Positions 1-36,136 of a DNA stretch of 36,136 nucleotides are shown here, one piece after another. The stretch's first letter is position 1. Each line of letters opens with the position of its first letter. The DNA is from Bacillus sp. (in: firmicutes) (GTDB lineage: Bacteria > Bacillota > Clostridia > Lachnospirales > Lachnospiraceae): assembly GCA_023666125.1 (NCBI GenBank), contig JAMPCN010000021.1:1-36136 (forward strand). Direction: 5' to 3'. The translations under genes and the position numbers were made by a program. Below the pieces are notes generated by a model. It saw only the letters and a list, made by a program, of their open reading frames with translations. It was not told the DNA's origin and did no database searches.

Positions 1-78
1 TAATAGTGACTAAAGCGACCTGTTAATATGATTCATTAGATTAATATTTTTCATTAATAATAACGAGATATCTACAAG

Positions 79-114
79 TAATGTTATTATAGCATATAAA
101 AAAACGTAAGTCAA
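79..114 (-). promoter_or_regulatory. Strong leftward sigma-A-type promoter for a gene left of the window
   Basis: Read on the minus strand, TTGACT (109-114) and TATAAT (86-91) are separated by exactly 17 bp, and TGC directly precedes the -10, giving an extended -10. Transcription would start near 79 and run out of the window. No gene or convincing ribosome binding site is seen on the minus strand between 1 and 79, so the target is unknown. The rest of 1-166 is AT-rich with no supported gene. The promoter is divergent from csoR, so the two could share control, but no CsoR-like box overlaps it. Confidence 0.65.
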
Positions 115-146
115 AGAACTTTTTTCAAATAATAAAAAAATTTTAT

Positions 147-163
147 AAATAGTAAAACTATTT
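147..163. repeat. Short AT-rich inverted repeat upstream of the csoR promoter
   Basis: AAATAGT (147-153) and ACTATTT (157-163) form a perfect 7-bp inverted repeat with a 3-base centre, ending 3 bp before the csoR -35 box. It could be a regulator site or a chance feature of AT-rich DNA. Confidence 0.3.
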
Positions 164-166
164 TGC

Positions 167-195
167 TTGACAAATACCTCCATGGGGTATATCAT
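167..195 (+). promoter_or_regulatory. csoR-copA promoter
   Basis: TTGACA (167-172) is a consensus -35 and TATCAT (190-195) a good -10, with a 17-bp spacer. Transcription should start near 202. The spacer is almost entirely filled by a CsoR-type palindrome, so repressor binding would block RNA polymerase directly. Confidence 0.8.
174..190. promoter_or_regulatory. CsoR operator 1 (between -35 and -10)
   Basis: ATACCTCCATGGGGTAT is a 17-bp pseudo-palindrome matching the known ATACCCnnnnGGGTAT style of copper CsoR operators. It occupies the promoter spacer and touches the first base of the -10. The assignment rests on the motif and on csoR being the first downstream gene. Confidence 0.8.
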
Positions 196-207
196 CATGA
201 TGATAAT

Positions 208-224
208 ATACCTGATGGGGGTAT
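208..224. promoter_or_regulatory. CsoR operator 2 (downstream of the start site)
   Basis: ATACCTGATGGGGGTAT is a second 17-bp box of the same form. It begins 34 bp after operator 1 begins and lies just after the predicted transcription start. Two boxes suggest that two CsoR assemblies bind, with tight repression in the absence of copper. Confidence 0.75.
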
Positions 225-256
225 ATCACAGACTGAGAGAAAGGCACGGCTATGAA

Positions 257-538
257 ATGGAAAAACGAAAAGAACGTTCCGATAAGGAATATAAGGATTT
301 AATGAACCGCCTGAAACGGATAGAGGGACAGGTGCGTGGCATTCAGGGAATGCTGCAAAAAGACGCTTACTGTGCGGATGTGCTTGTGCAGGTGGCAGCA
401 GTGAATGCCGCTTTAAACAGTTTTAATAAGGCATTATTGGCAAGTCATATCCGAACCTGCGTGGCGGACAATATACGTGAGGGAAATGACGAGGTTATTG
501 ATGAACTGGTTATACTATTACAGAAACTGATGAAATAG
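257..538 (+). CDS. csoR: CsoR, copper-sensing transcriptional repressor
   Basis: A small all-helical DNA-binding repressor of about 93 residues. Members of the CsoR/RcnR family release operator DNA on binding Cu(I). The three copper ligands are present: Cys39, His64 (in ASHIRTC) and Cys68. Their spacing equals that of Mycobacterium CsoR, which favours copper sensing over nickel (RcnR) or formaldehyde (FrmR). The RLKRIEGQVRGI signature lies at residues 18-29. The frame is open back to 167 (TTG) and has an ATG at 215, but the promoter and operators cover that stretch. ATG 257 is the first in-frame start well downstream of the predicted transcription start. A GAGAGAAAGG at 235-244 is a rather distant ribosome binding site. 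The gene stops 22 bases before copA, so they form one operon, autoregulated through the two boxes upstream. Confidence 0.92.
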   Translation: MEKRKERSDKEYKDLMNRLKRIEGQVRGIQGMLQKDAYCADVLVQVAAVNAALNSFNKALLASHIRTCVADNIREGNDEVIDELVILLQKLMK

Positions 539-560
539 TAAGGTGAAAGGAGATTTTATC

Positions 561-3191
561 ATGGAGCAGTATACGGTGACAGGAATGAGCTGTGCGGCAT
601 GCAGCACGAGAGTGGAAAAGGCGGTATCGGGCGTAAACGGCGTTACCTCCTGTTCGGTCAGCCTGTTGACAAATTCCATGGGCGTTGAAGGTACGGCTTC
701 TGCGGAAGCGATTATTGCGGCCGTGGAGGCGGCGGGATACGGCGCGTCCAAAAAGGGAGCGGGCGTATCGAAAGCGAGAGAGAACGCGCATGGTACGCCG
801 GACTATGAGGATATGCTGGCGGATAAAGAGACGCCGGTTTTGCAAAAAAGAATGATAATCTCTCTTTGTCTGCTTTTGCCGTTAATGTATTTTTCCATGG
901 GGCATATGATGTGGGGATGGCCGATTCCTGCGTTTTTTGAGGGCAATCATGTTGCTATGGGGCTTTTACAGTTACTATTGACAATAGCGATTATGCTGAT
1001 TAACCGAAAATTTTTCGTAAGCGGCGCAAAGAGCGTGATGCACGGAGCGCCCAACATGGATACGCTTGTCGCCATGGGGGCGGGAGCGTCTTTTATCTAT
1101 AGCGTCTATGCGCTGTTTGCGATGACGGATGCGCAGGTCAAAAATGATATGGCGGCGGTTATGGAGTATATGGATGAGTTTTACTTTGAGTCCGCCGCTA
1201 CGATACTGACTTTGATTACGGTAGGAAAAATGCTGGAGGCACGCTCGAAAGGAAAGACGACGGACGCACTAAAGGGTTTGATGAAACTGGCGCCGAAAAA
1301 AGCGACTCTCATAAGAGACGGTAAAGAAATCGAAGTAGATATCGCACAGGTAAAAAAAGATGACGAGTTTGTTGTCAGACCGGGTGAAAATATTCCGGTG
1401 GACGGGATTGTCATTGACGGAATAAGCGCGGTCAATGAGGCGGCGCTGACCGGAGAGAGCATTCCGGTTGACAAACAGGCGGGGGATAATGTTTCCGCCG
1501 CGACGTTAAACCAATCAGGATTTCTAAAATGCCGGGCAACAAGAGTGGGCGAGGATACGACCCTTTCCCAGATTATTCAGATGGTCAGCGACGCGGCGGC
1601 GACGAAAGCGCCGATAGCGAAAGTTGCCGATAAAGTCTCCGGTATTTTCGTACCAGCGGTGATTGCGATTGCCGTACTGACCGGCGCGGTGTGGCTGCTT
1701 GCGGGGGAAGGCTTTGCTTTTGCGCTGGGAAGAGCGATTTCCGTACTTGTCATAAGCTGTCCGTGCGCCCTTGGTCTGGCAACGCCCGTAGCTATCATGG
1801 TCGGAAACGGTATGGGAGCGAAAAACGGCATTATGTTTAAGACCGCGCAGTCTTTGGAACTGACCGGCAAAATGCAGATTGCGGCGTTAGATAAAACCGG
1901 AACCATTACAAGCGGCGAGCCGGAAGTGACGGATATCGCCCCGGCGGGCGGCTGTACGGAGGATAACCTGCTTGCGCTTGCCTGCGCGTTGGAGCAAAAG
2001 AGCGAACATCCGCTTGCTAAGGCGGTCTTGGAAATGGCGAAAGAAAAAGGCATAGCGGCTAAGGCGGCGGAAGATTTTGCAGCTGTACCGGGCAAAGGGC
2101 TGACCGGTTTTCTGGATAAAAAAGAACTGGCGGGCGGCAACCTGGAATTTATACAGACTAAGGCAAAAGTGCCGCAGGAGATGATTGACCGAGCCGGACA
2201 ATTTGCGCAGGATGGAAAAACGCCGCTGTTTTTCAGTAGGGCAAACGTTTTTCAGGGGATTATCGCCGTGGCGGATGTGATAAAGAAAGACAGTGCAAGA
2301 GCCGTGGCGGAATTACAGAATATGGGTATCAAAGTGGTTATGCTGACCGGCGACAATGAAAGGACGGCGCGCGCTATCGGCGAGCAGGCGGGCGTAGATG
2401 AAGTCATCGCGGGCGTTCTGCCGGACGGTAAGGAAAGCGTGATTCGCGATTTGCAAAAAAGGGGCGCGGTTGTGATGGTCGGAGACGGTATTAACGACGC
2501 CCCGGCTCTGACGCGGGCGGATATCGGAATCGCCATCGGCGCGGGAACGGATATCGCGATAGACGCGGCGGATATTGTGTTGATGAAAAGCAGATTAAGC
2601 GATGTGCCTGCCGCTATCCGTTTAAGCAGGGCGACGCTTAAAAATATTCACGAAAACCTGTTTTGGGCGTTTTTCTATAACGTTATCGGGATTCCCCTCG
2701 CCGCAGGTTTGTGGTATCCTATATTGGGATGGAAGTTAAATCCGATGTTTGCGGCGGCGGCCATGAGCCTGTCCAGTTTCTGCGTTGTCAGTAACGCACT
2801 GCGCTTAAACCTGTTTCGTATGTACAGCACGAAGCACGACAGGAAAATGAAACGGAAGTTACACAAAAAAGACGGTCAGCAAACAGAAAATCAACAAATA
2901 GAATGTCAAAAAATAGAAAAACGACAAACAGGCAATCAACCAATAGAAAATCAATTAATAAAAGAAAAGGAGAGTAAGAACATGGAAAAAACAATGGAAA
3001 TCAAAGGAATGATGTGCGGACACTGTGAGGCGGCGGTCAAAAAGGCGTTAGAGGAACTGCCGGAAGTAAAAGAAGCTCTGGTCAGCCATGAGAAAGGAAA
3101 CGCGCTTGTTACGCTGCAGTCGGAAGTTGCGGACGACGTCCTGAAAAAAACCGTGGAGGCGCTGGATTACGAGGTCGTTTCCATCGCGTAG
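561..3191 (+). CDS. copA: CopA, copper-exporting P1B-type ATPase with N- and C-terminal metal-binding domains
   Basis: A Cu(I)-exporting membrane ATPase of about 876 residues. An N-terminal heavy-metal domain carries GMSCAAC (Cys11 and Cys14). Membrane helices follow, with the transport motif Cys400-Pro-Cys402 in CPCALGLATP. The phosphorylated Asp444 sits in DKTGTIT and the hinge is GDGINDAP (641-648). These are hallmarks of P1B-1 copper pumps. After the last helix a Gln/Glu-rich linker of six 5-residue repeats (773-802) joins a second heavy-metal domain with GMMCGHC (from about residue 808). ATG 561 is chosen over the in-frame GTG 543 because AAAGGAGA lies just upstream. The gene directly follows csoR and should be induced by copper. 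The C-terminal domain resembles a free CopZ chaperone and has its own translation signals (separate entry). Confidence 0.95.
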   Translation: MEQYTVTGMSCAACSTRVEKAVSGVNGVTSCSVSLLTNSMGVEGTASAEAIIAAVEAAGYGASKKGAGVSKARENAHGTPDYEDMLADKETPVLQKRMIISLCLLLPLMYFSMGHMMWGWPIPAFFEGNHVAMGLLQLLLTIAIMLINRKFFVSGAKSVMHGAPNMDTLVAMGAGASFIYSVYALFAMTDAQVKNDMAAVMEYMDEFYFESAATILTLITVGKMLEARSKGKTTDALKGLMKLAPKKATLIRDGKEIEVDIAQVKKDDEFVVRPGENIPVDGIVIDGISAVNEAALTGESIPVDKQAGDNVSAATLNQSGFLKCRATRVGEDTTLSQIIQMVSDAAATKAPIAKVADKVSGIFVPAVIAIAVLTGAVWLLAGEGFAFALGRAISVLVISCPCALGLATPVAIMVGNGMGAKNGIMFKTAQSLELTGKMQIAALDKTGTITSGEPEVTDIAPAGGCTEDNLLALACALEQKSEHPLAKAVLEMAKEKGIAAKAAEDFAAVPGKGLTGFLDKKELAGGNLEFIQTKAKVPQEMIDRAGQFAQDGKTPLFFSRANVFQGIIAVADVIKKDSARAVAELQNMGIKVVMLTGDNERTARAIGEQAGVDEVIAGVLPDGKESVIRDLQKRGAVVMVGDGINDAPALTRADIGIAIGAGTDIAIDAADIVLMKSRLSDVPAAIRLSRATLKNIHENLFWAFFYNVIGIPLAAGLWYPILGWKLNPMFAAAAMSLSSFCVVSNALRLNLFRMYSTKHDRKMKRKLHKKDGQQTENQQIECQKIEKRQTGNQPIENQLIKEKESKNMEKTMEIKGMMCGHCEAAVKKALEELPEVKEALVSHEKGNALVTLQSEVADDVLKKTVEALDYEVVSIA
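2877..2966 (+). repeat. Six tandem 15-bp repeats coding for the CopA linker
   Basis: Six consecutive 15-base units share the pattern CAACAAATAGAAAAT with substitutions, in frame with copA. They encode the pentapeptides QQTEN, QQIEC, QKIEK, RQTGN, QPIEN and QLIKE. The array lies exactly between the end of the ATPase and the ribosome binding site of the internal CopZ start. Such in-frame arrays can expand or contract by slippage without breaking the frame. Confidence 0.85.
2982..3191 (+). CDS. Possible separately translated CopZ-like copper chaperone (internal start in copA)
   Basis: Inside copA and in the same frame, AAGGAGAG (2967-2974) lies 7 bases before ATG 2982. This arrangement is as good as any real gene start in the window. 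Translation there would give a free protein of 69 residues, MEKTMEIKGMMCGHC onward, which is a complete heavy-metal-associated domain of normal CopZ size. The known family role is carrying Cu(I) to CopA or CsoR. Two readings are possible: the signal still makes free chaperone alongside the fusion, or it is a relic of a separate copZ that became fused to copA. The sequence cannot tell which. Some other bacteria are known to make a chaperone from copA by frameshifting, so dual output would not be without parallel. Confidence 0.55.
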   Translation: MEKTMEIKGMMCGHCEAAVKKALEELPEVKEALVSHEKGNALVTLQSEVADDVLKKTVEALDYEVVSIA

Positions 3192-3201
3192 GAGTTTGTA
3201 A

Positions 3202-3232
3202 TTGTTTATGATGCGCGCTCATATATTATAAT
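3202..3232 (+). promoter_or_regulatory. Weak promoter candidate for the structured element
   Basis: TATAAT at 3227-3232 is a perfect -10, with TTGTTT (3202-3207) 19 bp upstream as a poor, widely spaced -35. If used, a transcript from about 3239 would include the structured element and read into the protease gene. A second TATAAT at 3453-3458 has no usable -35. Confidence 0.3.
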
Positions 3233-3279
3233 TAGTAATAGGCGATTGCGAAACGCTGAAGTAACTATTGTTTAGGGGG

Positions 3280-3421
3280 AACATATACGCTCCATAAGCG
3301 GGTACTGTGAGACCGTAGACCACGGAAAGTGGTCTTGTGTTTCACATGCGGTACTTTCGCATGTTATGCACCGTTACGGTTGAACTGTAGCGAAAGCGAC
3401 CCGTGTTGGAGCGTATATGTT
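3280..3421 (+). ncRNA. Putative structured RNA element of unknown class
   Basis: AACATATACGCTCCA (3280-3294) is perfectly complementary to 3407-3421, giving a 15-bp closing stem. Inside are CGGGT/ACCCG (3299-3303/3399-3403), GTGAGAC/GTTTCAC (3307-3313/3339-3345), GACCAC/GTGGTC with a GGAAA loop (3318-3323/3329-3334), ATGCG/CGCAT (3346-3350/3358-3362), ACCG/CGGT (3370-3373/3377-3380) and a GAAA-capped hairpin near 3390-3397. The nested, non-crossing set looks like a multibranched RNA or leader. It is not recognised as T-box, c-di-GMP riboswitch, SRP RNA, RNase P or tmRNA. A palindromic mobile relic is possible, but no flanking target duplication is seen. The strand is assumed from the flanking genes. 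Confidence 0.5.
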
Positions 3422-3434
3422 ACTCTATATAAAG

Positions 3435-3444
3435 GTGTTTCACA
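3435..3444 (+). repeat. Second copy of GTGTTTCACA outside the closing stem
   Basis: GTGTTTCACA occurs at 3337-3346 and again at 3435-3444. Both can pair with TGTGAGAC at 3306-3313 (8 bp, one G-U). The two pairings exclude each other, so the leader could switch between two folds. That is inference from sequence alone. Confidence 0.4.
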
Positions 3445-3478
3445 GTCGTCTATATAATAAGTATAACATGGAGCGCGT

Positions 3479-5332
3479 ATGGATTCTCAAAAGTTTGAAA
3501 ATATCTTAAATCTCGCCTTAGATACGCCGGAGTCGGAACGGGATAAATCGCTGGAACTGAATATCGGTTATGAGAGTAAGGACAATACCTGGGAGCTTAT
3601 CATAAAATATCATGGTGATTTGCGGCAGGGGATGTCCTTTCTTTTTCGTTCACCGCAGGGCAGCTTGATACAAATAGAAGAACTGATAGCGGGGTATGCG
3701 ATTTTAACCGTACCCGAATCTTTGATGGAGGCGTTATCCGGGGTAGAGGAAATCGAATATATCGAGAAGCCCAAACGTCTTTTTTTTAATACCTTACAGG
3801 GAAAACTCGCCTCCTGTATCATACCGGGCAGTCCGCTTTTTTTATCGCTGCGTGGACAGGATATTCTGGTGGGGGTCATTGACTCCGGCATCGCCTGGCG
3901 AAACCGTGATTTTTGTAATGCGGACGGAACGAGCAGAATCCTGTATCTGTGGGACCAGACGCTGCAAGCGGAACGGGTTTGGGAGCGTATTGCCGAAAGA
4001 GGGCTGCTTTCGGAGGAAAGAAGAGATGAATATAAGCCGCCGGATGGGTTTTTCAGCGGCGTGGAATTTACGAGAGAGCAAATAAACGAAGCGTTAAGCG
4101 CTTCCTCGGAGATGGAAGGAGACCTGTTAGTGCCAAGCGTGGATACATCAGGGCATGGAACGGCTGTTGCCGGGATAGCGGCGGGAAATGGAGCTTCCTC
4201 AGACGGTGTATATGCGGGTGTTGCGCCACAGAGCGGTCTTTTGATAGTCAAGCTGGGAACGCCAAGAGAAGGTTCTTTCCCAAGGACAACCGAACTGATG
4301 CGGGCGCTCACCTATGTTGTCAGAAAATCCCTGACACTGCAAAAGCCGTTAGCGGTTAATTTAAGTTTTGGAAATACTTACGGCGCGCATAACGGCACTT
4401 CCCTGCTGGAGCGATTTATTGATAATATCTCGGAAATCGGCAGAAATGTTATCTGTGTGGGAAGCGGCAACGAAGGCGCCTCCGGCGGACATACCGGAGG
4501 AAGCGTGGGGATAATGGCAGACGCCGTCAGTATAGAACTGGTTGTCGGAAACTATGAACGAGGACTAAACGTACAGCTTTGGAAAGATTATGCCGACCGT
4601 TACAGGGTGTATCTGCGTTCTCCTGCCGGGGAAGAGTTTAGCGTAGATACGGACAGGGCGGGAAAGCAGACATATACGTTAGAGCAGACAAGGATTCTTT
4701 TATATAATGGGGAACCGGCGCCATATTTGACAAGTCAGGAAATCTATTTTGATTTTTTACCCATGGAAAACCAAAGTTATGTAAACAATGGCGTCTGGAC
4801 TTTTACATTGGAGCCGGTTAGGACGGTGACGGGAAACTATACATTTTATCTGCCGTCGGAAACCGTGCGTTCCGCGCAGACCCGTTTTGTCAGACCGACG
4901 CCGGATGTGACGCTGACAATTCCTTCCACGGCCTCGAAAGTGATAACTGTGGGCGCGTACCAGACCGGCATAGAGGCATATGCGGATTTTTCCGGGCGCG
5001 GTTATTTATATCAGGACAGACTTGGCAGCCGCACGGAGGGAGCTTTTATCAAACCCGATATCGTTGCGCCCGGCGTAGGCATTCTGGCGCCTGCCAGAGA
5101 AGGAGGATACGTTCAGGTTTCCGGCACTTCTTTTGCCACTCCGTTTGTCACGGGAGCGGCGGCGCTTCTGATGCAGTGGGGCATCGTAAACGGAAACGAT
5201 CCGTATCTGTACGGCGAAAAGGTAAAAGCATATCTGCGAAAGGGCGCGCAGCCGATACGGGGAGAGAGCGTATACCCGAATGAGCGGGTGGGGTATGGGG
5301 CGCTTTGTGTGGAGGGGAGCCTGCCGGGATAG
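3479..5332 (+). CDS. Csp-like subtilisin-family (S8) serine protease
   Basis: A 617-residue subtilase. The catalytic triad is intact: Asp135 in GVIDSG, His226 in SGHGTAVAG and Ser551 in GTSFATP, with the oxyanion Asn331 in GSGNEG. An N-terminal stretch of roughly 110 residues resembles a propeptide. About 220 residues separate the Asn and Ser motifs, consistent with the beta-rich (jelly-roll) insert of clostridial Csp proteases. No signal peptide or membrane helix is seen, so it is probably cytoplasmic or handled in the developing spore, as Csp proteins are. Csp proteases activate cortex lysis during germination in clostridia, but this subfamily also has many uncharacterised copies in Lachnospiraceae, so the role is unproven. 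GGAG (3470-3473) precedes ATG 3479. That ribosome binding site lies next to or within GAGCGCGTAT (3471-3480), which can pair with ATGCGCGCTC at 3211-3220. Confidence 0.85.
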   Translation: MDSQKFENILNLALDTPESERDKSLELNIGYESKDNTWELIIKYHGDLRQGMSFLFRSPQGSLIQIEELIAGYAILTVPESLMEALSGVEEIEYIEKPKRLFFNTLQGKLASCIIPGSPLFLSLRGQDILVGVIDSGIAWRNRDFCNADGTSRILYLWDQTLQAERVWERIAERGLLSEERRDEYKPPDGFFSGVEFTREQINEALSASSEMEGDLLVPSVDTSGHGTAVAGIAAGNGASSDGVYAGVAPQSGLLIVKLGTPREGSFPRTTELMRALTYVVRKSLTLQKPLAVNLSFGNTYGAHNGTSLLERFIDNISEIGRNVICVGSGNEGASGGHTGGSVGIMADAVSIELVVGNYERGLNVQLWKDYADRYRVYLRSPAGEEFSVDTDRAGKQTYTLEQTRILLYNGEPAPYLTSQEIYFDFLPMENQSYVNNGVWTFTLEPVRTVTGNYTFYLPSETVRSAQTRFVRPTPDVTLTIPSTASKVITVGAYQTGIEAYADFSGRGYLYQDRLGSRTEGAFIKPDIVAPGVGILAPAREGGYVQVSGTSFATPFVTGAAALLMQWGIVNGNDPYLYGEKVKAYLRKGAQPIRGESVYPNERVGYGALCVEGSLPG

Positions 5333-5383
5333 AATGGGAAAATTATTGATGAAAAATGAGAAGAACAAATGTTCGATATAGAC

Positions 5384-5412
5384 TTGAAGAAATATAAGGA
5401 ACATGATATACT
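5384..5412 (+). promoter_or_regulatory. Promoter of the nhaC gene
   Basis: TTGAAG (5384-5389) and TATACT (5407-5412) are separated by 17 bp. The predicted start near 5419 leaves a 40-base leader before the ribosome binding site. Confidence 0.65.
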
Positions 5413-5458
5413 TTTAATAGTAAGTTAAGATACTGGTCGTTATCATGTGGAGGAAGAG

Positions 5459-6820
5459 ATGGAGCAGAATACAAAAAGAATAGAATTTCATTTTGGAAAT
5501 ATAGGAAAACTGATGCCGCTTGTTGTTGCGGCGGCGATGATTTTATGGGCGGCGTTCAGCCAGTCAAATGTGAATGGATATGTGCTGGCTTTTTTCGCGG
5601 CGTTAGTGTCAGGGGTCGTTTTTGCCAAGGATGAAAAGGCATATGGGGAAGCGTTGGTATATGGGCTTAGTAAACCGATGTTTGCAACGATTGTATTGGC
5701 GGTGATATTAGCGGCCGTTTCGGGCAAGCTGATTTCGGCGAGCGGAGCGGTGCAGACGATTGCGGTATATGCGGTGGCGGCAGGTTTTACGGGAAAACTT
5801 TTTGTGGCGGCTTCGTTTCTTATCACCTGTCTGCTGGCGTTTGCAACGGGAACCTCGGTGGGAACTTATTTTGTTGTGATTCCGATTTTGTTCCCGGTAG
5901 GCGTCATGACGGGGGCCGCACCGGAATTTATGATTGGAGCAATCGTGTCGGGCGCGGCATTCGGTGACAACTTAGGTCCTATTTCAGATACGACAATCGC
6001 TTCGTCAGCGACGCAGCATGCGGATTTGGGAACGGTGGTGAAAACCAGAATGCGATACAGCCTGCCGGCGGCGGTGGCGGCATTTATTTTATTTTTGCTG
6101 TTGTCCAAAACGACAGACGAAAACGCGGTAATTGAGGCGGCGGGTGCGATGGCAAATCCACGCAGTTTGGTTATTCTGATAGTGCCGGTAGTCATTATTG
6201 CATTGTGTCTTATGAGAAAACATCTGATTACCGCTTTATCATGGGGGATTCTGGCAGGCATTGCCGTGGGCCTGCTTTCCGGTATTTATACGGTGGATGC
6301 GCTGATTGCATTTCCCGGAGGTTTTTCGGTGTCAGGGGCAATCATAGAAGCCATTACGGGAACGGCGGGTACGGTAGCTATGTTGGTTGCGGTATTTGCG
6401 CTTCTTGGCGTGCTGGAATGCAGCGGCATCTTTGCGGATATTGGAATGATTCTGTCACGTTTTGCCAAAAATGAACATAGCGCGGAGGCGGCTATTGTCC
6501 TGTCCGTCGGTATCCTGAGTATGGTAACGGGCGTCATTTCGGTGGCAATCGTGGCGCTTGGTGATTTGGTAAATGAAATAGGAGAAAAAGCGGGCATAAA
6601 TCCCTACCGCCGCGCCAATCTGATGGATTGTACAGGCTGTGTGTTCTGTTTTTTGGCGCCCTGGACAGTGCATTGCGTCATTCCGGCGCAGCAATCGGCT
6701 CAGTTCGGAGAGGGATTTGCGGTTGCACCCGCGTCGATACCGTTTGTGAACTATTATTCTATTTGTATGCTGGTGATGCTGGCAGTGGCAGTTGTCACCG
6801 GGTATGGCAGGAAAGAATAA
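5459..6820 (+). CDS. nhaC: NhaC-family Na+/H+ antiporter
   Basis: An integral membrane protein of about 453 residues with roughly a dozen hydrophobic segments. Features match the NhaC/ion-transporter family: a Gly/Ala-rich core with FATGTSVGTY, GAIVSGAAFGDNLGPISDTTIASSA and a late DCTGCVFCFLAPW segment. The middle motif, with Asp residues next to Gly-Pro-Ile-Ser-Asp, is typical of this family's ion-binding repeat. It probably exchanges sodium for protons or carries an organic substrate, since some NhaC relatives exchange malate and lactate. ATG 5459 is preferred to the in-frame GTG 5447 because GGAGG (5449-5453) sits five bases before it. It has its own promoter and may be cotranscribed with the next two genes, as only 60 bases follow before the next start and no terminator is seen. 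Confidence 0.88.
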   Translation: MEQNTKRIEFHFGNIGKLMPLVVAAAMILWAAFSQSNVNGYVLAFFAALVSGVVFAKDEKAYGEALVYGLSKPMFATIVLAVILAAVSGKLISASGAVQTIAVYAVAAGFTGKLFVAASFLITCLLAFATGTSVGTYFVVIPILFPVGVMTGAAPEFMIGAIVSGAAFGDNLGPISDTTIASSATQHADLGTVVKTRMRYSLPAAVAAFILFLLLSKTTDENAVIEAAGAMANPRSLVILIVPVVIIALCLMRKHLITALSWGILAGIAVGLLSGIYTVDALIAFPGGFSVSGAIIEAITGTAGTVAMLVAVFALLGVLECSGIFADIGMILSRFAKNEHSAEAAIVLSVGILSMVTGVISVAIVALGDLVNEIGEKAGINPYRRANLMDCTGCVFCFLAPWTVHCVIPAQQSAQFGEGFAVAPASIPFVNYYSICMLVMLAVAVVTGYGRKE

Positions 6821-6880
6821 GATGGGAAAGAGGCAACTTTCTAAAAGGCGGCATCCGTTTCCGCACACAGGGGGATATTT

Positions 6881-7609
6881 ATGGGAAAAATGATTAGAAA
6901 TGTGGTATTTGCCTTATTGCTTTTGACTTTAGGCATTTCCACTGCTCTTTTGACATATCTGCATTTTTTTGCAGCGGATGACGAAGACCTTTCGGGGGAG
7001 TGGACTGCCGGTCTGGACATGACAGGTCAGGCCGCAGCCGCAGCTTTTGGCTGGTTACAGGATATAGAAGGCGTTTCCGTTTCTTTGGAGGATATGGAAT
7101 CCGGCATGCAGGATTTGACTATTATGGTCAATATAACTTTTGAACAGACGCAGCGTTCGCAGGGAACTTTTCAATCTAGTATTCTTCCGGAGAGTTATGC
7201 GGCCTGTCATCAGGCAGCCTATGAGGCGTTTGCCGCCACGTTTCGGGAACTTTTGGCTAAGAGACTGCAGATGGCGGGGTATACCGGCAGTATGGACGAG
7301 GCATCCATAGAGGCTCTTGTCAACGAGACTTTCGGGATGTCTACGGTTTCTTATTTGATGGAATATGGGCCTGCGCTGCTGCCTTCTTTGGAAGATTTGC
7401 GGGCCGGGTATGACGGCAACGGCGTTTATGAGGCGGCGGAGGGCATTCTGACCAGACAATTTGATAGTGGAAACTCTGTCATCACAAAAACGGAAGCCTA
7501 TATCCGAAAGGACTCTAATTTGATTTTGTCCGAGGAAATCAGCGCTGTTTCTTCCGGACTGTTTTCAGAAAATTATCCGATAGTATATACTTTAAAACAG
7601 CCGGAATGA
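6881..7609 (+). CDS. Unrecognised membrane-anchored or secreted protein
   Basis: A 242-residue protein with a hydrophobic N-terminal segment (about residues 6-30) after MGKMIRN, followed by an acidic start to the outer part. The segment could be an uncleaved anchor or a signal peptide. No lipobox Cys is present. The rest is a soluble, mildly acidic, probably helical domain, beginning with GEWTAGLDMTGQAAAA, which resembles the N-termini of secreted stress or lipocalin-like proteins only loosely. I do not recognise a family. GGGGGA (6870-6875) lies five bases before ATG 6881, and ATG 6890 is an alternative. It stops 15 bases before the carboxypeptidase gene, so a role at the cell envelope is plausible but not shown. 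Confidence 0.7.
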   Translation: MGKMIRNVVFALLLLTLGISTALLTYLHFFAADDEDLSGEWTAGLDMTGQAAAAAFGWLQDIEGVSVSLEDMESGMQDLTIMVNITFEQTQRSQGTFQSSILPESYAACHQAAYEAFAATFRELLAKRLQMAGYTGSMDEASIEALVNETFGMSTVSYLMEYGPALLPSLEDLRAGYDGNGVYEAAEGILTRQFDSGNSVITKTEAYIRKDSNLILSEEISAVSSGLFSENYPIVYTLKQPE

Positions 7610-7624
7610 GCAGGAGGGAAAGAT

Positions 7625-9085
7625 ATGAAAACAATGTTACAGAAAGTAAACGCCATTCTATTGTCCGTTACCCTGCTGTGTTCCATACTGCCAATCAGGG
7701 CGGACGCAAGTTATGAAATTCCCGGCGTCTGCCGGGTGCAGGCGGATATGGAAGAGGCATATACTGTAAAAACACTGGATTATGCCTATGATTACAATAC
7801 CTATCTTTCTTTGCGGGATATTGCCATGATTCTGAAAGATACGGATAAATCCTTTTCTTTGGAGATTACGGGTAATACCGTATCGTTGTACACAGAAAAT
7901 GACTATGAACCTGTGGGCGTGGAAAATATTGCCTGGGAAGATGATGAAAATCCGGATATTTCTTTGAGACGGAATGAATTTAAGGTAAACGAACAAACGG
8001 TATCTTATTATACAATGATTATGAAATTGCCGTCCGGCGATTACGATTGTTTCATGATGGCAGCGGATTTGGCGATGATTTTAAACGTGGGCATTGACGT
8101 TTCCGAGGCGGGGATTTGGCAGATTGACACGCAAAAGCCGTTCAGTGTTTTTCCTGATTCGTTAGAGCAGGCAGGTTATTTCGATGGGGTCAACAGCGTG
8201 CTGGTGGGAGATGCCACTACCGGAGAATTTTATTACAGATATCAGTCTGATACGCCCTATCCGATAGCCAGTACCTCTAAGCTTATGACCTGTCTTTTGG
8301 CTATGGATGCCATTGCAGCAGGACAGATTACCCTTGAAGAACAGGTTACGGTTTCCGAGGCGGTGCAGGCATTATCCGCTTCAAGTGATGGCGTGATTCC
8401 CTTAAAAGCCGGAGAACAGATTACCGTGCAGGAACTTCTGGTGGGCGCTCTTTTGCCGTCCAGCAACGAATGCGCCCTGTGTCTGGCGGAAACGATTGCC
8501 GGTTCGGAAGAAGCTTTTGTCCAAATGATGAACCAGAAAGCGAGGGAGCTGGGGCTTTCTCAGACAATTTTTTTCAACAGTAATGGACTGCCTTTTTATG
8601 AAGAGGATGTTATTCCCGCAAAGCGTCAAAACAGCATGAGCGCGGAAGATATGTTCCGTCTGGTATCTTATCTTTTAAAAGTTTATCCGCAGATTACGGA
8701 TATCACTTCGCTGGATAAGGCTGTTTTGGAATCGCTTGATCTTGAGGTACGCAATACCAATCCGCTTTTGCATAACCTGTCCGAAGTCACCGGCCTAAAA
8801 ACCGGAACGACAAACAGGGCCGGAGCCTGTCTGGTTACCTCTCTGGCCGTGGATGACGGAAATATGGGACACGATTTGGTCGTTGTTGTTCTGGGAACGG
8901 AAGATTCCATAGAGAGAGGCCGCGTTTCGGGTCTGCTGGCAAAATATGCCATGAATGCCTTTTATACGGGCATCGAAGAAGCGGGAGCCGAAACCGCCGG
9001 CCAGATTGATGGCAGCCTGCCCACACACGCCGAGGCGGCGGTGGATTGGGTTATTTGGAGGGCGAGGAAGACCTCTCAACAATAA
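7625..9085 (+). CDS. D-alanyl-D-alanine carboxypeptidase (S11 family) with N-terminal stalk-like domain
   Basis: A secreted penicillin-binding-type carboxypeptidase of 486 residues that would remove the terminal D-Ala from peptidoglycan side chains. All three active-site motifs are visible: Ser216-Thr-Ser-Lys219 (STSK), Ser279-Ser-Asn281 (SSN) and Lys392-Thr-Gly394 (KTGT). A signal peptide spans about residues 1-28, ending near RADAS. Residues 35-170 precede the enzyme domain and resemble a copper-amine-oxidase-type stalk domain (LSLRDIAMIL and a second AADLAMIL half), probably an envelope-binding module. The C-terminus ends soon after the catalytic domain and lacks the usual PBP5 tail and amphipathic anchor, so attachment to the membrane is uncertain. 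AGGAGGG (7612-7618) precedes ATG 7625. Confidence 0.9.
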   Translation: MKTMLQKVNAILLSVTLLCSILPIRADASYEIPGVCRVQADMEEAYTVKTLDYAYDYNTYLSLRDIAMILKDTDKSFSLEITGNTVSLYTENDYEPVGVENIAWEDDENPDISLRRNEFKVNEQTVSYYTMIMKLPSGDYDCFMMAADLAMILNVGIDVSEAGIWQIDTQKPFSVFPDSLEQAGYFDGVNSVLVGDATTGEFYYRYQSDTPYPIASTSKLMTCLLAMDAIAAGQITLEEQVTVSEAVQALSASSDGVIPLKAGEQITVQELLVGALLPSSNECALCLAETIAGSEEAFVQMMNQKARELGLSQTIFFNSNGLPFYEEDVIPAKRQNSMSAEDMFRLVSYLLKVYPQITDITSLDKAVLESLDLEVRNTNPLLHNLSEVTGLKTGTTNRAGACLVTSLAVDDGNMGHDLVVVVLGTEDSIERGRVSGLLAKYAMNAFYTGIEEAGAETAGQIDGSLPTHAEAAVDWVIWRARKTSQQ

Positions 9086-9110
9086 AAATTATTATTTATG
9101 CGCAAACCCC

Positions 9111-9139
9111 TTGCCATTTATCCCTAAATTGCGTATAAT
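9111..9139 (+). promoter_or_regulatory. Promoter of the AT-rich orphan gene
   Basis: TTGCCA (9111-9116) and a perfect TATAAT (9134-9139) are 17 bp apart. The start is expected near 9146, leaving a leader of about 50 bases. Confidence 0.7.
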
Positions 9140-9190
9140 AAAGCCGTATTAGAGATTTTGTTGTAAAAAAAGGTGTTTTACGAGGAGAGT

Positions 9191-9202
9191 ATGCTGGGAT
9201 GA
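9191..9202 (+). other. Three-codon upstream reading frame overlapping the orphan gene start
   Basis: ATG CTG GGA TGA begins 3 bases after the AGGAGAG (9183-9189) region and its stop overlaps ATG 9199 in an ATGA arrangement. The ribosome binding site is close to this start and some 11 bases from ATG 9199, so reinitiation could feed the main gene. It may also be chance. Confidence 0.3.
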
Positions 9203-9696
9203 GCTATCTTTTGTTTGGTTCTTTTAATGCATCACAGAATGAGAAGATATTAAAAGAATTAAACAGGTATATTAAAAGGGGAGATATTTATATTTGGTTT
9301 AATAAAGAAATAAATTTTAATAATGATATTCAGAGAATGCTGGAGGAGCAGAACTCAAACGGAAATATTCAGTTTTTAGTTACCTCGATGAATCAGCCCC
9401 ATAACAGTGATGATTTGCTTTTCCCTTTTAATAAGGTTAGGAAAGAGGTTTTATTTGCAGATAAAACGGGAGAGTATTATAGAATACATTGCAAATATAA
9501 TATAAACGCATTATTTAACGGCTTGTATATGATGAAAAAATTATATAATATGAAAGATTGGGAAATATTTGTTGTGGAGGGATATAACAATATTTTTCAA
9601 AAAACAGAATGTAATTTAGCCGGAATGCGAGAGGATTTACTGATGCAAATAGAGGATAAGATATCTATAGCCCCCCACATATACTGTATAAACTAA
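9199..9696 (+). CDS. Unrecognised AT-rich hypothetical protein
   Basis: A 165-residue soluble protein with no signal peptide, membrane helix or familiar motif. It is rich in Asn, Ile, Lys and Tyr and its DNA is clearly more AT-rich than neighbouring genes, which suggests recent acquisition. The order of short strands and helices (MSYLLFGSFN, GDIYIWFNKE, GNIQFLVTSM, DWEIFVVEGY) hints at an alpha/beta fold, perhaps nucleotide- or sugar-phosphate-related, but this is only an impression. It has its own consensus promoter and no terminator before the XRE gene. The start is ATG 9199; see the overlapping three-codon frame. Confidence 0.65.
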   Translation: MSYLLFGSFNASQNEKILKELNRYIKRGDIYIWFNKEINFNNDIQRMLEEQNSNGNIQFLVTSMNQPHNSDDLLFPFNKVRKEVLFADKTGEYYRIHCKYNINALFNGLYMMKKLYNMKDWEIFVVEGYNNIFQKTECNLAGMREDLLMQIEDKISIAPHIYCIN

Positions 9697-9792
9697 TGCC
9701 GGAAGCCCCAATTTAATGCCCGTCTTTTTTGTCTTTTTCTATATTTCCACAAATAGGTACTATATGTTCTTAAAATAAGATGTATATATGTG

Positions 9793-9821
9793 TTAATAAG
9801 TCGCGAGTATACGGGTATGAT
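9793..9821 (+). promoter_or_regulatory. Weak promoter candidate for the XRE regulator
   Basis: TTAATA (9793-9798) and TATGAT (9816-9821) are 17 bp apart. Both are imperfect. The 160-bp gap 9697-9856 otherwise shows only AT-rich sequence. Confidence 0.35.
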
Positions 9822-9856
9822 ATGTATATATTTATTCTTACTTTAGAGGTGAAATT

Positions 9857-10234
9857 ATGAAATCCGGAACAAATGGACACAAAGATGCCGCTTCTGCATA
9901 TAAAGAACATAATCCCCTGTATGTAGAAATGGGAAAGCGGCTTCGCATCTTCCGCATTAACTTAGATTATACGCAGGAGCAAATGGCTGAAATTTTAGAA
10001 ATAAGTCCGGCATACTATGGAAAAGTTGAGCGGGGGATTCATGGACTGTCGTTAGAGAAACTCGTACTTGCAAATAAGAAATTGGATATTGATATCAATT
10101 ATCTTTTGACGGGGAATAGAAAAGAGGAAGTCTCTTTTGTTGAAGTAATCAAAGAATGCCCCAGGGATAAGAGATACAACATGCAGCAACTGATAAAGTA
10201 TGCTATGAAATTGGCGAAAGGAAAAGATGAGTAA
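9857..10234 (+). CDS. XRE-family helix-turn-helix transcriptional regulator
   Basis: A 125-residue regulator. A Cro/CI-type helix-turn-helix spans about residues 25-87: MGKRLRIFRINLDYTQEQ, then MAEILEISPAYYGKVERG and a third-helix region ending in INYLLTG. The C-terminal 35 residues (EVIKECPRDKRYNMQQL onward) are helical and could mediate dimerisation. It carries no sensor or peptidase domain. AGAGGTG precedes ATG 9857 by a normal distance. A strong terminator follows directly. Its target is unknown; the AT-rich orphan gene upstream is one candidate because the two are adjacent in the same direction. Confidence 0.85.
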   Translation: MKSGTNGHKDAASAYKEHNPLYVEMGKRLRIFRINLDYTQEQMAEILEISPAYYGKVERGIHGLSLEKLVLANKKLDIDINYLLTGNRKEEVSFVEVIKECPRDKRYNMQQLIKYAMKLAKGKDE

Positions 10235-10250
10235 TATCTGTACAATCCTA

Positions 10251-10279
10251 AAAAAGACCGGCGCACCGCCGGTCTTTTT
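10251..10279. terminator. Bidirectional intrinsic terminator
   Basis: GACCGGCG (10256-10263) pairs with CGCCGGTC (10267-10274) around a CAC loop, flanked by five A (10251-10255) and five T (10275-10279). The symmetric A and T tracts let it end both the rightward XRE transcript and the leftward GH31 transcript. Confidence 0.92.
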
Positions 10280-10308
10280 CCAATCTCTCTTTTCCAACAA
10301 CCTCTCCC

Positions 10309-12645
10309 CTACAGACAAATCTCCATCTTTTCAGCGGATGGCGTCACAATCGTATCATTCCCGTCTTTTTGAAGCGATGCGCCTGTAGCCGAAATGCCGC
10401 TTACATTGATAAGGCGGATGGTATAAGGCTTTGTGGAAACGGTCTGTAAGAAGATTTTATTTCCCTGCTTTTTCGCGGAGATGGTAAAATCGCTTTCTCC
10501 GTCCATATTATAGATGACGGAGGAAACCTCCATACCCTCCTGCAAAGCATAGATTCTGACCTCGGCATTGTCCGCATAATCATAGTCGGGTCGGTCATCG
10601 CGCCCTAAGGCAATGATGCTGTTTTCTTTTACCATAAGAGGAAGATGCAGATAGTCGTATTCTTTTTCCACCCAGACGCCGCCTTCCATGGCTTCTCCTG
10701 TGAAAAAGTCTGTCCATATTCCCTTTGGCAGATAGAAAATACCTTTGCTTTCCTCATTGAAAATGGGAGCGACTAACAGATTGTCGCCTAACATATACTG
10801 TTTGTCCAGATAGCCGCAGTTTCTATCCTGCGTAAATTCCAAAACCATGCTGCGCATCGTCGGAATGCCCGAGCGGGAGGTGTCAAGCGCCGTCTTATAT
10901 AAATAAGGCATTAAGGATGCTTTTAACTTGGTAAAAGTTCTCACAACATCTACCGCCTCTTCGTCGTATAACCAGGGTACGCGGTAGGAATGGCTTCCGT
11001 GCAGACGGCTGTGGGAGGAAAGCAGGCCGAACGCCACCCAGCGTTTGTATACGTCTGCGGTGGAGGTGCTTTCAAAGCCGCCGATATCATGCGCCCAATA
11101 GCCAAAGCCCGACATTAGCAAAGATAGGCCGCCGCGCAGGCTTTCTTCCATGGATTCATAATCAGACCAGCAGTCGCCGCCCCAGTGTACGGGGAACTTC
11201 TGGCCGCCGACGGTCGCGGAACGCGCAAACAATACGGCGTCTTTTTTGCCGCGTTTTTTCTCTAACAGTTCATAAACGGTTTTATTATATAGATAGGTAT
11301 AAAAGTTATGCATCTTATCCGGGTCGGAACCGTCAAAGTAGACGCAGTTGACGGGAATCCTCTCGCCAAAGTCCGTCTTAAAGCAGTCCACACCCATATC
11401 AAGAAGGACTTCCAGCTTATCCTGATACCATTGGCAGGCGCCGGGATTGGTAAAGTCCACTAATGCCATGCCCGGCTGCCACATATCCCACTGCCATACG
11501 TCGCCGTTAGGACGTTTGATAAAATAGCCCTTTTCCATACCCTCTGCAAATAGTACGGATTCCTGTCCAATATAGGGGTTAATCCAGACGCAGATATTTA
11601 AGCCTTTGTCCTTTATCCGGCGAAGCATTCCCGCAGGGTCAGGGAAAACTTCCTCATCCCATACAAAATCGCTCCAGTGGAATCCTTTCATCCAGAAACA
11701 GTCGAAGTGGAATGTACGCAGCGGAATGTCTCGCTCTAACATGCCGTCGATAAAGCTCATAACGGTCTTTTCGTCGTAATTGGTCGTAAAGGAAGTGGAA
11801 AGCCACAGCCCGAACGTCCAGGGAGCGGGTAAGGACGGTTTTCCGGTCAAATCGGTATAGCGGGTCAGCGCTTCTTTCATGGTCGGGCCGTTAAAGAAGA
11901 AATAGTCAAGACTGCCGCCTTTGACGCTGAACGCCGCTTTTGTCACATTTTCCGTAGCAAACTCGAACGAAACCTTTTCGGGGTGGTTGACGAGAATGCC
12001 ATACCCTTTATTGGAAAGATAAAAGGGGATATTTTTATAAGACTGCTCGGTGCTTGTGCCGCCGTCTTCATTATAAATGTCTATACTCTGGCCGTTTTTG
12101 ACAAAGGGCGTAAAATGTTCGCCCGTGCCGTATAACAGCTCGCCTACGCCGATACTAAGCTGTTGGCGCATCCAGGTATCCTGCGTATCGCCGTCTAAGT
12201 CAAAGCAGTCGCCCGTCCAGTTTTCCTTCATCATGGCAAGGTCTTTCGCGCCGCTCTGGGTGATGGTTTTTCCGTCTCTGATATAGCGCATATACCAGCT
12301 TTTTTTACCGAGTTCCAGAGAAAGGGAGCCGCTTGTTACGGTCAGCGTATCCTCGGTTTCCGTTACCTGTAATGTCTGCGGGTTTTCCAGATGTAAATCA
12401 AAGACCGGACTTTTTGGAAGCGTTCCCATATAGTGGTCGGTTTGTACGCGGATGACGTCCGGCATCGGCGAAGTGATGCGGATGGTCAGATTTGCCCCGC
12501 CCAGCGTATCGCCGCGGTGGTTAATGGGATGCGTCGGCGCACACAGCGTCACTTCTTTTTCCCTGATAGTGGCATGGTAAATCTGCACAGGCGAAAAACA
12601 GCCTATGCCCTCTTTTAACAGCCAGCAGCCATAATGAAATTTCAT
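10309..12645 (-). CDS. yicI: GH31 alpha-xylosidase (YicI type)
   Basis: A 778-residue glycoside hydrolase that removes alpha-linked xylose from oligosaccharides. The nucleophile Asp425 lies in KTDFGERIP and the acid/base Asp491 in GGDCWSDYESM. The 66-residue gap equals that of E. coli YicI (416 and 482), and FGERIP is typical of alpha-xylosidases rather than alpha-glucosidases. No signal peptide, so it acts on imported sugars. GGAGG (minus strand, 12651-12655) lies five bases before the ATG whose last base is 12643, so this start is chosen over the in-frame ATG four codons upstream, which would overlap the ribosome binding site. It follows araC in the same direction and ends at a strong terminator. 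With the GH42 and GH3 enzymes it fits breakdown of xyloglucan fragments. Confidence 0.93.
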   Translation of the reverse strand: MKFHYGCWLLKEGIGCFSPVQIYHATIREKEVTLCAPTHPINHRGDTLGGANLTIRITSPMPDVIRVQTDHYMGTLPKSPVFDLHLENPQTLQVTETEDTLTVTSGSLSLELGKKSWYMRYIRDGKTITQSGAKDLAMMKENWTGDCFDLDGDTQDTWMRQQLSIGVGELLYGTGEHFTPFVKNGQSIDIYNEDGGTSTEQSYKNIPFYLSNKGYGILVNHPEKVSFEFATENVTKAAFSVKGGSLDYFFFNGPTMKEALTRYTDLTGKPSLPAPWTFGLWLSTSFTTNYDEKTVMSFIDGMLERDIPLRTFHFDCFWMKGFHWSDFVWDEEVFPDPAGMLRRIKDKGLNICVWINPYIGQESVLFAEGMEKGYFIKRPNGDVWQWDMWQPGMALVDFTNPGACQWYQDKLEVLLDMGVDCFKTDFGERIPVNCVYFDGSDPDKMHNFYTYLYNKTVYELLEKKRGKKDAVLFARSATVGGQKFPVHWGGDCWSDYESMEESLRGGLSLLMSGFGYWAHDIGGFESTSTADVYKRWVAFGLLSSHSRLHGSHSYRVPWLYDEEAVDVVRTFTKLKASLMPYLYKTALDTSRSGIPTMRSMVLEFTQDRNCGYLDKQYMLGDNLLVAPIFNEESKGIFYLPKGIWTDFFTGEAMEGGVWVEKEYDYLHLPLMVKENSIIALGRDDRPDYDYADNAEVRIYALQEGMEVSSVIYNMDGESDFTISAKKQGNKIFLQTVSTKPYTIRLINVSGISATGASLQKDGNDTIVTPSAEKMEICL

Positions 12646-13663
12646 GGTAACCTCCATTCCGAAAAAGCCTTGCTTTTTCTATAAGTTTTTCAATTTTAAG
12701 TCCGGGGGGGGGGCAGGGCGGCCGCCTCGCTATCCGGTATTGAGAAGGCGTCATTCGGTATCTGTGCTTGAATGCCCGCATGAAATTTTCGGGGTTTTCA
12801 TAGCCAACCGTATGACTGATTTGCGAAACGGTCATATCTGAATGCAGCAGGAAACTTTCCGCCTTTTGAAAACGGATTTTCCCAATCAGTTCGGAAAAAG
12901 TGCAGCCGAGCTGATTTTTCAGATATTTGGAACAATATGGCACGGTATAGTGGAGTTCTTCCGCTAATGCCGCGAGAGTAATCGTATTGTACTGCTCATA
13001 AATAAGCGTGAGAATCTTGCTGTTACGGTCGTTTTCCGGCGCGGTTCCCAAAACGTCTTTATAAGAACGGCTCAATGAGGTAAAGAGAAGCACCAGCATA
13101 CCGGTAAGCACTCTGTCCGTATAGTCGTCAACATTCGCCATTAAGTCTAACATTTTTATCATAATATTCTTAAATTCCCTGTTCTGTCCGGTGTGAAAGG
13201 TCAGATAGGTCTCCGAATCGTTACGGTAGAGGCTGTTCATCAGAAAACTTCCCAGACAGTCCTGTCCATGAAGAATGCTTGAGAAAACGCTTTCAAAAGC
13301 ATCCGGATGAATCAGGATGCAGATACAACTGCCGGCATCGTTTTCCGGCAGGGTGTGTTTAGCCGCCGGAGGCAGCATGTATAAATCTCCGGCGCAGAAA
13401 TATTTTGCGCTCTGATTAATCAGGTGGATTTCGTTTCCCGATAATATGTATACCATTTCAAAGAAATCGTGAGTATGTTCCGGATATAGGATATCCGGGT
13501 CTTGCAGGACAATGATATTGTGCCTGAATGCGCCGGTTGGCTGATAAGTATGCTGCATATGCTGCAATGCCTCATCCCATGTGACTGCGGGAGCGAAGCA
13601 TTCGGAAGCTTCCGCATCGGAACGGGCGTTTAACAGCAGTTGATTATTATTTTTATTTGTCAT
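12521..13663 (-). CDS. AraC-family regulator of the glycan locus
   Basis: An AraC-type regulator of 380 residues as read literally. An N-terminal cupin-like sensor domain contains HTHDFFEMVYILSG. The C-terminal DNA-binding domain (about residues 225-310) has both helix-turn-helix units, ending in the family signature GYENPENFMRAFKHRYRMTPSQYR. The tail after residue 312 (RRPPCPPPG onward) crosses a ten-C run and then reads through the start of the GH31 gene in another frame. It is not normal family sequence, so the true protein probably ends near 12680-12698 at about 320-330 residues. The ATG at 13661-13663 has only a weak ribosome binding site. Genes of this type commonly activate an adjacent sugar operon, here probably both the GH31 gene behind it and the divergent transporter operon. 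Confidence 0.88.
   Translation of the reverse strand: MTNKNNNQLLLNARSDAEASECFAPAVTWDEALQHMQHTYQPTGAFRHNIIVLQDPDILYPEHTHDFFEMVYILSGNEIHLINQSAKYFCAGDLYMLPPAAKHTLPENDAGSCICILIHPDAFESVFSSILHGQDCLGSFLMNSLYRNDSETYLTFHTGQNREFKNIMIKMLDLMANVDDYTDRVLTGMLVLLFTSLSRSYKDVLGTAPENDRNSKILTLIYEQYNTITLAALAEELHYTVPYCSKYLKNQLGCTFSELIGKIRFQKAESFLLHSDMTVSQISHTVGYENPENFMRAFKHRYRMTPSQYRIARRPPCPPPGLKIEKLIEKARLFRNGGYHEISLWLLAVKRGHRLFFACADLPCHYQGKRSDAVCADASH
12661..12679. repeat. Hairpin between araC and the GH31 gene
   Basis: GAAAAAGC (12661-12668) and GCTTTTTC (12672-12679) form a perfect 8-bp stem with a 3-base loop, ending just upstream of the GH31 ribosome binding site on the minus strand. There is no following U tract, so it may modulate translation or RNA stability rather than terminate. 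Confidence 0.45.
12704..12713 (-). repeat. Run of ten G (ten C in the coding strand) in the araC 3' end
   Basis: A mononucleotide run of ten falls in the last part of the araC frame, after the DNA-binding domain. With ten C the frame stays open to 12521, overlapping the start of the GH31 gene by 125 bases. With nine C it stops at 12679-12681, and with eight or eleven C at 12696-12698. Runs of this length slip readily, and they also cause sequencing errors. Confidence 0.85.
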
Positions 13664-13779
13664 TTTATACCGCTTTCAGAAAGAATCCCTTTACTACAAT
13701 TAATAAATCAATATAACATAACCAATATATCATGAAACTGCATAAAAGACAATCCGGATGTTAAAAAATGATAGTTTAT

Positions 13780-13832
13780 TTGCTTAATTTTTGCCATGCT
13801 CAACGGAAATTTATTCTGCTATAATTAAGCAA
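13780..13832. promoter_or_regulatory. Paired inverted-repeat operator candidate at the transporter promoter
   Basis: TTGCTTAATT (13780-13789) and AATTAAGCAA (13823-13832) are perfect inverted copies with centres 43 bp apart, about four helical turns. The right copy covers the last part of the -10 and the transcription start. The left copy is upstream of the start, so this is not an RNA hairpin. It suits a dimeric regulator holding a DNA loop, possibly the AraC protein encoded next door. Confidence 0.5.
13817..13825 (+). promoter_or_regulatory. Extended -10 promoter of the transporter operon
   Basis: TGC directly precedes TATAAT (13820-13825), making an extended -10. No good -35 stands 16-18 bp upstream (TTGCCA at 13791-13796 is 23 bp away). 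This suggests dependence on an activator. The start would be near 13832. Confidence 0.65.
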
Positions 13833-13896
13833 GATGCTAAGAAAAAACGAAAAAAGCATGGAAAAATTAGGCATTTTGACAGAAAGGGTGGGGGAT

Positions 13897-14835
13897 ATGG
13901 CCAAAAAGAATGCAAATGCGAATAAGGGTAAGCAGAAGATAAGCATACAGCTTTTATGGAAGCAGCGGTATTTGTTAATGATGTCGCTTCCGTTTGTCAT
14001 CTGGCTTATCATCTTCAAATACATACCGCTGTGGGGCTGGACGATGGCCTTTCAGGAGGTAAAGCCGGCAACGTTTGCCATTCCGATTTGGGAGAGGGCA
14101 TTCGCGGGATTCCAGAATTTTACCAAAGCCTTTAACGACAGGCTCTTTAAGCAGACCATGATTAATACCATCGGTATCAGTATTATTGATATCGGTCTTG
14201 GAACGCTCGTTGCCATTGCATTTGCAGTGCTTTTAAATGAAATGACGTTCATCAGGTTTAAGAAGCTGACACAGACAATCTCCTATCTGCCTCACTTCGT
14301 ATCATGGGTTATCATTGCAAGTATCGCGAAAAATATTTTCAATGACGGCGGTGTGATTGATACGCTGACAAACTCCAATTTACATTTAATGAGTACCAAC
14401 TCTATTCTGATATGGTTTGTTATCGTTATTATTAACTGTTGGAAAGAAATGGGCTGGAATGCCATTATCTATCTGTCTTCGATGGCGGGTATCGACCCGG
14501 GGCTTTATGAGGCGGCGAAGATGGATGGCGCAAACAGATGGCAGAGAATTTGGCACATTACGCTTCCGGGTATCCGTTCGACGATTATCGTACTCCTTAT
14601 TATGAATATCGGCGGTGCGTTAAATGTCGGTATGGAACGGCAGATGCTTCTTAGTAATCCGCTTGTACAGGATCATACAATGGTTCTTTCCTGGTTCTCT
14701 TATGAGAGAGGTATCGGAACGGGTGATTACGGTCTTGGTACTGCAATCGGTGTATTCCAGTCCGTAGTCGGTCTGGCGTTACTGTTGATTGCCAATAAGA
14801 TTGCCGGTATGGTCGGCGAAGATAAGCTGATTTAG
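13897..14835 (+). CDS. lplB: ABC sugar transporter permease (LplB type)
   Basis: An inner-membrane permease of about 312 residues with six predicted helices, the first beginning near RYLLMMSLPFVIWL. The ATPase-contact EAA loop is LYEAAKMDGANRWQRIWHI (about residues 203-222). It pairs with the next gene's product to form the channel for an oligosaccharide importer of the CUT1 family. The frame is open from ATG 13834, but that codon lies at the predicted transcription start. ATG 13897 follows AAAGGGTGGGGG and is chosen. Its 11-base gap to the second permease shows an operon. No ATP-binding subunit is encoded nearby, so a shared MsmX/MsmK-type ATPase from elsewhere is expected. Confidence 0.9.
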   Translation: MAKKNANANKGKQKISIQLLWKQRYLLMMSLPFVIWLIIFKYIPLWGWTMAFQEVKPATFAIPIWERAFAGFQNFTKAFNDRLFKQTMINTIGISIIDIGLGTLVAIAFAVLLNEMTFIRFKKLTQTISYLPHFVSWVIIASIAKNIFNDGGVIDTLTNSNLHLMSTNSILIWFVIVIINCWKEMGWNAIIYLSSMAGIDPGLYEAAKMDGANRWQRIWHITLPGIRSTIIVLLIMNIGGALNVGMERQMLLSNPLVQDHTMVLSWFSYERGIGTGDYGLGTAIGVFQSVVGLALLLIANKIAGMVGEDKLI

Positions 14836-14846
14836 GGGGTGCGGAT

Positions 14847-15713
14847 ATGACAACAAAGAAAAAAACATGGTTTGACATATTTCTGGTAGTGTTTTTTGTT
14901 ATTATCGTCATTATTACACTGTATCCTTTCTTAAACGTACTGGCGATTTCCTTAAACGACTCTACGGATACGCTGCGGAATATCAACTTTATCATTCCGC
15001 GTAAATTTACCTGGAGCAACTATAAATATGTATTTCAGGATGCGGATATTATCAAGCCTTTTATCATATCCGTTGCCAAGACCCTTGTAGGAACAATCGT
15101 CGGCGTTATCTGTACGGCGATGCTGGCTTATACGTTAAGCCGCCGGGATTTCGTTTTCCATAAGCCGTTTACGATTTTATTCGTTGTGACGATGTATGTG
15201 AGCGGTGGATTGATTCCGGAATATCTGCTGATTATGCGTACGCTGCACCTTGGCAATAATTTTATGGTATATATTCTGCCCGGACTGATATGGGTCTATA
15301 ACATGATTCTGGTGCGTTCCTTTATCGACGGGCTTCCGACGGCCTTACAGGAGGCGGCGATGTTGGATGGGGCCAACGATTTCCAGATATGGTACAGGGT
15401 GGTAATGCCGTTATGTACGCCTGTTATCGCCACAATCGCTTTGTATTATGCGGTAGGGCAGTGGAACTCTTTCATGGATACCTATCTGTATGCCAAGAAA
15501 CTTCCTACCCTGCAATACAGGCTGTATGAAATTATGTCGCAGGCGCAGATGCAGTTAGACACCCATGCGACAAGCAATGTGACGCAGGCCGTTACGCCGA
15601 TGGCAATCCGTATGGCGGTCACGGTAGTGGCGACCGTTCCGATTATTATTGTATATCCGTTCTTACAGAAGTACTTCGTAGGCGGTATGACGGTAGGTTC
15701 CGTTAAGGATTAA
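14847..15713 (+). CDS. ytcP: ABC sugar transporter permease (YtcP/LplC type)
   Basis: A 288-residue permease, second channel subunit of the importer. Six hydrophobic helices are visible, with the EAA loop LQEAAMLDGANDFQIWYRV at about residues 167-185. The end MTVGSVKD is characteristic of this subfamily. AGGGGGTG stands five bases before ATG 14847. The gene lies between the LplB-type permease and the binding lipoprotein in one transcription unit. CUT1 permeases of this type usually carry di- to oligosaccharides, and LplC homologues occur in many plant-glycan loci of clostridia. Confidence 0.92.
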   Translation: MTTKKKTWFDIFLVVFFVIIVIITLYPFLNVLAISLNDSTDTLRNINFIIPRKFTWSNYKYVFQDADIIKPFIISVAKTLVGTIVGVICTAMLAYTLSRRDFVFHKPFTILFVVTMYVSGGLIPEYLLIMRTLHLGNNFMVYILPGLIWVYNMILVRSFIDGLPTALQEAAMLDGANDFQIWYRVVMPLCTPVIATIALYYAVGQWNSFMDTYLYAKKLPTLQYRLYEIMSQAQMQLDTHATSNVTQAVTPMAIRMAVTVVATVPIIIVYPFLQKYFVGGMTVGSVKD

Positions 15714-15776
15714 CGAATGATATATAACCTGGATACGCTCAGGATATATATAGAGAGAAAAAAGGAGGATTTATTT

Positions 15777-17498
15777 ATGAAAATGCGTAAGATTTTATCC
15801 CTGTTGACGGTTTCGGCGCTTTGCGCGAGCCTGTTGGCGGGATGCGGCGGCGATTCCGGAAGTTCTTCATCTTCCGACAATGCAGGCGGCAGTAACACGG
15901 CAAGCACGGCTTCCGATTCCGGGAGCGGCGACACGGCGGCATCCGGTGATGATACGTCTCCGATTACGTTTGAAGTATTTTTGACAGATGCAAATAACGA
16001 CAGTTGGGATAACCCGGTCGGCAATGCCATTACGGAGGCAACGGGCGTTACGCTGGAGATTTCCTATCCGGTATCTTCCCAGGGTGATGCAAAACAGGAT
16101 GTTGCGCTTATGATTGCCAACGACGAGTATCCGGACTTCATCTATGCAAAGGGCGAGGCAACTTCTTTGTATGAGGCAGGCGCGTTAATTGATATGACAG
16201 ACCTGATTGAGCAGTATGGTCCGAACATCAAGAAAATGTATGGCGACGAGTTGGAGAAACTGAAATGGGGCAACGGTGATGACGGCATTTATCAGCTTTC
16301 TTATGCGGGTGTCGGCGCACAGACCTTAAAGACGGGCGGCGGCTGCCAGATTCAGTTTGCAGCGTTAAAAGAGAACAATTACGAATATCCGAAGACATTG
16401 GAAGAGTACGAAGCGTTGATTAAGAAGTACCTGGAAGCGCATCCGACAACGGATGACGGTCTGGAGACAATCGGTATCACGATGAGTGCATCCGACTGGC
16501 ACTGGATGATTACGTTAGGCAACCCGGCAGGATTCATTGCAGATGCGGCTCCGGATAACGGACAGTGGGTAATTGATGATAATTACAACTGTTATTATAA
16601 ACATACGACGTCGGAAGAGAAAGAATACTTCCAGTGGCTCTGCCGTATGTATGATGAAGGTATTCTTGACCCGAACTTCGCTACCCAGACACATGATGAC
16701 TATATCGCTAAACTTTCCAGCGGACGCGTGGTAGCCATTACGGATGCGGAATGGGATTACAACCAGGCACAGCAGGTTCTGATTGCCGACGGTAAGATGG
16801 ATAAGACATACTGCGGACTTCCTGTAACGCTTCGTGCAGACCAGAAAGCTCCGGCACTGTTATATCAGGGTCTCCAGGTAGGCTGGGGTATCGCTATCAC
16901 AAAGAGCTGTGAGGATCCGGTACGTGCGGTTAAGTTCCTTGACTATCTCTGCTCCGACGAGGGCGCAGTTCTTCATAAATGGGGTATTGAGGGCGAACAC
17001 TACTTCTTGGATGACAACGGTATGAGATATCGTACGCAGGAAGAAATCGACGCTGCCAATTCCGACCCGGATTATGGTAAAAAGACCGGTATCGGCAACT
17101 ACACGGGATTCCCGATTTACGGCGACGGCGCCGAAGATGAGAATGGCAATCCTTATACAACCGTTACCAGACAGTCCGTAATCGACGAATACAACGAAGA
17201 GCAGAAAGCGGCTTGTGAAGCATGGGGCGTAGATATGTTAATCGATATCTTCCCGCAGCCGGATGAATTTGAACTTCTTCCTTATTCCGCATTGTGGGCA
17301 TATCAGATTCCGCAGGAATTATCTAATAAGGTAGATATCTTAAACGAAATCGCATGGCCGGGTCTGGTTAAGTGCGTAACCGGTGGACAGGCTAACTTCG
17401 ATGCGAACTGGGATGCTATGGTAGCAGAACTGGAAGCAAACGGCATGAGTGAAGCAAATGCGGAAATGACGGCATTCCTGGCTGAGAAGATTCAGTAA
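15777..17498 (+). CDS. Extracellular sugar-binding lipoprotein
   Basis: A solute-binding protein of about 573 residues that would capture the oligosaccharide outside and deliver it to the two permeases. The signal peptide ends in the lipobox LLAGC, so Cys23 would be lipidated and anchor the protein in the membrane. A Ser/Gly/Asp-rich flexible linker follows (GGDSGSSSSSDNAGGS). The rest matches the LplA-type large family 1 binding proteins, longer than the usual 400-450 residues. AAAGGAGG (15761-15768) fixes ATG 15777. The in-frame ATG 15717, 20 codons upstream, has no such site and would put a charged extension before the signal peptide. A large hairpin follows the stop and probably keeps this message abundant relative to the GH3 gene. 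Confidence 0.93.
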   Translation: MKMRKILSLLTVSALCASLLAGCGGDSGSSSSSDNAGGSNTASTASDSGSGDTAASGDDTSPITFEVFLTDANNDSWDNPVGNAITEATGVTLEISYPVSSQGDAKQDVALMIANDEYPDFIYAKGEATSLYEAGALIDMTDLIEQYGPNIKKMYGDELEKLKWGNGDDGIYQLSYAGVGAQTLKTGGGCQIQFAALKENNYEYPKTLEEYEALIKKYLEAHPTTDDGLETIGITMSASDWHWMITLGNPAGFIADAAPDNGQWVIDDNYNCYYKHTTSEEKEYFQWLCRMYDEGILDPNFATQTHDDYIAKLSSGRVVAITDAEWDYNQAQQVLIADGKMDKTYCGLPVTLRADQKAPALLYQGLQVGWGIAITKSCEDPVRAVKFLDYLCSDEGAVLHKWGIEGEHYFLDDNGMRYRTQEEIDAANSDPDYGKKTGIGNYTGFPIYGDGAEDENGNPYTTVTRQSVIDEYNEEQKAACEAWGVDMLIDIFPQPDEFELLPYSALWAYQIPQELSNKVDILNEIAWPGLVKCVTGGQANFDANWDAMVAELEANGMSEANAEMTAFLAEKIQ

Positions 17499-17560
17499 AA
17501 AGCGTAAGTAGAACGTTCCGACAGTTTCTGTCAGAGAGCGTAAGTGTAATATGATAAACA

Positions 17561-17593
17561 AAAGGGTCTGATACATAAGGTGTTAGGCCCTTT
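17561..17593 (+). repeat. Long hairpin between the binding protein and GH3 genes
   Basis: AAAGGGTCTGATAC (17561-17574) can pair with GTGTTAGGCCCTTT (17580-17593), 14 bp with a few G-U pairs around ATAAG. Only a broken T stretch follows, so full termination is unlikely. It may block 3' decay so that the binding protein is made in excess. AGCGTAAGT also occurs twice nearby (17501-17509, 17537-17545). Confidence 0.6.
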
Positions 17594-17618
17594 CTGTAAC
17601 ATTAAGGAGGATAGCAGT

Positions 17619-20600
17619 ATGGAAGTGAATAAGAACACACCTTTCTGGGATGTGTCGTTACCTGTAGAGCAGCGCCTGGATTGGCTGTTGTCGGAAATGA
17701 CGATGGATGAAAAGCTGGGAATGCTGGCTACAAAAGTTCCCGCGCTGGAGCGTCTCGGCATTCCGGCAATGTCGGTAGGCGGGGAAGCGGCGCATGGCGT
17801 AGAGGCGCGAAACGACCAGAACGAACTGGGAGGGGCGGAAACAACGACCTCTTTTCCACAGCCTATCGGTATGAGCGCAACCTGGGATACGGAATTGATT
17901 CGGGAAGCGGGCGAGGTAACGGGTACGGAAGCGCGTGTGATTTACCACCGTCATCCCGACAGGGGGTTGAGCCGCTGGGCGCCGACCATTGATTTGGAGC
18001 GTGACCCCAGATGGGGCAGAACGGAAGAAGGCTATGGGGAAGACCCGCTTCTTATCGGAGAAATGTCCTCCGCCTATATCCGCGGTATGCAGGGGGATGA
18101 TCCGCATTATCTCAGGGTGGCGTCCACGTTGAAGCATTTTTATGCCAATAATACGGAAGTCGGGCGGGGGTGGAAAAATTCCTCCATTGACCCGCGCAAT
18201 AAATACGAACTCTATTTGGAACCTTTCCGCAGAGCGATTGAAAACGGCGGCGCGGAAGCGGTCATGACGGCATATAATAAGATTAACGGTATTCCGGGCA
18301 TGTTGAATCCTGAGGTTACGAGTATTTTGAAAGACCAATATGGTCTAAAACATGCGGTCTGCGATGGCGGCGCGATGGAACTGGTGGCGGACTTCCATCA
18401 TTACTGCGGACTTCACGCCGAAACGCTGGCAATGGCATTAAAAGCCGGAATAGACGGTATGTCGGATAATCCGGAAGTGGTGGAACAGGCGGCGAGAGAA
18501 GCCTATGAACTTGGGCTGATTACGAAAGAGGATGTTGACAGAGCATTGCGCAATATGTTCCGAACCAAGATTCGTCTGGGCGTTTATGATAAAGTAAACC
18601 GTAATCCTTATGATAATGTGACGGAAGAAGATATCAATTCCGAAAGGCATCAGGAAATATGCCGTCAGGTATCAAGGGAGTCCATTGTGCTTTTAAAAAA
18701 TGAAAAGGAAATGCTTCCGCTTGCGAAAAATACACCGCCAGAATCTCTGGCCTTAATCGGTCCGGCGGGGGATTGCTGGTATCGCGACTGGTATTGCGGC
18801 GAGCCGCTTCGCAAAACAACGTTAAAACAGGGAATTGAGAAACTGCAAAACGGAGAGGTTTGTTTTGCGGACGGTTACGACAAAGTGATTTTCAAATGCG
18901 GGGATAAAGGCATTACCGTGGCGGAGGATAATTCGCTCATTCTCTCCGAAAACCCGGATGCTTTTTTCATGGAGGACTGGGGAGAAGGCAGTCTGTATTT
19001 CCGCTGTGTCCGTACCGGAAAGTATATGAATACAAGGTTCTATCCGGGCAAGGTAAAGCCGGAGGAATTGGGGAAAATCGCTGCCGATATCGACGAGCCG
19101 TTCGATTGGTTTGTCATGGAGATTTTTCATCTGGAAGAGCAGCCCGATAAAACGGTGGTGTTGACAAACCGTTTCGGTTCACCCGTACTGGCGGGAGAAG
19201 ACGGCAGCCTGTGGTCGATGAAAGGCGGCGAACAGATTGGGCCGAGCGTAGGCTTAGAAATAGAAACAGCAAAAACCGCGGGAAGAGACATGGCTATGTC
19301 CGAAATTTCTTTTACGCTGGAAGTAGTAGAATCCGGCGTGGAGGCGGCATGCAAACTGGCGCAGGGAAAGGAAACGGTTCTTCTTGCGCTTGGCTGTAAT
19401 CCGATGGTGAATGCAAGGGAAGAGGTAGACCGTACTACGATTGCGCTGCCTCCGGCGCAGGAGCGTCTCTTAGAAGCGGTATATAAAGTAAATCCTCATA
19501 TTGTGCTGGTGATATTATCCAATTATCCGTATGCGGTAAACGCCGCAAAAGAAAAGATTCCCGCTATTTTATGGAGTGCGACGGGAAGCCAGGATATGGG
19601 CGAGGCGCTGGCGGAGACGATTTTCGGGGAAAATGCGCCTGCGGGGCGGTTGAATATGACATGGCACTGTGATGATAAAAGCCTGCCGGATATTGATGAT
19701 TACGATATTATCAAGGGAAAACGCACCTACCGTTATTTTACGGGAAAGACGCTCTATCCGTTCGGCTTCGGGCTGACCTATTCGGCATTTTCCTATTCTG
19801 CATTGTCGGTGAAGCTGGCAGATAAAAGAAAACTGCTGGTATCCTTTAGCGTAAAAAACACCGGCACGCGAACCAGCGACGAAGTGGCGCAGGTGTATGG
19901 CAGTGCGCCCGCTTCCCGTGTGGAAAAGCCTATAAGACAGCTTCTTGGGTTTACGCGTCTGAAAAATATCAAGCCGGGAGAAAGCCGGATGGTGGAAATG
20001 GAGATTCCGGTCGAGGAATTTCGTTTCTATGATGTTATCAGCCGTTCGCTGATGGTGGAAAAGGGGCTTTATACCATTTATGCGGGAACCTCCAGCGCGG
20101 ACGATAAGCTGTCCGTGTCGATAGAGATTCCGGGCGATACGCCGGGCGTACGCGATATGACGGCAAAAACCGCCGCCGACCATTACGACGATTATGAAAA
20201 TATTGTCCTGACAAAAGGACAGTTTCACTATAGCGCGGCACAGGTTTTATGCCCGGAAAAAGAGGGGGTCCTTATTTATAGGGACTGTGCGATTATGCCG
20301 GAAACAAAAGAGATTATCCTGCATCTTTGCAGTGAAAAAGGCGGCGCCGTAGAGGTGTTGGTTGACGGGGAAAAGGCGGGAAGCTGGCAGGGCGAGACAC
20401 GGACTTATGTGAAAAATCCCCGTCCGGTGATGGGTCCTCTTATGCGAAAAGATACCGAAGAGAGGATTGCAAGCTGGAAACCGGTTTATGCGGATGTCAG
20501 GGTGGAGCTGTCACAAGGTAAAAAAACAGGGCAGACACCGGTGGAGCTGACAATTAAAATGGACGGGGATGTGAAGCTGTGTTATTTTAGGTTACAGTAG
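17619..20600 (+). CDS. GH3 beta-glucosidase or beta-xylosidase with fascin-like insert
   Basis: A cytoplasmic glycoside hydrolase of about 993 residues, without a signal peptide. The nucleophile Asp249 is in AVCDGGAM, and an EEVDR motif at residues 601-605 carries the likely acid/base Glu. Motifs TLKHFYANN, DLERDPRWGRTEEGYGEDP and MTAYNKINGIPGM show the GH3 barrel. An insert at about 420-550 looks like a fascin-type beta-trefoil, as seen in xylosidase-like GH3 enzymes. A fibronectin-III-like domain (about 730-850) and a further C-terminal beta-rich domain of some 130 residues follow, the last perhaps carbohydrate-binding. AAGGAGG (17604-17610) sets ATG 17619. Whether it cuts Glc-beta or Xyl-beta bonds cannot be decided here. 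It is the last gene of the transporter operon and its end overlaps GH42. Confidence 0.9.
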   Translation: MEVNKNTPFWDVSLPVEQRLDWLLSEMTMDEKLGMLATKVPALERLGIPAMSVGGEAAHGVEARNDQNELGGAETTTSFPQPIGMSATWDTELIREAGEVTGTEARVIYHRHPDRGLSRWAPTIDLERDPRWGRTEEGYGEDPLLIGEMSSAYIRGMQGDDPHYLRVASTLKHFYANNTEVGRGWKNSSIDPRNKYELYLEPFRRAIENGGAEAVMTAYNKINGIPGMLNPEVTSILKDQYGLKHAVCDGGAMELVADFHHYCGLHAETLAMALKAGIDGMSDNPEVVEQAAREAYELGLITKEDVDRALRNMFRTKIRLGVYDKVNRNPYDNVTEEDINSERHQEICRQVSRESIVLLKNEKEMLPLAKNTPPESLALIGPAGDCWYRDWYCGEPLRKTTLKQGIEKLQNGEVCFADGYDKVIFKCGDKGITVAEDNSLILSENPDAFFMEDWGEGSLYFRCVRTGKYMNTRFYPGKVKPEELGKIAADIDEPFDWFVMEIFHLEEQPDKTVVLTNRFGSPVLAGEDGSLWSMKGGEQIGPSVGLEIETAKTAGRDMAMSEISFTLEVVESGVEAACKLAQGKETVLLALGCNPMVNAREEVDRTTIALPPAQERLLEAVYKVNPHIVLVILSNYPYAVNAAKEKIPAILWSATGSQDMGEALAETIFGENAPAGRLNMTWHCDDKSLPDIDDYDIIKGKRTYRYFTGKTLYPFGFGLTYSAFSYSALSVKLADKRKLLVSFSVKNTGTRTSDEVAQVYGSAPASRVEKPIRQLLGFTRLKNIKPGESRMVEMEIPVEEFRFYDVISRSLMVEKGLYTIYAGTSSADDKLSVSIEIPGDTPGVRDMTAKTAADHYDDYENIVLTKGQFHYSAAQVLCPEKEGVLIYRDCAIMPETKEIILHLCSEKGGAVEVLVDGEKAGSWQGETRTYVKNPRPVMGPLMRKDTEERIASWKPVYADVRVELSQGKKTGQTPVELTIKMDGDVKLCYFRLQ

Positions 20601-22604
20601 CAAAATCGCAACACCCTTCGCCTCAAGCGTTAAACGTTCGCCGTTTTGATAAGCCGTATCGGTCAGAATATCCGTTCCGGCAAAAGGAAGCGTAACGGCG
20701 TGCGCTTTTGTGTCATGGTTTAAGAAAAATAGGAAAGCGCCGTTTTGATTGCTGCGTTTCGTCACTTCTACCGGCTTTGGCGTTTCGATAAGCGCATCAA
20801 CGCCCGCTTCCTTGCAGATATCGCCGATAAGACGGCGGTAGAAGTCTGCATCGGAGCGGGTTGCCATATAATAGCCATAGCCGCTGCCGAAACGGTTACG
20901 GGTCAAAACAGGCATTCCGGCGTAAAAATCACTGTCATAGAAGCAGAGCGCCTCCGCGCCCTCGGTATGCAGCAAATCGCAGATAAGGACGGCGGGATAA
21001 GTTTTGCCATCATAAGAAAAACTGTTGGAGGCATCTTCGGCTAAAGCGTCTTCTTCCTCTACCCAGATGCCTAAAATATCCCTTAATTTTCCCGGATAAC
21101 CGCCTAACGTAACTAAATCGTGTTCATCCACATAGCCGCTGAAAAAGGTAGTAAGGAAACGTCCGCCGTCCGCGACAAAATTCCTGATTTTTTCGTCGTG
21201 TCCGGGTTTTACCATATAAAGAAGCGGCGCCACGACAAGGCGGTATTGGGAGATATCGTCCTCTACGCTGATGATGTCTACCGGAATGTTTAAGTTGTGG
21301 AAAGCCTTATAATAGTTTAATATTTCATCGCAGTAGTGCAGGTTGATGCTCGGACCCGCAGAATGGTCGGTTGCCCACCAGTTATCCCAGTCAAAGATAA
21401 TGGCGGCCCCGGCGTCGGTGCGTGCGCCGAGCGTCAAAGAGCCGATGTTTTCAAGTTCCGCGCCAAGCGCTTCAATTTCCCTAAAAACTCTCGTATTTTC
21501 ATGACCGACATGGTCAATAACCGCGCCGTGATATTTTTCGCAGGCTCCAATGGTGCGGCGCATCTGGAAAAACATAATGGTGTCCGAACCGTGGGCAACC
21601 GCCTGATAACTTAAAAGGCGCATGACGCCCGGCCGTTTGAGCGCGTTGTAGGGGAGCCAGTTCGTGACGCTTGGCGTCTGCTCGATTAGGGCAAACGGTT
21701 TTCCCTGCTTGATGCCGCGCATCAGTTCGTGTTTAAACGCGGTCTCTTCCATGGGCGTATCGTTTGCGGGGTAGTTATCCCAGGAAATGAAATCCATGTA
21801 TTTCGCCCATTTTTGATAGTCCAAATCGTAGTAGTTTCCCATAAGGTTCGTCGTAATCGGAATATCCGGCGTAATGGCGTGGATGGCGTCGTATTCCAGA
21901 CGGAAACATGCTAATATACTGTCGGAATTAAACCGCCTGTAATCCAGAGAAATACCCTGAAAGGTAGTTCTGTTCGGGGTAAAATGCTCGGAGAGCTGAT
22001 TGGGAACCACGATATCTTCAAAATCGTAAAAGGTATGCCCCCAGAAAGCCGTATCCCAGACCCGGTTGACTTCTTCGATTGTTCCGTATTTATCTTTCAG
22101 CCATTCACGGAATCTTTGTTCGCAGTTTTCGCAGTAGCAGACGCCGCCGTATTCGTTGGAAATATGCCAGGCGATGATATTATCATAGTTCCGGTAACGC
22201 TCGGCCAGTTTGGAGGCCAGCGCTTTAGCATATTTACGGTAAGTCGGACTGTTCGGACAGGAATTGTGGCGGCCGCCGAATTTGCGTTTCATACCGTTAA
22301 ATTCCGTGCGGAGAATATCAGGATATTTTCTGGCCATCCATGCGGGATGGGCGCCCGTAGCGGTGGCAAGACAGACCTTGAGGCCGTTTTCGCGCACCAT
22401 ATTCATGATTTTATCAAGTTTATCAAACCGGTAGACGTCTTCTTCCGGCTGGAGGCTTGCCCAACTGAAAACATTTAGCGTTACGGTGTCGATATGGGCA
22501 AGCTTTAGAAGCCGCATATCCTCCTCCCAGACTTCTTCCGGCCACTGTTCGGGGTTATAATCTCCGCCGTATAGGATTTTTGATATTTTGTTATTGTCAA
22601 TCAT
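20592..22604 (-). CDS. GH42 beta-galactosidase
   Basis: A 670-residue beta-galactosidase. The acid/base Glu151 lies in WHISNEYGG and the nucleophile Glu308 in FALIEQTPS, the normal GH42 pair. Cys116 with Cys156, Cys158 and Cys161 (GGVCYCENC) matches the structural zinc cluster of the family. There is no signal peptide, so it works on imported galactosylated oligosaccharide. The trimerisation and C-terminal beta domains follow. GGDYNPEQWP near the start is a family signature. It is transcribed toward the GH3 gene and the two stop regions overlap (20592-20600). The ATG at 22602-22604 has only a weak ribosome binding site (GCAGGG). Its promoter lies in the divergent gap shared with the hybrid kinase. 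Confidence 0.93.
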   Translation of the reverse strand: MIDNNKISKILYGGDYNPEQWPEEVWEEDMRLLKLAHIDTVTLNVFSWASLQPEEDVYRFDKLDKIMNMVRENGLKVCLATATGAHPAWMARKYPDILRTEFNGMKRKFGGRHNSCPNSPTYRKYAKALASKLAERYRNYDNIIAWHISNEYGGVCYCENCEQRFREWLKDKYGTIEEVNRVWDTAFWGHTFYDFEDIVVPNQLSEHFTPNRTTFQGISLDYRRFNSDSILACFRLEYDAIHAITPDIPITTNLMGNYYDLDYQKWAKYMDFISWDNYPANDTPMEETAFKHELMRGIKQGKPFALIEQTPSVTNWLPYNALKRPGVMRLLSYQAVAHGSDTIMFFQMRRTIGACEKYHGAVIDHVGHENTRVFREIEALGAELENIGSLTLGARTDAGAAIIFDWDNWWATDHSAGPSINLHYCDEILNYYKAFHNLNIPVDIISVEDDISQYRLVVAPLLYMVKPGHDEKIRNFVADGGRFLTTFFSGYVDEHDLVTLGGYPGKLRDILGIWVEEEDALAEDASNSFSYDGKTYPAVLICDLLHTEGAEALCFYDSDFYAGMPVLTRNRFGSGYGYYMATRSDADFYRRLIGDICKEAGVDALIETPKPVEVTKRSNQNGAFLFFLNHDTKAHAVTLPFAGTDILTDTAYQNGERLTLEAKGVAILLL

Positions 22605-22662
22605 AATAAGCCCTGCGCCTTTCTTATATAGTTCGTGATTTCGTCAGTTTTGTTTCCGTTTC

Positions 22663-22668
22663 AGTATA
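22663..22668 (-). promoter_or_regulatory. -10 candidate for GH42
   Basis: On the minus strand TATACT (22663-22668) lies about 60 bases before the start codon, with no good -35 upstream. An activator-dependent promoter is possible. Confidence 0.35.
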
Positions 22669-22734
22669 ACACAGAATAGGAATAAAGAGTAGAAAATATT
22701 GGATTTTCAATAGAAAAACAGCATTGTCCGCGGC

Positions 22735-22763
22735 TTGACATAATTAGTCGCGCTTGATAAAAT
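22735..22763 (+). promoter_or_regulatory. Promoter of the hybrid histidine kinase gene
   Basis: Perfect TTGACA (22735-22740) and TAAAAT (22758-22763) are 17 bp apart. The start near 22770 gives a leader of about 85 bases, in which nothing structured was noticed. Confidence 0.8.
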
Positions 22764-22855
22764 AGTAACATAGGTTTTTTCTGTTTTACACTCGTATGTA
22801 TCAGAATATGCTTTGTTCATGACAGATATTGTTATCAGCACAGGGAGGAAAGGCT

Positions 22856-25648
22856 ATGTACCATTGCCATATTCAATTCTATATAACGGGACGGCCGTGC
22901 CAAACATTTGAAATCATCAGGGAAATGCCCGCATTGGAACATTTTTCACATCAATTTACGCAAAGCAGCGGATTGGAGGCGGCGTCGGTTAAAAAGGCGG
23001 ATGTCATTATCGCCAATCTGGAGGATATCAATGTAGAAGAGGCGGTGCGTGTTCTTTGCACGGACGAGAATAAGAAAAAACAGGTGATTCTGCTGGCGGA
23101 CGCAGCCAAAATCGCGCTTCTTACGGAAAATACGGAAAATCTCCAAAAAATTCATGATATATGGACGATGCCGATGAGCGATGCGGAAATACGCTTCCGC
23201 TTCTTAAAGTGGCAGCAGGCGTATAAAGAGGGCGTGGATTACTGGCAGACCAGCCAGTATTTAGAGGCGACGATTAATCATACGCCGACGCTTGTCTGGT
23301 ATAAAACAAAAGACGGGATTCATGAGAAAGTAAACGACAGCTTCTGCAGGGCAGTGAACAAAACGAGAGAACAGGTGGAAGGACGCGGCCATGCCTACAT
23401 ATGGGATGTGGAGGAGGACGACCCGGCCTGCATCGAGTCGGAAAACATAGTAATGGAAAAAAAGCAGACCTGTGTGTCCGAAGAAGTCATTAAAACGGGC
23501 GAGGGGATGAGAACGCTTACAACTTATAAATCGCCTTTATACGACTATGACGGAAGCGTTATGGGAACCGTGGGCGTTGCCATCGATGCGACACAGGAAC
23601 GCGCTTATGAAGAGGAAATTACGAAAAAGAACCAGACGTTAGAGACGATTTTTACGACGATAGACTGCGGCGTTATCCGGCATACGATAGACGGCGCGCA
23701 TGTACTCAGCATTAACAGGGCGGCGCTTGAAATTTTAGGATACGACTCCTATGAAGAATTGATGGAGGCCGGTTTTAACTGGGTGGCGGCCTCTGTGGCG
23801 GACGAAGATAAAGGGATGTTGCAGGAACGCATCCGCACGCTGAAAAATGAGGGAGACAGCGTCAACGTGGAATACCGTGTCAGACGCAAAAACGGGGAAA
23901 TCCTGCATGTTATGGGCAATGTCAAACTCCTCATGGAAGACGGGGAACTGGTTTACCAGCGTTTCCTGTTAGACTGTACGGCGCAGAAGATGCAGGAGAA
24001 GCAGAATGAAAGGCATCAAAACGAACTGATTCAGGCACTGGGAATTGATTATAACCTGGTATTCTTTTTCGATTTGGATACGGGAAAAGGAATGCTGCTT
24101 CGGGATGACGAGGGTAAACATTCCGTCCGTGATTCCTTTTTTGACAGCGAACTGGCGCTTCCTGACAGTATGGAACGCTATATCCGTGAATATGTATATG
24201 AAGAGGATGAAGAGAAGCTGCGGCAGGCATTTTCTCTGGAAACATTGAAAAAAGAGCTGGAGGAAAAAGAAAAATATTATGTAAACTACCGTGCGATAAG
24301 CGCTGACGGTATTGTCTATTTTCAGATGAAAGCGGTCCGTACGGGAGTGGGCAAAGACAGAAGCGGCATCGTATTAGGACTGCGCAACATAGACGAGGAA
24401 ATGCAGAAAGAAATAGAACAAAAGAAACTGCTGGAAGACGCACTTTCGCAGGCGAACAGGGCAAGCAAGGCCAAGAGCGCATTCCTTTCCAATATGTCGC
24501 ATGATATCCGTACGCCGATGAATGCCATTGTCGGGTTCACCAATCTGGCGATTAAGCATATTGATAATAAGACGCAGGTGGAGGAATATCTCGGCAAGAT
24601 TATGACGTCGGGCAATCATCTGTTGAATCTGATTAATGATGTATTGGATATGAGCCATATCGAGAGCGGCAAAATTCAACTGGAAGAAAATCCGTGCAGC
24701 ATCTCGGAGGTTGTAAATGGTCTGCATAATATTTTACAGGCCGACATCAATGCCAAACAGCTTACCTTACAGATAGAGACGGTAGATGTTGTGGATGATG
24801 ACGTATACTGTGATAAACTGCGGCTAAACCAGGTGTTGTTAAATCTGCTTGGCAACGCCGTAAAATATACGGAAGAGGGCGGCATGATCCATATGCGGGT
24901 GACGGAAAAATCCGGTGCGCCGGAAGGCTTTGCCGCATATGAGTTTTACATTAAAGATAACGGTATCGGCATGAGTCCGGAATTTGTGGAGCATATTTTT
25001 GAACCGTTTGAAAGGGAAAAGACAAGTACGATAAGCGGTATTCAGGGAACGGGTCTTGGCATGGCGATTACCAAAAATATTGTGGATATGATGCACGGAA
25101 CCATTACCGTTAAAAGCAAGCAGGGCGTTGGTTCGGAATTTACGGTGATATTCCCATTCCGTTTACATATCGGAGGAAAAGACGAACAGACAGAGACGGA
25201 CGCAAAAGACGGCGTTTCATCCGCGGCCGGAATGGATACGCAAAATGCGTCAAAGCCAAAGAAACGCCATACGGGGCGCATTCTGCTGGCGGAGGATGTG
25301 GAACTGAATCAGGAGATAGCCGTGGCAATTTTAGGAGAGGCGGGCTTTGAGCCGGAAGTTGCCGGAAACGGGCAGATAGCGGTAGAAATGTTGGAAAAAT
25401 CCGAACCGGGATATTACAAGTTGATATTGATGGATGTGCAGATGCCGGTTATGAACGGTTATGAAGCGACAAGGGCAATACGAAAGCTGAAAAATAAAGA
25501 ACTGGCGTCGATACCGATTATCGCCATGACGGCGAACGCGTTTGAAGAAGATAAAAAAGAAGCGTTAAAGTGCGGCATGAACGGCCATATCGCCAAGCCG
25601 ATTGACATTCAGACGCTGTTTGACACACTGGACGCAATATTGTCATAG
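22856..25648 (+). CDS. Cytoplasmic hybrid histidine kinase with degenerate N-terminal receiver and PAS repeats
   Basis: A sensor kinase of 930 residues with no membrane helix. Residues 1-120 look like a receiver-type alpha/beta domain, but the expected phosphorylated Asp appears replaced (VIIANLED), so it may be a signal-binding or regulatory pseudo-receiver. Two PAS domains (about 134-255 and 262-385) and a probable third (390-520) follow. The kinase core has the phosphorylated His549 in SHDIRTPMNAI, N-box LLNLLGNAVKYTEEGG and G-boxes DNGIGM and GTGLGMAI. A C-terminal receiver has Asp860 in LILMDVQMP. ATG 22856 is chosen for AGGGAGG 7 bases upstream over TTG 22829. It has its own consensus promoter and may feed the HD-GYP response regulator next door. 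The sensed signal is intracellular and unknown. Confidence 0.9.
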   Translation: MYHCHIQFYITGRPCQTFEIIREMPALEHFSHQFTQSSGLEAASVKKADVIIANLEDINVEEAVRVLCTDENKKKQVILLADAAKIALLTENTENLQKIHDIWTMPMSDAEIRFRFLKWQQAYKEGVDYWQTSQYLEATINHTPTLVWYKTKDGIHEKVNDSFCRAVNKTREQVEGRGHAYIWDVEEDDPACIESENIVMEKKQTCVSEEVIKTGEGMRTLTTYKSPLYDYDGSVMGTVGVAIDATQERAYEEEITKKNQTLETIFTTIDCGVIRHTIDGAHVLSINRAALEILGYDSYEELMEAGFNWVAASVADEDKGMLQERIRTLKNEGDSVNVEYRVRRKNGEILHVMGNVKLLMEDGELVYQRFLLDCTAQKMQEKQNERHQNELIQALGIDYNLVFFFDLDTGKGMLLRDDEGKHSVRDSFFDSELALPDSMERYIREYVYEEDEEKLRQAFSLETLKKELEEKEKYYVNYRAISADGIVYFQMKAVRTGVGKDRSGIVLGLRNIDEEMQKEIEQKKLLEDALSQANRASKAKSAFLSNMSHDIRTPMNAIVGFTNLAIKHIDNKTQVEEYLGKIMTSGNHLLNLINDVLDMSHIESGKIQLEENPCSISEVVNGLHNILQADINAKQLTLQIETVDVVDDDVYCDKLRLNQVLLNLLGNAVKYTEEGGMIHMRVTEKSGAPEGFAAYEFYIKDNGIGMSPEFVEHIFEPFEREKTSTISGIQGTGLGMAITKNIVDMMHGTITVKSKQGVGSEFTVIFPFRLHIGGKDEQTETDAKDGVSSAAGMDTQNASKPKKRHTGRILLAEDVELNQEIAVAILGEAGFEPEVAGNGQIAVEMLEKSEPGYYKLILMDVQMPVMNGYEATRAIRKLKNKELASIPIIAMTANAFEEDKKEALKCGMNGHIAKPIDIQTLFDTLDAILS

Positions 25649-25734
25649 ACGCAAAAAATAGCGTAATAGCGAACAAAGTCGGAAAATGCCAGAAGTTTCA
25701 TAAAATTTTTTTGTCTTATTTTAAGCAGATATAG

Positions 25735-25764
25735 TTGACAATTATGGTAAAATGGTGTTATTTT
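25735..25764 (+). promoter_or_regulatory. Promoter candidate for the HD-GYP response regulator
   Basis: Perfect TTGACA (25735-25740) and TATTTT (25759-25764) are 18 bp apart. The 209-bp gap has no clear terminator for the upstream kinase. Confidence 0.55.
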
Positions 25765-25857
25765 ATTAGCAGTAGAAGTAGTGGCAGTTTATGAAAAAAT
25801 GACAGATTACTTAAGGCAGATAAACAAAAAAGAATAATGCAGGAGATGTGAAAAGGG

Positions 25858-26955
25858 ATGGATACGGAAAAAAAGAAAAAGCAAATACTGATAGTTGATG
25901 ATGAAGAGGTCAACAGAGAGATATTGAAGGAAATGTTCCGCGACGGAGAATATGAGCTGATTGAAGCGGAGGACGGAGAGGACGCCATTGCCAAGTTAAA
26001 GAGCAACGACCGCATCGTTTTGGTGCTGCTCGATATCGTGATGCCTGTTATGGACGGGTTCGGCGTACTGGCGTACATGGACGAACAAAAGCTGTTGGAA
26101 GATATTCCGGTCATCCTGATTACAAGCGAGGATGCGCTTGACAGTGAAGACCAGGCATACTCCTATGGTGTGGCCGACGTTATACATAAGCCGTTCTATC
26201 CTCATATTGTAAAAAGAAGAAGCAAGAATATCATTGATTTGTACCGTCATAAATATCATATGGAGCAGCGCCTGAAAGAGCAGGAAGAAGAAATCAGGCA
26301 GCAGGAGAAGAAAATCCGTGAAAACTCCGAGTTTATGATTGATACATTAAGCTCGGTCGTAGAAGCCAGAAGCGCGGAGACCGGAGAACATACGAGAAGA
26401 ATCAAATATTTTACGAGAATCATGTTAAAATATTTGATGAAATATTATCCGAAATACGGCATTACACAGGAACAGCTTGACGAGATTACAAGAGCGTCGG
26501 CGCTGCATGATATCGGTAAGATAGGTATTCCGGATGCGATTTTGTTAAAACCGGCACGCTTAACGCCGGAAGAATTTGAAATTATGAAAACCCATACGAC
26601 AATCGGGTGCGAGATACTGGAAAAATCCTATAAAGACCAGACCAGTGAGTTCTACAGGTATGCTTATGATATCTGCCGCTATCACCATGAAAGATGGGAT
26701 GGCAAGGGATACCCCGACCACTTATCGGGCAATGAAATACCGATTTATACACAGGTCGTTGCTATCGCGGATGTCTACGACGCGCTGGTAAGCCCCAGGG
26801 TATATAAGAGTGCATATGCTAACAGCATGGCATATGAAATGATTATGAATGGAGAATGCGGACAGTTCTCACCGGACGTATTGGAATGTTTTGCGCTTGC
26901 TAAAGAAGACTTCTTCAATATTGTAGAAGTAATCAAAATGTTTGACTTTGCATAA
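25858..26955 (+). CDS. HD-GYP response regulator, probable cyclic-di-GMP phosphodiesterase
   Basis: A 365-residue two-domain regulator. The N-terminal receiver has Asp59 in LLDIVMP and acidic DDEEVN. A coiled linker (about residues 135-165, rich in Glu/Gln) leads to an HD-GYP domain. The metal and catalytic motifs are complete: EHTRRI, His217-Asp218 in HDIGKIG, KTHTTIG, HHERWDGKGYP (Gly284-Tyr285-Pro286) and ADVYDAL (304-310). Family knowledge predicts hydrolysis of cyclic di-GMP under control of phosphorylation. AGGAGA at 25841-25846 is rather far from ATG 25858, and AAAAGGG adjoins it. A terminator follows, but the next gene begins within 100 bases in the same direction. A diguanylate cyclase is not encoded in the window. 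Confidence 0.9.
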   Translation: MDTEKKKKQILIVDDEEVNREILKEMFRDGEYELIEAEDGEDAIAKLKSNDRIVLVLLDIVMPVMDGFGVLAYMDEQKLLEDIPVILITSEDALDSEDQAYSYGVADVIHKPFYPHIVKRRSKNIIDLYRHKYHMEQRLKEQEEEIRQQEKKIRENSEFMIDTLSSVVEARSAETGEHTRRIKYFTRIMLKYLMKYYPKYGITQEQLDEITRASALHDIGKIGIPDAILLKPARLTPEEFEIMKTHTTIGCEILEKSYKDQTSEFYRYAYDICRYHHERWDGKGYPDHLSGNEIPIYTQVVAIADVYDALVSPRVYKSAYANSMAYEMIMNGECGQFSPDVLECFALAKEDFFNIVEVIKMFDFA

Positions 26956-26967
26956 AAAATGAATAGT

Positions 26968-27003
26968 AGGCAGCAAAGAAAGTTGATTTTTTTGCTGCCT
27001 TTT
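26968..27003 (+). terminator. Intrinsic terminator after the HD-GYP gene
   Basis: AGGCAGCAAAGAAA (26968-26981) pairs with 26987-27000 (14 bp, one G-U) around GTTGA and is followed by TTT. The following kinase frame, if started at ATG 26959, would run through it, so that start is rejected. Confidence 0.8.
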
Positions 27004-27051
27004 AGCATTCGGTATAAGAAAAGTTCTGAGCGATTGTGTGGAGGGGATATG

Positions 27052-28485
27052 ATGGACTGGAACGAAGATGGAGCATTTCCGATAGAAGATGCGTTGGAAA
27101 TGATTTTTGTGTTTGACCGGACGGGTAAAATATCATATGCGAATGCCGCCGCCAGAAAGAAGCTGGAATATACGGATGAACTCTGCGGCAGATATATCAG
27201 CGATATTTTTCCGAATACGTTTGAGACGGGAGAGGACGGTTTTACGACAGACTATCAGTTCGGAAGTGAATTGCAGTCATTGGTAGCATATCGTAAAAAT
27301 CTAACCTGCTTTCCGGTAGAAGCAAAAATCATAGAAAGCAGCCGTCATCAAAATACTTATATCTGTATGGCAAACGACATTCTCGAAAAGGAATATTTGA
27401 ATCGGGAGATTGCCCATGTCAAGCAGGAAGCGGAACAGGCCTTAAAAGTAAAATCGGAGTTTGTCGCTAATGTGACGCATGAACTGCGTACCCCGGTAAA
27501 CGGTGTTCTCGGCAATACAAGAGAACTTCTGGATGAAGTGACGGACGAACATATTCTAAAGTCACTGCGGTTGATTGAACGCTGCTGCGGCGATATGAAT
27601 AAAATCATCAATAACATTCTCGATTTTTCCAAACTGGAAGCGGGAAAGTTTACGTTAGAGCCGCGAAAGTTCAATTTCAGGAATATGTTAGACTACGCAA
27701 GGTCGCAACATATTAATAAACTGACAGAAAAAGGAATCGGATTTTTCATGACGGTATCACCGCAGATACCGGAGCATATTATAGGTGATGAACTGCGTAT
27801 TATGCAGATTCTCAACAATCTTTTATCCAACGCCTTAAAATTTACGTCGGTCGGTAAGATTACGGTGGAGGTTGTAAAGACGGCGCAGGTAAAAGATAAG
27901 ATAGAATTGTTCTTCATTGTAAAGGACACTGGTATCGGCATTGACAAGGCGGACAGGGATAAACTGTTCCAGAGTTTTTCGCAGGTGGACGCTTCTATTT
28001 CCAGAAAATACGGCGGCACGGGCCTTGGCTTAAATATCTGTAAACAGCTTGCGGAACTGATGGGCGGTAAGATTGAAGTGGAGAGTGAGAAAAATAAGGG
28101 AAGCACGTTTTCTTTCTCCATCTGGGTCGGCGTCAGTGAGGACGAAGAAACAATGCAGCCGGAACCGGACAATACGAGAGCGAACCTTTTTGCCATGGCG
28201 CCGCAGGAAGAAGAAGACAACACGGAGAACATGATACAGTACGGAACGCCGGAGAATAAGGAGGCGTTAAAGAAGAATCTCTCGAAGCTGATTCTGTGTG
28301 TAGAAATGGAGAATTGGGAAAAGGCGGAAATGTTCATGGAGACAATCAGGCAGCTAACGCAGGGAGCGCCGAGGGAAGTGAGCCGTGTCCTCTTAAAGCT
28401 TAAGATGGCGGTACAGAAAGAAAGCTATGAGAAAGTAACCGCCGGGTATGAAGAATTGAATGAATTTTTACAGGAAAATGCGTAA
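27052..28485 (+). CDS. PAS-domain histidine kinase with an unassigned helical C-terminal tail
   Basis: A cytoplasmic kinase of about 477 residues without membrane helices. A PAS-like domain (about 10-115) starts with FVFDRTGKISYANAAA. The core has His143 in THELRTPVNGVLG, the N-box LNNLLSNALKF, and G-boxes DTGIGI and YGGTGLGLNICKQLAELMGG. It lacks a receiver. The final 100 residues carry an acidic linker and a helical tail (KKNLSKLILCVEMENWEKAEM onward) without an HPt histidine. It is the first gene of the nine-gene run toward the chemotaxis genes and could phosphorylate the receiver protein just downstream or CheY/CheB. GGAGGGG (27040-27046) fits ATG 27052 best; ATG 27049 is the alternative. 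A promoter between the terminator and the gene was not clear. Confidence 0.87.
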   Translation: MDWNEDGAFPIEDALEMIFVFDRTGKISYANAAARKKLEYTDELCGRYISDIFPNTFETGEDGFTTDYQFGSELQSLVAYRKNLTCFPVEAKIIESSRHQNTYICMANDILEKEYLNREIAHVKQEAEQALKVKSEFVANVTHELRTPVNGVLGNTRELLDEVTDEHILKSLRLIERCCGDMNKIINNILDFSKLEAGKFTLEPRKFNFRNMLDYARSQHINKLTEKGIGFFMTVSPQIPEHIIGDELRIMQILNNLLSNALKFTSVGKITVEVVKTAQVKDKIELFFIVKDTGIGIDKADRDKLFQSFSQVDASISRKYGGTGLGLNICKQLAELMGGKIEVESEKNKGSTFSFSIWVGVSEDEETMQPEPDNTRANLFAMAPQEEEDNTENMIQYGTPENKEALKKNLSKLILCVEMENWEKAEMFMETIRQLTQGAPREVSRVLLKLKMAVQKESYEKVTAGYEELNEFLQENA

Positions 28486-28523
28486 ATAGATGTATCTTGG
28501 CAGGAAAGGGGGAATAGCGCCCG

Positions 28524-29585
28524 ATGGAATATGAAAAAAGGAAAGCAGGCGGCGAGACGGTACTGATTGTCGATGATATTGAGACAAACAGACTGGTTTT
28601 AGAGGAAATCATCAAAGATATGGGCTGCGCGCCCATTCTGGCCGAAAGCGGTGAAGAAGCCCTAAAACTGGCAAAAGAAAATCTGCCGGAACTGGTATTG
28701 AGCGATATTTCCATGCCGGGAATGGACGGCTATGAACTGTGCAGGCATTTAAAAAAGGATAAAGCGACGAATCATATTCCCGTTGTTTTTATTTCCGCAT
28801 TTGATGACCCTATGGATATTGTAGAGGGATTTTTAATCGGCGGAGAAGATTATATTACCAAGCCTTTTATACCGGAAGTGGTACAGGCGCGTGTGGGTGT
28901 TCATCTGCGCCTGCATGAAGCCAGAAGCGAACTGATGGAGATGAACAGGCGTTTGCAGATTTCCGTCAGCGAGCAGTTAAAGCAGATGGAATTGGAGAAA
29001 AAGAATATTTTGTATGCGTTAGCCAATATTGCCATACAAAATACAGATTACGAAAGCGATTATATGGAGCGGTTGAAGCGAAACTGCGGCATTTTAGCGC
29101 AGGGTATGCAGCTTTCTCCGTTGTTTGAGGCCAGAATTTCGGATGCCTATGTCGATACGATAGAATTGGCCACGCCCTTATGCGATATCGGCAAAATTGG
29201 CGTTCCGGTGGAAATTTTAAAGAAAAAGGGTGAACTGAGCGAAGAAGAGAAAGCTATCGTGCAGAATCATACCAATATGGGAGCGAGGCTTTTAAGCGAC
29301 CTTTACGTCAACAGCGACTATAACGAGTTTATCAGTACGGCGATTGATATTGCGCACTACCATCATGAAAACTGGAATGGCAGCGGATATCCCGACGGCT
29401 TAAAGGGCGAGAAGATTCCGCTGGCGGCACAGATTGTTGCCGTGATGGAGCGGTATACGTCTTTGACGGAAAAAGATGCTCATAGCAGAGAGGAGGCGCT
29501 TGCGTGCATGGAAAGCGAGTCCGGCGTGAAGTTTAATCCGGACATTTATGGAATATGCTGTAAGATAGCAAGGCAGTTCCAGTAA
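28524..29585 (+). CDS. Response regulator with degenerate HD-GYP domain
   Basis: A 353-residue protein with the same architecture as the intact HD-GYP regulator at 25858. Its receiver keeps Asp61 (LSDISMP) and a normal VLIVDDIE start. The output domain has decayed at several metal or substrate positions. The HD pair is Cys220-Asp221 (LCDIGK), the first His of the EHTRR motif is absent (YMERLK), and ADVYDAL is MERYTSL. HHENWNGSGYP remains (280-290). The fold therefore looks preserved but hydrolysis is doubtful, so it may bind c-di-GMP or partner proteins. It lies 38 bases after the kinase and 28 before cheR, which ties it to the chemosensory complex. Confidence 0.88.
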   Translation: MEYEKRKAGGETVLIVDDIETNRLVLEEIIKDMGCAPILAESGEEALKLAKENLPELVLSDISMPGMDGYELCRHLKKDKATNHIPVVFISAFDDPMDIVEGFLIGGEDYITKPFIPEVVQARVGVHLRLHEARSELMEMNRRLQISVSEQLKQMELEKKNILYALANIAIQNTDYESDYMERLKRNCGILAQGMQLSPLFEARISDAYVDTIELATPLCDIGKIGVPVEILKKKGELSEEEKAIVQNHTNMGARLLSDLYVNSDYNEFISTAIDIAHYHHENWNGSGYPDGLKGEKIPLAAQIVAVMERYTSLTEKDAHSREEALACMESESGVKFNPDIYGICCKIARQFQ

Positions 29586-29613
29586 GATATATTTTTCTCG
29601 GGGGAATGGAAAG

Positions 29614-30435
29614 ATGATGATTACAGATGAAGAACTACAGAGAATTTCTGTGTTCATGAAGCAGCGTTATGGAATAGAGCTGGGTCAGAAGAAAGTTATC
29701 GTCAACGGAAGATTGCAGAACTATGTCAAGAAAAACGGCTGGAAGAATTATCATGAATTCATGGATGCAGTAGAACATGATAAGACAGGGATGCAGGAAA
29801 AAATACTTGTGAATTTCCTGACAACGAACCATACTTATTTTATGAGGGAATTCGAGCATTTCGATTATATGAGAAACGTGGTGCTGCCCTGGCTTAGAAC
29901 GAAAGAAGAAAGAAACAAGGATTTGCGTATCTGGTGCGGTGCGGCTTCCACAGGAGAAGAACCCTATATGATAGCAATGGTCTTATCCGATTTTTTCGGC
30001 CTTGAAAAAAATCAGTGGGATAAGAAAATACTGGCGACGGATATTTCCACCAAAGCCCTGCAGCAGGCAATGTTGGGAGTATACAGCGCGGAGCAGCTTC
30101 AAAAACTGCCGGAGCAGTGGAAAAGGCACTTTTTTAAGTCGGTTGCGGGCGGCAGCCAGTATCAGGTGACGGATGAATTAAAACAGGAAGTGATTTATAG
30201 AAAGTTCAACTTAATGGATCCGCTTCCTTTTAAAAAACCGCTGCATGTTGTGTTTTTGCGTAATGTTATGATATATTTTGACGATAACACAAAGCGCGAT
30301 TTGGTGCAGAGAATATATGATGCGATGGTGCCTGGAGGGTATTTCTTTATCGGTACGACGGAAACAATCGACAGAGGCAGTACGCCGTTCCAGATTATAC
30401 AGCCATCCATCTTTAGAAAGAGGGAGGGAAATTAG
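29614..30435 (+). CDS. cheR: CheR, chemoreceptor methyltransferase
   Basis: A 273-residue enzyme that transfers methyl groups from S-adenosylmethionine to receptor glutamates for adaptation. A helical N-terminal domain (about 1-85) precedes the Rossmann fold with the SAM motif GAASTGEEPY (109-118). Other family motifs are LVNFLTTNHTYFMREFEHF, ATDISTKAL, FLRNVMIYF and GTTETI. No pentapeptide-binding extension is obvious. ATG 29614 is used; ATG 29617 is the next codon, and either lies near GGAAAG. The gene ends four bases before the cheB start. Confidence 0.95.
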   Translation: MMITDEELQRISVFMKQRYGIELGQKKVIVNGRLQNYVKKNGWKNYHEFMDAVEHDKTGMQEKILVNFLTTNHTYFMREFEHFDYMRNVVLPWLRTKEERNKDLRIWCGAASTGEEPYMIAMVLSDFFGLEKNQWDKKILATDISTKALQQAMLGVYSAEQLQKLPEQWKRHFFKSVAGGSQYQVTDELKQEVIYRKFNLMDPLPFKKPLHVVFLRNVMIYFDDNTKRDLVQRIYDAMVPGGYFFIGTTETIDRGSTPFQIIQPSIFRKREGN

Positions 30436-30439
30436 AGGT

Positions 30440-31474
30440 ATGCAGCCAATTAAAGTATTGATTGTGGAGGATTCTATCGTATTCAGGGAGCTTTTGGTTC
30501 AGAATCTGGGGAAAGACCCGGCGATAAAGATTGTAGCGACGGCGAAAGACCCTTTTGAGGCAAGAGACCTGATTCTGGCGCATAAACCGGATGTCATGAC
30601 TCTGGATGTGGAACTTCCAAGGATGAACGGAATCGATTTCCTCCGTAAATTGATACCGCAGTATCCGCTTCCGGTCGTTGTAATCAGCGCCCTGAGCGAT
30701 AAAGTATTCGACGCGATGAATGCCGGCGCGGTCGATTTTGTGGCGAAGCCGTCCGTGTCGAACCGTGCGCAGTTGGAGGATTTTATCAAAAACGAACTTT
30801 TGGTAAAAATTAAAATCGCTTCGACGGCAAAAATCAGCAATATTAAAAAGACGGTGATGATGCAGCAAGAAGCAGCGCCGCATCCGTCCATACAGAAGAA
30901 GGATTTAATCGTGGCAATCGGCGCTTCGACAGGCGGAACGGAAGCAATTTATTCCGTTGTCAAGGATTATGGAACCGATATACCGGGTATTGTCTGTGTA
31001 CAGCACATGCCGCCCAAGTTTACGGAAATGTATGCCAAAAGGCTTAACGACCAGTGCCGGATTTCGGTAAAAGAAGCGGAGAACGGCGACAGGGTGCTTC
31101 CGGGCCATATGTTAGTCGCGCCCGGCGGAGACAGACATATGCGTTTGATTAAAGTAAACGGAGCCTATCATGTCGAAGTGAAAGAAGGCCCCAGAGTAAA
31201 CGGACACTGCCCGTCGGTAGAGGTACTGTTTGAATCGGTGGCAAAATGCGCCGGACGCGATGCGGTGGGAATTATCTTAACCGGCATGGGCGGCGACGGC
31301 GGCAAGGGACTTTTATCCATGCGAAGAGCCGGAGCAAGAACAATCGGACAGGATGAGTCTACCTGCGTAGTTTATGGAATGCCCAAAGTCGCTTATGATT
31401 TGGGAGCGGTGGAATATCAGGAAAAACTGGGTGATATCGCTGGACGGACATATGCGTTATTAAATAAAATGTAA
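30440..31474 (+). CDS. cheB: CheB, chemoreceptor glutamate methylesterase and deamidase
   Basis: A two-domain protein of about 344 residues. The receiver has Asp56 in TLDVELPRMNGIDFL. The esterase domain holds the triad Ser163 (GASTGG), His189 (VQHMPP) and Asp286 (GMGGDGG). Phosphorylation by CheA activates removal of receptor methyl groups, opposing CheR. The frame is open from 30278 inside cheR, but ATG 30440 starts a normal CheB sequence, MQPIKVLIVEDS, four bases after the cheR stop. AGGGAGGG (30421-30428) lies 11 bases upstream, so termination of cheR translation may help reinitiation. Confidence 0.95.
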   Translation: MQPIKVLIVEDSIVFRELLVQNLGKDPAIKIVATAKDPFEARDLILAHKPDVMTLDVELPRMNGIDFLRKLIPQYPLPVVVISALSDKVFDAMNAGAVDFVAKPSVSNRAQLEDFIKNELLVKIKIASTAKISNIKKTVMMQQEAAPHPSIQKKDLIVAIGASTGGTEAIYSVVKDYGTDIPGIVCVQHMPPKFTEMYAKRLNDQCRISVKEAENGDRVLPGHMLVAPGGDRHMRLIKVNGAYHVEVKEGPRVNGHCPSVEVLFESVAKCAGRDAVGIILTGMGGDGGKGLLSMRRAGARTIGQDESTCVVYGMPKVAYDLGAVEYQEKLGDIAGRTYALLNKM

Positions 31475-31486
31475 AGGAGAAAGGAT

Positions 31487-31879
31487 ATGAAGATTCTATT
31501 AGCCGAAGATGATTTTGCGACACGAAAATTCATGGTGAATTTCCTGTCAAAGTACGGTGAATGCGACGTAACCGTAGACGGTATGGAAGCAGTGGACGCA
31601 TTTATGATGGCGTTGGAGGATGGGGAACCTTACGACTTGATATGTCTTGATATCATGATGCCTGTCATGGACGGCTATCAGTCGCTTGTAGGTATCCGCA
31701 ATCTGGAAAAGGAAAGAAACATACCGGAAGATAAAGCGGTTAAAGTCATTATGACGACGGCGCTGAACGACGAAGCAAACGTAAAGATGGCGTTTGAACT
31801 GGGATGTACGATTTATTCCGGCAAACCTATCGACCAGGAGAAATTTGAGACGGCGCTGAAAAAACTCAACCTGATTTAA
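31487..31879 (+). CDS. cheY: CheY-like single-domain response regulator
   Basis: A 130-residue receiver without an output domain. The acidic pocket is AEDD and the phosphorylation site Asp55 in CLDIMMP; the switch Thr and Lys lie in MTTAL and SGKPID. It takes phosphate from CheA, and in motile bacteria binds the flagellar switch. Here no flagellar genes are in view, so the output could be something else. Normal ribosome binding site, AAAGGAG, ahead of ATG 31487. It sits 12 bases after cheB and 40 before cheA. Confidence 0.92.
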   Translation: MKILLAEDDFATRKFMVNFLSKYGECDVTVDGMEAVDAFMMALEDGEPYDLICLDIMMPVMDGYQSLVGIRNLEKERNIPEDKAVKVIMTTALNDEANVKMAFELGCTIYSGKPIDQEKFETALKKLNLI

Positions 31880-31919
31880 CGAAGGAACTTACTTAGAATA
31901 TGCAGGAAAGGAGAAGAAG

Positions 31920-34094
31920 ATGGCGGAAGAATTTAATACAGACGGTATGCTGGATATGTACCTGTTTGAGAACGGACAGTTATTAGAGCAGCTTCAGGAA
32001 ATGGTTCTCGACCAGAAAGATGCGGATAGCTTCGATGAAGACAGCATCAATGAGATATTCAGAACCATGCATACGATTAAAGGCTCTTCGGGCATTATGA
32101 TGTTCGACGAGATAACGGCTGTAGCGCACAAGCTTGAGGATGTTTTCTACTATCTGAGGGAATCCCATCCCGATAATGTACCGCATTTAGAGTTGGTGGA
32201 TCATGTATTGGAGGTAGAGGATTTTATCTCGGGCGAAATGGAAAAAATCCGCAATGGCGACCCGGCGGATGGCGAATCCGGCGAACTTGTTGCAAGCCTT
32301 GATGAATTCTTAGAGAAAATCAAAGGCGGCGGCAAGGGCGGTAAGAAAAAAGGAGAAGAACCGCCTGCCAATAAACATGAGGAGCCGAAGCAGTTTTATA
32401 TCGCTCCGGTTGCCACAAGCGCAAGCCACTTTTACAAAATTTATGTTTCCTTTTTCCCGGAAACGGAGATGGCCAATGTACATGCTTACAAAGTAGTATA
32501 TGCCTTAAAGGAAATTGCGGAGGATTTGCTATATTCTCCGGAGGATATCATTTCCGACCCGGATTGTGCGGAGATAATCCTGAAAGAAGGATTTAAGATT
32601 TTATTACAGGCACAGTGTAGCGAAGAAGATATCAGACGGATTGTCGGCGTCGGATACGATATCGACAAGGTAGACGTCTATGAGTGTAAGGCGGAGGAGT
32701 TTTTACAGGGATTTGATTTTGGCGAGCATGACGACGTCATTGCAGCCGCTCCGGTAATCGACCTTGATTCGAGCGTGGAAGAGATAGACGCGAGAACGCA
32801 GGACGGAGTAGCAGCCAAGGAAGAGAAGAAACCTGAAAAGCCTGCCATTGCGCCCGGTGACTTCGTTATCAAATCAAAAGAACCCGGTAAGCAGAAGAAA
32901 CTGGCAAAGGATAAGCCTAAGGGAGAGAAAGCTTCCTTTATCAGCGTAGACGTAAGAAAGATGGATCAGTTGATGGATTTGATTGGAGAACTTGTTATAT
33001 CAGAGTCCATGGTATTGCAAAGCTCCGATTTGAAAGTGCCGGGGTTAAACCTTGATAACTTTTACAAGGCGGCGGCGCAGTTGTCCAAAAACTCCACCGA
33101 CTTACAGAATGTTATTATGTCGATGCGAATGGTTCCGCTGGCCAATACGTTCCAGAAGATGAATCGTATCGTATTTGACGTTTCCAGAAAGCTGGGCAAG
33201 GATATCGAGTTTGTGATGGTTGGCGAACAGACCGAGGTGGATAAGAATATCATCGAGCATATTTCAGACCCGCTGATGCACATCGTCAGAAACTCCGTAG
33301 ACCATGGTATCGAAACCAAGGAGGAACGTTTAGAGAGCGGCAAGTCCGAAAAAGGAAAGGTTACGCTTTCGGCAAAGACGGAAGCCGGTAAGGTATGGAT
33401 AAGCGTAGAGGACGACGGTGCAGGCCTTGACAGGGAAAAGATTCTGGCGAAAGCGAGAAAGCAGGGACTTTTGGATGACAACAAGCCGGACAGCGCTTAT
33501 TCCGATAAGGAAGTATATCAGTTCATTACATTACCCGGTTTTTCCACGAACGAGGTTGTTACGGAAATTTCCGGCCGTGGCGTCGGCATGGATGTCGTAG
33601 TGCAGAATATCCAGGCAATCGGCGGTGCATTGGAGATTGAGAGCAAAAAGGGATTCGGCAGTATCATGAGTTTAAAGATACCGCTTACGCTTGCCATTAT
33701 AGACGGTATCGTCATGGAAATCGGAAATTCCTCTTTTGTCATGGAGACAGGCGCAATCAAAGAATTTGTCCGCGTAAAGGAAGATATGATGATTCACGAG
33801 CCGAATGGCGAGGAATACATTATGATACGCGGCGAGTGTTTCCCGGTGCTTCGTTTAGGTCAATGGTATGGATTGGAGAAATATAAGGAATCCGTAGAAG
33901 ATGGTGTTATGTTAATTCTGGAGGTAGAAGATAAAAAAGTTTGTCTTCTCGTCGATAAGCTGGTTGGCGAACAGGAAATCGTAGTAAAACCGATTCCTTC
34001 TTATATTAAGAAGGTGAAAGGATTATCCGGTTGTACGCAGCTTGGCGACGGAAGCATTGCTTTGATATTGGATGCTCCCGGATTGATAGAATAA
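31920..34094 (+). CDS. cheA: CheA, chemotaxis histidine kinase
   Basis: A 724-residue kinase with the full domain order. An HPt domain carries phosphorylated His51 in HTIKGSSG. A P2-like region (about 160-260, FYKIYVSFFPET onward) may bind CheY or CheB, joined by Lys/Glu-rich linkers. The dimerisation region has MDQLMDLIGELVISES. The ATP-binding domain has LMHIVRNSVDHGIE, EDDGAGLD and SGRGVGMDVV, and a CheW-like domain closes the protein (from about residue 595). AAAGGAG precedes ATG 31920. CheA would be controlled by receptors through CheW and pass phosphate to CheY and CheB. No receiver is fused to it. Confidence 0.96.
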   Translation: MAEEFNTDGMLDMYLFENGQLLEQLQEMVLDQKDADSFDEDSINEIFRTMHTIKGSSGIMMFDEITAVAHKLEDVFYYLRESHPDNVPHLELVDHVLEVEDFISGEMEKIRNGDPADGESGELVASLDEFLEKIKGGGKGGKKKGEEPPANKHEEPKQFYIAPVATSASHFYKIYVSFFPETEMANVHAYKVVYALKEIAEDLLYSPEDIISDPDCAEIILKEGFKILLQAQCSEEDIRRIVGVGYDIDKVDVYECKAEEFLQGFDFGEHDDVIAAAPVIDLDSSVEEIDARTQDGVAAKEEKKPEKPAIAPGDFVIKSKEPGKQKKLAKDKPKGEKASFISVDVRKMDQLMDLIGELVISESMVLQSSDLKVPGLNLDNFYKAAAQLSKNSTDLQNVIMSMRMVPLANTFQKMNRIVFDVSRKLGKDIEFVMVGEQTEVDKNIIEHISDPLMHIVRNSVDHGIETKEERLESGKSEKGKVTLSAKTEAGKVWISVEDDGAGLDREKILAKARKQGLLDDNKPDSAYSDKEVYQFITLPGFSTNEVVTEISGRGVGMDVVVQNIQAIGGALEIESKKGFGSIMSLKIPLTLAIIDGIVMEIGNSSFVMETGAIKEFVRVKEDMMIHEPNGEEYIMIRGECFPVLRLGQWYGLEKYKESVEDGVMLILEVEDKKVCLLVDKLVGEQEIVVKPIPSYIKKVKGLSGCTQLGDGSIALILDAPGLIE

Positions 34095-34121
34095 AATGAA
34101 GAGAAAGGAACGGTATATCGC

Positions 34122-34664
34122 ATGGAAGAGAGAAGTGAATTGAAAAGACAGGTTGAAGACGGCGCCGCTTCCAATGAGAGTGATACACAAAAGGGGAAGT
34201 ACATGACTTTTAAGTCCGGAAACGAGTACTTCGGACTGGGAATCCAATATGTTAGTGAGATTATTCAGTTACAGGCGATTACGGCAATCCCTGAGTCGGA
34301 AGATTATATCAAAGGTCTCATTAACTTAAGAGGAAAAGTCATTCCGGTTGTCGATGTGAGGCTGCGGTTCAAACAGGAACCGTTTGAGTACAACGATAGA
34401 ACCTGTATTATAGTCATAAACATAAAGTCCATGATGGTCGGGCTGATTGTTGAGAAGATAGCGGAGGTTGTGGAAATCAAAGAAGATAACATCCTGCCGC
34501 CCCCGAGCGTCGGCCGCAGCGACAAGGTGCAGAACAAATATGTTTATGGTATCGGTAAAGTTGGCGATGCAGTCAAACTGCTGTTAGACCCCGATAAGTT
34601 ATTAAACGATGAAGACTTATCAGTTGTGGAACAGGCAAGCGAAATAAATAATGATGAAGAATGA
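34122..34664 (+). CDS. cheW: CheW, receptor-kinase coupling protein
   Basis: A 180-residue coupling protein that links receptors to CheA. The CheW fold begins with KYMTFKSGNEYFGLGIQYV and includes the typical GLINLRGKVIPVVDVR and a conserved DKVQNKYVYGIGKVG region. A charged N-terminal extension of about 25 residues precedes the domain. ATG 34122 is preferred over in-frame ATG 34203, because the later start would remove part of the first strand, KYMTF, despite an AAAAGGGGAA upstream. The gene lies 27 bases after cheA and 12 before the receptor. Confidence 0.95.
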   Translation: MEERSELKRQVEDGAASNESDTQKGKYMTFKSGNEYFGLGIQYVSEIIQLQAITAIPESEDYIKGLINLRGKVIPVVDVRLRFKQEPFEYNDRTCIIVINIKSMMVGLIVEKIAEVVEIKEDNILPPPSVGRSDKVQNKYVYGIGKVGDAVKLLLDPDKLLNDEDLSVVEQASEINNDEE

Positions 34665-34676
34665 GAGGTATGAAAA

Positions 34677-36136
34677 ATGTTAAAAGACATGAAGATAAGA
34701 ACAAAATTAATATTAGGTTTTGCTATCCCGATTATACTTACGATTATCAATGTAGTAGTAAGCGTAATAGTGACCGATAAGGCGGTTGATACGATAACTT
34801 CCATGAATACGACAAGCGCGCAGCAGATTGAATCAGGTTTGGATCAGATGGTTGATGCAATCAGCGCATTGGATGAAGAAAATGTGGCGAATATAGAGGC
34901 AGTGCTTATGAAGATGGAGGACATCGACGAGGCGGAACGCAATTCAGTGATTGACGTCTTAGAGTCGGGTACGGCAAACAACATAGCAACGATGAAGAGC
35001 CATGGCGAGCAGATGAAAGCTTTTGTGGAAAGCGATAAGGCAAATCAGGTAGATTCTTTAGAGCAGAATATGAACATTGCTAATCTGGTTAGCATCGTCC
35101 TTTTAGTTGTTTCCGTTATTATTACGTTGATTATCGGCTTTGCATTGGTTAAAGTTATCGCAACATCCGTAAAACAGCTCTCCGATGCGGCAAAAGACAT
35201 TGCTCTTGGACGCGTCAACAACATCGAAATGACAAAACGCGGCAACGACGAGTTTGGTGAATTGATAGACGAATATACGAAAGTTATTGATAACATTAAA
35301 TATCAGGCAGGCGTGGCTGAGGAAGTATCTAACGGCAACCTGACAGTTTCCGTAAATCCGGCGTCCGCAGAGGATATGCTTGGCAACTCCCTTAAGAAAC
35401 TGGTAGAGGATAACCTTCATACATTATCCAATATCTCCGAGGCAGGTTCCCAGGTAACTATCAGCGCATCCCAGGTAGCAAGCGCATCCCAGGCATTGGC
35501 ACAGGGTTCTACGGAACAGGCAAGCGCAATCGAAGAGATTACGGCTTCTATTGATGAAATTGCAGAAAAGACCAAACAGAACGCAGAGCAGGCAAACGAG
35601 GCAGCTACCCTTGTTGCAAAGGCAATCGACGACGTAAAACGCGGTAACAGACAGATGCAGGATACGATGTCCGCTATGCAGGATATCAACAAGTCATCTG
35701 AAAATATTTCCAAGATTATTAAGACAATCGACGATATCGCATTCCAGACCAATATCCTTGCATTGAACGCAGCGGTTGAGGCAGCCAGAGCAGGCGAGGC
35801 TGGTAAGGGATTTGCAGTTGTAGCAGAAGAAGTTAGAAGCCTTGCGGCTAAGAGTGCGGCGGCGTCAGCAGAGACGGCTGATTTAATCGAAGATTCCATC
35901 GAGAAAGTAAGCTCCGGTTCCAAAATCGTGGATGATACATCCAAGGCAATGGAAGAGATTACAAGAGTCGTACAGGATAGTGAGATGATTATTAACGGTA
36001 TCGCAGAATCCTCCAACTATCAGGCAACGGCGGTTGCACAGATTGAGCAGGCGATTACGCAGGTATCTCAGGTTGTACAGACCAACTCCGCTACGAGTGA
36101 AGAGTGTGCGGCGGCAAGTGAAGAACTTTCCAACCA
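34677..36136 (+). CDS. Methyl-accepting chemotaxis protein (cut at the window end)
   Basis: The frame is open from ATG 34677 (GAGAGG upstream) to the end, 486 codons, so the C-terminus is missing. A first membrane helix (about residues 10-32) and second (133-157) enclose an outer region of only about 100 residues, acidic and probably helical, too small for the usual Cache sensor. HAMP regions follow (about 158-210 and a second HAMP-like stretch to 250). The cytoplasmic signalling tip has [19 protein letters not shown] and [15 protein letters not shown], which contact CheA and CheW. AGCGCATCCCAGG is repeated at 35463 and 35481, reflecting the coiled-coil pattern. ATG 34670 is in another frame and rejected. 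It is the last gene of the run in this window and the probable partner of the cheW and cheA products. Confidence 0.92.

Follow-up and report, generated by a model that had tools for sequence, protein, structure and literature searches.

The 287-bp gap at 3192-3478 of the window (the whole 36,136-nt stretch of DNA analysed) separates an ATPase ORF, which ends at 3191, from a protease ORF, which starts at 3479. A sequence-only reading, which had given the size of this gap correctly, placed in it a large structured RNA-like element with a possible two-state switch, and suggested that it could be a leader or riboswitch. By domain matches, the upstream ORF (543-3191) carries heavy-metal ATPase domains and the downstream ORF (3479-5332) subtilase and CspB-prodomain regions; subtilases with the CspB prodomain are linked to spore germination proteases. 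The ATPase, of the copper type, continues past a Gln/Asn-rich stretch into a C-terminal region that resembles another heavy-metal-associated domain, giving two HMA stretches in all, as though it were fused to a CopZ-like chaperone; a CsoR-type repressor ORF (PF02583) lies upstream of it at 167-538.

Architecture of the element copy in the window

The closing stem described earlier was recovered exactly: its 15-nt arms, at 3280-3294 and 3407-3421 of the plus strand, are 100% complementary and stand 112 nt apart, with smaller stems between them. The fold of this region has an energy of −78.6 kcal/mol, where shuffled sequences average −50.5 (z = −6.93; none of 200 shuffles was as stable), and the minus strand is the less stable one (−63.8 kcal/mol, z = −5.87). 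The bounds of 3280-3444 proposed for the element have to be widened: in an alignment of 18 copies from the same genome, conservation runs out to a second inverted repeat, which sets the window's unit at 3239-3452 on the plus strand, 214 bp when bounded by its terminal repeats. Among 19 copies in this genome the unit measures 196-214 bp in 17, including C93 and C28b, the ends of which are poorly recognised; the exceptions are the degenerate C43 (160 bp) and C118b (205 bp, its first bounds, 283 bp, having been wrong).

The left outer terminal inverted repeat, TAGGCGATTGCGAAACGC at 3239-3256 on the plus strand, is like the ends of IS1182-like insertion sequences; its right counterpart, at 3435-3452 on the minus strand, reads GTGTTTCACAGTCGTCTA on the plus strand. 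Just outside lie the two 12-bp copies of a target-site duplication, now imperfect, TATAATTAGTAA at 3227-3238 and TATAATAAGTAT at 3453-3464. The structured core and inner stem, at 3275-3427 on the plus strand, match covariance model R1 with 105 bits, the window copy being itself one of the 18 copies that built R1. Within the closing stem, a second stem pairs GCGGGT (3298-3303) with ACCCGT (3399-3404), and the consensus fold places the main hairpin at 3344-3364, with a conserved 7-nt loop mostly of the GUNNUNU type, and a small hairpin, GC[GAAA]GC with a GNRA loop, at 3390-3397, all on the plus strand. A 19-nt plus-strand insertion at 3321-3339, of ambiguous placement, is found in the window copy only among the 18 aligned copies, and also in the orthologue of the window copy in the related genome G205. 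The copy at L092 1307-1455 carries an additional hairpin on its main loop, comparable in kind to this insertion. The ORF list contains no ORF of at least 60 aa within 3239-3452, and hence no transposase ORF in the element.

The repeat on which the proposed switch was built, GTGTTTCACA, does occur twice, at 3337-3346 and 3435-3444; the switch itself did not survive comparison between copies. The first GTGTTTCACA lies at the edge of the ambiguously placed insertion, and its best ungapped match to the cores of 18 other copies (17 from alignment A1, plus C118b) has 4-5 mismatches. The second matches the right ends of the same 18 copies with 1-4 mismatches, because it is part of the right terminal repeat. 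In the G205 orthologue of the window copy the first is present and the second absent. Since the pair is not kept across copies, a switch is not a property of the family, and we rejected it.

The reading had also recognised no known RNA class, and no Rfam 15 covariance model matches the element, even at E 5. Comparison of 12 loci from other genomes with Rfam 15 found no family for the element either and returned two matches only: a tRNA that neighbours the L086 element, and mir-71 overlapping the L319 element (E 0.77; its 23.9 bits fall short of the gathering score, which is 50).

Dispersal, genomic context and mobility

In the window's own genome, blastn found 18 copies on 16 contigs (E ≤ 1.6e-10); a covariance model with those 18 as its basis found 21 at E < 3e-11. 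At least 55 of 200 sampled genomes of the bacterial family carry the element (E ≤ 1e-4), a lower bound in that at most 16 candidates were scored per genome under stricter filters. In a sample of the class, at least 6 of 291 genomes match, again a lower bound with at most 11 candidates scored per genome, and all six belong to the same family. Eight genomes hold 50, 43, 33, 19, 19, 18, 17 and 5 copies, respectively (E ≤ 1e-5). A pattern scan of named contigs yielded at least 120 stretches, and among the 80 listed, 58 titles name Lachnospiraceae or a member genus, for which count we took Coprococcus, Butyrivibrio, Anaerobium, Blautia, Mediterraneibacter, Acetatifactor, Lachnoclostridium and Anaerocolumna to belong to Lachnospiraceae. 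The remaining listed titles are Clostridiales, Clostridium, bacterium and similar, and six Gastranaerophilales or Muribaculum MAGs. For the copies on these six MAG-labelled contigs (L150, L174, L179, L212, L220 and L222), mis-binning would be a likelier explanation than transfer. The family is thus a dispersed repeat of about 200 bases, found across a large bacterial family of the gut, and by this distribution the window itself probably comes from Lachnospiraceae. Two queries gave no blastn match in the phage collection and none in the plasmid collection, and a phage or plasmid element was rejected on that basis; one pattern found two stretches in viral contigs.

To the gene next to it, the window copy is placed as a leader would be, in sense orientation and 26 bp from the protease start codon. 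When 104 copies were compared with flanking ORFs picked by script rather than annotation, 99 could be classified (5 edge copies could not), as 41 −−, 26 ++, 18 +− and 14 −+, with 13 of the 104 cores overlapping a picked ORF; such near-random orientation argues against a cis leader, which would be oriented. At the protease locus itself, the same insertion is present in G205, the element is missing from G238 and G234, and an independent insertion in G216 has the opposite orientation. A cis-acting leader or riboswitch of the subtilase gene, working through two alternative pairings, is therefore very improbable indeed, considering also that dispersed copies lie by other genes in either orientation, that the repeat of the switch is copy-specific and that Rfam returned no match; as a conserved mechanism it is refuted.

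Neighbouring copies less than 1 kb apart are arranged head to head, with their 5′ sides facing, in 12 cases and in tandem in 3, with no case of tail to tail. The 12 are partly non-independent, G106 supplying three of them and G008 and the own genome two each; a looser pattern in other contigs gave 5 head to head, 4 tandem and 0 tail to tail. Head-to-head neighbours (at L019, L020, L071, L081, L091, L099, L109, L114, L119, L121, L124 and L132) often share one gap between co-oriented ORFs, again as picked by script, and divergent gene promoters were not supported as the cause of the arrangement, since several pairs lie between co-oriented ORFs. Tandem arrays in the same orientation were seen with three copies spaced 187 bp and four spaced 164 bp (L104 816-1323; G110 C59:125117-125742). 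No promoter enrichment was found at the 5′ side of 111 copies, and replication-strand bias is slight, at 45 G-rich to 67 C-rich (p 0.047), or 43 to 67 (p 0.028) where the skew is strong.

The ends of the element tie it to a class of insertion sequence. From the 18-copy alignment, the outer inverted repeat was defined as (TA)GGTRATTGCGAAACGCC...GGCGTTTCGCAATYACC(TA), and a pattern search with it led to two insertion sequences in the own genome, the transposases of which (490 and 491 aa) are 74% identical; both end in the element's outer repeat, and a separate 12-14 bp duplication lies on the flanks of each. The two transposases match DUF772 and score 77.8 and 64.4 bits against NCBIfam NF033551 (IS1182), below its cut-off of 270, and the partner is therefore called IS1182-like only. 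At nine transposase loci in eight genomes, including the own genome, at least one outer-repeat end with 0-1 mismatch was found in all nine, and the second end was recognised at six. The core of the element was present in none of 19 transposase loci, by which an element residing inside an autonomous insertion sequence was rejected. The element thus has terminal repeats shared with insertion sequences, a target duplication and no internal transposase ORF, as a MITE does. Much shorter elements with the same outer repeats and no core were seen at L025 1-160 and near L026 1986; these are possibly simple deletion MITEs of the IS1182-like insertion sequence.

Insertion has left its mark on the flanks. 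In 15 of the 19 own-genome copies (C93, C43, C118b and C28b were left out, their ends being poorly recognised or mis-bounded), the mean similarity between left and right flank was reached by 0 of 500 permutations. The filled site in G216 has GATGAGTCAA(T) twice where the empty site in G238 has it once, giving a duplication of 10-11 bp. The sequence-only reading had named many dispersed copies with target duplications as the mark of a mobile palindrome, and both were found here. The 21 copies, the ends shared with insertion sequences and the pair of filled and empty sites indicate a mobile element and not a leader of a single gene; for the own genus this reading is well supported, and mobility there is recent. 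From the shared ends, an IS1182-like transposase may be what moves the element.

For the family as a whole, the MITE reading is less certain. The element occurs in 6 of 20 family genomes with the transposase and in 49 of 180 without it; conversely, 6 of 20 element-bearing genomes match the transposase profile, with a full-length match in one. No transposase of the IS1182-like type was found in G110 (50 copies) or G188 (43 copies), and G025 (33 copies) has a fragment. An IS1182-like transposase was therefore rejected as the general partner, its presence not tracking the element across genomes. In G025, G008, G106 and G110 the outer repeats are locus-specific or not recognised. Outer sequences pair better within copies than between copies in G025, G008 and a mixed set, and not detectably so in G106 (p 0.45), these sets holding 10, 8, 7 and 18 copies and the inner arms in G106 being badly framed (own mean 13.4, minimum 3).

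Conservation of the fold and turnover of its stems

RNAalifold on the 18 own-genome copies gave 50 pairs, 17 of them with two-sided changes. Across 85 distinct rows from many genomes (alignment A2), 95.8% of cells pair, compared with 62.6% after shuffling and at most 43.5% after sliding, and two-sided changes occur in 49 of the 50 pairs; because A2 was fitted to the R1 structure, the pairing and covariation figures lean towards that structure. Folds of single sequences recover a mean of 0.88 (minimum 0.56) of the model pairs. The large structured element thus stands, with an abundance of the compensatory stem changes that the sequence-only reading had proposed as its check. One antisense match in A2 (L132 842-966, minus strand) was kept in the covariation and wobble counts and dropped from the strand-stability count. 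On the plus strand, L132 843-967 reads as a palindrome with few imperfections in which the GNRA arm is missing, the kind of product expected of template switching, and the model matches both strands there.

Several features distinguish the strands. In 78 of 84 copies the plus strand gives the more stable fold, and G.T outnumbers A.C by 222 to 59 cells (145 to 58 when columns with G.T as the commonest pair are left out). The loop of the small hairpin is of the GNRA type in 79 of the 83 rows with letters there. GNRA is a rule of RNA loops; stable GAAA mini-hairpins occur in DNA also, so that these loops could equally be those of a DNA fold. Together with the core constraint described below for G265 and G419, the strand asymmetry and the loop rules suggest a function as RNA.

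Different parts of the fold evolve in different ways. In G025 (10 copies), self-pairing of the inner stem reaches a mean of 19.6 of 22 positions (minimum 17), and pairing with the stems of other copies a mean of 5.6 (maximum 10), while the cores are alike. Resident copies could be followed between G265 and G419, two genomes of one genus, in which 8 of the 9 examined G265 copies lie at the same loci. At these 8 loci, changed sites amount to 29/626 in the core, 72/431 in the stem, 145/901 in the adjacent outer sequence and 666/8458 in the further flanks, much of which is ORF (p 4e-13 for core against outer sequence, p 0.002 for core against flanks); 19 of the 29 core changes fall in a single locus, H7/K6. 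Stem changes number 11-24 of about 54 sites at H2, H3, H7 and H8 and 1-5 at the other four loci. At three of the four fast-stem loci, the stem of each orthologue pairs with itself better than across orthologues, or nearly equally in one direction; at H8/K5 the stem of one orthologue pairs poorly (9/27 vs 18).

The own genus behaves otherwise. At 7 loci orthologous between it and G205, 40/960 core sites and 206/3752 flank sites have changed (Fisher p 0.10); an eighth pair suggested by flanks, L294/L060, proved to be different insertions. At 300 pair sites from 6 of these loci (C118b, not in A1, was left out), 6 have changed on both sides and 10 on one side with pairing retained; pairing is confined to one species at 4 and absent from both at 1. 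By these sequence comparisons, copies of the own genus change at what looks close to a neutral rate, and those of G265/G419 look constrained.

Competing explanations and relation to known repeats

We consider it probable that the element is a non-autonomous mobile element of about 200-215 bp with IS1182-like ends and an RNA-level domain. In the own genus it would most likely be moved in trans by an IS1182-like transposase recognising the shared ends (TA)GGTRATTGCGAAAC, insertion leaving a target duplication of about 10-14 bp. The GNRA loops and the wobble asymmetry suggest that the fold is used as RNA, within whatever transcript crosses the insertion; selection on this RNA domain would keep the core, and copies could outlast mobility with the core still constrained. 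Our best guess is that a host protein or RNA would recognise the branched core, the long stem acting as a clamp only. Several results weaken this explanation: the transposase does not track the element, own-genus cores diverge much as their flanks do, the 5′ side has no promoter signal, orientation to ORFs is near random and the stem of one H8/K5 orthologue pairs poorly.

The second of these results would also agree with a fold that has no function as RNA, the stems being kept by template switching (quasi-palindrome correction) and the core being needed as DNA by active master copies. Template switching in replication, which can repair stems, has been described (PMC8794818) and could produce some of the two-sided changes; gene conversion may likewise transfer both halves of such a change from one copy to another, and both possibilities weaken the RNA reading. 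The palindrome in L132, matched on both strands without its GNRA arm, fits this account, as do the stems that are fast at 4 of the 8 G265/G419 loci with self-pairing kept by both orthologues at 3. It predicts no strand preference, however, contrary to the excess of G.T over A.C and the greater stability of the plus strand, and it leaves the GNRA loops, the 7-nt loop and the constraint on resident G265/G419 cores unaccounted for; we judge it unlikely. The same resident copies and their constrained cores could instead be those of a domesticated multi-copy small RNA with a host function, its mobility being ancestral and residual outside some genera. The many copies in G110 and G188 without an IS1182-like transposase, and in G025 with a fragment only, would agree with this, and so would the absence of tail-to-tail neighbours (12:0 against head to head, and 5:0 in other contigs). 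Against it stand the near-random orientation to ORFs, the lack of a promoter signal, the lack of conservation in the sequence just outside the stem at the G265/G419 loci, and the recent mobility and little constrained resident cores of the own genus, and we regard it as possible but doubtful. Only tentatively would we go on to suppose a family-wide multi-copy RNA, once transposon cargo and now a host RNA, in which a partner recognises the core, the self-complementary clamp is specific to each copy and the head-to-head pair is the working unit.

What stands out is that a structured family with up to 50 copies per genome (in the eight counted) and near-complete covariation has no match in Rfam 15. 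A search of titles and opening lines in the open-licence literature found no such repeat in Lachnospiraceae and, on the basis of that literature and Rfam 15, the family appears to be undescribed. It offers a test case of how mobile DNA seeds RNA structures, and of RNA selection versus template-switch mutation as the cause of compensatory changes, the latter because young mobile and long-resident copies can be compared within one family.

Among the kinds compared by description, the closest are the bcr repeats found in the Bacillus cereus group. In the available text of two papers (PMC3446304, PMC6542083), bcr1-bcr18 are intergenic repeats of 100-400 bp, of which bcr1-bcr3 are MITE-like in structure and function, and a strain has on average 39 copies of bcr1; transcription was found for about half of the copies overall, bcr10 and bcr18 are predicted to be RNA elements and show conserved secondary structure, and mobility is linked to a TTTAT motif, with no IS ends named in that text. 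As those passages present them, the bcr repeats are dispersed, partly MITE-like, partly transcribed and in some members conserved in RNA structure; the present element differs in its IS1182-like ends, its 10-14 bp duplication, its hosts and its long stem, which can be locus-specific in sequence. With MITEs of IS1182-like insertion sequences it shares the lack of a transposase ORF, the shared terminal repeats, the target duplication and a high copy number; unlike them, it has a conserved branched RNA-like core, which other genomes retain although such ends are not recognised in them or the transposase is missing. Like IStrons, as the accessible part of PMC4227781 describes them, it would couple a DNA transposon to an RNA domain, but it is small and non-autonomous and has no group I intron match in Rfam. 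Finally, it resembles REPINs and REPs in being a dispersed palindromic repeat of bacterial genomes (available portions of PMC3116915 and PMC3733652), and differs by description from REPs, which measure 20-40 bp in the portion of PMC3733652 available, in its length of about 200 bp and its branched core.
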